Positions 1 to 64,000 of a DNA stretch of 64,000 nucleotides are shown piece after piece. Source of the stretch: Lepisosteus oculatus (taxonomy: Eukaryota > Chordata > Actinopteri > Semionotiformes > Lepisosteidae). The position numbers and the translations under genes were made by a program. The stretch lies in contig NC_090706.1 of assembly GCF_040954835.1 (NCBI RefSeq), positions 26,545,148 to 26,609,147 on the forward strand, written 5' to 3'. The notes under the pieces are model-generated. The model made no database searches. It was given only the letters and a program-made list of their open reading frames with translations, and was not told where the DNA came from. Within the stretch, counting starts at the first letter, position 1. Each line of letters starts with the position of its first letter.

Positions 1-1231
1 GGTACTAATACACGAGATACATTTATTAATACATAGAATATGCATGTAAACCTAACAGATCTTATCAAGAGGGTTATCAGAATACAAAAGGTATATTCGG
101 TCAGTTACAAAGTGTTACACATATCAAGAGGACATACGTTCAGTATATTATTCATTTATACCGTTTCATAAATGAACTTGGTTATAACTTCTACATTCGA
201 TACTCAAAACAAGTACATAACTCTTAGGAATTAAATTGATATCAACTGGTTGGGATAACAATTGAATTCTCGAGCTGTAATGCATTGAAGTTGAATACTC
301 ATCCAATCTCTGGGGATTCAGATCTCCTGCGGCACAAAGAAACAGTTGCAGGCTGTTGCTGTCCAATCCGTGCTCTCTGGCTCGGAGCCAGGCTGTGCTG
401 TGCGGCTTGCGACGGTGCGCTGCTGATGCTCACTGACCAGCTAGTTAGTGTTGGCTTTAACTAGCAAAGTTTGTGCACAGGAGAAAAGATGACTGTGGGT
501 CCCAGCAAGTCAGGAAGAGGACCGGTTCGTTCCTGATGAAGAGCTAGCTCTGAATAGTGATTCAGCTGTCCATAGTTCCGACCTGTTCATGAGGCCTGCT
601 GCTGGTTACTCTCTGGCAACCTCCACTCTAGACTCTTAGAACAAAGGAAAGTTCTGGCACTCGGACACACTGGCCGTTCCGTGGTTGTCCGGGCTGAGTC
701 TCAGGATGGTCAGGAGGCGCGCTGCGAGAATGTCCTGCCCTTGGGAGCCTTCTGCTCCTGGGCCGTCCTGCCCTGGAATTCTCCTTTGAATTCCCTTTAG
801 AACAGTCCACAGAATCCTCTCCAGAATCTTACTGAATCCCCCTAAATCTCTCAGGCTCTCTGTGTTGCCTGTTTTTACCTGGAGGAACTTCAGCTCATTG
901 ATTGGCTGAAAGTTCCATGGGCATCAGAGTCCCACGTGGATTACTCGGCCCTACCAGTCCCTGATTGGTTGATCAAGGTGAGATATGAGTCACTTACTCC
1001 TGACACTTAGGAATGCAGTCCAGATGTCCAACTGGCACTCCCTAGACAGATAGGCACCAATGGATGACCATTGATCATGATAGCCAGGCTTAGCTAAGTG
1101 CATCCCCCTTTGGGAGCTTGTTTCTTATCAAAAGAAAACATCTTAAATCAGCCTGCATGAATAGTTTCTCTGTGGCTGCACCACAGAGATGAACAGAGAA
1201 ATGGGGCCTCATTTGGGAAAGCCCAGAACAC
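1..1231 (-). other. Promoter-like segment, possibly a retroelement LTR read on the minus strand
   Basis: Read on the minus strand, this stretch has two CCAAT boxes (inverted copies at 901-905 and 964-968), a CACGTG E-box at 933-938, and a TAAAA-type AT element just downstream of the CCAAT boxes. Near the window edge it has an AATAAA signal (22-27). That order (CCAAT, AT box, transcribed stretch, polyadenylation signal) is what an LTR or a short Pol II unit looks like, and it is less AT-rich than what follows. No protein, primer-binding site, matching second LTR or target duplication could be seen, so the LTR reading is a guess. A promoter with an unseen gene to the left is the alternative. 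Confidence 0.25.
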
Positions 1232-1749
1232 TTAATTCTTTCTTATTATTAAGCCTCGCCGCTACAGGGGTTTCCGATAGTCTGGTGGTTCTTACAGTAA
1301 TCTGACTCTCATAGTAGGGGCAGTGAAGTACATAAAATACGGTAGTGGCCCCTATGGAAGTGAATCAGAAGTTTTCTCTGACCGAGTTAGGTTTTAACCT
1401 GCTATTGAATCTATAGGTGTTGTGCAGGTTAGGACTGAGGCTGCTACCGAGCCTTCTAGTGCTAAGCCTACTACCAACTTCTCTCCTAGTGAACCTGTAT
1501 TAGATGTATGTACTCCTGGTCCACGCAGAAGTCATAGACCAATGCCGGGGTGCACACTTATCCTTTTCATGAACCCAAGTCTGTCTGTAATGCAACCTCC
1601 TTAACTCCAGAAGTCTTTTTCCAGATGATAAACTTGCTTTCCATTTTAGGGAGGCAGTCAAGGGGGTGAAGGGTTGATAGTCACCAGGGTTGATTATGCA
1701 GCAGGGGAGAATCTGATCTACTGGTGAATAGCTGTCTGCTATGCCCAAT

Positions 1750-1763
1750 CCACTAGATGGCGT
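1750..1763 (+). promoter_or_regulatory. CTCF-like motif
   Basis: The sequence CCACTAGATGGCGT matches 13 of 14 positions of the CTCF core CCASYAGRKGGCRS. It sits in otherwise unannotated DNA between the promoter-like left end and the LINE fragment. A motif match alone does not show occupancy. Confidence 0.3.
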
Positions 1764-2074
1764 GCCTCTTAGATAGTGGTGTCTCTTAGTTCCTGCCAGT
1801 TAATTCCAGCATTCTGAGCATGCGCAGTAGGGACTAGGAAGCAGTGTGTTACAGGTGAAAAAAAACACAATTGTGTTGTAATGGTAAATACTGTTGTTTT
1901 CCTATTTACGCCCTAAATAAGGTCTCAAATCAAAAGTATTAACAAGTATAAAGGGGTATTGCATAGGATTAAGACAAGATGAGTAAAATTGATGTTAGAT
2001 GTTTGCGGATTTCACCCGAGTGGACTGAGGCTGTAGCCAGTTTCTAGACATCTACTCGGGCTAGAAAAATCTGT

Positions 2075-3290
2075 TTAGATAGATAGATACTTTATTGATC
2101 CCGTGAGGGAAATTGCAGTGCAACAGCATCTTAACACAGACAACACAGCCACAGTGTAACGAGTTATATAATAATAGTACAATACGTACAATACAATCAG
2201 TACAGTGAGGGTGCACTAAAAGAGTTACTCACAGTCCGGACACACAAAGAACAAACTAGAACAGAACAGTACACAGAAAAATCGTATCACACATATGAAT
2301 AAAAATATAGATGTAAATATAGATATAGATATAAATATAGATGTAAATGTATTGCACAGGTCCCTGGTATATATTGCACAAAAAACGGTTGTAAACGGGA
2401 AAAGAAAAGAAAGAGAACAGATGTAGCAGTAGATGTGTAGATGCGTTCAGTCCAGAAACAGGTCACTGTCAATGTTTCCTCTGCCCAGACGCAAGGTGGA
2501 TGCATTGTACAGTCTTATGGCAGAAGGCAAGAATGGCCTCCTGTAGCGCTCCCTGTCGCACCGTGGATGAATCAGTCTATTGCTGAACGTGCTCTTCATT
2601 TCTGCAAGCCTGTCATAGAGGGGATGGGAGATGTTGTCCATGACGGCCTCTAGTTTGGACACCATTCTCCTCTCAGCCACTACCTCCAAGGGGTCCAGGT
2701 CAGACCCAATGACAGAGCTTGCTCTCCTGATGAGCTTGTTCAGCCTTTTAGAATCCACTGCTCTAATCCCAGGGCCCCAGCATACCACTGCATAGAAAAT
2801 GGCACTCGCTACCACCGACTGATAGAACATATGAAGTATCTTACTACATACATTGAAGGACCTGAGCCTCCTCAAGAAGTAAAGTCGGCTCTGTCCCTTC
2901 TTATAGATGGCCTCGATGTTCTTAGACCATTCCAGTCTATCGTCGATGTGCACTCCCAAGTACTTGTACGAGTCCACCATCTCCACGCCACTCTCATGGA
3001 TTGATAGACAGGAGTAGGTTTGACCTTTTTCCTCCTGAAATCTACCACCAGTTCCTTTGTCTTTGTTACATTCAGTTCCAAGTGGTTCACCCCACACCAC
3101 TCCACAAAGCTGCTGACCAGTCCTCTGTACTCCTCCTCCTGCTCACCCTTGATACATCCCACAATTGCAGAGTCATCTGAGAACTTCTGCAGGTGGCATG
3201 ACTTTGAGTTGTACTTAAAGTCCGAAGTATAGACGGTGAAGAGGAATGGAGAAAGAACTGTCCCTTGAGGTGCCCCTGTGTTACTCATTC
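2075..3290 (-). mobile_element. 5'-truncated non-LTR retrotransposon (L2/Rex/jockey-type) with broken reverse transcriptase
   Basis: The minus strand encodes the C-terminal half of a LINE reverse transcriptase in two overlapping frames. The first frame has the palm motif around GAPQGTVLSPFLFTVYTSDF and the catalytic box as FSDD (in KFSDDSAIVG), followed by WCGVNHLELNVTKTKELVVD. The second frame carries YKYLGVHIDDRLEW and the C-terminal RT tail down to about 2450. The change of frame lies near 3000, so the protein is broken. On the minus strand the element ends in a tail with an AATAAAG-like run and a short GATA tandem repeat, typical of fish LINE 3' ends. Nothing upstream of GAPQG is LINE-like, so the copy is 5'-truncated. 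It is inactive. Confidence 0.8.
2300..2350. repeat. ATAGAT/ATGTAA-type microsatellite in the LINE 3' region
   Basis: A run of degenerate ATAGAT and AAATAT units lies in the 3' untranslated part of the neighbouring LINE fragment and is most simply part of it. Confidence 0.6.
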
Positions 3291-5732
3291 GCAAGTAATG
3301 TGTTACACACGTTCCTTGTATTTTATGTTCCTTTATTCTTTGCTGAGCCTTATGTTTAGTTGTGAAATGGGTATAACACAGTTTGCCAAGTGTATGCCAT
3401 TGCAAGAGTATTATACTAATTACCGTTGTAATGTAGTTCTCAGTGAGATTAGATCTGAGAATTGACCTGCGCAGCATGTGAGCGCCCTATTTCTACATGC
3501 ATTGCGCGGTGAGTTATTTAAATTTAAATTGCAATGTAATTTAATTTTTTGATCAGTGTAAATGCGATTTTGTAACAGTTAGATTTTGAATTTTGAAACT
3601 GTCAAACTAAAATGTGTTTTTTCTATGTTTTCCCTCATGGTAGGAAGAGCCACTACCATATTTTGTGTAGCTAAATATATCATTCTATGTCATTTCTTTT
3701 GTTTTTTTAATTATTATTTCCAAACTAATAATTCAGATCAGACACCATACTTACCTGGAAATAAAGAACCCCAAAAATATATTTCTGTCCTGTGCTAGTT
3801 ATTCTTTGCCAGGCTATATGTATTTAGGAGAAGCCTGCACAGGACTACCTGGAATGGTTTGTCAATTTTGAAGTGCAATTACGGTGATCTCTTATTATTC
3901 ACAAGATTTTCAATCAATTAATTTGTGCACCATACATTCTTTGATTAAAGGGATTTACTGCATGGTCTTATTATTCTTCTACTTAATATTCATAATAGAG
4001 AGTATGACATACTGTAGAATAAAAATTGCCTGAGCCTGGTACTTCAAACTGAATTAAAGAGAGTCAGAACCTAGGGGGGAGTTTTCCAAGGTTTAGAGTG
4101 TTGAATATTTATATTGAACACTCCACCAGCAAATTTAGGAAACTGTCTCATAGGAAAGACACTGCAGGCCACTACCTACCACCTCATGAACACTTGTCCT
4201 TTGTGTATGACTATCACATGAATGTGAAGGTCACTTTTACAGGGCTTTTACAGGTTAGCTCTTCCTGTTGTGTTGGTATGGTTGTCTGGTAACAAAGGTT
4301 CACAGTTTTTTCACTCTATGGGAAATGTAGGATGTATCTACCAAAATGTGAAAATGGATTTGTCATGTTCCTCAATTTGTGTTTTAAAGTTTTGCATTGT
4401 TGTTTATTTCAAAGACATATCCCAGGTATTTAATGTCGGCTGTCAGGACCTTTACTGTTGCCAGTCAGAGTTGGTTCAAATTAAAGTGCTTTTCATCACT
4501 CTGTTAGGTACAGCTGGAATGACTCAGCAGTGGCTTCACACTGTATAGAAGCCTGTGATTGTCATACAAAATGTGAACTCAAGTGTCCAGATGGAAAAAC
4601 CAACGCACTCTCTGCTCTGCAGAATGAGTCAAGTTCTCACAGGAGAACGTTTTGTGTTTTTAGCCCTTATACTCAGCATATCAGGATATTTAATTCAGCT
4701 AACAGTAGAATATGGTACATAAAGAAAATCATTGGGTTAATAAAGTTATTATTGTAGGCATTAACTGAGAAATTAGGTTATCAATTTTTCTTCAAAGGTC
4801 AGTGACGTCCACTGAAGTAACATACTATATTTCATTATTATAACATGGAATTAATGTCCCCTTTACTTGAATTTAACATACAGAGTTCTGTTTCTCAGCC
4901 TAGCTGGGATATCTTTCTTCTCGCATGTATTTTATGTCTACAAATGCTTATAACAAACCACCACATGTTTATTTTATAACTGATAAACTAACTGCTAGAC
5001 CCATAGCTGCCTCTTGACCAGGCAAACTCTCAAAGGCAGAAATCCTAGTTCACTTTCAGTAGATTATAGGTTTAGCCTCTAATGATCAGCTTTTGTGGTT
5101 GGCTAGTTTTGTTGAATAGATGATCCCAAGAACAAGTCTCATCCAAGAAGTCCATGTGAAAAGAAATGTGGCAAACAGCAATAAGAATGTTTTCTGACTT
5201 TTAACGTCTAGTCGTACTCAGCTGTCTGCCTTCATAGCTTATTATATTATAAAACCGCAATGAAGAATGGAAGCAATTTTAAAATATGGTTACTGATGTT
5301 AGAGGGTTTTATTGTTTCATGGCTTTTCCTGATACTATCTTTTCATTGCTGATCTGCAAGCAATAGCTTTCCATCTTCCTTTTCTTAATGTGGATGTTGA
5401 TTTGCATTTAAAAAGGATGAAACCTCTGACCATAACTACAGGAGGTAATTAACACTTTACACTAATAACAGGCAAATAAATAATAGGAATCATTGAGCAA
5501 ACATTACCTTAATAACCTCAGTATTAAGGGCTGAGGGTTGGCTAGAGCAAATTAACACGGGTATTTTAATGTATAATATTTTAAAACCATAATATTAAAA
5601 CCTTTAAATTAAGTAGACACTTACTGAACAAAATTATAATGGATTCCAGATATTACACAATACTGCCTCACCACTTCCACCTCCTTATAACTTTGCTCGG
5701 CACGTACCTTGTATTAATATATTATTGCCCTT

Positions 5733-5820
5733 TTTATTCAGTCCAAAAAGAATGTCAAAGTTTAAATCTTACTAACACTAAGTGAACTCTTTTCGAAAAA
5801 CAGCCCACAGCTTTGACAAT
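5733..5820 (+). repeat. Duplicated block, copy A
   Basis: It begins with 27 bases identical to those at 6338-6364 (starting TTTATTCAGTCC). The next 60 bases also match with gaps, including the words CACTAAGT and AACTCTTT and a run ending AAAACAGC. The class is unknown: either a local duplication or two insertions of one short element. Confidence 0.6.
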
Positions 5821-6337
5821 CTTAAAGAAAAGTGAGTTCTAACATTGCACAATAAGTCCTAAAAGTCCTAGCTAAGAAGAAAATTTAAAACCATTTGAGT
5901 CAGAGTCTACAATCTATATAAGGTTTTTCTTCTCAAATTGACACTAATGCAAGAGAAACAGGCTTCTTAACAAACACTACAGCCAGAGTTGTCACAAAGG
6001 AAAGTTTGTAATTCATTTTAGTGCAATGAAGATTTTAGAATGGATGTTCATTTCCTTAATCTAGAAAAACAAAATCCTCAACTTTCTATGTACCAAATGC
6101 CATGTGGTGATTGAACATAAAAAATCAAGAGCCTTGCACCACTTTCTTCTGTGGGATTAAAACAAAATACATTTGTTAAGACAATTTCTCAGCAGCAACT
6201 TCAAGGGAATATCCTGGCAACAAGCGAAGAGCAGACCAAGGGGCTTAGAACACAATCTACAAAATAACTAGGAGACAGATTAAAAAAAGTTGATAATTTA
6301 TCAAATATTCCCTAATTCAATGTGTTATGTTCCAGGG

Positions 6338-6441
6338 TTTATTCAGTCCAAAAAGAATGTCAAAACATATGTCTTCAAGCAAAAGTACAGACACTAAGTA
6401 AACTCTTTCCAGAAAACAGCTACAGGTTCTCTGACATTAAC
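6338..6441 (+). repeat. Duplicated block, copy B
   Basis: Second copy of the block at 5733, in the same orientation and 605 bp away. It differs mainly by a 10-20 base insertion after the shared 27-base start. Confidence 0.6.
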
Positions 6442-9400
6442 TCTTTATTTCTGATCAAACAAATACAGTACATGACTGTTGAAGCCTTTATTAATTTAAC
6501 ATCTTTAATTACTTAATCATCAGCATTTTACACACTGACATGGCTCCAAATTCTGAACTGATGTGTGTTTGCTGTTGAGGCTATATTGCTTTTAGAAGGG
6601 GTATTGCCACAAGTCTCACTGTGTTATGAGATTGTTATGTTCTCTTCAGTCTCCAGGTCTCTCAAGAGCTTCACACCTAAGCACCAGGTGAGTGGTATTT
6701 TGGTGCAGTGGGTTTGACTCTGGCTTGGGCTTTTTTGTGCCTTGCTTCTTTCAAGAAGTGTCTGGGTGAGGTCCTTGGATCACTTAGTTAAAGCTCAACC
6801 AAGCTTGATGGACTAAAAGGCCTGTCATTTGCAAATAAGGTTCTTACGAAACAGATTATCAACATTATGCTTATGATGACATTTCAAATTCTTATTGCAC
6901 AGCTTATGCTCTATATTCATTTCAGATTATTGTTTTTGTAACCAAGGTCAACTTTTAGTATTAAGAATAAAAAACACTAAGTGTTTATAGTGTTAACAAT
7001 TTCACAATACACACTTACAGTAGCATACCTTATGCACATTGTAAAATATTGAAGATTCAAAGCATTCTTCAATAATAAAATTGAAAAGCATGTGCTTTAT
7101 TTTTTAAATTAAGACTTACAGGTGCTTGAATTGCTTTTATGGACCATATGTGACAGGATTCTGCTCTAAGGAGCTTTACTGTTATTTAATACATCTATTA
7201 GGTCTTTAACCCTGATATATTGAATGCAGGGGTTTATACCAATGCCCTGTATTGTGTTAAAGAGTTTTATGTATTGATTGAGGTATAAATCATCTGAAGC
7301 ACCAGGCAGTGTTGGTTTTCTGAGCCTTTTTAAAGCTAATTGCAGAATTAACAGATACGATCTCTCTGTCTCAATGTCACCTCTTAGCACAGATGGAGGC
7401 ATGAGGCAGTGTGTCTCAAAGTGCCAAGGCCCAGTGGGGCCTCTTACAGGGCAGCTGTCACATATCCACAGCTTTCCTGTGTCCCGCTACGGTCCCAGTA
7501 AGTGCCTGAATGGCCCAGGCATAGGACCACTGTCCCAAAAGGAGGCAGGCCCAGGCTGGTCTCATTTGAAAAGTTTAAAAATCAGCTCAGGTAATAAAGC
7601 AACTCATTTATCATTTATGACAGCACTATTAATCATCTGAGGGAATGTATCTGACTGCCCTTAGGGCTGGTTGCCTGGTTGTCCAGTTAGGGTAGCCTGG
7701 CTGATGCAGATGCTTAACTATTTTTAATCTTCTAAATTAACTTGGGCCACAAGAGCACAGGAGTGTTGGCCCTCAAGCCTTGCGTGATTCACGTACAGTG
7801 ACAGGCTTTGAATTAGTCTGTGTGCTTGTCACCCAGCATGTTGAGGATGGATGTAAATAAAAGTTTTATTTACTTGCCTTTCCTTCTTCTCATTTACACA
7901 AAAACTCTCAAGCCTATCAACAGATTCCATTAACTTCTTAGATCCTTCAGTAAATTCTGATTCCCTGAGAAAACTGTCAAACAAAAGCCATACAATTCAT
8001 GCACACTCTTGCCAATTTAGCATCTTTCAACCATTACAATTTAGATCCCCAATCCCCCCACCCTACCCCTCTCCAAGGTCCCTGTACCCTATTCTCACCT
8101 GCACTTTAAATAGCTCTGGGGTTACAGTTTCACGAATAAGGTCCCTTGTCTGTTTGTAAATCATGTCTAATGAGGTGTCTGCTTCATTGAAGCATGTGGA
8201 TTTGCTGCATGTGATGGTGCTGCTTTGAAGGAGCAAGATATGAGTGCTGTTATTGAAGCTGTCAAAAGGCTGCAAGTGATATATGAACCTGGTGATCTCC
8301 AGTGGCTAACAGGCTTCTCATGCAGTTTGGCACAGCATGCCAGCAGCATGCCAAGGGGTGCTCACCTGAGGGTACAGGTCTTCTCTCAGGAACATGAGAG
8401 ACAGGAAAGAGCAGTGTGTCTTTGTCCACCCTTGTTCATTGATAAAACAGAGTATAATTACATATACGTATACACGTATAATAACAGCATGTGATTCAAT
8501 GTTGTCTTTGTTAGACTTGAGGAAAAGTCAAATAGTGTATACAGAAAAAAATAGATTTTTCTGTTTTGAGACAAAGGGTTGAAACTCCACCCACACTGAA
8601 TTTCAGATTTCAGAAATCCACTGATGTCTTCTCACTTTCATTTAATTTGCTTTAATTGGTTGTTTTTTGTTCCCTCAGAGTTTAATGACTAGTCCTGGAC
8701 TCGACTTTGTATGAGTTCCTTATCCCAGTTTGGCAATGAAAAAGAAAAGCAAAATACTTTAAGCAAGCTCTGTATTGATTCATATCAAACTGTTCATCTT
8801 GGGAAGAGTCAGTACACATTAAAAACAGACACTGTATTCTGGGTATAGACAGATATTTCTGGAATCATTTTTTCTGAATGTTTATCACTCTATGTGCTAC
8901 TGAAATTTATTGATAATGAAACTGAATGTACAAACAGTGAGTATTACACCAAAGGGAAAACTTTTTTAACTTTAAACTGTCATGTACTGGAGAACTTAAT
9001 TCTGTTGTAAGTGTAACTCAGGCTCTTTTTTTAAAAAAAATGTTTTTTAAAAGGTGTGTTACCTTGTTACCTGATGTCTTTATTTTCTTACATAATGAAT
9101 ACAAGTACACAAATTGATATTGAATTGTTCAATTCTGGTTTTATACCCTTGTAATCTTTAATTCCTTGCCTGGGTAGTAATATTCTGCTTTTACAATATT
9201 CACCCCCATTGTGCACTGTTTATATGTATTCATAAACAATATATCTTTTAATATTTGAGATTACTGATAAGCCAGGATTTATTGCCTTATTCTTGAACAG
9301 CCAAGGTGAGCTGCCAAGATATGCATGGTGCACTGTGCATACTCTGCAGATATGTGATAAAGCACATAGCTCACCTTTTAAAATCAAACACATTTCTTCA

Positions 9401-11993
9401 TTATGATTCTTGCCAGGGTTTCATTGTATCTTCATCTGAATACTTTCTAATGGCCTTCCAAAGCCATTATTTCCTTTCTCCTTATATAGTTTATTTATTT
9501 ACAACCATCATTAGTATTAGTTATATTATTATTTTTTATTTCAAAGGTTCAGTGGCAATCCTAATTAACCCACTGTGTCTGTAGGATTGTAGAGAAAGCA
9601 AGCATTTTCTTTAAAAAAAAAATTCAGAAAGTCATATTATGCCTCTAACATGGCCTTAGCACCTGTGACAATATTGTTTCAATATTGTTAAAATTAACAA
9701 ACAATCTCTGCCCCTGTTCCAAGCACTTGACACTGACATTAAGAGTTCATCTTTACCCTGAGCTCAGCTGGTCAATGTTGTGTGTCTAAGTATTGACATT
9801 ATTTTATTATTATTATACTTTATAATAAAAACAATGGAATAAATAGTCCTGGGACTTATACATCATGCAAAAATAAATGCAATAACCAATAACTGAATTC
9901 ATCTGCATTGACATGTAAAGAACTTATTGCAGAAGACTTTATCGGAATAACTGATCGTAACTGAACTGTGACTGACAATCAATGTCAACCAGCAAAGCTC
10001 AAATCTCAGCCCTGCACAGCAGAGAAAGCAAAGTCTCAACCAGAAAGAATTTGTGGCATTACATTTTATTAAAGATCATTGATAATATTTTCACTTATTA
10101 TTTTTCTCTTTATCTTCACATACCTGCACCACACTGTAAATTGGGTCTCTTAGTTAATTAACCATCCTAAAGTACAGAGACGTAGTCAAACAAATTATAC
10201 CGACGTTCCCTTGCTCTGATGAATGTGAGGTTTTTGTTAGCAGAAACCATGACATAAAAATATTCATAAAAATAGTCAAGTCAGGGATTAGAAATGTATT
10301 TCATAACTTTGACCATTTTCAGTGTCACTCTAATTAAGATGCACCTTTCTCAAACTCTGACCTGTCTCAACCTGTATTTATATCATCTGATCAGATAGTA
10401 AGGCTCCAAGGAAGTGTAATGAAAAAAGCAGTGTATTTTTTGTTTGATAAGCAACTGAGAGATTAGTAAACAGCTATATTCCGATTGTACATTTTTTAAT
10501 TCCACCAACTAACTGATGTATTCTATAAATGTCATAAAGCACAGCAAGCCTAATTACTAATATTATTTTCCAGTCTCCAAAATCATAGCTGAAAAGATAT
10601 ACAGTAGAAATTATTCAGTACAATGTATTTGTTAATCATTATGCATAGCGTAGGCAGCAAAAAGCACAAAAAAATTATTTCTACTTTGGTGCAATTTTGA
10701 ATAGAACATTTTTGTTCTTGCTGGAAAAAAGGAAAAAATCAGATGGAGTCTCAAAGACATACAAAGAAGTTACATATTGCTCTGTAGGCTGTAGGTGGAA
10801 ACAGACAGAGATCATCTCACATTCTTTCAATTTGTCTTCAGAATTGCCATGAAACAAGGCTTAGCAAACTCAGATTTGATCACATGAGAGTGTAGGAGCA
10901 CATCAGCTTCTGCTAGTGCTGGGAGAGAATGATAGAGACTTTGAAAAATTGGGGCAACACTAGTATGTATCAAACAAATAGTGTGAAACAAACAATAAAC
11001 CAAAGAAAGGTGATTAAAATATTTTGTGATTCATTCCATTGATAGTCATTCCTTGCACAAGTCCTTAAGTCATTGTTCTACAGACCATGTCTGTAAATGC
11101 ACAAAACTATTCAGTTATATTTCTGTTCAGTAATATAGTGCCATAGACTGCAAATTCTCTTTGCTTAGAACAGCTTATAACACCCATCCTAGTAGATAAT
11201 CCTAGAGCACAAAAAGCAAATAAAAGGATGGCTTTGGCCTATCTAGCTGTTTTGTTTGGGTCAATTCTACCAGCTTTAGGTTGCTACAGCAAAATAGTTA
11301 AGGTTAACCTCTGTCTTTGCTATATGATCTTTTCTTTTTGAACTAGGTTCATTCCCCCATTTTGCCCACATTATCATTTATTGTTAGTAACACCTTAGTC
11401 CTACATCATAAGGTCATGGAGCCTAACTTGGACAAAAGGCGAGATACACCCTTCGCCGGGCACCAGTTGTTCTCAGAGGACATGCACAGGGGACAATTAA
11501 GAGACTCTGTATAGCTCCTGAAGAAAATCTAAGAAATCACAAAGTGATACTCCACACAGAAGGCGCCCCATGTCAGAATCTACCCCAGGACTGAAGAACT
11601 GTGAGGCAGCCACATAGAACTACCGTCTGTAATATTAATTCTGATTTAACTCTTAAAATCTTTTCATCCGTGCACAAATCTATTTAAATATCCTAGAATG
11701 ATGCGAGAAAATACATTTACTCAAGATGTCCAGAACTCATCCAAATGTAGAGACCTGTGCATCAGCAAATGAGTGTTCAGCTATCACCAAACCTCAAAAT
11801 GCATTAATGATTCGACTCAAATTCCAATTACAGTTTAAACTGAAATAAAGAAAGAAGGAAAATATCTGATTTCTAAAAAATAATAAGAGTTGAATAATAA
11901 TAATAATCACTTTCCTCTATGTATGAATTCACTGTAACAGAAATGTGCATTTTTCATGAGTATACTTTGTGGTCTTAGTGTCATGGAGACTTT

Positions 11994-12007
11994 CTGCCAC
12001 CTAGTGA
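11994..12007 (-). promoter_or_regulatory. CTCF-like motif
   Basis: CTGCCACCTAGTGA matches the reverse complement of the CTCF core at 13 of 14 positions. It points towards the motif at 1750. One-mismatch hits like this are expected by chance about once per window, so support is weak. Confidence 0.25.
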
Positions 12008-15000
12008 TTATACCCGTGAATTTCACTTTTAGGGTTAAGAGCTTCTGTGCCATAGATTGGTGAATGATTTTGCTTATTCTTATAAGAATCCAATCAGCTA
12101 ATTTCTTTTTTTTATATCAATGTTTTGTGCTACATTCCTTAAGTGTCTGTGGTTTTCACTTTGCATCTTAACATAGCAGGAGATAGTTGCTTTCTTCATC
12201 AACAGCACATTTTCTCCCTCTGTTTCAAAGTGATGATTACAACTACAACCATTCCATGGTTAACAATTAGCATTTAATTATCTAAATTAAATGTCTTTTG
12301 TTAAATTACATCTTATACATACTTATACATGACAATTCAGAATACAGATATGAAGTGCACTTTAGTTCAATCACAGTAACTGTTACTGATATTTAATTTA
12401 TTAATTAGATATGTGCTTTTTATTAGGCTGCCTTGCAGTGAAAAAACACTGTTAGTCACATTAAAGATGTGTGGTAATGGATTGTTTTTTTTTGCCTCAT
12501 CCTATATTCAGAGGCTATCTGATATTCTAATACTTTAATTTTCCTTTACTAAGCAAGTTAGTTTCAACTCCAAATGTATGTTTTATCCAAATAGTTCTCT
12601 GTAATGTTGTTTTCTGTATTTCACAAATTTATTTTGACTGACATTTTTTGGATTAAAAAAGTATTTCAATTTAATTACGTTTCTTATCTGCAGTAAAGTA
12701 AGCAGACTGCATCGTGTTATAAATATTCATGTGTAGTTCTCTTTAACATCCTTCTATTCACCTGTTTGCGGAAGGTGAAGATAGGGAAAGAGCCTGAAAT
12801 GTTGTAATATTTTTTCTGAGTGGCATTTCAACTACATATCACTTTGCTACCTTCTGGCTAATCAGTATAAGTAAGTGAAGTATTTGTAATGGAAAATAAT
12901 AGAGCTTTTGTAACACAGAGGCATTTGGGTACAGTGCTGTGTATCACCAATTGTACTCAGTCAACATAAGTCTATTAATGCTACCTGGGAGAATTCACAA
13001 CTATGTGAAAAAACTTACTATACAAAAATATACCAATATGATTGTTTTACAATTGTACAAATTTTCTGTTTCTTCTTAATCTGCATGGTAAACTACATTT
13101 TGATATGTCAGCCTTTTGTCCTTATTGAAATAGACTTACAATGATCTCCTTTAAGATGTTGGTGGAAATAAACAGACTACTGATGTGTCAGTGCTTCACA
13201 ACATGCACAGCATTGAGAGAGTGTGCAGATACGCTTGGTTGGTTCCCAGGAAGGAAAGTGTGCCATGCAATACTATAGCTCACATGGCAACTTGCCTTGG
13301 GAATCCTTCAACAATTGCCTGTCCGCTTAGAAATTCGTATCTCCAGCAGTATTTGTGGCCCTCATTTTCATGTGAATGTTCAAAAATATATCATTACAAT
13401 TTTTCTTATGGTAGTCACCCTGTTTTAAGAGATGGATTTGTTTCCATGGAGCCAATTCATCAAGATCAGTCAAGGTGTCATCTACAGTACCTCTGATTCA
13501 CACTGAAACATCTTTGACATCAACTATTTCAGACACATTAGAATCCAGTACTGTTAAGTGCTCACAGATACATTGATCTGTATCTGTTATTTAATCCATC
13601 AGCTGAATTCTCTTGATGCTTTGATGCCACTGTTGTGTTGTAAGTATCAAGGGGCACCTTGTTCTGTATCCTGAAAACAAATGGGTTTCAACATGGACAG
13701 TAGGCAGAGATTAATAAATGTGGCATGCACCAGCCTCTTATGGCCTCATTAAGTTTTATAACCTAACACAAAGATTTGGAAACATATCTTTTTGCAGCAG
13801 CATGAAATCACAATTGCTCTCTGTCCCATCAGAATAATTCACAGAAGTAAAAATAAACGCAGGGTATAGATTAGGAGAGAGTGTGTTAATTACATTTCTT
13901 GTGAGCCAATTCCAATAATTTGAAAGACCTTATCAGATTTTGCTTTTCTTGGCAATTGTACTGGGCCCTCTACATTCAACTAAACAATAATTAACACTTA
14001 ACTTTGATAACCCACTGTTCCCAAACTGTAATTATATTTTTTGATTCATTTGAAAGTAGTGTTGTGTAAGTCCTGTGAAATTAAAAATAGAGGCCCATTG
14101 ACGTTTCAGGAACAGTGTTACAGATATAGACATTGCTATTAATGTGGAGACAAAATGTGAGAAAATGTCCTCTCAAAGAAAGATAGTAACTCTAATGGAT
14201 AAGGTAGGGAAAATCCTTAAAATGCAATAAATCCTTTTTTAGAAACCAAATTACATCTTATTTAAATTAAAATACTCTCTGGGCAGATCTTAGAATAGTA
14301 AATAACAGAATAAAAGTCAATGGGAATTCCCCACAAAAATAGGAATACAAAGGTGTTTGTTTGTGACACTCTCTGAAGCTTCTAATATTTGGCTTCTTTG
14401 ACTCATTTCTCTCCAAACTGCCATAGATACAAAAGTATATTTAGAAAATAAATCTAAAAATATATGCATTATATTAATAAATACGGTACATAATAAATAA
14501 CTTTAAGTAGAGGATAATTCTTTGTTCCTTTGCAATATTCCATACATGATGACAGAGCTTCCCACTGGATCCTATTTATAAACTATTCAAAAAGCAAAAC
14601 TTACATACTGTAGTTAGATTCCATATAACATGCCAACATTTACTTATTTTAACTAAATTATGAAGAACCTCTCATGTTAGGGATCTTATATATTAGCATG
14701 GTTAAGTATTATTGACGTGCTGTACATGGTTTATGACACTGTTGTACATTTTGTACCTTGAAGCAAATCATAAATATGCCAGTATGTTCAAATCTCTATT
14801 TTTGTTACTATATTTTAAAGTGTTATGACCATCTTGTAAGCAAATATTGGTATAAAGCAAGTTACCACCACAGTTTCCAGAATCTCCAGCTTCCTGTTTT
14901 CAGCTCTAGAGAAGAACACACAGGAATTAACTGTCCAAAGATGTCAGATTAACAGCTTCACCATGTCTCAGAAGGGTATCGTTAAAAATCAGCAAAGAAA

Positions 15001-17074
15001 AATTATACAAAATGCATAGCATATTAAGTCACAGCTTTAGCGCTATTGTAATGTAGTTTTTATTCTTCACTGTTTCATTTTTTCCAATAGATTAGATTAA
15101 ATCATAGTAGATAAAATATGAATGCCCAGTGGATTGTTGTGACCTGAGCGACAAAAGTCACTAATCACAGTGAATTGGGCTATAAAGAACAAAGCCCTGA
15201 TTCATTGTCACTCGGTGACATTGTTATGCTATCTAAAAAACACTGATTTTTCACTCAGATTCTCTCCAAAAGCCTTAAGGAGACAAAGGTCCTAAGATCC
15301 TAAAATCCATCTGGATTTAAAGAAAAGTGCTTTTGTTAAACACAAAGGATTTTTATAAGTCAATGCGTAGAACTCCGGCACAGCTTACAGATTTGTCAAA
15401 AAAACAGGTCACATACCCTTTTCATTTCTCTGTGAGTAGTTTAGGTAAATTGCAATTTGCCGTCAAATACAAATTTATTTTTGTTCTCCATTTAAACATT
15501 CCAGGAGTAAATGTCAGTTATTAAGCTCTCTAGTTTTTAAAAAACAGAGTGTCTGGAGAGTTAGAATGTATTTTTGCAATGCAGTAAATGGTGCATTGCA
15601 ACATTTCACAGTACATAAGGGAGAATGGAATGAAGTGTCTTGCTGTTGCTAGGAAACACTTGTGGCTTCCCTAAAATCTCCCTGAAATACTAGTTCAGCA
15701 AGGTAGAAGAATGCCATTTTGTTCTCGAAGTATGTATGAAATACCTGATTTGTTCTGAATTTAAGGACATATTGGTATAAGGAGCTTTTGATTTAATGAA
15801 CACTTTTAAAAAAATTGCAAAAAAAAATAAATGTACAGTACTAGGTGAAAGCAAAGGTACATTTTCGATTCTTTACCATATGCTCTATCAATTCTATAGC
15901 GCTTAATCCCCGCAAAGATATTTGATTATCAAAGCTAAAGGCTCAAATCACTCTCACGCTCTGTGCTTCTGAACTTAAAACCACATTAAAATTCAGTTTC
16001 TGCAGCATTAACACTGTCACTGTGGATATCCTATTGAAGATCCTTGGTTTTTTAAACTAGAATGCTTGTCAGGCTCCCTGGTTTTAACTTTGAAAACTAC
16101 CTGAAAATGAATGACATTTTTATTCAAAGCTGCATTCACTGTAATTATTAGATCTCTGTACCACATAATTTTGATTTTGCTGCTACTCTTGATAAAATTA
16201 AATTGGGGGATTTATACTGCAGACATCCTAGAACATTGTGCATTCCACGCTCGACCCTGTATTGTGAGACAGAAGAGAAACACATCAGCACATTTATCAG
16301 CACATTTAATTTTTCTGTCAAGATTTGTCTGAACAGTGCATAATGCATGAGAGTTCAGAGGTTCAGAGATTGTGCTGGCATGTTTCACATGCTGATGAAA
16401 GAGATGAGACCTGTTTAGGAAGAGAAATTCACAGTGATATATCAGCAGTGGACACAGACCCAGTCCTTACTGGTGCAAAGAGAAAGGGATCTGGTGCCCA
16501 GGCCTGGAGAGCCGAGGGGTTTTCTTTTTCAAGCCCTTGTTCAATTGAATTAATTTAATTATATTTTGAAATGAATATTCCCTTGTGAGGGAGTGAGAGA
16601 CGGCTTTAAGAGAAAGCCACCTATTAGGGAGAGAAAATAAGTTTAATATAAGACACACCTGGCCTAACTGAAAAATTGGCATCCAGAGGGAGTGAGATTA
16701 TACATGAGGGAGAAGAAGAGATAGAATAGGTTCTGTGTGGAACTGGACACTAATTAAGAGCTGTATTTGGGCTGGAAGAAAGGAGAGTGGGAAATCCAGA
16801 TGATGATGAAGATGATGGTGGTGGCAGAAAATACTTGCCCAACAGACCCAAAGGTGAGGCAGAAAGGTCTGCCAGCAATTCTAGGTCATAGTAATTTGTT
16901 TGCAGGCTCAGGAGGGTTGGTGTGCAGTACCTAGGTGCAGCTCAACCAGGGTTGAAACGAGGTATTGGCACCTGTATGAGTAATGCATTGCAAGGTAGCA
17001 ATCCATCTTCTCCCCATAACTAAGAAGGGGGTGTAAATAGAACAGCTAAAGTTTTTAATACTGCAGATATTATT

Positions 17075-17153
17075 GGCTGACAGGTGTGCGATCTCAGAAA
17101 GTGTGAGAGTGAACAACAAACTGGCTGCTGTTTTGTCATAGGTACAAGTGGTG
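17075..17153 (+). repeat. Unclassified interspersed repeat, copy 1
   Basis: About 75-80 bases from CAGGTGTGCG to CAAGTGGTG align with 27028-27106 at roughly three-quarters identity, both on the + strand. The repeat has no recognised family features and its borders are unknown. Confidence 0.5.
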
Positions 17154-18950
17154 ATTAATGAAGACAGAGAGACATCCCTGGCCAAACAGGATCAGCTGGT
17201 GTAGAGAGATATGACAAGAGTGAATGATTGTTTGTGAACAGCATACCAAGGGAAAAAAGAAGTAAAAAGTTGACAGAGCAGAGCAGATTGAGTAGCTGAT
17301 TAGTGATCACGGAACTGAAGAACTATGATTGCATGACATGGAGTGGCTTAGATAGAATACTCTAATGCCTAATTAGATGAGTAATCAATTAGTGGTATTG
17401 AGATAAAGATCTGAGTGAGTGAAACTCCCAGGAAAAGAATGATGAAACACAAGATCATGTTGACATCTGAGAGGGTTAAGGGGAACAGGTTTAGGGTGCC
17501 AATCTGTTCACATATTCTTCCTCATGTGCATGTTGGTTATCTCACAATCCTTGCAAAAACAAGCAGTACAGGTGAAACTGTCTACATTAAATTGCTTCTC
17601 CCTATCAGGTCACCATGAAGAAGAAATTTGGGTGCCAAACCTTATCACTCTGCCATGCAGGAAACTCTGACACCTTGATGCTGTAAGCTTAGACTCAAGG
17701 GCAAGTTTTCTAAATCTTCTTAAACATGCAGGACTGAAGTTCTCCAGTACTAGGGATACCACATTCAAAACAAAATAAAACATTATTCACAAGCAGCCTA
17801 TCACTTTACTTAAAATGAATAATTGTACATCATACATTTTAAGTAACTTTTTTGTCTGTTTTTAATATTTTTTCTCTAATTAACACAACAGACATGTACT
17901 GACCCTTACAGTATGTAGTCTTCCAACATTACCAGATAAATAAAAATTTGCATCTTGTGTACAACATTTACATAGTGTTTTGTGTGTCTGTTTTGTGGGT
18001 GTTCTTGCGTGTTGTTGGTACAGATAACAGCAGTGCATTTTCAAGTGCTTTCGATGATTCATCGGTGATCTGTGGACAAGAAAAGAAAACAAGTTATTTT
18101 CCCCCACAGTGTATCATCATATAAAGCCTGTAATTAATAAAAATGTTTCCAAATTATAATATGGACAAGTGCACAAAATGTGCAAGGCTGAAAAGATGCC
18201 AGTGTTTTGAATTGTTTAGTCCAATTGTTGGACACATCTGTACAAGATATGAAAAGATACCAGGAACAGTCCCTGTTCTATACAGTGTGTCTCGTACGGT
18301 ATAGTGTTATGTTGTTTGTGATGGAATATTACCGTAAACAAGATTCATAAAAGAAAAGTTTAAAGCCATACTAGATCCTGTACTAAGTAAATATAAACAA
18401 ATTACTTTGGAAATTCACAAATACTGGAGCACAGTAAAAACTAAAAAATTTCAGTGTGAGAAACACAAGGCACTTTCCTTTGCTATTGAATTATGTCTGA
18501 AACACACTGTTTGTCCCCATTATTTAAAAATAACTCACAGTTGAAGGAACAGCCTACACTGTGAGACATGGGCCCAAGTATATGTATTTTATTGCCAATC
18601 TAAATGTTGACACACAGAAGAATATCCTACTGCCAGCACTTCATTTGTGACTTGAGCAGTGATTAAACAGCAGTCTCTTTGTGCCACCCTGAGAGTGCAG
18701 ATAGAATCGAATGGATTGGTAAGAGATACCGCTACATTGGTCTTTTTCTTCTTTTGATCTGTAATTTGAACTTGATCATATTTATTGCTTGAGATATATA
18801 ATTATAAAGGCTTTCCCTGCACCGTGTTTGTTCTGGTTTGCATGTTTTTAGATCTTTAATGCTAAATGTAATGATCTAGAGAAGGCCACGTACAGTACGT
18901 GCCCATTCATTGCAAACTATTTTTAAGAATGCCCGTTTTGTAAGGAAGTG

Positions 18951-18958
18951 TTATGTAA
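18951..18958 (+). promoter_or_regulatory. D-box / C-EBP-like site upstream of LECT2
   Basis: TTATGTAA is a perfect match to the PAR-bZIP D-box (TTAYGTAA), which C/EBP factors can also bind. It lies 129 bp upstream of the LECT2 start codon. LECT2 is a liver-secreted protein in vertebrates, so a liver bZIP site here is plausible. No TATA box could be assigned. Confidence 0.3.
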
Positions 18959-19086
18959 AACCATGTAAAGTGTTAAAGTGTAGGGAAGTGTGAAGAAGGG
19001 AAAAAGCAAATGTTAAAGGAGGTCATTGAAGAAAACTTGTTTTGTTCTGTTTTTCTGTTTAAGCATCCAATAAAGAAAAGGGGAGA

Positions 19087-19129
19087 ATGTCAGTAAAGAC
19101 ACCTTTTATCTCAGTGGTTCTTGCATGTT
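19087..19129 (+). CDS. lect2: LECT2 exon 1 (signal peptide start)
   Basis: Encodes 14 residues (MSVKTPFISVVLAC) and ends in phase 1 at the perfect donor T|GTAAGT. Joined to the next exon, the split codon becomes Trp and the hydrophobic core continues as WLLF, giving one continuous signal peptide. The exon was found by its fit to the downstream phase, not by similarity, so it is a little less certain than the others. Confidence 0.75.
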
Positions 19130-22100
19130 GTAAGTAAAGTTTCAAAGTATGTAAAAAAAAAACACTATATGAACTGTTACTTAACTTTATTTTTATGCAC
19201 ACCGATAATTTCAGGGGTCTGGGATAATAAAACAACAAAAAACATATTACCAAAGAAACAACTCTGATAAACCATGTATTTACATCACAGTTAATCATTA
19301 CAATATTAAAGCAAATGTGTAAATTATGTGCTTAACATGATTCACAGGTGGCGAAGACTATTTATTATTTTTGTTTCGGCATAGACCACTTGCATATCGC
19401 TAAACTTTGTCACCATTTCACAAGGTTCAGAAAATAATATTGCTGAGTTCCAGAGAGAATGCTGTACCACCATATAGACCTCACTGTCATTATTGAAGTC
19501 CATCTTTGAGCTGAACAGATAAAAATCGACTGGTACAGGATCTGAACTGTAATATCAAGGTCCTCAATGTTCTAAACTCTAGATCTTACTTTGTGTACAG
19601 CAGGTCCATGTTGCCGTGTTGCTTTTGTCTTTTGTCTCTAAGAGTTGCCTTGCTTTTTAGGGCAGCAGCCATATGGGTGATAGAAGTTTGCTATGGTCAT
19701 GGCTTCAGTGATGACATGACTTCAGAACTAACCAGCATCATGTTGTTATGAGTGCATAAATAACCTTGTGAAGTTGTGGCATAAGAGAGGAGGTGGGCAA
19801 AGGGACTGTGCTGAAATGTTTTACCCAGCAGTTAAACATATTTGATTAATAATTTACAAATTCACTAAACAAACTCTTCTGTGTGTGTATATACTGTACA
19901 ATGAGACAAACAGAAGATGTGGACTGAATCGTTGAGCTCTGAGAGAGAGATCACTGTGATACAGTATGTGAAACATTTGAGGCTTAATTAAATTTTGCCA
20001 GGAACATTCAAATGAATTGTCACTGGCCCAGAAAACATACACTTGTATATTCTTTATTTCAAACATTTGTTTTGCATTGTCATAATAATGCAACTGTAAA
20101 GTATGTGTTTACATATGGTAACAGCCTATCCCAGGCTGGTACAGGAAAACAGCAGTTTTTCTCAATTTTCTTTAACTTTTATAACTGCAATAAGAAGCTT
20201 CTGGAGCAATATTTGCCTAAATAAAACCTCTGACTCTGCCATAACAGAAGAATATTCCTATATTATATCTGTCAGGAGGGAGACAGAAGATCAGGATGCT
20301 TACTCCATTTTATTTCACTTATATTTCCTGATAAGCAGAGTGAGGTCACCTGCTGACATCAATTGGTTAGAATGTTTTTCTTTGCTAAAAGCTGCCACAA
20401 AAGTGTGCTTGGCATCCAGGGATACTGTCATTACAATTGTCCTCTAGTGAGAACTAACTCATTTCAATTAAGGTTACAGGCATTAATTTACAGGGGCTGC
20501 TAAGTGCAATGGCAATTAATTACCTGCCAGTGAAGGTGACTATAACTGTAACCACCACTCTGGCTGCTGTTGCAAAATATAATTACCCATAGAGAGGGAA
20601 ATGGACCACAAAACTGGTATTCAATGTCATGATTTTGATTTTGAACTCCATTAATATTTTGAAATCCAAACCATGCATAGTTACAGATATTATTATTACT
20701 AGTAGTATAATTGATATCCAGATGCATTTACTGTATAAGTATTAATACTACTGTACAGTACATTTGCCCTTACTCATTATTCTTCTTTGTTATAGGGCTC
20801 TTGTTTTGTCATGGTCTTGCCACTCCAAAGAGAGAGGCGAAGAAAGTGAAAAGCGATGTTGCCTGTAGCAGAATTGGAGGCATTTGTCAACGTTCCTCAT
20901 ACGTCTGCGCAGGGAGATACCTGAAGAGCAAGTGTGCAGGCCCTGCAACCCGTCAGTGCTGTCTGGAAGGTACAGTACCAGGCAATCTGACCCACCGGGA
21001 GCACTGTCACTGGAAATCGATAGAGCAGCTACACAGCAGCCAAAGAGACAGAAAGCAGTGTGGATGTTAGTAACCTGCCAAGAGCATCTCTTTTTAGCAG
21101 TTACAACATTCTAAGTCAATTATACAGAGCTATGCACACAACATATTATTCAAGCTTAGATCCCTATAATACCTGTCAATAAGAATCTGTTTGTGTGTTA
21201 TTGATGATGCTATAACGGGTTAAAAAAAGGACTACATCCCCATGACCCTTTGGGTTGGTTTAGGCTTTGATCAGGATTATGTTTTTGTTATCAACATCCA
21301 CTTGGACAACATTTGTTTTAAAGAATCTTCACCTCATATAATGTGGTGAGTCACAGTCTTATAAACCCGCTGGAGAGGAAAGAGGGATTAAAATAGCTTT
21401 AGATCTTTTTTTCTTTATAGTTATTAATAATTTCTACAGCACTTACTATACCTCTGCCATTGTTGAAAACATTGCTCTCTATTGCTTTCTGAGTCAATAC
21501 AGCTGTGGCTTTCTTTGTTTTTACATTTCACTCTTCCTTCTCCATCCCCTCTTCCAGATTCTGGGGCATGGGATGTTCTATGTTCTGGTCACCATTCGAA
21601 CAGAGTAAGGGGCTGTGACAAATTTGGCTGTGGACATTTCAATTCTAAAAGGTATCCTACTGGCAGTTATTTATTTCTACTGTGTGTTTCTCTAGAACCA
21701 AATCCAGTAGACACAACCTTAAACAGATTTTATACAGAAGGTATTTATGAGTAAAACCATTCTGAGAGGAAAAACAGCAAAGCCACAAGTGCAAGGATAT
21801 TATTTAACAAGTGCTATTTTTAGAATCCTCTGTCACCTCAGGCTTTCTCTAAATAGGTTACTGAAACCTGTTTTTACAGCAAAACCTACGCTCATTTAAA
21901 ACAAGACAGGATATCAATCGGCAAAAATATACCACCCTTTCAAATGTTCTTGTTTTAAAATGGAGAAGGAAATGCTATCTTTGTTATACACATCCTGGCC
22001 TAAAAAAAGTCCATGAGCCCCCAGTCAAGTGAATCATCTCTCAGTGGCAAGCAATATGTGGTTGACTTTATAAGCATGAAGCACACTTCCATCACCTTCC

Positions 22101-24875
22101 CTGGCCAGAACAATCCCTACTGTACATCTCAATCCTATTTTAATCAGCCGGAACCAGTGGAACACGCCATTCAATCCCACACCCCATTTACTTCATCACA
22201 GCCCCAAATGAGACGCGGCTCAATATATTTCAAAACCTATACAATGACATCCTGTCCAAGGCATTCCTGCTGCTTACGGAGGCCCAGCACAATGGGAGCT
22301 AATGTATTGACCAGTGATCAAATATTGTTCCTAATTGTATTTTAATTGTTATAGATCGTTAAAAACAACATAAAATAAGAGGCTTTCATAGGAGAATATA
22401 CAGTACTGTCACATTGTGCTCATTTAGTTGCTACTGCTGTAGCTTATTGATCCAGAGTTAACAAAAGGTTAACAGTTCCCTAACTTCAGAACTATGAGAT
22501 GCATGTAAATTTAAATGAATACATTCATTTGTTACTGTACTTCAGAATAAATATACTTAAATCTCCATCTATGTAATGGCACTGTTATGCAAAAAAGAAA
22601 AAAACTACAAGGCTTTGTCAATTGCATCCTTTGCTGTTTGATATAACTGCTGAAATGTTTCCTTCTAAGATTTCACACTAATTTAGCTACTCTAAGAGTT
22701 TAATGTTTAGCTGGACAAGTTACAAAAGGCCTTTTCCAAACTGATAATTTGTAGTTTTTCCAGGTCTGATAAAAGGTTTCTGAGACAATGACAAAAAAAT
22801 CAACTAAATCTGAAATATTTTATCAGAAATGTCAGAAATGAAATTCCCTCATTAATCTATAAGATGAGAGAGATATAAATATCACTTTATTGGCCATACA
22901 CATTTTCTTATATTAGGAATTTGTCTTTTTTCACATATCTCAACTTGCTCTCCATGAGATACACAGACAAGGCAAAAAGCTTGGGGTCAGATCACAGGTC
23001 AGCCATTTATACAGCACCCCTGGAGCAGTTGGAGTTAAGCGTCTTGCTCAGGGCCCCAACAGATTAGGATTCCTCTGCCAGCTGCAGGATATGAACCAGC
23101 AACCTTCCAGCCACAGGCACAGATCCTTAGCCACATAGCCACTGCACCACCCCAGCTCTGTTCCAATCAATCCTTTGGGCTAATTCACAGAGATACAAAA
23201 CGTTTTTTTTCCTAAAGAAATGAAATGGGTACTAAATCCATAAAATGCCAAATTGTAAACTTTTGTGAGTGTTTTCTTCTTTTGCCTTTGTTGAATTCAA
23301 TTCTATATCATTGTACCCTAGGGGCAGTCACGTCCACAAGGCTGTGGACATAGTGTGTGATGATTACACAGTTGTCCACGCTCCCTTCACAGGCATGTTG
23401 AGGGGTCGAGTTCAGCCACATGGGGATTCCAGCACTAATGATGATGGTGTTGAACTCTCAAACTCAGGTGAGATATGATGCCTCAATGTCTGCTTTCATA
23501 AGCACCTTATTCCCAAAGGCAAAACTAACCCATCTCAGTCCTGAGGTGTCTGCCCACCTTTCTGCAAATATAATGACGGTGGAAAATATAATGACTAAAT
23601 GGAACTAATTTAATCTCACAGCATATTCAATTTAAACAAAGTAACAAGACATCAAATTATTTTTTTCTACATCTTCAGCAGCTAAAAAAATCTTACTGTG
23701 CTTGAAACAAATGATGAGCTACATATCTGCAATAATATTACCATTGTCTGATTATGCCAAGCAAACATTAGTGTAATGTAAACTAGCCAATGTGCAAGAA
23801 GATGTTTTGATGAACTCCACATTCTCTGTAAAACTTGACCCAGGAAGCTTGAGAAATGTTAATAATCTCACAAAAGGCTAGGAGTGCACAAACATCTGAC
23901 AGCAACGATGGTAATTAAGATTACATCTGCAATCTCTCATTAGCTTCCATTTCACATATACACACAAACTGGCTGGTTTGCTTTGAAAAACAACCATGCT
24001 GCCATTAGCCGTAATTAAGTGAGGAGAGAAAACAGTTCATTAAAGGAAAGATACACTTTAGGTCACACAGCAGCTTATGCTGTTTTTGTAAAGCAAGCGA
24101 TTTGGAAAGAAAACAAAGAGTGAAGTTCATATCAGAGAAGACTATTAATAAATGTTTATTAAAATCACAGTAAAATATGGCTTTTGTGGCTTTGGCTAGG
24201 ACAAGCTATTAATTAGTAAAGCCTTTTTAGTGATACTGAGAAATAAACTGAGATGGATTCCAATGTCAGATTCCAGATACTGATGATTGTAGGTAAGTCT
24301 ATCCAGAAGGTTGCTTAATAAGATTTCCTTATAACACATATAAAGTCAAGAGTTGGCCTGCTCTACAGCAAGCTTTTGGGTTTCTTTTGCTCAGACTTGA
24401 ACAGATTCTTCATAACAAAACAGGTATAATTTCTTACACAGATTTTCAGATATATTGGCTTTCAACTGTCTCAAAACAATAGTTTTGTGTCAAACGTGTT
24501 TGTAGGCAAGTCACATAATTTAGCTAAAAGGCAGTATTCTTACAGACATTTTTTCTTTTAATTGTAAAAGAAAGCAGGCGTATGTAGTAGTATATACTAT
24601 TATATATACTATTATATAATAATATTATAACTAAAAAGGACTGCTTAGAAAATATCTACATATCCATTGATCAATCCATCTGCCTATTCACCTTTTTATC
24701 TTTTAAAGTGCACTGCGTGAAGATTTTCAATATCCGTCCCAGCCGATACAAAGGATTCGTCTCCAAAGGCGAGAGCCTGGGCTACGTGCTCCCTATGCAG
24801 GAAAAGTATTCCGGGATCACCTCTCACCTTCATCTCCAGATGTGTGACAAATCTGATCCTACACCCTACATTTAA
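19087..24875 (+). CDS. lect2: LECT2 with an extra N-terminal six-cysteine module; join of five coding exons
   Basis: Coding exons are 19087-19129, 20796-20969, 21558-21651, 23322-23467 and 24709-24875. All introns are GT-AG and the join gives 207 residues plus TAA. Residues 1-23 form a signal peptide ending in GLA. Residues 24-37 are a basic linker. Residues 38-70 are a six-cysteine module. Residues 74-207 are the LECT2 chain. The zinc ligands of the M23-type fold are present (H109 and D113 in HKAVD, H194 in the HLH motif), as are the six usual LECT2 cysteines (81, 92, 97, 115, 155, 198). The family is a secreted hepatokine and leukocyte chemotactic factor, known to keep the zinc site of lysostaphin-like peptidases while being regarded as non-proteolytic. 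The usual length is about 150 residues, and the surplus is the extra module. The ATG was chosen because it opens a hydrophobic leader, has A at -3, and ends at a GTAAGT donor in the phase needed downstream. Confidence 0.9.
20796..20969 (+). CDS. lect2: LECT2 extra exon: end of signal peptide, basic linker and six-cysteine module
   Basis: Preceded by a pyrimidine-rich TTATAG acceptor and followed by G|GTACAG. It starts and ends in phase 1, so it can be included or skipped without a frame change. It encodes residues 15-72. Cysteines 38, 45, 52, 61, 69 and 70 are spaced C-x6-C-x6-C-x8-C-x7-CC, with GGIC in the first half and CAGPATRQCC at the end. The mature part is cationic (about eleven Lys/Arg against three Asp/Glu). 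Standard vertebrate LECT2 lacks this exon. The cysteine spacing resembles beta-defensins (C, GG/GxC, C, C, CC). The CxGPxxxQCC ending recalls small modules found beside peptidoglycan-active domains in microbes and invertebrates. Which relation is real cannot be settled from the sequence alone. Confidence 0.85.
21558..21651 (+). CDS. lect2: LECT2 exon opening the canonical LECT2 chain
   Basis: Encodes DSGAWDVLCSGHHSNRVRGC and the following FGCGHFNSK segment, with LECT2 cysteines 81, 92 and 97. It enters in phase 1 after CTTCCAG and leaves in phase 2 at AG|GTATCC. These phases are the expected ones for the second exon of ordinary LECT2 genes. Confidence 0.9.
22862..23162 (-). mobile_element. 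tRNA-derived SINE, full-length copy
   Basis: On the minus strand it starts with a GGGGTGGTGCAGTGG head, an A-box-like TGGCTAAGG and a B-box-like GGTTCATATCC, so it carries a Pol III promoter of tRNA type. Its 3' end reads GGCCAATAAAGTGATATTTA, a LINE-like tail. It lies antisense in LECT2 intron 3. The same family occurs in the opposite orientation at 35889-36148. Confidence 0.75.
23322..23467 (+). CDS. lect2: LECT2 exon with the HxxxD zinc-ligand pair
   Basis: Begins after CCCTAG and ends at G|GTGAGA, so it is phase 2 in and phase 1 out. It encodes GSHVHKAVDIVCDD, then VVHAPFTGML and DDGVELSNS. H109 and D113 are the first two zinc ligands, and C115 is a conserved LECT2 cysteine. Confidence 0.92.
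24709..24875 (+). CDS. lect2: LECT2 last coding exon with the HxH zinc-ligand motif
   Basis: Begins after TTTTAAAG in phase 1 and ends at TAA 24873-24875. It encodes CVKIFNIRPSRYKG, LGYVLPMQEKYSGITSHLHL and MCDKSDPTPYI. The C-terminal pattern is nearly invariant in LECT2. H194 is the third zinc ligand, and C155 and C198 are conserved cysteines. Confidence 0.95.
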
Positions 24876-25003
24876 AGTGTATCGTGCTTTGAAATAGAAA
24901 GTGGGCACGAGTCTACTTTGTTGCTAAATATTACTTGACCTTCAAGGCAATTCCATTAAACTTTAGTGTCCCGGGAGTATTTTCCAATATAAAAACAATG
25001 AAT

Positions 25004-25009
25004 AATAAA
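25004..25009 (+). terminator. lect2: Polyadenylation signal of LECT2
   Basis: AATAAA lies 129 bp after the stop codon. It is the first canonical hexamer downstream. Confidence 0.6.
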
Positions 25010-25073
25010 TCATATTATTGTAACCGGATAATTTCTCCAAGGGAGTATATATGTTGTAGAAGTTCTATTATAA

Positions 25074-25087
25074 CCAGTAGAGGGCAG
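25074..25087 (+). promoter_or_regulatory. CTCF motif, exact core match
   Basis: CCAGTAGAGGGCAG fits CCASYAGRKGGCRS at all 14 positions, about 200 bp past the LECT2 stop. Assuming equal base use, an exact match is expected well under once in a window this size. Confidence 0.5.
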
Positions 25088-25112
25088 AACGCATTTTATT
25101 TATAGTCGTTCA

Positions 25113-25158
25113 GGTGGGTAGCTGCGTCAGCATGCGTAGGCTGCAAAGAACAAGTATA
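25113..25158 (-). repeat. 3'-end fragment of the dispersed AATAAACC/GCATGCTGACGCAG repeat family
   Basis: On the minus strand it reads TTGTTCTTTGCAGCCTACGC followed by ATGCTGACGCAGCTACCC. This is the same 3' end as the copies at 27.8, 32.7 and 46.8 kb. Only the last 45 or so bases remain. Confidence 0.6.
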
Positions 25159-25186
25159 GTCTGTGCATGGCACTGTCTATAACGCA

Positions 25187-25200
25187 GCACTAGATGGCGA
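25187..25200 (+). promoter_or_regulatory. CTCF-like motif, second of a pair
   Basis: GCACTAGATGGCGA matches 12 of 14 positions of the core. It has the same orientation as the exact motif 113 bp upstream. The repeat fragment lies between them. Confidence 0.35.
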
Positions 25201-26439
25201 CCGTCACCAACAAAAACACAAATTATCATTTACAACGCTCTTAAAATGCAGTAGGTTGTTTAAGACAAAATTGGCTCAGATCAATCCTGTGTTTATCTCG
25301 GAATATATGCTGTTAATTTTGATTTATAGATACATTTGAGGAAATTCAACAATATTTACAGTTATGCTGACAAAGTAGAACTTTTATCCTAATTTTTAAT
25401 AGTCTTTTAATTAATCTTTGCTGAGCGCTAATTTTTTCAGGGCCAAGAACAGTTGCATTGTTCCAGCCAAACTTGGGGGGAACAAATATCTGATTCCTTT
25501 TGGCCTGGCTTATAATCATCTTTGAACTCTTTTATTACAATCACATGAGCTTTGTACCTATCTGATACAAACTCTTGCTTATCATCAATAAGTGTTGCTT
25601 TGTCCATTTTCACTGTTGTGCTGCATTTCTCAGGTTATGTGATAGCCAGACTGCTGATCTTTCACATAAATATTTTTCATTCACTATGCATACACTACAA
25701 GTTATATGCTTTACAGCTACTTTCATATAAATCAAAGATTATATAAGCCAATTGCCAGGGCCCTGGCCAAAGTGTCTGCAGGCTTTCATTAAATCTTGAA
25801 AGTAAATGAACTAAAACATCCAGGGACTGGTACACTTAACAGATTCTCTCAGTTCTTCAAGTACTGCTTTAAAGACACCTAGAAAACCTGCAGACTCACT
25901 TGCTCTTCAGGACCAGGACTGGATGCCCTGCATTCATATTTTAATTACTTTACAAAGTGAACATGCTTTCATGTTGTTTGTGGCTTTTTTAAATCATACT
26001 AGGTACTGCAAATGTTTTAAATGAATTAAATTTAGGATCGATTTCAACCTTGTGTAGAGATCATTTTCCTTTTTCCCATTTATTATATACTCTTAGACTC
26101 TTGTTCATTACAAATAAAATATAACAAATATATTTAGTTTTATATGCAGTTACTATTGTTTGACTATAAACTATTTTCCAGTATTAGTTTCATATAATTG
26201 CAGGATGAACAGAAGCAGTGTATGCCATTTTTCACATATATTAGAGAGTTTTCAGACGTTTCAGAAAAGAAACATTATTTTTCAGCTGTGCAGCCTACTT
26301 CTGGTTTGACTGAATGAGTTGAGATGGCTTACAGGCTTGTGATACCTAGTGAATAACTAGGAATACCTGGGAAAATAAAGCTTAGTCTATACTAGGGGGC
26401 ACCACAAGTGGTGGGCAGGTTGTTCCCTTGCCAGGCTCA

Positions 26440-27107
26440 ATGGGGTTGAAGTGTGCTGCTGAGGAACAAAAATGGCCAGCTGAGCTAGGGCTGACAGGTG
26501 ACAACACCTGTCGAGAATTGAACACCTCCCAGGGCCGTGACGACTCGCTCAGGCTGCTTGTCTCAACTTCCCGCCTACACTTAACAGGTTATTAGTTCAT
26601 TAGTCCAGGATATTTAATCCTTGATCATCTACTGTTCCGGTACTGTCATAGAGCTACCTTCTGGCAAGAGTAGTGTTCAAAGCACAACAAACCTGCTTTC
26701 AAGAAATACACTCAGTCTATCAGCACCCCATCTACACAGCCGAGCACTGGACCAGTGGCAAAATACTGTACCTCTAACTGACCAGCCATGGTTATTGATG
26801 CCCCTGCCCTGCTGTGCCCCAATTGCTGTGCTCCCCTCCAGCCTCAGATTGCTCTCACCTGCCATCACCCGTCTTGTTCGGCTATCTTTGCCTGCCTTTG
26901 AAACTCCGATCTGGTTCGGCTATATCCATCAGCTCACTGGGATCAAGCATTTGGATTCCTCAGCCTTTCGGCAAGACGCAGTTCTCTTCATCCACTCGCC
27001 AAGCAGTAACACCCTGACTATACTATCAGCCCACAGGTGTGCGGTCTCGGGGGGAGGGAGTGAACGACAGACTAGCTGCTGCTGTGTCAGGGGTGCAAGT
27101 GGTCAAA
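26440..27107 (+). repeat. GC-richer, repeat-like block of unknown class
   Basis: This stretch is clearly richer in G+C than its surroundings and stays open for 163 codons on the + strand (26621-27112). The predicted peptide is low in recognisable motifs, rich in Ser, Leu and Pro, and has no known domain. Its last 80 bases (27028-27106) are shared with 17075-17153. It is most likely part of an old interspersed element rather than a gene. Confidence 0.4.
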
Positions 27108-27740
27108 AATAAATAAAACACAAGGAGAAACTACATATACACATGAAGTACAAACTGAACCAGAAAAGACATTGAATGTTTTGATCAAGTGTTAATTTAT
27201 TTCTTTGTAACAAAATTCAAGACATTTCTACAATCCGTGTCAACAAAAGAATGTTTCAAAACAACCTCAGGATCGCAACACCATTGTTTACATGTATTTA
27301 GATAATGTATACATATAGTTTCAAACTGAAACACAATTAAGCTACTTTAAGGCAGAATTTAAACATGTCCACCAAAAAAAAACACCTATATTTAGTTTAT
27401 TTAATCCTGTAAATTTAAATAAGAAGCTCAAGATTGTCTTATCAATCGTGGACAACACATTTTTAAAGAGGAACCATAACCACATATTTAGAGTGTCTAA
27501 TGCGTATGAGTACAGCTGTGAAAAAATCAAACAAACACAATAGCAATCCAGATTGAATTAAATTCTGAGGCACCCATTGGCATTTGGGACCAAAGCTGGA
27601 TTCAATCAGTTAACTGCTTTTATAAAGTGTATTCTTTCTGTTAGATACTGATTAAATGTGTGTGTGTGGATAATGCAAGGCTCATCTTTAAGCACATAGT
27701 TTTACTTGTGCCACATACCTGTATATTGCCCTTTATGAGG

Positions 27741-27893
27741 AACAAGTAAAAGGTTTATTCCATGCTGAAAAGAGAAAAAAAAGAAACAACATTTCAGCCG
27801 AAATGTTGCGTTTCCTTTCTTTTCTTTTCAGCATGGAATAAACCTTTTACTTGTTGCTTTGCAGACTACCTATGCTGACGCAGCTACCTCCTT
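27741..27893. repeat. Head-to-head inverted copies of a dispersed repeat forming a 55-bp-arm hairpin
   Basis: The arm 27741-27795 pairs with 27800-27855 around an AGCC loop with few mismatches. Each arm contains CATGCTGAAAAG/CTTTTCAGCATG and GGTTTATTCC/GGAATAAACC. The right copy continues to 27893 with the family 3' end, ending in TGACGCAGCTACC. Two copies joined head-to-head, the left one truncated, explain the structure. Confidence 0.8.
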
Positions 27894-30751
27894 GTACTAT
27901 TGTCCTTTATTGCCCTGAACATTTTCCGGAGGAAGTCTCTCTCTTTTTTTTATGGCCCACAAAATATGAAAGGATTTGCCTTAAACAGAAAAAAAATGTA
28001 AACATGGTTTTCACAATCAAATATTCATCTATTTTAAAGTGCTTTGTTAATTGTGATTTTTTATTGGTTGTATAAGATTTGTACATACAACATCAGCACA
28101 AGATAAATATTTAAATCTGATAAGTATATTAAACTAATTTGCACAAAAGGCAAAAGCTAAGTTTGGTAAAACACTAAGTTGATTGTTTACCTAAATATTA
28201 GACATTCGGTATTTAGTACTCCCCTTTTAAACAGAGAAATATTAAAAAATCCCCTTCGAAACTGACAATTCAGGTGAGGGAATATATTTCCTTGCCTTAA
28301 ATATCTCAGCTGCAACATCAAATTATGAGTAAAAGTACTAATACAGACCTATGCAAACTAGCAATTTATTAATAACAAATAATAGTACTAGGATCTGTTC
28401 AGTAACTCAAAGTGTCTTACAAAGCCATGTGTTTTAACTTGGAATTTCTAGGACGAACAGAGAACAGAACGGAATGGCCATTTCTCATTCTTTATTTAAT
28501 CCAGAATCAAAATTAAGCACTCAAAATGATTAAGGTTATGTTCTGTGGCCCTTATCCTTGAAAGTGGAACAGCAAATATGTGCACCTTAAGGAATGAATA
28601 AATGAACCTCATGATGAAAGATGTATGCCTCTGGCCAACAGAGAGTCACCAACAGGTGAGAAGTAGAATTTGTAATCGGTAAAAGATTAGATTTAGTCTG
28701 ATTTTTGTTCTTCACCTTTTACCTCTAAATAACCAACATTTTAAGCTTAAAGACAGAACCTTGTGTGCAGTTTGAATACTGTGATTTGAAGTGAGCCTAG
28801 CAAAAACAGAAACAATACAAAAATCCCAAAACTCAAAAATATCTCCTTCAGCCATTTTACTTGACTGTATTTTCATTGTCTGCCAAACATTTCTGGTGAA
28901 ATAATTCTTCTTCTTCTATTTGTATTTTTAAAAGAACAGATTGTAATTTTATTCCTGTTTCACTTTGGATCACTTTTCATCATCAATGCATCATACAAAA
29001 TACTGCTAATTGGATGGGATGCTTTCATATTAATCATTGGGAGAGTCGATGAGCTATTATGCACGTTTCACCAGAAGAATGAAATAAATCATATTTAAAT
29101 GTTTAAAATTTTCCATTAATTAACTTTTTTACATTACCTTAATTTAGTATGTTGATTTCTATATACACTTCAATAATTAGAATTTTAACTTCTGACTACA
29201 AACCAATGTCCTGCACTTTTTCTGTAATTTGAAACTGCTTCAGTTCCTATGTTCCAGCTGGATATTATCCATCGATCATCACTATAGTACCTAATAACAA
29301 TTACAAAACAATTTTGATTCAAAGAAGCAGTTCTGCATACAATACAGATATGCTTAATGAAGACAAATTATTTAGTGTGCTTAAGCTTTACAAAACAACT
29401 AACATGACGGTTGTGAAAGTATTTTTGTTCAAATTTGTTCCACTGAGAAAAACTCTGTGTGGAAAAAAGAGCAGTTCCAAGCCCTTTTTTCCCCATGTCT
29501 GTCTTATTGCTTGTTGGATTTAACCCTATAACTTCTACAATCACCTTTACAAAACTGGTAACAAAGAACTTTGAACAGCATCCCACAAGCTATCACCTTG
29601 GTTAAGGATGTTCAAACAAAAATATGACAACAGAACTTCTTATGAAGTACACCTTTTTCCTGTGTAAATCTAAAAACACTGGAAAAAATTAAAAGATAGA
29701 ATCACTACACACAATTAATTTGTCAAATTCAGCCCTAAATCCTAGAAATAAGCCTTAGCAAATACAAATAAATCACATGGACATTGCTGCAGAAAATAAT
29801 AATATCAACCTTTACCACATCTCAATTGCCACTTAGGTGACAAGGAAATTAAAAAGTCTTAACTACCGATGCAAATGGAGCTTTCATAAAGTCTGCTGTT
29901 CTTATTTCTAATGGAAATAAAAACTATTATGTATTTACAGTTTTAAGAGATCAAGCGCTAAATCGCGCAGCAAATATGGAGAAGCCAATGACTTATATCT
30001 ATTAACAGTATGTCATCTCCTCTGACTCCTTACACAGGACAAACAGAGCTCAAGTCATACTATAAAAAGCCCGATATAATCAGCTTCAAAGGAATCAAGA
30101 CATTTGAAATGTTTTTTTTCTTAAAATGCATAAATGCATTCACAAACTGTCCATGGACGCAACCTACTAAAATAAAACGTCTCAAAAGACAACGCAACAG
30201 CTATTAATAGCCATGTGTAAATTGTACAAAAAAATCCTTAGCTCCATAAAAAAGGATACTGATTAATGCTCTATGGCAATATGTAAATTAAAACGAATTC
30301 TGTTAAATGTGGTTATCAGTTTTGTTTTGTTCATTATGTAGTTACTTCATTCTCGGACCTCCTCATTTAATTCTACATTGCCTCCTATTTGAAGATTATT
30401 TACAACTTGGTAATGACCGTCTCTTTCACAAGACATCATCTTTGGATTCTAAAGGATCAGGGCGTTAACTGCTGTTCCTAAAGAAAGGGTGGATTCAGCT
30501 CTTACAGCACGTAGTGGAAGGAAAAAAGCAAAAGAAGCAAAATAAACCTCCCTCACTGCCTCATAATTTCTCGGCTCAGTCAGGTTCCATTTTCTGTGCT
30601 TTCAAGAATCGCAAACTCCACACTAGTATACCTATGAAAAGGAGATTCATCCTTACTGGATTTTTTTTTTGTTTTCTTGAAGGTTCTTGCACAAGATTCC
30701 CTTCTGGGACCTTTCATTATGAGGAGGATGAGTTTAGACATTAGATGGCCT

Positions 30752-31395
30752 TTACCAAGTTGGCATCATGTCTGGAAACCACATCCGCCCGAGATGTTTA
30801 GACACCTCAAAGTGAATTTGCTCCACATTATAGCTGTTGTCTGGGATCAGGACCTCCTCCATTATGGAAAGCTGGGTCAGCCGCCCGCCGCACATCTTCA
30901 CGAACTCGATGAAGCCGCTACAGGTGACCTCACACTCCCCCAGCCCAATGGCCGTCAGGTTCTTGCAGCGGTCTGCAATCCGGATCAGCTCATCGTCCAG
31001 GGGCTCGAAGCCATTCGCACACACCACGAGCTCCACCAGCCTGGGGCAGTTCAGCCCGATGCGCCCCAGCATCTCCTTGCTGACGGCCCGGCCAAAATAC
31101 AGGTGCGTGACAGGGGTCTCCTCGCGAAAGAAGGGGTCAAACTCCTCCTCGTAGAGGAAGAAGTACATGACGATGTTGACCTTGGGGGAGTGCTTCACCA
31201 AGGCATCCCAGCTCCTCTTCTTGATGGTATGGAACTGAGTCTGCCCAGGGTTCTCACTGACCACATCGATGCGAAGATGCTCCAGGTGCACGTGCTTCTC
31301 ACTCGACAGAGCCAAGAGCAGTTCGTCACTCAGGAGGTGATAATTCAGCGCCAGCTCCCGTAGGCCGTGGCACTGGTCTGCCACACAAAGAATAC
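30752..31395 (-). CDS. fbxl21: FBXL21 last coding exon (C-terminal LRRs and CRY-contacting tail)
   Basis: Enters in phase 1 after a TATAG acceptor and runs 214 codons to TAA. It starts [19 protein letters not shown] and contains [31 protein letters not shown] and the end FPDMMPTW. It is clearly GC-richer than the surrounding DNA. It has a long antisense open frame that is only a shadow. Confidence 0.95.
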
Positions 31396-34300
31396 CTATA
31401 CGAGAAAGGACCATGAAAAATTGAAATCTGTTTGAATACATGGCATTCGAATCACAATATGCCATTCAGGCATACAGAACATTTTTTGCAGTGCACTGTT
31501 CTAAGAAGTATGTACTTAAGCTGCCCCCTGTTTTCGTAGACTATTCTGATCATTTTAAAACAGCAAATTTCTCAATAGCTTGATTTGACATTCAGCACAC
31601 ATTTAATAAAGTCTAAAACCCGGCATCACTCAACCAGTAACAGCTTTAGTGGTGGTAAGTATCATTACAGCTTCTAGCCTGTTCTTTAACAAGCAAGACT
31701 TGTTGAGTGTCCCTTAAATACATGTAGTAACAGATAAAAACCAAATATTTTGTCATCTGACAAACATTCAAAAAGATAAAGGTTGACAAATACAAATTAA
31801 GAGCTTTAAACAACATGGAAACTGTTTTCAAAGATACTGTACATGGGTGAGGATTTATTAAACCGTCTGTTGACATATTGCAGAAGAATGGCATAATGTT
31901 AGGCATTAACTTCATGTTGTACAGAAACATGTTTTTTTGCCAAACAAAGGGGAATTAATTACAGCTCATTAGGCTTCAGTTTTTATATGCAATGTTCTTT
32001 ATAAGACTTAAGAAGTCTGAGGGCAGTAACCACAGAGCCCTATGTACCAAGTACATTTATAACCAAGTGATTTAAGCAACCATGAATTAAAAAATAGTTA
32101 ATTCCACTCAACAGTTAATTAAGCATCTGCGCAAGTGGTGCATATACAACTCATGGCATATACAATTTTCAGTAATCACTGACATTTACAAACTAAACAC
32201 CGCGTGCAGTATTACGCAGATAAATGGATTTCTGAAAGCAGTGTTGGACAAAATGTAATTTTTTCCTTTAATGAACAGAAAATAGTGCCGGGCCCAGAAT
32301 CAATTTTCATGTACTTGAATAATTCACTTCTTTCAAAGTCTCTGGCAACATACAGTATAGACAACCAGAAAATCAGGTCAACCTAGAGTGCAGTGAATGA
32401 GCTACATCTCTTAGCAACTCTTACTATAGAAGGGCACAAACGGATGTGCTGTACGCACATAGTGCTGTACGCACATAGTGCTGTACGCACATAGTGCTGT
32501 ACGCACATAGTGCTGTACGCACATAGTGCTGTACGCACATAGTGATTGTTCTCCTTACAGTCATTAAAACCATGAGCTCCATCCACCTTAGACAATTATT
32601 TTCTACCCTATAAAGACATAATGCTTGAATCTGCAATCATTCTTTTTCAACTGTTCTTCTCCAACTATTTTATTATATTTTATTATATTGACATCCAAAG
32701 AAGGCTCCACAGCTGAAACGTTGTGTTTCTTTTCTTCTCTTTTCACCATGGAATAAACCATTATTTTGCAGCCTACGCATGCTGATGCAGCTACCTACTT
32801 AACTATTTTATTATATTTCCACCTAACCTGCAATGTTCTTCTGTTTAGTTCTAAGAATAAACAGATGTCCAAAGAGAACTGCAGAAGACCTTGCTACATA
32901 TTTCTAACAAAAAATAAATGTAATAAACAATAACTTTTATATTGCTGTTTTAAATCAGACTGGATTTACTGAATATGTGCATAACACCTAGAACACTGCT
33001 TCAATTTAAAATCACCTAAGTCTACATATGATAAATGTTTTTTTTTTAATATCATGCTAAATAAAATGTACTATGAATGCTACAAATCAACTCAAAAGAC
33101 AAGGTTCAACAGTGTGGCCAGCAGTACAGAAATCATTGCCTTAGCTCACCAGCAGGGGAGACATGGGGACAACTACTCATCTTCAGCAGTTTCAGCGTGT
33201 CGCTGTTATTCGCCACCAACACCTTCAAAGAAGGGTCATCCACAGGTGTGTCGTCAATTTTTATCGAAGACAGGGACTTTGAGTTCACAAACACCACCGT
33301 GAGGGCAGACACAAAGTGAGACTGTAGGGACACAAGAGATTAACAAATTTGCTTCTAATCATGGTTAACATTTAAAAAAATCAATTATTTTTTAACTTAC
33401 ATATGTGTTCCATGATTCTATAACCACTCAAACTGTCTAAAATTTCTCTTTGTATTCATTCTGTACTTAATCTATTACTTTGTAAAGAAATAAAACATCA
33501 TATTTAAACTGCACAATACAAAAGTATATGCATGAGAGGTCAAAGGTGTATTTTCATGTTAGTGCTTAATGTTATAGAAATTAGGGAGTCTGTGCATTAA
33601 ATGACAAGATAACAGCCATTCGAAATGCTGACAACATGCTTCATACAGAGTACTGACAAAAACAGTTAGCTTATTAATGCATTTTTGAGTATAGCTGTGC
33701 AATACTGGTAACAGCCAACGCATACCTGTGATACGTTCATGAAGCTCGGCCTTGCTGTAGAGATGAGCCCCAGAGTCTTGATAGTGCAGTTCACCAGTTG
33801 TGAGAGAATGTCACAGGCTGCCTCTGCAGACTCAGTACAGCTGTCAACCTTAAGCAAAATAAGTAAGTGGATTGTGGTACTGCAACGCTAACTTTAAAAG
33901 CAGCTTCACTTCACACAAATCACCAGTATTTTCAGTTTTACATCCACCCAGTTTAGAATCACCAGTGTTGAATAAGCACAGCATTACAGTGAAACCCTGA
34001 ACCACATTGGAAAAGACAGACATGACCTTCAGATTTCCCTTTGTTTGGACACTTTCTCACTCACTGTGCCCATTCTCACATACCCTTTTTTTGTTCTCCC
34101 CTGTTTCATATCCCAGCATCCTGTATCTCTCTCCCTCATACCTAAATGAAGGCTCAACAGCCAAAAAGTTGTTTTCCTTCCTACTTTGCAGCATGTTTTA
34201 ATGATGTCACTGCCAATTCACAGGCACCCATGAATCCCAGTTGCTGTTGTATCAAAAACTGAACAGCCAAGTCGAATCATACTCGTCCAGTTCTGTACTG

Positions 34301-35215
34301 TCACTTGGGAAATCCCAGTCACAATCAGTTTGAAACAATCTAGGCTCAAATCTGCAATGCTGGCAACACATGACCCACGACCAATATTCTACATCAATGC
34401 ATTTATGGGATGAACCGATGAGCAGCCCCTTGATTTTTAAAGATATATTATTTTTTATTAAAGTTAACATATAACATTCAGATACTACACTATTCATTCA
34501 CATATCAATTGCCTGTCTTTCTAAAAACAAAACACACCAATAAGTCAATGATTTGCACTGATGAGCATCTTAGTTTAGAAAAGAAAGATGGCGCAGTTTT
34601 GAAAAAGAAGGCCTAATTGTGAAACAAGAAAAAAACAGATGTTGCGAGTTAAAATATTTCAAACACATGTTCCCAAAATAAAGCCTCCAATTCAAATCCC
34701 ATGCTGTGCTTGGGGATGATGAGTCATTGCAACCTCCTCTACAGATTAGCCGGTTAGGTTGTCAGACGGATTAGAAAGTGCTGGGAGTAACGATGTGCAA
34801 AGCTGGATGAGGGGGTGGGGGTCAGGAGATCCTTTACCTTGAAGCTAACGTACTGCAGATGTTGAGCATGCTTCTTTATAATCTGCTGGATGAGGTCAGG
34901 GTGAGTAGATTTCAGATATGACGTGGCAGGCTGGTTGAGCTCGAACTCAAACCTCCTCCACAGGTCGGGGATGTGAAAGACTTCGTTCCACCTCCTGCAG
35001 ACGGAGGAGGCCCGCGCCCGGTCCACAAGGGACAAGTGCTGGAAGACTTGTAGCACCACATGGTGAGGCAGGTTCCCCCAGTCCTGCACGGTGTCCTGTC
35101 TCCAGGACGCCCCGAGACGGAAGCCTGATGATCTGCCCTTGTGCTTTTTGCTTCCTTCTTCGGCAGATGAAGGGGCTTGACTCTCCGGGTTGATATTTAT
35201 TCTTCCTCGTTTCAT
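30752..35215 (-). CDS. fbxl21: FBXL21, F-box/LRR circadian ubiquitin-ligase subunit; join of four coding exons
   Basis: Exons in transcript order are 35215-34838, 33848-33726, 33321-33150 and 31395-30752, all GT-AG, giving 438 residues and TAA. The F-box is at residues 45-92 ([20 protein letters not shown] and on through [14 protein letters not shown]), followed by leucine-rich repeats. FBXL21 is the substrate receptor of an SCF ligase. In mammals it ubiquitinates cryptochromes and opposes its paralogue FBXL3. C368 and I374 correspond to FBXL3 C358 and I364, the residues hit in the mouse Afterhours and Overtime mutants. The C-terminal Trp that FBXL3 inserts into the CRY flavin pocket is kept (ends MMPTW). 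The N-terminal half reads like FBXL21, while much of the C-terminal half is equally close to FBXL3. The LECT2 neighbour supports FBXL21. No frameshift or stop interrupts it, unlike the human FBXL21P locus. Confidence 0.93.
32447..32542. repeat. 16-bp minisatellite, six perfect units
   Basis: The unit TGCTGTACGCACATAG is repeated six times without change in FBXL21 intron 3. Each unit contains a short inverted repeat (GTGC with GCAC around TGTAC). Perfect identity of all units indicates recent expansion. Confidence 0.95.
32695..32801 (+). repeat. Dispersed AATAAACC/GCATGCTGACGCAG repeat, near full copy
   Basis: Runs from AAAGAAGGCTCCACAGCTGA through CATGGAATAAACC to GCATGCTGATGCAGCTACC. It aligns along its length with 46795-46907. 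The start (GGCT, CCAC, AGCT, GAAACG) has the form of a short stem-loop followed by GAAA. It lies antisense in FBXL21 intron 3. Confidence 0.75.
33150..33321 (-). CDS. fbxl21: FBXL21 third coding exon
   Basis: 57 codons plus one base, from CCCTACAG to G|GTGAGC. It encodes [40 protein letters not shown] and [11 protein letters not shown], which are nearly invariant in the FBXL3/FBXL21 family. Confidence 0.94.
33537..33549 (+). promoter_or_regulatory. DR1-type nuclear-receptor motif
   Basis: AGGTCA-A-AGGTGT is a direct repeat with one-base spacing, the HNF4/PPAR-RXR form, lying in FBXL21 intron 2. Such motifs are common and nothing else supports function. Confidence 0.2.
33726..33848 (-). CDS. 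fbxl21: FBXL21 second coding exon
   Basis: 41 codons, phase 0 on both sides, from the CTTAAG acceptor to the CACAG|GTATG donor. It encodes [15 protein letters not shown] and [17 protein letters not shown], the first leucine-rich repeats. Confidence 0.93.
34146..34200 (+). repeat. Diverged partial copy of the same dispersed repeat
   Basis: AAATGAAGGCTCAACAGCC followed by a pyrimidine run and GCAGCATG aligns with the first 50-60 bases of the 32.7 and 46.8 kb copies. It retains ATGA directly before the stem, unlike the other copies. Confidence 0.5.
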
Positions 35216-35216
35216 T
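34838..35216 (-). CDS. fbxl21: FBXL21 first coding exon (F-box)
   Basis: The start codon at 35215-35213 lies one base inside the exon, after a TTTGTGTGCAG acceptor, so at least one untranslated 5' exon must exist upstream. The exon encodes residues 1-126, including a basic N-terminus ([10 protein letters not shown]) and the whole F-box, and ends in phase 0 at AAG|GTAAAG. Confidence 0.92.
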
Positions 35217-35651
35217 CTGCACACAAACAGAAAGGAAGGGAAACAGAACCAGACTGCATCAAAACAAGCATTTCCACAAACATCCTCATACACTTCTAAA
35301 TAAGTCTGTTTCTAAACACGATCAACTGTTGCAGAATTCTTATTACTCCCCCATCCCCACCAACCTGCTTCGTCTTAGATGTAAAAAAGACCTCTTTCAT
35401 TGTAGGCTCAAGTGAAACATAGTACGAAATTTCAGGCTGTGGTAAAACACATATCCAAAGGTTGCGCAAGAATTTTTTTTTACAAAATTAAAGAAACCCT
35501 ACACATGAATAGCCTCTTTGCTTCAAGGGCAGTTTTTTTAAACAGCTTGTGGAGAAGTTAAGCCACAATCACCAGTTGTTAATTATCCTGAGCACAAGGA
35601 TCAGACCAGTGATGACCTCAATGGAGTCCAATGTGCTAAGACTCCATAAGA

Positions 35652-35662
35652 TACTTACCTGT
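35652..35662 (-). other. fbxl21: Candidate splice donor of a FBXL21 5' untranslated exon
   Basis: On the minus strand ACAG|GTAAGTAT is a perfect donor; the last exon base would be 35659. It is 442 bp upstream of the acceptor at 35216 and so could end a short untranslated exon. Its start is unknown, and a second candidate donor lies at 42730. Confidence 0.3.
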
Positions 35663-35888
35663 TCTCTCATTCGTCACTCTCTGTGAACTGTGGCTACGCA
35701 TGAGCTGGCCTGCCCCTCACACAGTGCCAAGACCTTAATGATTACAACATCAAGGTCCAGCAATCTGTGCATGTGTTCTTTTTTTTGCATTTTGTTATTA
35801 CTTGCTAAACATGTGACAAATAAGAAGGTAGGGATCCGATACATATCACCCCCCAAAAAAATTAAAAAAAACTTATTTTAGTCAAAAT

Positions 35889-36148
35889 CTCTTTGGCTAA
35901 GGATCTGCACCTGTGGCGGGAAGGTTATCTGTTCGTATCCAGCGGCCGGCAGAGGAATCCTACTCTATTGGGTCCCTGAGCAAAGCCATTAACCCCAACT
36001 ATTCCAGGGGTGCCATATAAATGGCTGACCCTGCACTCTGACCCCAAGCTTCTCTCCCTGTCTGTGTGAAAGCAAGTTGGGGTTTTGTGAAAAAGACAAA
36101 TTCCTAATACAAGAAATTGTATATAGCTAATAAAGTGGTCTTATCTAA
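35889..36148 (+). mobile_element. tRNA-derived SINE, copy with a short 5' truncation
   Basis: Contains TTGGCTAAGGATC (A-box side), GTTCGTATCC (B box), and the body and tail ending TAGCTAATAAAGTGG. It aligns end to end with the minus-strand copy at 22862-23162 apart from the missing first 25 or so bases. It lies just upstream of the FBXL21 candidate 5' exon. Confidence 0.75.
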
Positions 36149-38699
36149 ATATTAAACATTAATATATGCTTCACAAGGATGCAAAAATGTGTTAGCCAAA
36201 TCCAATCACATGAAAAAACACAGCACAATTCCTTTATATTATTAAAAACGACACTTAGCACTTAGACACTGAAGCTTAGGAGGAAACTAAACACTGAACA
36301 GCAGCACAATCCAGCCAGCAGACACTAAGGGAATTAACTACATCAGTCTAGAAACACCATGTGTCTATTAAAACTCCACACAAGCTGGTCAACCTCAGTA
36401 GAACCCAAGCCCTGTTTTGATAAAGATCCTGTGCACTGCAAATAATAAAAATGGGGCAGCTCATCTATGCTGGTGAAGTTATCACAAGCTTTATCTGCAG
36501 TGCATGCCATTTGTTAGAAATAGTTACAGTACATTCCATCCAGCACTGGGAAGATTTATGTGAAAAGTCTCCTTTGTTTTTATCCTGCAAATAAAGCTGA
36601 AAATCTGATCTTTATACACATGCATGAACTTTGAGGACCTCACATATTCAATATGTCTCAAAGATGCTCCATTATATAGTCTGTTTTGTGCATCTGTAAA
36701 GTAAATAAAATAAAATACTGCCTAAAAATAGGTGAATTGAGGAAGAGTACCATAAAACTGACCTCCAAGTCTCCAAGAAAACATCAATTGTGAAGTGTTT
36801 GTTCATATTCAATTTTTGCCATATGCAGAAATTAAGTATTTTAAGAAGAAAAAAACAAGCGTTACCTACATCTTTTTGTGCCTTTTCTAAAATCTTTTGC
36901 AACTTCTGCACTTTTTTAATATTCTTTCATATTTAATTATTTTAAAAATTGCATATTTATGTCCCAACATACTTTCTTTAAAATGGTTTGAGTGAGACAG
37001 CAAAAATTATGTACAGTATGTGAACCAGACCCATCTTTTATTGCCTGTGCAGCAAGAAATGTCCCCAAAGTCTTAATCTCCTGGTCTATCGAGGTAGACC
37101 AATCTACATATTTTAAAACTAACTTTGAAATTAAAACCACTAATAACTGGGGCCCACAACATTATAACGCACACAGGCAAAATACAACCGAACAAAAATA
37201 TAAAGATTAAAGTATCATTTTTAGGTGTTCTTAAGATCTCTGCTGTAGACATGTTGATTCTTATTTTAAACCGGTTATAGCAAAATTCCAAACAGTGGTG
37301 TTAAAGGGAATTGCTTAGAACAATTGTGCAGAAAAACAAGAAGAAAAACACACACACTGTAGCTGCTCGCACTGTATTTTTTCAAAGCAGTTCCTGACTG
37401 CATGCATTAATTGCATTAATGAACTCCTTTGAACCCATTAAGAAAAATAACATTACTAAAAGCAGTAAATCATTAAAAGAGTATTTTAATTGTCTTTTTA
37501 AAAATGTGTCCTACAATTCCTGCGATTAAGCTGATGGACTATAACTGGATAACGAGCTTGGTCAAGGCAGACCCTGGAAAGCCAGGACGTCCATTAATGT
37601 AATTCACCTTGCTAATTAGTAAAATTGGAAAAATTGGTCTAACCTACTGTATCATGTATTACAGGTGTTTACGGAACAATCCAATGCAATACTTTAATAC
37701 TGCCATCACTTTACTTACACTGATGCTGATGATTATCAATTAAATAATAAAAATGCTGATTGGAGAATATCTTTACAATGGTATGGCCAAGATTGAGTAG
37801 TTAATGAGCCAAACGAATCCTGGAGGATTGTGGCCATCTGGACCACATTAACCCTCCCCTCTGTTTTGTTCCTGCCATCAGATATCAATGTCCCTAAAGG
37901 ACAAGTGAGTATGTAAAGAATTACCTAAAGAATGGTTCTGATTTAAATCTCAAACTGGGATGGGCTGAGGTAGCAGCTGCCATGGGCATTCACTGATCTC
38001 CTTGCACATTTTCTTCCTACAGTGGCTCAACAGACAACAGGAGTCAAAACTGTGTATATACAGTACATATTCATGTGCGTATATTCTTAGTTCTCAAAAA
38101 ACCTTCTTCCTCCACAATATATTGAAACTAAGCCATTAAAATTTAAACCCTGTCATATACTGTATCTTGTTATACCATGTTCCTTTTAAACAAAATTGTA
38201 ATTTACACATCAGTGAAACTACAAGTTAGTATATCTTAAAAATAAAAATGATAATATAGTATTGAATACTTTATTCAAATGAATCTTCTGTATTTCACTT
38301 AAAATAAAAAACTTTACTGTACCATCTTCCACTACAGTGATAGGAGACTATACATAAAAAATCAAAAGACAAAGTTAGTTCTTAAATTATATTATAGTTT
38401 TATGGGATTACATTTTTATCTCTTGTAAATATAATTTCTGAAATCTAATGAGAATACTTTTTGGACAGACATCATTATCTTCTTTTCTCAGCCTAAAGAG
38501 GCCTGTTAAACACTATGGCATTTATTAGTTAGTAAGTCATGGGCTGATATAAGAGTCAAGACCGAAGATTTCTGCTAGAAAGTGGGTACCTGTAATGTGT
38601 GCAAATAACTAATTTCCTTCATTTAGTTATTCAGTTATGGAGTGAGATGCCTGCCAAAGAAGGAGGCGTTATGAATCAGCTTCCCAGATTCAACATTCA

Positions 38700-38790
38700 A
38701 CATTCAAATATGATGTTGGATGAAGCATTTCAATTAATTAAATATTATCAGTTCACTTAAACATTCAAATATGAAGCTGGATGAAGCATT
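38700..38790 (+). repeat. Two-unit tandem duplication
   Basis: A 30-base segment starting ACATTCAAATATGA and ending GGATGAAGCATT occurs at 38700-38729 and 38761-38790 with two differences, giving a period of 61 bp. Confidence 0.75.
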
Positions 38791-39515
38791 GCAGGTTCAG
38801 TAACTCTGATTCATAATTGCAATGTGCATCCGATTATGTTTGACCATGATCTCACTCTATCTAAATTTAGTCTTTCTGCCACTTTAGTGCAAACAAATGT
38901 CTTTTTCCCCTCTAATAACATTTCACATAAGTATATGAATTTTAAATTCAAGCAGCATGCCTACAGGAACTTGCACCACAATCTGCATCATCCTAATTTT
39001 AGTTTACTCTTATCTCTGAAGACATTTTGTGATATTTAAGGAATGTTGAGACATCCAATGTTACCCTGGAAGTTACAGTTAAAAAGACAAATTGATCATT
39101 TCCAGATTCCAACAAGAAACATCAGCATAACTTGTGACTTGACTGTATCTCTTTAAAACTCCTGTAAGTTTAATATCCACAGTAAATCCACAGATCTGGC
39201 ATGAAAAGAAACAAAATAAGCACAATCACTTCTTGTTATATCAAGAAGTAAGGAAAGAAGAATTTTTCACATTAGTGCTTTCTAAAGCAGGGCTTATCAT
39301 ACCAAATCCTCAGTACCAGGACTGCAGAATCCTTACCACCGTTCCCACACACTCCCCACTCCCAAAGAAAGAGAAGGCATAAAATGAAGGGTTATCAGAC
39401 CCTGGCTGGTATGTGCCTGCACCTTTATACACAGATTTTTACATTTTTGAGAGGGAAGCACTGGCAACAAAAGAACAAAGGTCAACTAAATGCTGAAAAA
39501 TATCAGTGTTCTTCA

Positions 39516-39592
39516 GGTGTGGCTCAACAGACAAAATGTTGTTTCTCCTTTATATTTTCAGCATTTAATTAACCTTTACATGTTTCTTCACA
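39516..39592 (+). repeat. Diverged copy of the dispersed AATAAACC repeat
   Basis: GTGTGGCTCAACAGACAAAA, then TTTTCAGCATTTAATTAACC and TTTACATGTTTCTT, follow the same order as the better copies at 32.7 and 46.8 kb. Confidence 0.45.
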
Positions 39593-41570
39593 TTTATACA
39601 TGTGTTATAGATACTCATATATCTGTATACAGTAAATGTGTCCTCCACATGGATATTGGTCATCATTACCTCATTTTCCAGGAAGAAGGAGATTGTGCAC
39701 CAAAGATTTGGAAGATCAGCTCCACTCAAACCCCCAGGGGCTTCAATTTTTCGTCCCATTGTAGTTCAATTAATTGGATGAATAACTGTATCATTTAGTA
39801 CTTCTTCACCCAAAGTGCTATGGGAGTATGTTGCCAAACTAAGCCATGTGATCAAACCCAGTACTTCGGCTTCCTTCAAGAAATCTGTAGTCTGTATCAG
39901 ATCCTTGGATCAATTAACTACTAACTACCAAACAGGCTTTCTTGTGTTCTTAATTGCTTGAGACTTTCACTGGACCTACATTGTTTTTAAATGCTTTCAG
40001 TGTTTTAAGAGCTGTAAACTCTATATTAAAAAAATGACCTGTGAAATTGTCAGTGGTGAATGTCACACGAGTCTAAAAATACTGAAATGGTGTGCTTAAA
40101 ATATTATCACTTCATTAAACATTATAAAACATTAAGGGGGTGCTCAACTGAAATTAGCTCTAGCGGAGACTGGGGTCCTAGGCACCAGGAACTATTGTAT
40201 TTAAAGTCGGGTAATATGTTCATAAACACGTAATGAAAAAATATTTAAAGATGCATTGATATTTCTTTCTGAAGGCATGGTTTTCTCAAAGCAAGCCACG
40301 TCAGGAATTGTGCTCCAAATAGTTTGGTCTTTTCCATTTGATAAGTATCTTTTGGGTAACAATTTATTAAAGTTTCAAATCTATGGTATCAATGGTAAAA
40401 CACTAAAAAGGTTCATACATAATAATAATCTAACATCGGATCTTACTGTTGCAACTTGCCTTATTGTGCATTCACTGTGAATGTGTTAGGATTTTCAAAC
40501 ACTGAAAGTGACTTTGAGAGATTAAGAATAATTTTTAAACTGAATACGCCTGTACACACCCTGTACACAACATGAAAATAACAGACTCGTCAGTCTTTCC
40601 ATTAGAATTCTGAGCGCACAAAATGTTTCCTTACAAACCCTTCGCATATACAGAACAGTTAAATTATATTCTACATATAAAATTAGGATTAAAATCCTCA
40701 AACTAAAAATTAACTCACGATTACAAAAGAAAAGCACCTCAAAACAAAGCTTCGAAAAAGTAGCATCTCCTTCACCTTCATCTGCAACCCAATACAACTT
40801 GATGGGGTCCAATCAGAAAAACAAGTGTTAATGCACTATGAAGGTGCGCAATTGCATTTCCAGCGAAGTCCCTCAGATATACAGTACGAACACCTTTTCA
40901 CACATGCATTACTGACTCAGCTAAGTGTGATTCTTCTCGCTTAATTAAATATAAAAAATATATTTTTATATGTAAAACGAACGGTAAAACGTATTATAAA
41001 ATAATCGATATCACGAATTAATCACACCCCTGTGACTCCATACAGCAAACGATACAATGTAAACAAAACAGTAAAACCGAGCTTTACAGTAAAACATATT
41101 TCAAAGGCAAAACGTGGAGAACACATGCTGTATGCAACCTGAAACTCATTTTCACATTTTGTGTTATGCGCTTTATTAGTCTACAATGATCATTCGCAAA
41201 CAAGATGACTTCGTCGCTTTCTTTTCTAATGTGGGTTAACATTCCAAAGGCGAGAAAGTGAAATATTTTATTGCATTTTTTTTTCAGGATCGTTCGAATT
41301 TCATTTATTTTCAACATTAACTTACTCGTTCTTATTGCCTCCTTCCACGACGGTAAAGCGCCTAGTTCTGCCTTAAACTTATTTTTTCATTTTTTTCTGC
41401 GCCATTCCCTTTTCGTTTAGAGAAGCCATTACTGCGGATTATTCTTGAACGCTCCTCCTGAATGTAGGCCAGTGTCCCATAAAAAGCCTCCCTCCTGGCA
41501 ACTTGCCTGTTCAGCAGCTTGATACCCGCAAGCCAACAGCTTGATAACCAGAGCAAACTACCTCACTCTA

Positions 41571-41576
41571 CACGTG
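41571..41576. promoter_or_regulatory. CACGTG E-box
   Basis: A canonical E-box about 330 bp from the CpG-rich patch. CLOCK/BMAL1, USF and MYC-type factors bind this word. Its relevance to the clock-linked FBXL21 gene is only suggestive. Confidence 0.25.
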
Positions 41577-41889
41577 AGAGCGGAGAAACATGGATTCCGC
41601 TTAGCTGTACTAGTCCTTACTGGTTTGCACATAATGAGCTTCAAATCTATACTGTACTTGCATGTATGTGTTTCTCCAAGCATTATGTACTCACAGTCAA
41701 ATTAGTGTTGCAACTGCGATTGGAATTTCGCAAATTCAGCCACTAATAAGAATAAGAATAATATATATATATACAAATACACATTTCTGGGTTTATTAAT
41801 GGGTGATGTTTTACCTCCCATGGGAATATTATTTTCTATTTTATCGTCTAACCAATAATAACAGTGGTAAAAACAGCCTTGTTTGGCAG

Positions 41890-42180
41890 GTGAAACAAAA
41901 CATTAACGCTGCTACGAGAGCCCTGCGCGTCCCGTCTCGCCCTCCTGTTGGAATCGCCGGATCCAACCTGCGTCTCATTTATCATTTTTATCATTTATAT
42001 GGATCTTCCTCCCGCTTAGATCAGAGATGCGAGAGTTTTGGGGGAGGAGGACTAGGAAGGAGAAGCTCCCAGTGCTGCAGCTATAGGACTCAAATCCTTT
42101 AAGGGCGCAGAGCGGCTACAGCTTGTCTAAAGCCACTTCGAGGCCTTTGGATGGAAACTTGGAAAGGTTATGCAAATGAA
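41890..42180. promoter_or_regulatory. CpG-rich patch with an octamer motif, candidate promoter
   Basis: Between 41905 and 42120 CpG is locally frequent (for example CTGCGCGTCCCGTCTCGCCC) in a region otherwise poor in CpG, followed by a perfect octamer ATGCAAAT at 42170-42177. It sits between the divergent FBXL21 and SH3PXD2B genes and is the best-looking promoter sequence between them. Which gene it serves is unknown. Confidence 0.35.
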
Positions 42181-42721
42181 GGGAGTGTGTGTTTGGGGTA
42201 GGGGGTGACGTACTGTTCATTGGCCTCTTTTTTAAATAAACTTACGATAATACAAACTGATTCACAAAAATGTATAATAAACATTAAATTACGATCTTTA
42301 CAAATTTCAAGTTTCTAATTGCCAAGTAATATATAGAGTATATATAACATAAGTGACAAAGCTGAACGGCTACTAACACGATGATCTGCATAATAAAATA
42401 CCTTCTCAGCACATACAGTATGCTGTTTTCGTTTCTGCAGCAATGGTATCAACAATCACGGCTAGTAAAAAGGTGATACAACTTCAACTTCTCAAAATTC
42501 CGGCAAAGTTGTCTATTCTGAAGTAGTAAAATTTACCACCGCGCGTAATACTTCCTTGCAGTCTAATGACCACTAATGCAGTGTTGCGCTTTTCAAGGAT
42601 GTATGTGCATGTTCAGTTCTGTCATTTATGGCAATCATATATTCTATTCAAAAGACCTTTGCCACCAGACTATTATTAACCGTTTACTGCTGCACCTAGC
42701 TTCTGAGAACAAGGAGGTACT

Positions 42722-42733
42722 CCACTCACCTGT
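42722..42733 (-). other. fbxl21: Second candidate donor for a FBXL21 5' untranslated exon
   Basis: Minus strand TTACAG|GTGAGTGG, with the last exon base at 42730, is a near-ideal donor. The exon sequence upstream (minus strand) is GC-richer than its surroundings. If used, the first intron of FBXL21 would be 7.5 kb. Confidence 0.25.
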
Positions 42734-44356
42734 AAGGCGCTGAAGAGCTGTAACCCGCACAGTAATGAACAGACGCGGTGGCAGCAGCCATGTGAGGTTT
42801 TCTGCTTCCTTCCAGTTTTACGTCCACCTTTTAAATCGCTTAACTCGAGAAATAAAATAACACCTTTTAGATAGAAAGGAAATACTGTCTGTCCTGAAAA
42901 ACTGGCCAACTGAACGCAATTGCGATCATCTCCGACGGTTAGTTTTTAATACAAAACGAACAGAGCAGCAATTAACAGAAGAAGTGTGGTTTGCTAGTTA
43001 AATTGCAACATTTATTAATACATAAAATGAAGATGTACTGCTCGGTTCCGCCAGCCAACCTACTGCGTTGTCCTATCTTCGTGAATGGGTGCGTTGTATG
43101 TGTGGTAATCACAACGTTTACAAAACAATCGTGAGTGACAAGTTAATCTACCATTCACCTATCCTGTCATTCAGTCTGGCTGTTTCTTATAGGACGGGAG
43201 GACGCAGGGTAACACATTTGAGGGTAAAGCCTTAGGCAGGCAAGCTGCAATATTGGATTTCCAACCTCGTTGCTATGGAGATAAATACTTTTCATCTCGA
43301 AGCTGTACATGAATTGTACATGTTTGCATGCAGTATAGGATCATAGCTAATAGAGCATAAAATTTACTTAAATACTACAAGTCTTTAAAGTTTAAATTAA
43401 AGGTTACATGAATAAAGGGAGTAAATTGTATGACTGTACATTTCATAATCCACTGCATAGAGGTGGCCAAGCAAGGTCAATATTCCTGTCAAAGTGAAAA
43501 GTACTTCAGTACATGTATATCCCCAACAAACTGCAGATCTAACAAGATTGTCACTGTGACTCATTAGCTTTCTAAAATCGATGGAGTAGGATTACACTGA
43601 GCTAAACATTTATAAAAAAAATATAGAGGATGCATAAAGGCACATGTTTTTTGTTGTTCATAAGCATATCGCTTAAATAATTTCAAAACTGACCCTTTTG
43701 AGAGTAATGCAACTGTAATGTGTCAGAAGATATGTCGGTATCAGTAAAAATATTTCAAAATCACCGTATCCAATTAAATGTAGTTAAAGATGCAAAACCC
43801 TTCCCAAAATTCCCGAATCGAATCTGTTTAAAAGCAAATTCAATTTAATGTTTTCAAGTAGCACAGTAACGAGTTTAGCAAACAAAAAAACGGTTGATGT
43901 TTTGTGTTAAATCGGGAGAGGAAACAACGTTACAAATGCAAGGATGTTTATGTTTCCGTTCTTGGGATCAAACAAAAAAAATGTATCGTTATTTTTAAAA
44001 GATATCAATAAAACAACTTGAAACTCGAAAGTTTTAAAGAAATCCGAAATAAAGACATGTATTTGTATCTTTATCATGTTTACTATTAATAATAATGTAG
44101 GATACCACAGTTAAAATGCTACGTGGATATTTTAACGTCCCTTAATCCTTTCATTGCAGTATTGCGAACACAACACAGGCGAGAACTGATTGAAAAATAC
44201 TTTTTTCCGAGCTAAAAAATATGCCTCACGGAAGGCAAACAAAATATATTGCAAAGAACAATAACAACAGAAAGTAGGTCAGTGTGTCATTTAGCAGTAG
44301 GCTAAATCGGCACTGAGCCAGCGCAGCAGCTTGAAGGAAAGGCTGCTCAAACGCTT

Positions 44357-44461
44357 CACGTGATAACAGCCATGCACGTTTTCTCCGCTTGACAGTCAAG
44401 GACTCTCGGCGGCCTTTGCTGCAGTGCTTTAGTTTTCATTCTTTCCAGCTGCTTTCACGTG
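44357..44461. promoter_or_regulatory. Pair of TCACGTGA palindromes
   Basis: CACGTG at 44357-44362 and 44456-44461, both in the context TTCACGTGA, start exactly 99 bp apart. TCACGTGA is the extended E-box bound by MITF/TFE and USF factors. The 200 bp around them is richer in CpG than the neighbourhood. No transcript start can be assigned. Confidence 0.35.
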
Positions 44462-45099
44462 ACACCAGCGGCATATTACTGCACTGACACGGGAAGCTGT
44501 TCTTAATAAACTATAATGTGAACTGGGATTTAAGTCTGCACAAATGCAGTCTCTGGAATATGACCTATTTCAGGTATCAGCCCTATTTCAATTTCCCCTA
44601 TCACCTGTCCATCCTCATGTATTATTATTGATAATAATTTATTAATAAACTATATGAATAATACACTTATATATTATTCAAGATAACTTACATTTGTACC
44701 TTTTACTGTATACAGCTGGGTATTTTATTAAATTAATCTCAAGTGAGGTCAGGATCTAAATCCACAAACATCCAGTTCTGAGGGCAGAGCCCTAAGTCCA
44801 GACTGCTGCCTCTAACTTTGTAAAGATTTGTCTTATCTACCTACTTATCCACACACTTTCATTGTAAAATAATTGCATTTTTAGCATAAACTTCGATTGT
44901 TAAGTCTTGTACAGGTAGCAGCTGTGAAACCTTGCTTCTTGTACTCATCTCTACCTGGAGAAACTGTCAAAAAGGTACACAGATAATACACACTGCCATC
45001 CAATGGAACCTCAGAAATACTACCTCACAATAATTACATATGACACCCATTGCATTTTGTATTTCTTTTTTAAAAATCTGTAAATATTCTTTTTGGCCA

Positions 45100-45609
45100 T
45101 TACATCCAATTAAAATGTCTTTGCATAGCAATGTAGGTGGCCCTCCCATCTTCGTGGAACAGGCTGAAGAGTGACTCGACCATGAAGAGGACCTGATGCT
45201 GCTGCTGACAAGTCCATCGCAGCCTCTGTCTGGCCCGAGAGTCGGGTGTGATGTCTAGGAGGTGTGAGCAGAGGGCCTCTGACAGGTCGCCCTGCTCTAA
45301 GGCCAGCAGCATGGAGTCTCACTGTCCTGTCACTGATGCAGGCATTGTGTCTGGCTGCAGTTTCAGCAGCAGTACAGGTGGCAGATCTGAAACGATCTCT
45401 CAGATCAGTCTGATGTGTCGGTCCTGCTCTGGTGTGGTCACTTGAGGGCAACCAGGTCTTGGAAGGTCATCTGTCCTGCTGGTCTGCTGAAACCTTCTCT
45501 GCACTAAGGAGCAGCTTACTCCATAGTGTCTGGCATCGCTGGCACATGACGTGACGTTTCTTTTTTTCATCAGTATATAATATTGTGGTACTTGATAAAA
45601 ATGAATCAT
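45100..45609 (-). pseudogene. Degraded Tc1-like transposase
   Basis: Three frames together cover a Tc1 transposase. 45609-45400 has QRRFQQTSRTDDLPRPGCPQ and VTTPEQDRHIRLI. 45431-45268 has LRDRFRSATCTAAETAARHN and ACISDRTVR. 45250-45100 has RQRLRWTCQQQHQVLFMVES followed by LFSLFHEDGRA. At least two frameshifts separate them. The first catalytic Asp of the DDE triad, normally in FTDES, is Val here (FMVES), and the part with the second and third acidic residues is missing. It is a dead transposon of a different subfamily from those at 56 and 61 kb. Confidence 0.85.
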
Positions 45610-46329
45610 GATGTTAAAACCACAAAGAATTATCCATCACAACAAGACCGGAGGATGAAGGCAGGAGGACACTGGATGCAGGGGAGGGGAGGCATCCTTG
45701 CAACCAGGAGCAGTGGAGGGAAGCAGATCATCTAGGTGAAGCACAGATGAGGGCAGCAAGTCAGGCAATGGGAGATCCAGAGGGAGTGACAGAATGCCTG
45801 TGCACAGTGGTCCCAGCACGAGAACTGTAAGCACTGACAATCTAGCAACAGGACTTGCTGGATTGAAACCTGTTATATCCCAGGGAGGCAAACTGTTCTT
45901 GCCCTCAGATTTGGCTGGGCTTGGGCTGCAGTGTCTCCTCTTTCACCATTTATGCAGGCTTGGCTTCTAAGGACTGTAGCCTCTCCTCCTCCCCTTATCC
46001 AATGTGGGCAGGCCATCAGACAGATGTGAGGACCAAAACCCTTTCATATCTGGTGATCTTCCAGCATGTTTAGGCTAACAAACCAGAGACAGGCTAATGG
46101 TGAAGGGCATTCATTCTTTTTTATAGAATTGAATTGTGGATCTTCTGGGGTAGAAAAAACAAATTCTTGAACACACATTAGTGGAATCCAACAGTGCCAC
46201 TGAATTGTTTGCATTAACAGAGAAGGGGTATAGGCTCTTATTCTGAAAATAAATGCTTTGTGTATAAAATGTTGCCCAATTTAAAATGCCACAACCAGCC
46301 AATGATTGTGATTTACTTCTCTAAATGCC

Positions 46330-46712
46330 ATGTAACATGTAAACACAGTGGTCATCAAGAAATGTTACCTGGATGGGAGACCTCCTGGGAAAGCTAAGGT
46401 TGCTGCTGGAAGAGGTGTTAGTGGGGCCAGTAGGGGGCGCTCACCCTGCGGTCTGTGTGGGTCCTAATCCCCCAGTATAGTGATGGGGGCACTATACTGT
46501 AAAAAGGCGCCGTCCTTCGGATGAGATGTAAGACCGAGGTCCTAACTCTTTGTGGTCGTTAAAAAACCCAGGGTGTTTCTTGAAAGGAGTAGGGGTGTAA
46601 CCCCGGCATCCTGACCAAATTTCCCATTGGCCCTTACCAATCATGGCCTCCTAATAATCCCCATTTATCAATTGGCTTCATTACTCTGCTCTCCTCCCCA
46701 CTGAGAGCTAAA
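46330..46712 (+). mobile_element. 5S rRNA-derived SINE (SINE3-like)
   Basis: It begins with the 5S rRNA internal-promoter sequence (GGATGGGAGACCTCCTGGGA), followed by the long conserved body with GGCGCCGTCCTTCGGATGAG, GTGTAACCCCGGCATCCTGA and CAATCATGGCCTCCTAATAA. This arrangement is the known structure of 5S-derived fish SINEs. It lies about 1.8 kb upstream of the SH3PXD2B start codon. Confidence 0.85.
46437..46450 (+). promoter_or_regulatory. CTCF motif inside the 5S-derived SINE
   Basis: CCAGTAGGGGGCGC fits all 14 positions of CCASYAGRKGGCRS. It is part of the SINE body, so other copies of the family may carry it too. Confidence 0.5.
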
Positions 46713-46794
46713 TAAAAAATAAAGATGTTTATCAAATAGAGTAACAAGTCATTTGTATTTGTATCTATAGGCACACATCTATATGGGGAAGAAC

Positions 46795-46907
46795 CCAAAG
46801 AAGGCTCCACAGCCAAAACGGTGTGTTTCCTTTCTTCTCTTTTCAGCATGGAATAAACCTTTACCTGTTTCTTTGCAGCCTACGCATGCTGACGCAGCTC
46901 CCCACTG
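46795..46907 (+). repeat. Dispersed AATAAACC/GCATGCTGACGCAG repeat, best full copy
   Basis: Runs from CCAAAGAAGGCTCCACAGCC through TTTTCAGCATGGAATAAACC to GCATGCTGACGCAGCTCCCC. The start could form a GGCT-CCAC-AGCC hairpin followed by AAAAC. It is the best-preserved member of the family in the window. Confidence 0.75.
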
Positions 46908-47072
46908 GAACTACACATCTATATGTACACATTAATGGGGCCTGGAGCTTAACATTTTTTACTTAAATCTCTTGGAGTTTGTCCATTGACAAAAGAACAC
47001 TCTTAATTTGTGCAAAATATAATTATATTGTAGTTTTAGTAATAAATAACAACTACTTGCATCTACTGTATG

Positions 47073-47372
47073 CAGCACTCTTTATCCAAAATGATCCCAA
47101 AGCACTTCACATGGAGGAGGGGCCCTTAGGGATACCCTGGGTGACCTTATGCCCCAGCAATCCCTCTACACAGAAAATCAGGTAAAGTAGTGAGATATTG
47201 CTTCACAGATTGAATTAAGGGGAAACTTCAGGAAGGCCAGAGTGAAATTTAGCCGGACACCGGGCTTGGGCTTAACATTGCTTTGAAAAATGTCATACGA
47301 TCTTTAATGACCAAATAATAGGGATCTCAATTTAAAGTCTCCATACTGGGGCATTGGCGTTAGACATTTTTT
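47073..47372 (-). mobile_element. Inverted, diverged copy of the SINE3-like body
   Basis: Read in reverse, it aligns with the 46330-46712 element: the words CATGGAGGAGGGG, ATTTAGCCGGACACCGGG, CTTTAATGACC and ATACTGGGGCATT occur in the expected order for that family on the opposite strand. The 5S head is not visible. Together with the upright copy it makes an inverted pair. Confidence 0.6.
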
Positions 47373-47636
47373 CACCAGAGGAATGAGGGCACTTATTACC
47401 AACAACGCTTGCTTCAGCAACCTGAGGTCTCACATTCTAGTGTTGACCAGGTGAAGCCATAGTTAACTTTTGATTTCTGGCAAGGTCAGGGTGCAAGGTC
47501 GAATTAACCTTAAAATGTGTAACCTTGTTTAAGGTGTAACCTTAGAATTACTGTATATAATAATCCTTTTTACTACGGTTCCATTATTAGGCTGGATAAT
47601 ACTGTATATTACGGTGGCATTTTTCAGCCAGCAGGA

Positions 47637-47707
47637 GGAGCCGATAAAGGCTCCAGAGACCCAAAAGCAAGAGTCGACTTCTTGTTAATCATTCTTTATT
47701 GAATAAA
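47637..47707. other. Hairpin and back-to-back polyadenylation hexamers
   Basis: GGAGCC (47637-47642) and GGCTCC (47649-47654) form a 6-bp stem. 41 bp later a minus-strand AATAAA (47695-47700) abuts a plus-strand AATAAA (47702-47707). No gene end is known here; it may be the edge of an old retroelement. Confidence 0.3.
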
Positions 47708-48510
47708 CATTGTGTAAGAGAAGACAAATAAAAATGTTAGTTTCTAGTTTAGTTATCCCAAATACAAAAATACAAGAACATATACGTTAGTTTTATGAAA
47801 AGAAATATAGGGCTAAAAGAAAAGAGTAATCGTTAGACTCGGTTCATAACCTGAAATGTAGCAGATGTTTTTGTCTTCTGCTGTTCTCTACTTCACAATA
47901 GTACTTCTATACTTAGATGCTGAATATCATTACTATACTACTAATGATGTATAAAAGTTTGAATTTCTTAATGACAATTTTCAGAAAAAAATAGTATTTC
48001 GGGCGCATGATGACAAAAATTAAAAAAACCCAAGCAAAACAGAGGTTCAACTGACGAATTACAAGCGTTGACATAGTCACGTAAGCGGTATTTCCAAATA
48101 AAACATAGAAAAGAATAATCAGTCACGGTGCTTTGTACTTTTGAAAGAGAACGGCTGATGCAAAACGTCCCCTTTAAGGACTGCAGGGTTTGTCAGCAGA
48201 GCCATGCTGTAATATAATTGCAGTCGGTGAGCTGGGATAGGCTGGGAGTTTGGGCTGAAGGCAGGCCGATGTGAAGGCAGCGAGACCTTGCAAGAAAGAG
48301 TGAAAAACGAAGGAACCGAGTATATGTGTACTGTGTTACATGACTGCATTAAAAATAAAGCTTAGATTAAGACGTTCCTAAGCCTCCTGACGAGGATCAG
48401 ACTCACGCACATGATAAAGTTTGGATGTTGATATTCGGGAAATCGGGTGTGATCTTTGCAAAATCCGGACTGCTGTTGTCTTGAGTGAACTTCTGACGGA
48501 TTACACCATC
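47708..48510 (+). promoter_or_regulatory. sh3pxd2b: Upstream and 5' untranslated region of SH3PXD2B
   Basis: This stretch must contain the 5' leader and, if the gene has no further upstream exon, its promoter. No strong TATA box or CpG island stands out; CpG density rises only mildly between 48060 and 48500. Confidence 0.3.
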
Positions 48511-48582
48511 ATGCCCAGACGGACCATAGAAGAAGTAACTGTGCAGGATGTGCAGAAGAGGAGAAACCCCAATAAGCATTAT
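48511..48582 (+). CDS. sh3pxd2b: SH3PXD2B coding exon 1
   Basis: 24 codons ending NPNKHY, followed by the donor GTACGTAAG in phase 0. Upstream codons are open but contain no ATG, which supports this start. Confidence 0.88.
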
Positions 48583-51500
48583 GTACGTAAGAGAAACTGT
48601 CTTGTTTAACGCATTAGGTAACTTTTTCTTCTCCTGGTGTTTTATTTTTGTATTTATTGTACATTGGAATCAGCTGTACAAAATTGCATTACACCCTTTA
48701 AATCCGCAAACATATACGAAGGATTTTAGCTGGTTAGCTGTATGGGCAGCGATTCAAGTTATGTGAACTCTTTCCATACAAATGTGAATGCGAATATGAT
48801 GAGATTAAGATAAGCAAAATCGAGCTATTTAGTCTGTGTAATTTAAGTAACCCTTTTTCGTTTGCGTTTGACAACGAGGTGTTCACGCGATATAGTTTTT
48901 CAAACGGTAAAGGATTAAGTCGCTATTTGTGATAAAATGCTTAGTGCTTAAAATGTAAATATAAGTACTTTACTTACTATCTGTTTATCCGAGATATTTA
49001 TCTGATCCATCACAACACTGGGAAGCCTCGCCTGTGTTAACTGGAGCATGCAAAAATCATGGAGTTTTCTAAGGAAAAAAGTTTCTCGACCCACATGTAC
49101 CGATTTGTAGACTTCCTTTTGTGCGGATGTAAACTCAACAAATTAGAATTAAGTATGCATTAATGTAATATTTTCTTGAAGAGAATTTTGGTATAGTATT
49201 TTAATGGGGGAAATGTTAAAATAGTACTACCAGTTCGCCTAAAATACTCTAGGTTGTATATACTTAAGATAGCTGTCTGCTTTCTTGTTGGTTCTCCTGG
49301 TATGTTATTCCAGTCTGACTTGTACCAACGTTGGAGAATCTGCACTTTTGATAACTGTGCTTTGGGAAAACGTTGTTAGAAAGAAGGATTAAAGAAGTCG
49401 TGAACAAAAACTTGATATAATGCCAGTTCTGAATTTAAAACTATGTCGAGACTGTTGCTCTGCGGTTTTGGTTTATTGGTGTCTTTTGAACAATCGATAA
49501 CCCGAAAATTGAAGAGGGAGACTGTATTCGGTTAAGTTATCGGATGTTTTAATCGGCTCGCAACCATGAGGAAAAGGCTCAAAAAGTCTTGATAATTTTA
49601 AGTGCGATTGTGTTCTTAGCTAACGAGCTGTATTGACAAAAGCTGTCGTTAGTACTTGATATGGAGACCTTTACATCGTTTTGCGAAAACGGAATTCGAC
49701 TTTTAAAATTAAAGTGCATATTACAATATAAATTTCATTCTTGTTGTAAAAATCTTTGGTATTATAACACAATACCCGAATCCCTCCCATAGAGTCAAAT
49801 CATATGTTAATGCTGAAGACCTCCTCCGCCCCACTCCCTCACAAACCTCCCAGAATAATGAAAACCATTACTCCATTGAATAAACCCATGCTGTAATTGG
49901 TTAACTGTTTCTTTTGTCTCTTGGGAGGTATGTGATGTATTTTTTTCCTTTCGAACATAGTGTGCGATGGAAAGTCAAGTAACGTGTCGCTGAAAGAGCA
50001 GGGTTATACCAGGACACACCCAGTTTACATTCATCCACACTGGAAATGCAGATATTATCACCTTCCTTGTTATTGCCTGTTGGCTATTAAGAAGCATCAT
50101 GCCAGCTGCCTGTGGTGGAGGGCTGGGATTCTTAAATGTCAACGCATGGGCTTCTATACATGAGAAAGGATATTGACATTTGTATGAAGAGAATGCTGTA
50201 GAAGGCTGTTTAGTCCCATCAGACGGCCTGTTAGAAAAATGACCATTGTCTTTCTCTTTAAACAGCTCTTATCTAAAGTGAGCTGTTTCTGGTTCAGTGT
50301 TTCCTCACCAGCGGGAACGTTTTTTTTCTTGACAGTTTGTTTTCACAGTAACCCTTCTTATAGGTCCAGTGTCAGACAGGTCATTCTGCTCTTTTCTGTT
50401 GTACCTCTTTTTTTCTGCTCTCTTCAATCATATTCTTTTGTTTTTTTCCCTCCCCTCTGGACTGTTAGTAGCATGTAACACTCTTAGGACTGAATAAACA
50501 TCCAGTAATCATAGCTGGTGATTTGGAGGTGGTTTTGCAAAACTAAACCTAATTTCCATAAATTGAAACCATTCAGCTTCTCACACGCAATTATTTTCCT
50601 GTCACAAGAAAGTTATCCCATCAAATTAGAATTTCCTTGCCTGTTTAAATGTTGCTAATTCATATTAATCAAATTGCAAAATAGGCAGGAAGGTGTCTGA
50701 ATATACATTTTGTTAAGAGCTACTTGGCTAAATCTGTCAGCAGAGTACTTCAAATATAATTTTATTAAAGTAAAGTTTACCTTATGACAAAATACCAGAA
50801 CTTTATGTAGTGACTTTAAAATGTGCTATATTGCAAAGAACCCAGTGGTTTCCAAACAGAGGACAGAGAGGTTTTGTCATATATCTTAACTATCAGGATT
50901 TAAGTGCTTTAAATAGGTTAGCTGGAGATCCTAACTCACAATAGGATTTTATGCTACGATTCTAAAACAACTTAAATCAAGATCAGGTTTAATTTTATAA
51001 TGGAGCAATTTGGTGCAAGAGCCTTGTTTAGTTTTATGTTGCTTTTATGCTTAGCTCTTTTAGAGGTTTTACAGTGTTCATTAAAATACATTATAATATT
51101 CTTGGTCCAAGTTTTATCATTACTCTCTGGATGGAAAAGGTTGTCCCATGTGGCATTTTTCAAGTGGCACACAGACAAGCAGTCAATTTTATTTCTGCAG
51201 CACTTTATTGTTGCAAAACAGTAAATAGTGTGCCTTAATTATGGCTATTATGAGTGTGTTTTCAGAGAGAGCTGTTATTTAAGCATTTCTCATGGAGCCC
51301 AGGCTTTGGCTGCCTTAGGGCAATCACTGTCTTGTAATGTGAGCTCTTCAGCGGGAGAGAGATTTGAATTCTGTACTGTCAAAAAAGTGAGATAGAGGCT
51401 ACAAGATTTGGATGTACTGTAGATCTGAGTTTATATATAATAATGCAATTGTACAAGTGCCTTTTCAACAAAAAAGGCACATTAGGCTGACTTTGTGAAA

Positions 51501-54500
51501 CCAAGGGTAAAGACAGGCCTTTAAGAGCATTTTTAAAATGTCAGCATTTGCAGAGTCTTTAATACATTTTGCCAATGAGTTCCACAGACATGATGCTGCA
51601 CACAAGAGGGCTCTATTGCCCACTCTGTGGAGCCTGCTCTTTACAATGTAAGAAGGCCTGAATCAACAGATCTTTGATTAAGGTCTGGAATATACTCATG
51701 GAAACGCCTTAAAACTATCTGTAGTTAGACCATTCAGTGTCTTATACTTGAGCAAGAGAACCTTTGAAGTCCTCTCTAAATTTTATTGGGAGTCAGCATA
51801 ATTTTCAGACTTCGGGAGTTATGTGCCAATGCAGAGTACTTTTAGTTAGCACATGTGTCACAGAAATGTGACCCATGTGCTAACTAAATATATGTTCTAC
51901 ATATTCACTGTTCTAGAAGATAGCCCTGTAAGTAAAGCTCTACAGGAGACTAATCATGATTAAATAAAAACATGGATTACTTCAACATCAGACAGACAGA
52001 GTAAGAGTCTGAACCAAGCAGTGCTCTTCAGATAGATGAAAGATCACCCTGTAATGTTCCCAACATGTGCTACAATTGATAGTTAACAGCAAAGTTTGCA
52101 ACATCCGTCAAATGTATAATTTCAGTTTTGTCAACAAAAACACTGAAGTCACCAGCTTTATGAAGCTGATGTTGGGAGTCTATGAGCATAATCGTTATCT
52201 TGTCACAGTTTATTTGAAGAAAGTTCTGATACTGTATATACATAGTTTAATGTGACACAGACACTAGTCAACTGCACAGTCTGCAGCAGTAATATGTGAT
52301 TTTATCTGCAGATAAATCTGAGTGTTCTCAGTATAGCAGTGAAGTCTGTGATTGTGAGTGAGCTGACTAGAAGGCAATGTGTAAATACTAAAATGTAAAG
52401 CTCTCAGCCCAAAACCCTGTGGGACATCATCAGATTTTAAAAAAAGGCCCCTTTTAGTCAAATAGAAGCCAAACCAACAAAGAGCAGAACCAGTTATCTT
52501 TAGAAACATTTCTGTTAGAGTCCAGTAGGATGCTGTGACTGACATTATCAAAAGCTGCATTTAAATAGAGAAAGAGAAGAACATTAAATGTCCCGGAGCC
52601 AAAAGTCATCACAAAATCCTTAAATACCTTAAGAAAGTCCCAGTGTTGTGTCTTTGTCTAAATCCTAGACAAAATTTTCAAAGAGCTCATCGGATGTAAT
52701 ATGAGATTGTAATAAAGTACTGTAGCTAGCATCCATTCTAAGATTTTTGGTTATTAATTTACTGGTCAACCTTGAATGCCACTGGTGGCTATTCTGACTG
52801 GGACAGAAGGAATGACATTCTGACATGAAGTGCTTCCCTTTTCTGCCTTTTTAAAGTTTTTGTTCTGGTTTAATTTCCCAAAAAGGAATACAAATGTTTT
52901 AAAGCACAGTATTCTGTGTTTCTCTGCATGAAACACAGAGAACTGATAACAGAAAAAAATGTTATGTAGAGTATGTTATGGATAAACTACTTTATCTAAA
53001 CTTCTTTGTTTAAAAAAAAGAAATTGGATTAAGTCATGGATCTCCTTCTTCTTGCAAACAAAATATAGAAAAGGATATACAGTACATGTATGCTTCTAAA
53101 TTGCTAAATGTAAACTCTCAGAATTCTTCAGTGAATAATGTTATAACCTAGACAATAATACATAGTTTGGAAGAGAGCAATCTGTGTACATTCATCTGCT
53201 GCTGTCAGAGTTTTAATATGCGTTTCTGCAATTTCTTCATTGGTCCCTTGACTTCACTTAAGTGAATCTGTGACTTATAGCCAGTAGTGGGGCTTACGCC
53301 CAACGTTTTTGTCTGCTTACTGAGCATATCAACGACCCAGAAAGAAACTGCACTGCACACAACTTTTTCCAGCTGTCAGCCAGTTTCGTTTAGCTCTGGG
53401 AATGTTACCATTCATCAGCTGTTGACGTCAGGGAGGAGCTCTTGTAGTGTAGTTTTCTTCTAGCACTATTTTCCTTCCCGTTGAGTATCTCATGCTAGGG
53501 ATAGCCTCTAATTTAGGACAGTACAGTACAGAGGACTCAGGGATGAGCTGTAATAGTCTCCCTTTGCAGCCCTGCCCTCTTGTTTCAGACTAGGGAGTAC
53601 ACAACTGGGCCCCCTGCCAACAGAAGCACTCAGCCAGACACAATCATTGTGTAGTTTCCGACTGCCCCCCCCAGCTCCCTTTTCTCCTTTAAGAAAGTGT
53701 TTGTTGTGCTTGAACATCAGCCAGCTGACCATTATTTTCAAACAAGAGCCCTGAGCACTTTTTATACTGTATGAATGCAGTGTCCCTTGCTGATGGTGCC
53801 AAGAAGTAAAAATTCAAACGTGTAAATGTGGCCACTTTTTCTGTTTTGCCATTTGCAACTGTAAACAAGTACTGTTCCCATTGTCATGGTTATAGGAGTA
53901 CTGTATGTTTCAAACCACTCAAAGCAATGAGTTAGACTGGATTTTTTAATTGAACAATGCCTTTTCATTTTTTGTAGGTTTCAAAATAAATCTCTAAATT
54001 GACAGCATAACAATGAAGATCAGTATGGATTTTGTTTAATTGTAATTCTAAAGAAAAACTCCACAGAATTAATGTCTTATAATATAAGTTATATATTTCC
54101 CTTGATCTGGACACTGAAATGTGGATATAAAAAGGATACATGCTAATTATGTCTACTTTGCTCTAGTCTGTGATTGTAGACTTGGGAATCCCAAACTGAT
54201 ATCCCCATGCCTCTCCAGATTGCATCCCTTCTCAGTGTTTGTGTTGAAACTCCCATTAAAACTATTGATTCAGAAAAAAAACACATTGCAGTTGACAGCC
54301 TGAATTCTTCACAGAACAACTAACAGCCGTCTCTTTGCAGCAGAGGGGTCACATTTTCTATGGGCTGAATTTAGGAAATGTTAAAGGGCAGGTTGAGTAT
54401 AGTCCTTATCAAAAGTGTTCTATAGCAAATGATTATTGCAGCAGCATTTTGACCCTGAAGCATGATGTACACAGATGTAAGACAGCTAAACATGGCTTGG

Positions 54501-57500
54501 CTGGGTTAATACTGCGATGGGAGACTTCCTGAGAAAACTATGTTGCACCCTTTCTCTGGACCAGAATTTCCAAAACGAGTGCACCCGAATGGTGACCAGG
54601 GATACTGTGATAAGGTACCATCCTTCACATGAGACTTTATACTGAGGTCCTGACTTCCTTGTTATTAAATATCCCATGGCAGTGTATGTGGTAGAAGTAT
54701 TTACTCTTGGTTGCTTTTAATTCAAGCCTGTACTGTCCATACTTTCCAAGATATCCAGAAGAAGTGAGTCTTGCACTCTTCGTGCATCAGTTTCAGATAT
54801 TTTAGGATTAAAAGAACAATGCCATGCATATAAGTTTTGTTATCTCAGTTACACCATTTTTTTATGTTAGCCTTTTTGATTTTGTTTGGACCATAAATGA
54901 TAAGTGCTGTAATGGGAATAAAACCACTTCAATTTGTGTCTGTGTGACAAAGATTACACATTGGCTTAAGATATTGAATGTATCATTGTGTCATTTATAG
55001 CTCTTAAAGTGATGGGGATGTCCTTTATGATGGGTATCTCGTAAATGTTCGTTATGTTTGGTAATGCCATAGAAACCCACAAGGAAATGACAACGCTGAG
55101 ATTGTCTCAGGCCACGGATGGTCAAAATTCCCCTGTTGAAAGGAAAAAGAGATAAACCTCAGAGAAAGGAACTGAGCTGTACCACATGTACTTCCAGCCA
55201 TTACCAAAGGATGTGTGGTGAATGGACTGTGCTCAAGCCCTGCAGTGCACAGTCATATTTCCTTTCTTTTTTAACAGACAAATTTCCTTCTGTGGGGCAA
55301 ATGACATTGACAAAACAAAAATAGATGCATCCTGAAAACTGAACTGATAGGAAATATGATTAAGCAATACTTTTTTACTGTTCAGGTAATCCAAAAAATG
55401 TAATTACAGAAATGTAATTTTGTGATACATGAAAAAACCCAATCAATTTGAAAATTGCTATGGGTCGCTGTAGTATCTGTGAGACAAAATCATTTTTTCT
55501 GGTCCATTCACATGTGATTGTATGTTCTATTGTGTGTTCTCTTTAGAAGAGATATTTGCTTTGTGATCATGTTTGTGTTTAAATTTTGTTTTAGGCAGGT
55601 CCATTATGTATCAGAGTGAAATGAAAGCAGGTTGCATGAGAAACCACAAAAGCAGGTTGCATTCAATTACACAGAACTAAAGGGAGTCAGAAAGTGTTTT
55701 TCATCCAGTCATGGAGAAATAGGCCTTGATGTGTTACAGTTGCAAAGATAATGCAATGTTCCTGATTGGTTTATAATTGCCGTCTTTGCCTAAAAGGTTG
55801 GGATATTTTAAGAATGCTTTTTTTTATAGGAAAAAGAATGCAAACCCAGGAAATTTCACTGGGAAATTGCAGCCACAAAAAGCACTCAACTCTTTAGAAT
55901 AACACCGTCTGCCTCAATTATTTTCATACTTGCCCTCACCCTATAAGGACTATTTTGTAGTCTTTGTGATGTCTTTGACATTGGCTTGACAAAGTTTCAG
56001 GATATGAGGGAGGTTTAACTTGCTGTGGGCTTTCCTGTTGTATACTGTATAGATGCTGTTCATTCCTTTATGTGGTACCATAGTGCACTACTTTACTTAT
56101 TCCGCAGTGGATGATTAGATAGTTTCAACTATTGCCACAAGCAGTCTGATTTCTTCTCTTTTTGAAAACAAGGGCTTCTACACAGGTGTGACTCATGCGT
56201 TCATAAAGCAAAAAACATCCCAGGATGCTTAGAATGATGTATCAAAAAAAAGGTGAACAACCCAGGTTGCTTATAATTCTGGTTAGTATGGCTACAAGAA
56301 ACTCCTCAGTGACTTTGAAAGAGTGGAGATTGCTCGGGTACATTTTATATGAGCGTCAATGACAAAAACAGCTCAACTTCTTGATGTTTCACAAGCAGCG
56401 GTGTCTTAAGGTGAGGTGATGACAGAACTCGAAGGAAAGCCATCGACTGCAAACAGCAAAAGAAGGACAGAAGCACATACTCTAGGATCATGATATTCCT
56501 GCATTGATTCACAGTGCAAGCAGACAAGCAAATGCAGATCAAGTGACTGCACATTTCACCTGGCAGTGGAAATGGGTCAACCTGATGGTACAAAGAGGAC
56601 TACCTTCACCATGTTCTTGACAAATTGACAAGTGCACGTGTGGTGTTAACCTAAAGCACCCTACAGCCCTGAGTGCTTGGTTTCAACATTGAAGGGCCCT
56701 GATGGTTCTGTAATCTTGTAGGGAATATTTTCCTGGTATGGTTTGGGTGTTCTCATTTTATTAGAAGGCATGGTCAGTGCTAGTTGCTACTTAATAGCAA
56801 TGAGTGATCATCTTCATTTCACGTTGAAGCATTTCTTTCCTCTTGGGAGGGGTGTCTTCCAGGATGACAGTGCCCTCATCCACAGAGAAAATGTGGTTGT
56901 CCAGTGGTTTAATGACTATGATGCGTATGTCACAACCTCCTCAGTCAGCTGATCTGAATCCCATTAAGCATTTATTGGATATTTTAGAACAATGCCTTAG
57001 TATGAAGGTATGGTGAGAAAGTGTATTCCACCTCTATCAGTCAAATGTCAAGTTGATTGACTTTCTTGTGTCTGAATGGCATCTCATCCCTTCTGCAATA
57101 ATTACAGGTGCTGATTAATACTATTGCACAGAATGTAGCCAAGTGACTTTACATTGATGTCTCTCCATGTTTTGTCCAGCATATGAATGTGGGAGAGAGA
57201 ATATAAAATGACTATACTGTTGAATGGTGAATATTGCTCCCTACCCTTATAGATGCACTCAGGGTGAGCCCATTACCTACCTACATGTGTTTTGAGAGGT
57301 TTTGTCGTACACGGCCAATGTGCTTTCAGATGGATTGGTGTGATTACGGTATACTGCAGATTTGCTCCTTCTCAGTGACCTTTTTCAAGCTACTATCAAT
57401 ATTCAGACACACTCTGTTTAAAGCTGGTCTAACTGTAACCAAAATATCTATTTTATAAGATTCAATGGAGCCTGAGATACTTTTGGATTGTATTTTGAGA

Positions 57501-58854
57501 TTTGTTTGTTGGATTTATTCTTTTGGAATCATTGTGTTTTTTAGTCTATGAGCTCTTTTGTTCTGTATGTGTTTTGCTTGTTGGGTTTTTGTCAATGAAC
57601 TGAAACAGTGTTTTGTAAGGAGGAATGGTCTAAAATTCCTCCTAACCATTGTGCAAGTCTCATTAGCAGCTAAAGGAAACATTTGGTGGAGGTTATTGCT
57701 GCTAAAGGAGTTTCTACCAGTTAAGCATATTGTGTTTGTCTATTATTATGACTTCGTTCAAGATCAGACCACATTTCTATGAGTAATTAATGCAGAAATC
57801 CTGTATAATCCAATGTTGTTACTCATTCTACTATGAAGTTCTATGTATTTGAGTTTATTCTTTTCTCTCTTCTGTTGTAATAATAATACAGGTATTTTTT
57901 TTAATCTGAAAATGTTTATTTGAAAATTTTCAGTTTAAGTTCTCTATAGCGTTAAGAGACTCTTTGACACTATTTGCTGTAAATGAAGATATGCAAGACC
58001 CAAACACAGTGACATATCAGTGCTTCGCTACAGCTGTGTTCAGGATACAAAATACTAGCTACAAGATTGCTATAAGGACCACAGTTTGTTAAGGGAATCT
58101 GGTCTGCATACTGTGCTTAGCATTAGCTGAGTCTAAGATTATGGTGGCAGATCTACATTGCATGTTAGGGTTGGGGGTCAAAGACCAGTGTTAACGTCAG
58201 GGTTTAGAATTAGAAAGCGATTTTTGTGACTCATTTTCTTTAATGTTATTCGTATTTATAGTGATAAGCCGTTAACACTACGGGATATTTAATGGAGTAA
58301 TTTGAGAGAAGTACCTAGCTCAAGGATAGAACAGCAGCATCCTGCCTGGGATTTAAATCCACAGCCATCTGTTCAGGAGCACAGACCCCATCCATTTCTC
58401 CTTTCAGTCATCTTAGATTTGACTTGGGTTAAGGCTACAACTGGAGCTATTTATAGTTAGAGCTAGGGTTGGTTTTGGGGCAGGAATTAGGGATATGTCT
58501 GAATCTAGAATTATGGTTAGGTATAGAACAATTAAGTTTGTCTGTTAGGGTTGGAATCAAAGCATTTTGACATGTTTTCTGTACCCACTGCAAACAAATA
58601 ATATGGACATCTTTAATGAAGACCTTTACCAGTCTTGTTTTATACAGTACATCTGTATTTGTGTTGCCTTTAACATAATCCCTTGCATAAGAGTGCAGTG
58701 TTGTGAACTTTTATTTGGATTGAAAAATAATGTTAAGTTAATGACATGTAATCTTTTCCCTGTCTTCCCTTAGGTTTACATCATTAAAGTCTCCTGGTCT
58801 GATGGCTCCACGGAGATCATATACAGACGCTACAGCAAATTCTTCGATCTGCAG
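48511..58854 (+). CDS. sh3pxd2b: SH3PXD2B (TKS4) N-terminal part, first two coding exons; 3' end beyond the window
   Basis: Coding exons are 48511-48582 and 58774-58854, joined in phase 0 across a 10.2-kb GT-AG intron. They give 51 residues, starting [20 protein letters not shown] and ending [11 protein letters not shown]. This is the start of the PX domain, including the RRYSKF strand whose Arg contributes to phosphoinositide binding in PX domains. TKS4 is a podosome scaffold (PX plus four SH3 domains, about 900 residues) that links phosphoinositides, SRC signalling and NADPH oxidase. The MPxRR start and the VQDVQKRR segment fit SH3PXD2B better than SH3PXD2A. The ATG is the first in its frame and has A at -3. 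The next exon (expected to start near MQMLDKFP) was not found up to 64000. Confidence 0.9.
48583..51479 (+). other. SH3PXD2B intron 1, first part
   Basis: No exon, RNA gene or clear repeat was recognised. The first 1.3 kb is somewhat richer in CpG than the rest of the intron and could hold early-intron regulatory DNA. Confidence 0.4.
51480..52740 (-). mobile_element. Degraded L2/CR1-type LINE, 3' portion
   Basis: The minus strand encodes worn reverse transcriptase. 52560-52264 has [20 protein letters not shown], a decayed GxPQG box as [20 protein letters not shown], and [13 protein letters not shown] where active elements have HCYADDTQIYL. The catalytic YADD has therefore become YTEN. Downstream (51900-51480) the C-terminal RT tail can still be followed ([11 protein letters not shown] and [13 protein letters not shown]). 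Stops and frameshifts are frequent. It lies antisense within SH3PXD2B intron 1 and is inactive. Confidence 0.75.
51841..51888. repeat. 22-bp stem hairpin with GAAA loop
   Basis: The arms 51841-51862 and 51867-51888 pair with a single mismatch (TTTAGTTAGCACATG on the left, CATGTGCTAACTAAA on the right) around a GAAA loop. It lies within the LINE fragment but is not explained by the LINE reading frame. Confidence 0.9.
52741..54439 (+). other. SH3PXD2B intron 1, middle part
   Basis: Unique-looking intronic DNA without recognised exons. Short open frames here lack splice signals and family motifs. Confidence 0.4.
54440..54690 (+). mobile_element. Diverged 5S rRNA-derived SINE
   Basis: CTGCGATGGGAGACTTCCTG matches the 5S internal-promoter region. 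It is followed by CCATCCTTCACATGAGAC and TACTGAGGTCCTGACTTCC, which parallel the body of the better copy at 46330. Divergence is much higher, so this insertion is older. Confidence 0.65.
56170..57190 (+). pseudogene. Tc1-like transposon relic (same family as 60850)
   Basis: The 5' part (AAAAAACATCCCAGGATGCT, then GGATCATGATAT) aligns with the element at 60850. 56743-56952 encodes a transposase fragment with [28 protein letters not shown] (second catalytic Asp) and [10 protein letters not shown]. Shortly after, in another frame, comes the [14 protein letters not shown] block with the conserved NPI motif. Frameshifts and missing terminal repeats make it inactive. Confidence 0.75.
58140..58560 (+). 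repeat. Degenerate GTTAGGGTT-like words
   Basis: Several words of the type GTTAGGGTTGG, GCTAGGGTTGG and GGTTAGG recur irregularly just before SH3PXD2B exon 2. They resemble degraded telomere-like or satellite repeats, but no period is clear. Confidence 0.25.
58774..58854 (+). CDS. sh3pxd2b: SH3PXD2B coding exon 2
   Basis: 27 codons, [20 protein letters not shown] then SKFFDLQ, between a CTTCCCTTAG acceptor and a CAG|GTATGT donor, phase 0 on both sides. It is nearly identical to the matching exon of mammalian TKS proteins. Confidence 0.95.
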
Positions 58855-60849
58855 GTATGTTTTTCATTGTTCCATTTTTTTTTTAAAAAGGAGGGTCGCT
58901 AAAAGCAGAGTCTTACACCGTAGTGTTAGGCTCATACAGTAGCTACAATTCAACATTTAACTCTCGTTTGGAGTCTTTTCTTGTATCAATCAAAGGAAAT
59001 CTGCAGTATTTTTGTATTATGTAGGGCACGTCATAAAACAAAAGAATGCTATAGCAACAATGGTTTTTATTTTTTAAATTCAGGTATTAAGTTGTCACGC
59101 AGTAATGGGAACTTAAATTGTTGCATATTGCTCACCTTTGCCTCACATTAAATTTTGCTGGTTTCAGTAACATAAAATGGAGAAAGCATGTCAGTGTTTT
59201 TGTGCTGGGCTTGTTTGTACATGTTCTTTCTAGTCTTCTGATACAGCATTCCTAGATAGTTGATAGAGCATAGAAGTGTAGAGGTTTCAGAAAAGTGCTT
59301 TGTTTCCCTTACAAATAAGAGTTTTTGCCTCTAATGCATATGTGGGTTTTAAACAATGCTTCCAAAAAGAAATTGTAGTAACGTCATAGTCTGCAACATA
59401 GAATTAGTCTTATTTCAACTTCTGTGATAGACAATAGTTAAGTTTTAAGGCACATCTTCAGAGGCTGAATTCATAAGGTTTTCATTCTTGTTCCAGTGTG
59501 AAAATATCAGGCTCATGATAGAAAGGTGTGAACGGATTTCAAGATATTTCTGTTTTCATCGACCTACCTGGTGTAGCTTCACGTTGCCACAAGATAATTT
59601 ATCACCATTGATGCAAAGGTATCCTGAGGCCTGTTTCGTGGTCAGGGGCCCAAGGAAATGAAGCCAGGGGCTGCAGATAGCTACCCTGAAGAGCAGCCTG
59701 CCTCTGAAAGGATCATTCACGTTGACTTTATCACACAGAAGCACCTGGATACATTGCAGGCTATGCAGCTAAGAACGCACTATAGATCTATGGGCCTTTG
59801 ATTAAATTGAAAATCTGTGCCATCCGCAAATCATTACCTTTTTATCCATAACATGACGATGTGTTTTAAGTTTTCATAACCTTCTTCCTCCGTCATTCAT
59901 GTGCTTGAATTGTTACATGCTGTTGCAGCTGGATATTTTTTTTTCATTCAGACTGGAAGTCCTTTTTTCAGTAAATAAAATAATAAAGACATACAAAATA
60001 AATGTTATATCATAACTGCATAAAAAGTACACATTGTGTATGATTTGGCTGCAGATTAGCTTTTGATTGAAAACTAAGAATTAAATGTTTATTTGCTATA
60101 TATTATTAACATATTTAATAGTAAGCAATTGTAGACTAAATGTTTTTTTTTTAATGTGTGGGACTGTGAAAGTCCATGTGTGTTAATACATTCACTATTC
60201 AGAAATAAAACAATTTATATTATGCCCACATGTAGTGTAGTTGTAAATAGTTACTTTTCAGGCTTACATAAATCTGTCTACCCCATCCGTCTTTTTTTTA
60301 GCAAGCGTCTATGAATACACTAAAAATCTATATTTTGCTTGTCTCATTAGGAATAGTGTAGCTGCAAACTAAAGTGCTAAAGAAGACTGTCATAGTAGTA
60401 ATCAGACGCCTAAAACACATTCCGTTCTGATGAGATGTGGGTGAAAATTATACTCCCTGTTGTGCTAACGGTCATCCGTCAGTGAAGAAAACCTTTACCT
60501 TTAATATGGCAAGGAAAAAAAGAAGACTGTAAGCAGAACTTTTTGCCTTTCTTGGCTGTTATATGAACCATTCAGACAGACCTATAAAATGTTTAGTAGA
60601 ATTTATGAATTAAAGTACAGTAGTTTTGCAAACACCATATAATTCACGAATCTTTGTTTCAAGTATTAAGGTCAAAGCTGTCAGTCTTTGCCAGAAAGAC
60701 GAACTTCAAATAAGTAAAACTTTTTTTAAAGTTTCAAAGAATGCTTTTAACTTATTCTTTCTGTAGGTTATACTACCCTTTAAAAACATTTTACAAATGA
60801 TACTTTAAACATATGTATTTTATGTAATGCTATAAACAAGCAACAGATA
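58855..60849 (+). other. SH3PXD2B intron 2, first part
   Basis: No exon or RNA gene recognised. The third SH3PXD2B coding exon is not present here. Confidence 0.4.
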
Positions 60850-61762
60850 CAGTAGTGACAAAAAATGGAAACACTAAATTAAGGACTTTTACCAATTACT
60901 GTATATAGGAAGCCAGGGCTTCCATGTAAGGTTTATATCATGTGTTAATTAAGCAAATAACATCCCAGCATGCTTAGAATCATGTATAAAAATGCTAGAC
61001 AGGCCAGCTTGTGTATAATTACAATATCGTGGCTAGAAGTGGAGACCTCTCTGACTCTGATTGCTGGGGTGCATTTGAGGGGAGATTCTGAGACCAAGAT
61101 GGCTCAACTTCCTATTGCTTCTCAAGCAGCTGTCTAAAGTGATGTCAGCATGGAACTCTGAGGGAAAGACATAGCAAAGGGCAAAAGGTGGTGGAGTTGC
61201 ATTCTCCAGGATCATGATATCTGTGCATTAATTTAAAAGTACAAGGCCAAACAAGACAAGTTCTACAGACAACTGGAGATCAAGGGAATGCAATTTTTTT
61301 TCTTGGGGCACTAGCAGTTAGCTTAAAAAAAACATAGTCCTCTGAATACTCCACAGAGCAGGATAGCATAGTGCTTCAGTGCAAAAATAGCTCATCACAA
61401 CTGGCAGTACACATCTGTACACCTAGTGGTGCAAAGAGCACCAGCAATGGACTACTGGACAGTGGGGAAATGTGATGTAGTCAGATGAATCAGCCTGAAG
61501 AAGCCTACAGGTCTGAATGAAAGGATCTGATTGTTCCACAGCATTTTAGGGTGCATTTTCCTGCCATAGTTACGTACCATGGGTGCACTCATTCCCTTAG
61601 AAGGCAAGAATGTTCCAGCTGAGCATTGGCTTAAGATCGAGTGACTGAGAAGGCCATGACATATGGGTAACATCAGAGTCATGCACTTAGGCCACAACAC
61701 ATTATGGCCTCAATCCCTTATTACATGACTTTTTATGTTTCCATAGTTTTGTTCACTACCTG
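60850..61762 (+). mobile_element. Tc1-like transposon with readable terminal inverted repeats
   Basis: The left end CAGTAGTGACAAAAAATGGA and the right end (reverse complement CAGGTAGTGAACAAAACTAT) form about 25-bp inverted repeats with a few gaps, and both are flanked by TA, the Tc1/mariner target. The element is 913 bp, shorter than a full Tc1 (about 1.6 kb). The remaining transposase-like sequence has a SDES motif (first catalytic Asp) but is full of stops. It is a decayed, non-autonomous copy in SH3PXD2B intron 2. Confidence 0.8.
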
Positions 61763-64000
61763 TATTACCTGTATATATATATAGATATTTGTGCTTGCTT
61801 TTACACAACTCAGTTTACAGTTTAGAAATAACTATTATAGAAAAATAAAAAGATGCAGAAAGATTACTAACATCCTTCATGAAAATTACTCATATACAGT
61901 AGTACATTTGCATATCAGTAGTGAATAAGGACAGGATTCTCTATTGCACAACAAACTGCATCCTATGCAATATTGTCAGTCTGGAAACAATTAAATAAAA
62001 CATATGTCATCATTTAGAAGATGCTGAACTGTGGAAATCTGTTTCTATAAATAAAAGCCACACACTTAACGTACTAAACGTAAATTCCTTATGCAAGGGA
62101 CTTGGGAAATTATCTACACTTCTGGAATTATTTTAACACAGCACACTCTCTCTTTTCGAACCTTTGTTTACTGAACTAAAAAAAAAAATCTAGAAAAGAT
62201 TCAGTTGTAGTTCTCTGCCACTAGTGTGTGTTAAGAGTAATACCGAAAATCCTGTACCTGACCCATTCCTTTTTGCCAAGTTTGCTCTGGGTTATTGTGC
62301 CTCTTGAATTGTGTATGACTCCTATCTTTGTTTATGGCTCTTGAAGTAGTTTCCAGGCAGTGTTTTGGCCTTCCAATGTCAGGCTTGAAACATGAGACTT
62401 TTGTTTCACTATGCAATTTTTTTCTTTAAAAAAAATCAGTTTGCAAGACCATGTGCTGAACCAGCATATTGTGCACAGCAGAGATACAGGGGAAGGAAAT
62501 GGAGCCTAAAAAAGGAGACTGTTTTAGCTCTAAAGGAAATACTTATTTTTTAAGATTAGCTTGATTTTCTTAGACCCTACAGCTTCTCTATGTTAGATCC
62601 TTATGTTAAAGGAGAAATGCATAAAAGCTTTGGAGAATATATTAAAAAGAGTATTAGAAATGTTCTGAATATGTAAAACTAGTGCTGACTTTGTCCCTCA
62701 AACTGAGTATGTTCCGTTGAATCATTACTTTACTACTTCAGCCCATATCTGAACATTGGATGAGTATACATCAATCCATCATTAAGCCAGCCATAACATT
62801 TTTTAGTTTTTTTGAGCCTTGAAAAACTAATTAGCAGAAGTTGCCAATGTGTTGTGTAATGGAAGACTCTATTCCTTATGAGTAAAGTTCAGTAGGGGAT
62901 CAATTTGATGTTTGGTTAAACAGTTCTTTTTCAGGGAGTAAGTGAATCAGTTTTTGGACTTTTCCTGTTGACAGTAAAATGATTTACTGATTGATGAGCA
63001 ACAGTGCGAGAAAGTAAGAAAGACAATGATAGGTTTCCTTTACTATGTTTGACTAATGTGGTGGGTGCTTGTAGATGAAATCAAAGGTATATCCAATTTT
63101 GAAGATCACTTAAATTTTGAAATATTATTTGAATATCAAGATTTGTTCTGGAAAGGGAGCAGAAGTGCCAAGGTTGTCAACCACTTCCGGCCTTTGGAGA
63201 TTGGGTGCTGCACCTGGCCCGTTTCCTTTAAATGCCAAATAGATTTATTACTTTTCTATAGTTTTTTTCTGGAATAAATGGCTTTGTTCTCTTTAGTCGT
63301 GAAGTCTCATAAGCTATGAAAAATAGTGTTCATTGTCTTAATTTCCAGCTCTTGAGTGTCTTGCTTCAAGAACCTCATGCAAAAGACTTTTGTCTTTTGA
63401 GATGCCTGACAGACAGAGCCTGGAGCCAGATGTTAGCAAATGTACAATGTACAATGTTAGCAAATGAGCCAAAGCTCTGGTATGTCTTTTAAATGAAGAA
63501 AATTGCTTATCATATTTTCCTCTAAAAAGTGTTTTCTTCTACACATAATACAGCCACATGGGTATCTAAAATGGGGTCAGTTTGCTTGCATTGCCAGACG
63601 TTTAAGCTATATGTCACAAGTTTCTCTCAAAAGCTAATGGTTTGATGAAGGCTTGTCTTTGTCAACAGTGTTACTGCAGTCTAGTTTCAGTTTTGTGGCT
63701 GCATATTTTGTTCTGGATTTCCTCAGCTCTTTGTTTAAAACAGTGCTGCATGATCTCAGTTCTAAATGTACCTCTTCATAGTTTCCATTTGTGTCTTCTC
63801 ATTTGTGTTTCACAGTTGTTTCTGAAAAAGTCCACTTGGCTGACTTCATCAATTCCGACTGAAGATTTTGAATAGTTTAATCAGGTTTTCTCCCCAAGGC
63901 TAAAAAACGTAATTTATTTGAGCCTTTCAGAGCAAGACATTCCTTCATGTGCAGGAATGTTCTTAATCTGGTCACTTTGTTTTCTAGATTGATTCCAGTA
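61763..64000 (+). other. SH3PXD2B intron 2, part up to the window end
   Basis: AT-rich intron sequence. A small duplication of TACAATGT occurs near 63440. No exon, RNA gene or clear transposon recognised. Confidence 0.4.

Follow-up and report, generated by a model that had tools for sequence, protein, structure and literature searches.

A predicted cysteine-rich repeat-type module joined to the M23-fold protein LECT2 in a gar

The stretch of DNA analyzed here (the window) spans 64,000 nucleotides of the 1.2 Gb genome of the gar Lepisosteus oculatus (C11:26545148-26609147) and contains a five-exon LECT2 gene (Table 1). The joined frame of the five exons is open over 207 amino acids, beginning with a signal peptide that was assigned by eye; exon 1, which has an open frame, ends at the donor GTT/GTAAGT. 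Residues 75-207, the last 133 of the 207, align over the full length with residues 3-135 of human LECT2 (5b0h, E 1.7e-40). Six cysteines are present in the body (residues 73-207) together with both zinc motifs, HKAVD (H-x3-D) and HLH (H-x-H), the residues of which we take to serve as ligands. The Pfam model Peptidase_M23 was recovered with the five-exon protein at E 0.0056 (17.3 bits, under the cut-off of 28.7 bits), and an NCBIfam search with the same protein gave no match. Human and tilapia LECT2 share the full-length M23-fold body, the six body cysteines and both motifs, but are described as proteins of 151 amino acids encoded by four exons (PMC8174566); at five exons and 207 amino acids including an additional module, the gar gene departs from this usual form.

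Table 1. Features of the LECT2 locus and of the second LECT2 copy (positions in the window, unless C11 coordinates are given)
Feature	Position	Strand	Description
LECT2 exon 1	19087..19129, 43 nt	+	initiation codon plus beginning of the signal peptide (MSVKTPFISVVLAC); phase 1 at its 3' end
LECT2 exon 2	20796..20969, 174 nt, phase 1-1	+	remainder of the signal peptide, then the Lys/Arg-rich linker TPKREAKKVKS and the module with six cysteines
CRR-type module (probable), C-x6-C-x6-C-x8-C-x7-CC	20864..20962, residues 38-70	+	pattern match at 20864
LECT2 exon 3	21558..21651	+	canonical exon that opens the M23-fold body; matches human LECT2 structure 5b0h
LECT2 exon 4	23322..23467	+	carries the H-x3-D motif
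LECT2 exon 5	24709..24875	+	H-x-H motif; stop codon
FBXL3/FBXL21-type F-box gene	30752..35311	-	adjoins LECT2; matches to human FBXL3 and F-box-like
Second LECT2 copy	C11:34116429-34121810		on the chromosome of the first copy, at a distance of 7.5 Mb; its body, joined from pieces, matches human LECT2 (E 1.9e-44)
Candidate mini-exon, second LECT2 copy	C11:34116911-34116940, 30 nt, phase 1-1		predicted; good-looking splice signals

The gene adjoining LECT2 was assigned from two of its open frames, one matching human FBXL3 (4i6j, E 7.9e-130; no Pfam match at E ≤ 0.01) and another carrying an F-box-like domain (E 9.2e-15). An FBXL3/FBXL21-type gene beside LECT2 is presumably the usual neighborhood of LECT2 in vertebrates. 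By eye, several tandem copies of the short unit gctgtacgcacatagt lie within the F-box gene region at about 32448-32545, and two similar stretches at about 27777-27850 and 32714-32760 both end in atggaataaacc, probably marking a dispersed repeat. Elsewhere in the window, a minus-strand open frame at 2447-3142 resembles the 3' portion of a reverse transcriptase protein of the LINE type and matches Pfam ALKBH8_N (E 1.4e-12), a common label on such elements. A weak helix-turn-helix match of the Tc transposase type (PF01498, E 1.4e-5, under the curated cut-off) on the minus strand at 45110-45466 is probably a transposon remnant.

Between the signal-peptide exon and the canonical LECT2 exons lies the additional exon 2 that the first-pass annotation had proposed. 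It is present in the DNA in frame, with phase 1-1, AG before it and GT after it, so that the proposed coordinates and phases hold, and a spacing test found the claimed C-x6-C-x6-C-x8-C-x7-CC spacing to be exact. The description of its splice sites as good applies to the acceptor, which is ordinary, but not to the donor AAG/GTACAG, which is weak at a score of 4.8, a value reached by 248 of the 3,600 GT sites in the window when scored with textbook donor frequencies. A weak donor does not disprove the exon, however, because the donor of exon 3, an exon supported by homology, scores no better (4.6, reached by 276 of 3,600). The GC content of exon 2 (0.52) is close to that of exons 4 and 5 (0.51 and 0.49), compared to 0.35 and 0.38 in its flanking introns. 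A relaxed form of the cysteine spacing (loops of 6, 5-7, 8-9 and 7-8) occurred once in the six-frame translation of the window and once in total across 200 dinucleotide-Markov random windows, and the motif is therefore unlikely to be a chance occurrence at this scale. Since exon 2 both starts and ends in phase 1, its inclusion and its skipping would each preserve the frame; placement as a phase 1-1 exon, after the signal and before the body, is the usual geometry for the shuffling of extracellular modules. From these properties of the DNA, we consider it very likely that exon 2 is a real LECT2 exon and predict its use in the LECT2 product.

It is improbable, in our estimate, that exon 2 has decayed or is a cassette spliced in only rarely, the main product being an ordinary four-exon LECT2. 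The frame-keeping skip, the weak donor and the four-exon genes of human and tilapia would all suit such a cassette, yet the exon runs through 58 codons free of stops or frame damage, retains all six cysteines and has the GC content of exons 4 and 5, and its skipping would cut the signal peptide down to a very short one (MSVKTPFISVVLAC-YSGAWD, judged by eye). A separate small secreted-peptide gene made of exons 1 and 2 is disfavored and barely credible: the exon 2 frame does continue through the donor to a stop at 21070, but no AATAAA occurs from 20970 to 21558 (a single ATTAAA lies at 21387), and LECT2 would probably be left without a signal exon.

The six-cysteine unit had been called defensin-like or wall-binding-like, and the wall-associated half of that description is the one upheld. 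The cysteine-rich repeat (CRR), first described in rusticalin, is reported to follow the motif Cx6Cx6-7Cx8Cx7CC (PMC6339383), and the gar loops of 6, 6, 8 and 7 residues fall within it; the module ends in CxGPxxxQCC. The published CRR logo has Gly at positions 10, 21, 26 and 30 and Pro at 29 and 31 (PMC7379824). With the PGP set at 29-31, an offset placed by us, the gar module keeps four of these six residues (G10, G21, G30 and P31, with G26 and P29 absent), a count reached by 0.04% of the shuffled versions when the loop residues of the module were permuted 100,000 times (p 0.0004). On the same scale, the two repeats of PLys, a goose-type lysozyme of the placozoan Trichoplax sp. H2, keep three of six (CRR1) and six of six (CRR2). 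Loop similarity, evaluated against shuffles for these two family members, gave p 0.011 with PLys CRR2 and p 0.13 with PLys CRR1, and p 5e-5 between the two PLys repeats themselves. The module is 26% and 23% identical to the two PLys repeats, as aligned with some of the cysteines out of register. Pfam showed no CRR family for the module.

In its placement the module resembles known CRRs, which are reported to stand ahead of wall-active domains in proteins of tunicates, placozoans and fungi (PMC6339383, PMC7379824): it follows the signal peptide (by eye) and precedes the M23-fold LECT2 body, a domain of wall-active type. It occurs in single copy, in contrast to the multiple copies per protein that are usual, though not defining, for CRRs (PMC7379824). 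Structure prediction from the single sequence gave two low-confidence models of the module (mean pLDDT 70.4 and 72.5) that contain three or four short strands, the other models in each prediction run having pLDDT of 48-61; Foldseek searches with the module models found no relative. The tick carboxypeptidase inhibitor (PDB 1ZLH), reported as a remote relative of CRR pairs with a beta-defensin-like fold (PMC6339383), was not recovered by phmmer or by a three-sequence profile.

Judged by its residues, the module is probably of CRR type, with homology that is thin outside the cysteines and the Gly/Pro positions, and we infer that it would fold as a CRR-like beta-sheet unit. That it is a true CRR, homologous to those of rusticalin and PLys, seems likely to us. 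The six-cysteine spacing could instead have arisen independently and merely resemble that of CRRs, as the weak similarity beyond the cysteines and Gly/Pro positions might suggest. The exact spacing, the four of six logo positions and the shared placement (N-terminal in a secreted protein) next to the same kind of partner domain all argue against such convergence, and we hold it to be unlikely.

Membership in the beta-defensins, the other half of the earlier description, was rejected on spacing and on Pfam. Fish beta-defensins resemble the gar module in their six cysteines ending in CC, their cationic character and the three strands expected of them, but are encoded by stand-alone genes of three exons, and the loops of the one fish example compared, sea bass beta-defensin 2, are 5-3-11-5 as computed from its cysteine numbers (PMC8231796), as opposed to 6-6-8-7 in gar. 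At E ≤ 10, Pfam listed PulS_OutS (E 0.11 and 0.086) and Peptidase_M23 (E 0.0056) and no defensin model, with the proviso that HMMER filters drop most matches above about 0.1. A captured beta-defensin exon acting on bacterial membranes is thus a very improbable source of the module: the cysteines, charge and predicted beta strands would be compatible with one, and HHpred reportedly relates CRRs themselves to the beta-defensin fold (PMC6339383), but loop lengths and Pfam speak against it and the CxGP and Gly positions suit CRRs instead.

Relatives of the module were searched for in the gar genome and in phage, plasmid and viral collections. Among the best candidates scored, the module itself was the only genomic match at E ≤ 10, and a PLys repeat as query gave one match (E 4.9); the module therefore looks to be single in the genome, as far as these sequence searches can indicate. 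The second LECT2 copy lacks any such six-cysteine motif in 18 kb around it on both strands. Between its 40-nt signal exon and its first body exon, at the place of the module exon in the first copy, a mini-exon is predicted, the skipping of which would also preserve the frame. If this mini-exon is real, both copies have a phase 1-1 exon at the same place, and loss of the module from the second copy would then suit better than gain in the first. This second copy may itself be decaying, because joining its exons 3 and 4 at the evident acceptor disrupts the frame.

With the two PLys repeats as tblastn queries, phages gave no match and plasmids none at E ≤ 1. In viral contigs, a search for related loci gave 12 pattern matches, none of them confirmed, and scans for the spacing pattern gave 4, 4 and 6 stretches, none of which looked like a CRR protein by eye. 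The motif lies in a stop-free frame in 10 of these 14 stretches and only with internal stops in one (L064), and there is no stop-free motif in three (L057, L059 and L060). At the viral stretch L056 the complete spacing is present within a frame of 263 codons that is littered with cysteines and was taken as a chance frame. That no CRR was recognized in the phage, plasmid and viral collections is in line with a survey that describes CRRs as almost exclusively eukaryotic, with 374 of its 382 proteins from eukaryotes (301 fungal and 69 metazoan) (PMC7379824). Exon gain or ancestral retention is the best reading of how the module was acquired. A more far-reaching scenario, which we regard as unlikely, is that LECT2 descended from an animal antibacterial protein of the rusticalin/PLys class that combined CRRs with a wall peptidase; gar would then keep the ancestral two-module form and its second copy a 30-nt stub of the exon, while in teleosts and mammals LECT2, with its four exons, would be a stripped remnant turned cytokine.

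The 33 residues of the module include six Lys/Arg and no Asp/Glu, and the calculated pI falls from 10.5 for residues 23-34 to 9.4 for the module and 7.8 for the LECT2 body. As a cationic, disulfide-tied beta-sheet unit inserted, with the frame kept, after the signal peptide and ahead of the M23-fold body, the CRR-type module could work as an N-terminal accessory domain once LECT2 is secreted. There it might stabilize LECT2 and, with the Lys/Arg-rich linker, tighten its hold on anionic bacterial surfaces (peptidoglycan and teichoic acids), and cleavage may subsequently remove it, as happens in PLys. For that lysozyme, melting is reported at 50-60 °C with its two CRRs and at 25-35 °C without, at specific activities of 9 U/pmol for the full protein and 11 U/pmol without CRRs; the CRRs are removed in maturation, and the most abundant native form lacks them (PMC12855814). 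LECT2 of fish, for its part, is already able to bind bacterial walls: a review describes grass carp LECT2-b as binding peptidoglycan and lipoteichoic acid and killing bacteria, and as the only directly antibacterial one of two teleost LECT2 copies (PMC10034042). Taken with the stabilization of PLys by its CRRs and the cationic character of the module, this makes an accessory domain the most economical mechanism.

Overall, we give even chances to a CRR-type accessory module that stabilizes LECT2 and adds cationic surface binding; the functional part of this proposal is tentative and stands somewhat below that. A LECT2 bearing the module may act against bacteria, but a direct antibacterial role need not stem from the module, to judge by the killing of bacteria by grass carp LECT2-b, which would lack one because LECT2 is described as well conserved and about 151 amino acids long. 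The module and its basic linker could alternatively anchor LECT2 to glycosaminoglycans or matrix near the secreting tissue, with no antibacterial part. The gradient in pI from linker to body would fit an anchor of this kind, but in the CRR survey 63 of the 124 proteins with known domains carry bacterial wall-hydrolyzing ones (PMC7379824; the other 258 of 382 have no recognized domain nearby), and we consider the anchor unlikely.

If our assignment is true, a wall-hydrolase-type accessory module ties LECT2, which a review calls the sole M23 wall-peptidase family member in vertebrates (PMC10034042), to the CRR-hydrolase proteins of invertebrates, and hints that it once was, or still is, armed like the enzymes with which placozoans, sea squirts and fungi degrade walls. 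Should the module be recent, a vertebrate cytokine gained a domain through phase 1-1 exon shuffling. As far as checked, a rusticalin-type CRR joined to LECT2 is a new combination of known parts: no module-bearing LECT2 was described among the literature matches listed, annotated database entries may already hold one, and a term search of the main text of the CRR survey found no mention of LECT2, M23 or fish (PMC7379824).

PLys and the rusticalin-like proteins are among the known systems closest to the predicted gar protein. PLys is likewise a secreted wall-active protein with N-terminal CRRs, and its CRR2 shares the CxGP and Gly positions of the gar module; it differs in having two repeats, with loops of 6-5-9-8 (CRR1) and 6-5-8-7 (CRR2), and in its GH23 partner, being an active lysozyme (PMC12855814). 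The rusticalin-like proteins reported from tunicates, amphioxus, coral and a placozoan are, like gar LECT2, secreted, with an N-terminal Cx6Cx6-7Cx8Cx7CC repeat and, behind it, a zinc-peptidase fold of wall-hydrolase origin, the active-site residues of which are reported as conserved except in rusticalin itself (PMC6339383). Rusticalin differs in carrying two repeats and in its partner, which is L-Ala-D-Glu peptidase-like (MD clan) and not M23, and its authors' guesses for the role of the CRRs were perforation or regulation (PMC6339383).
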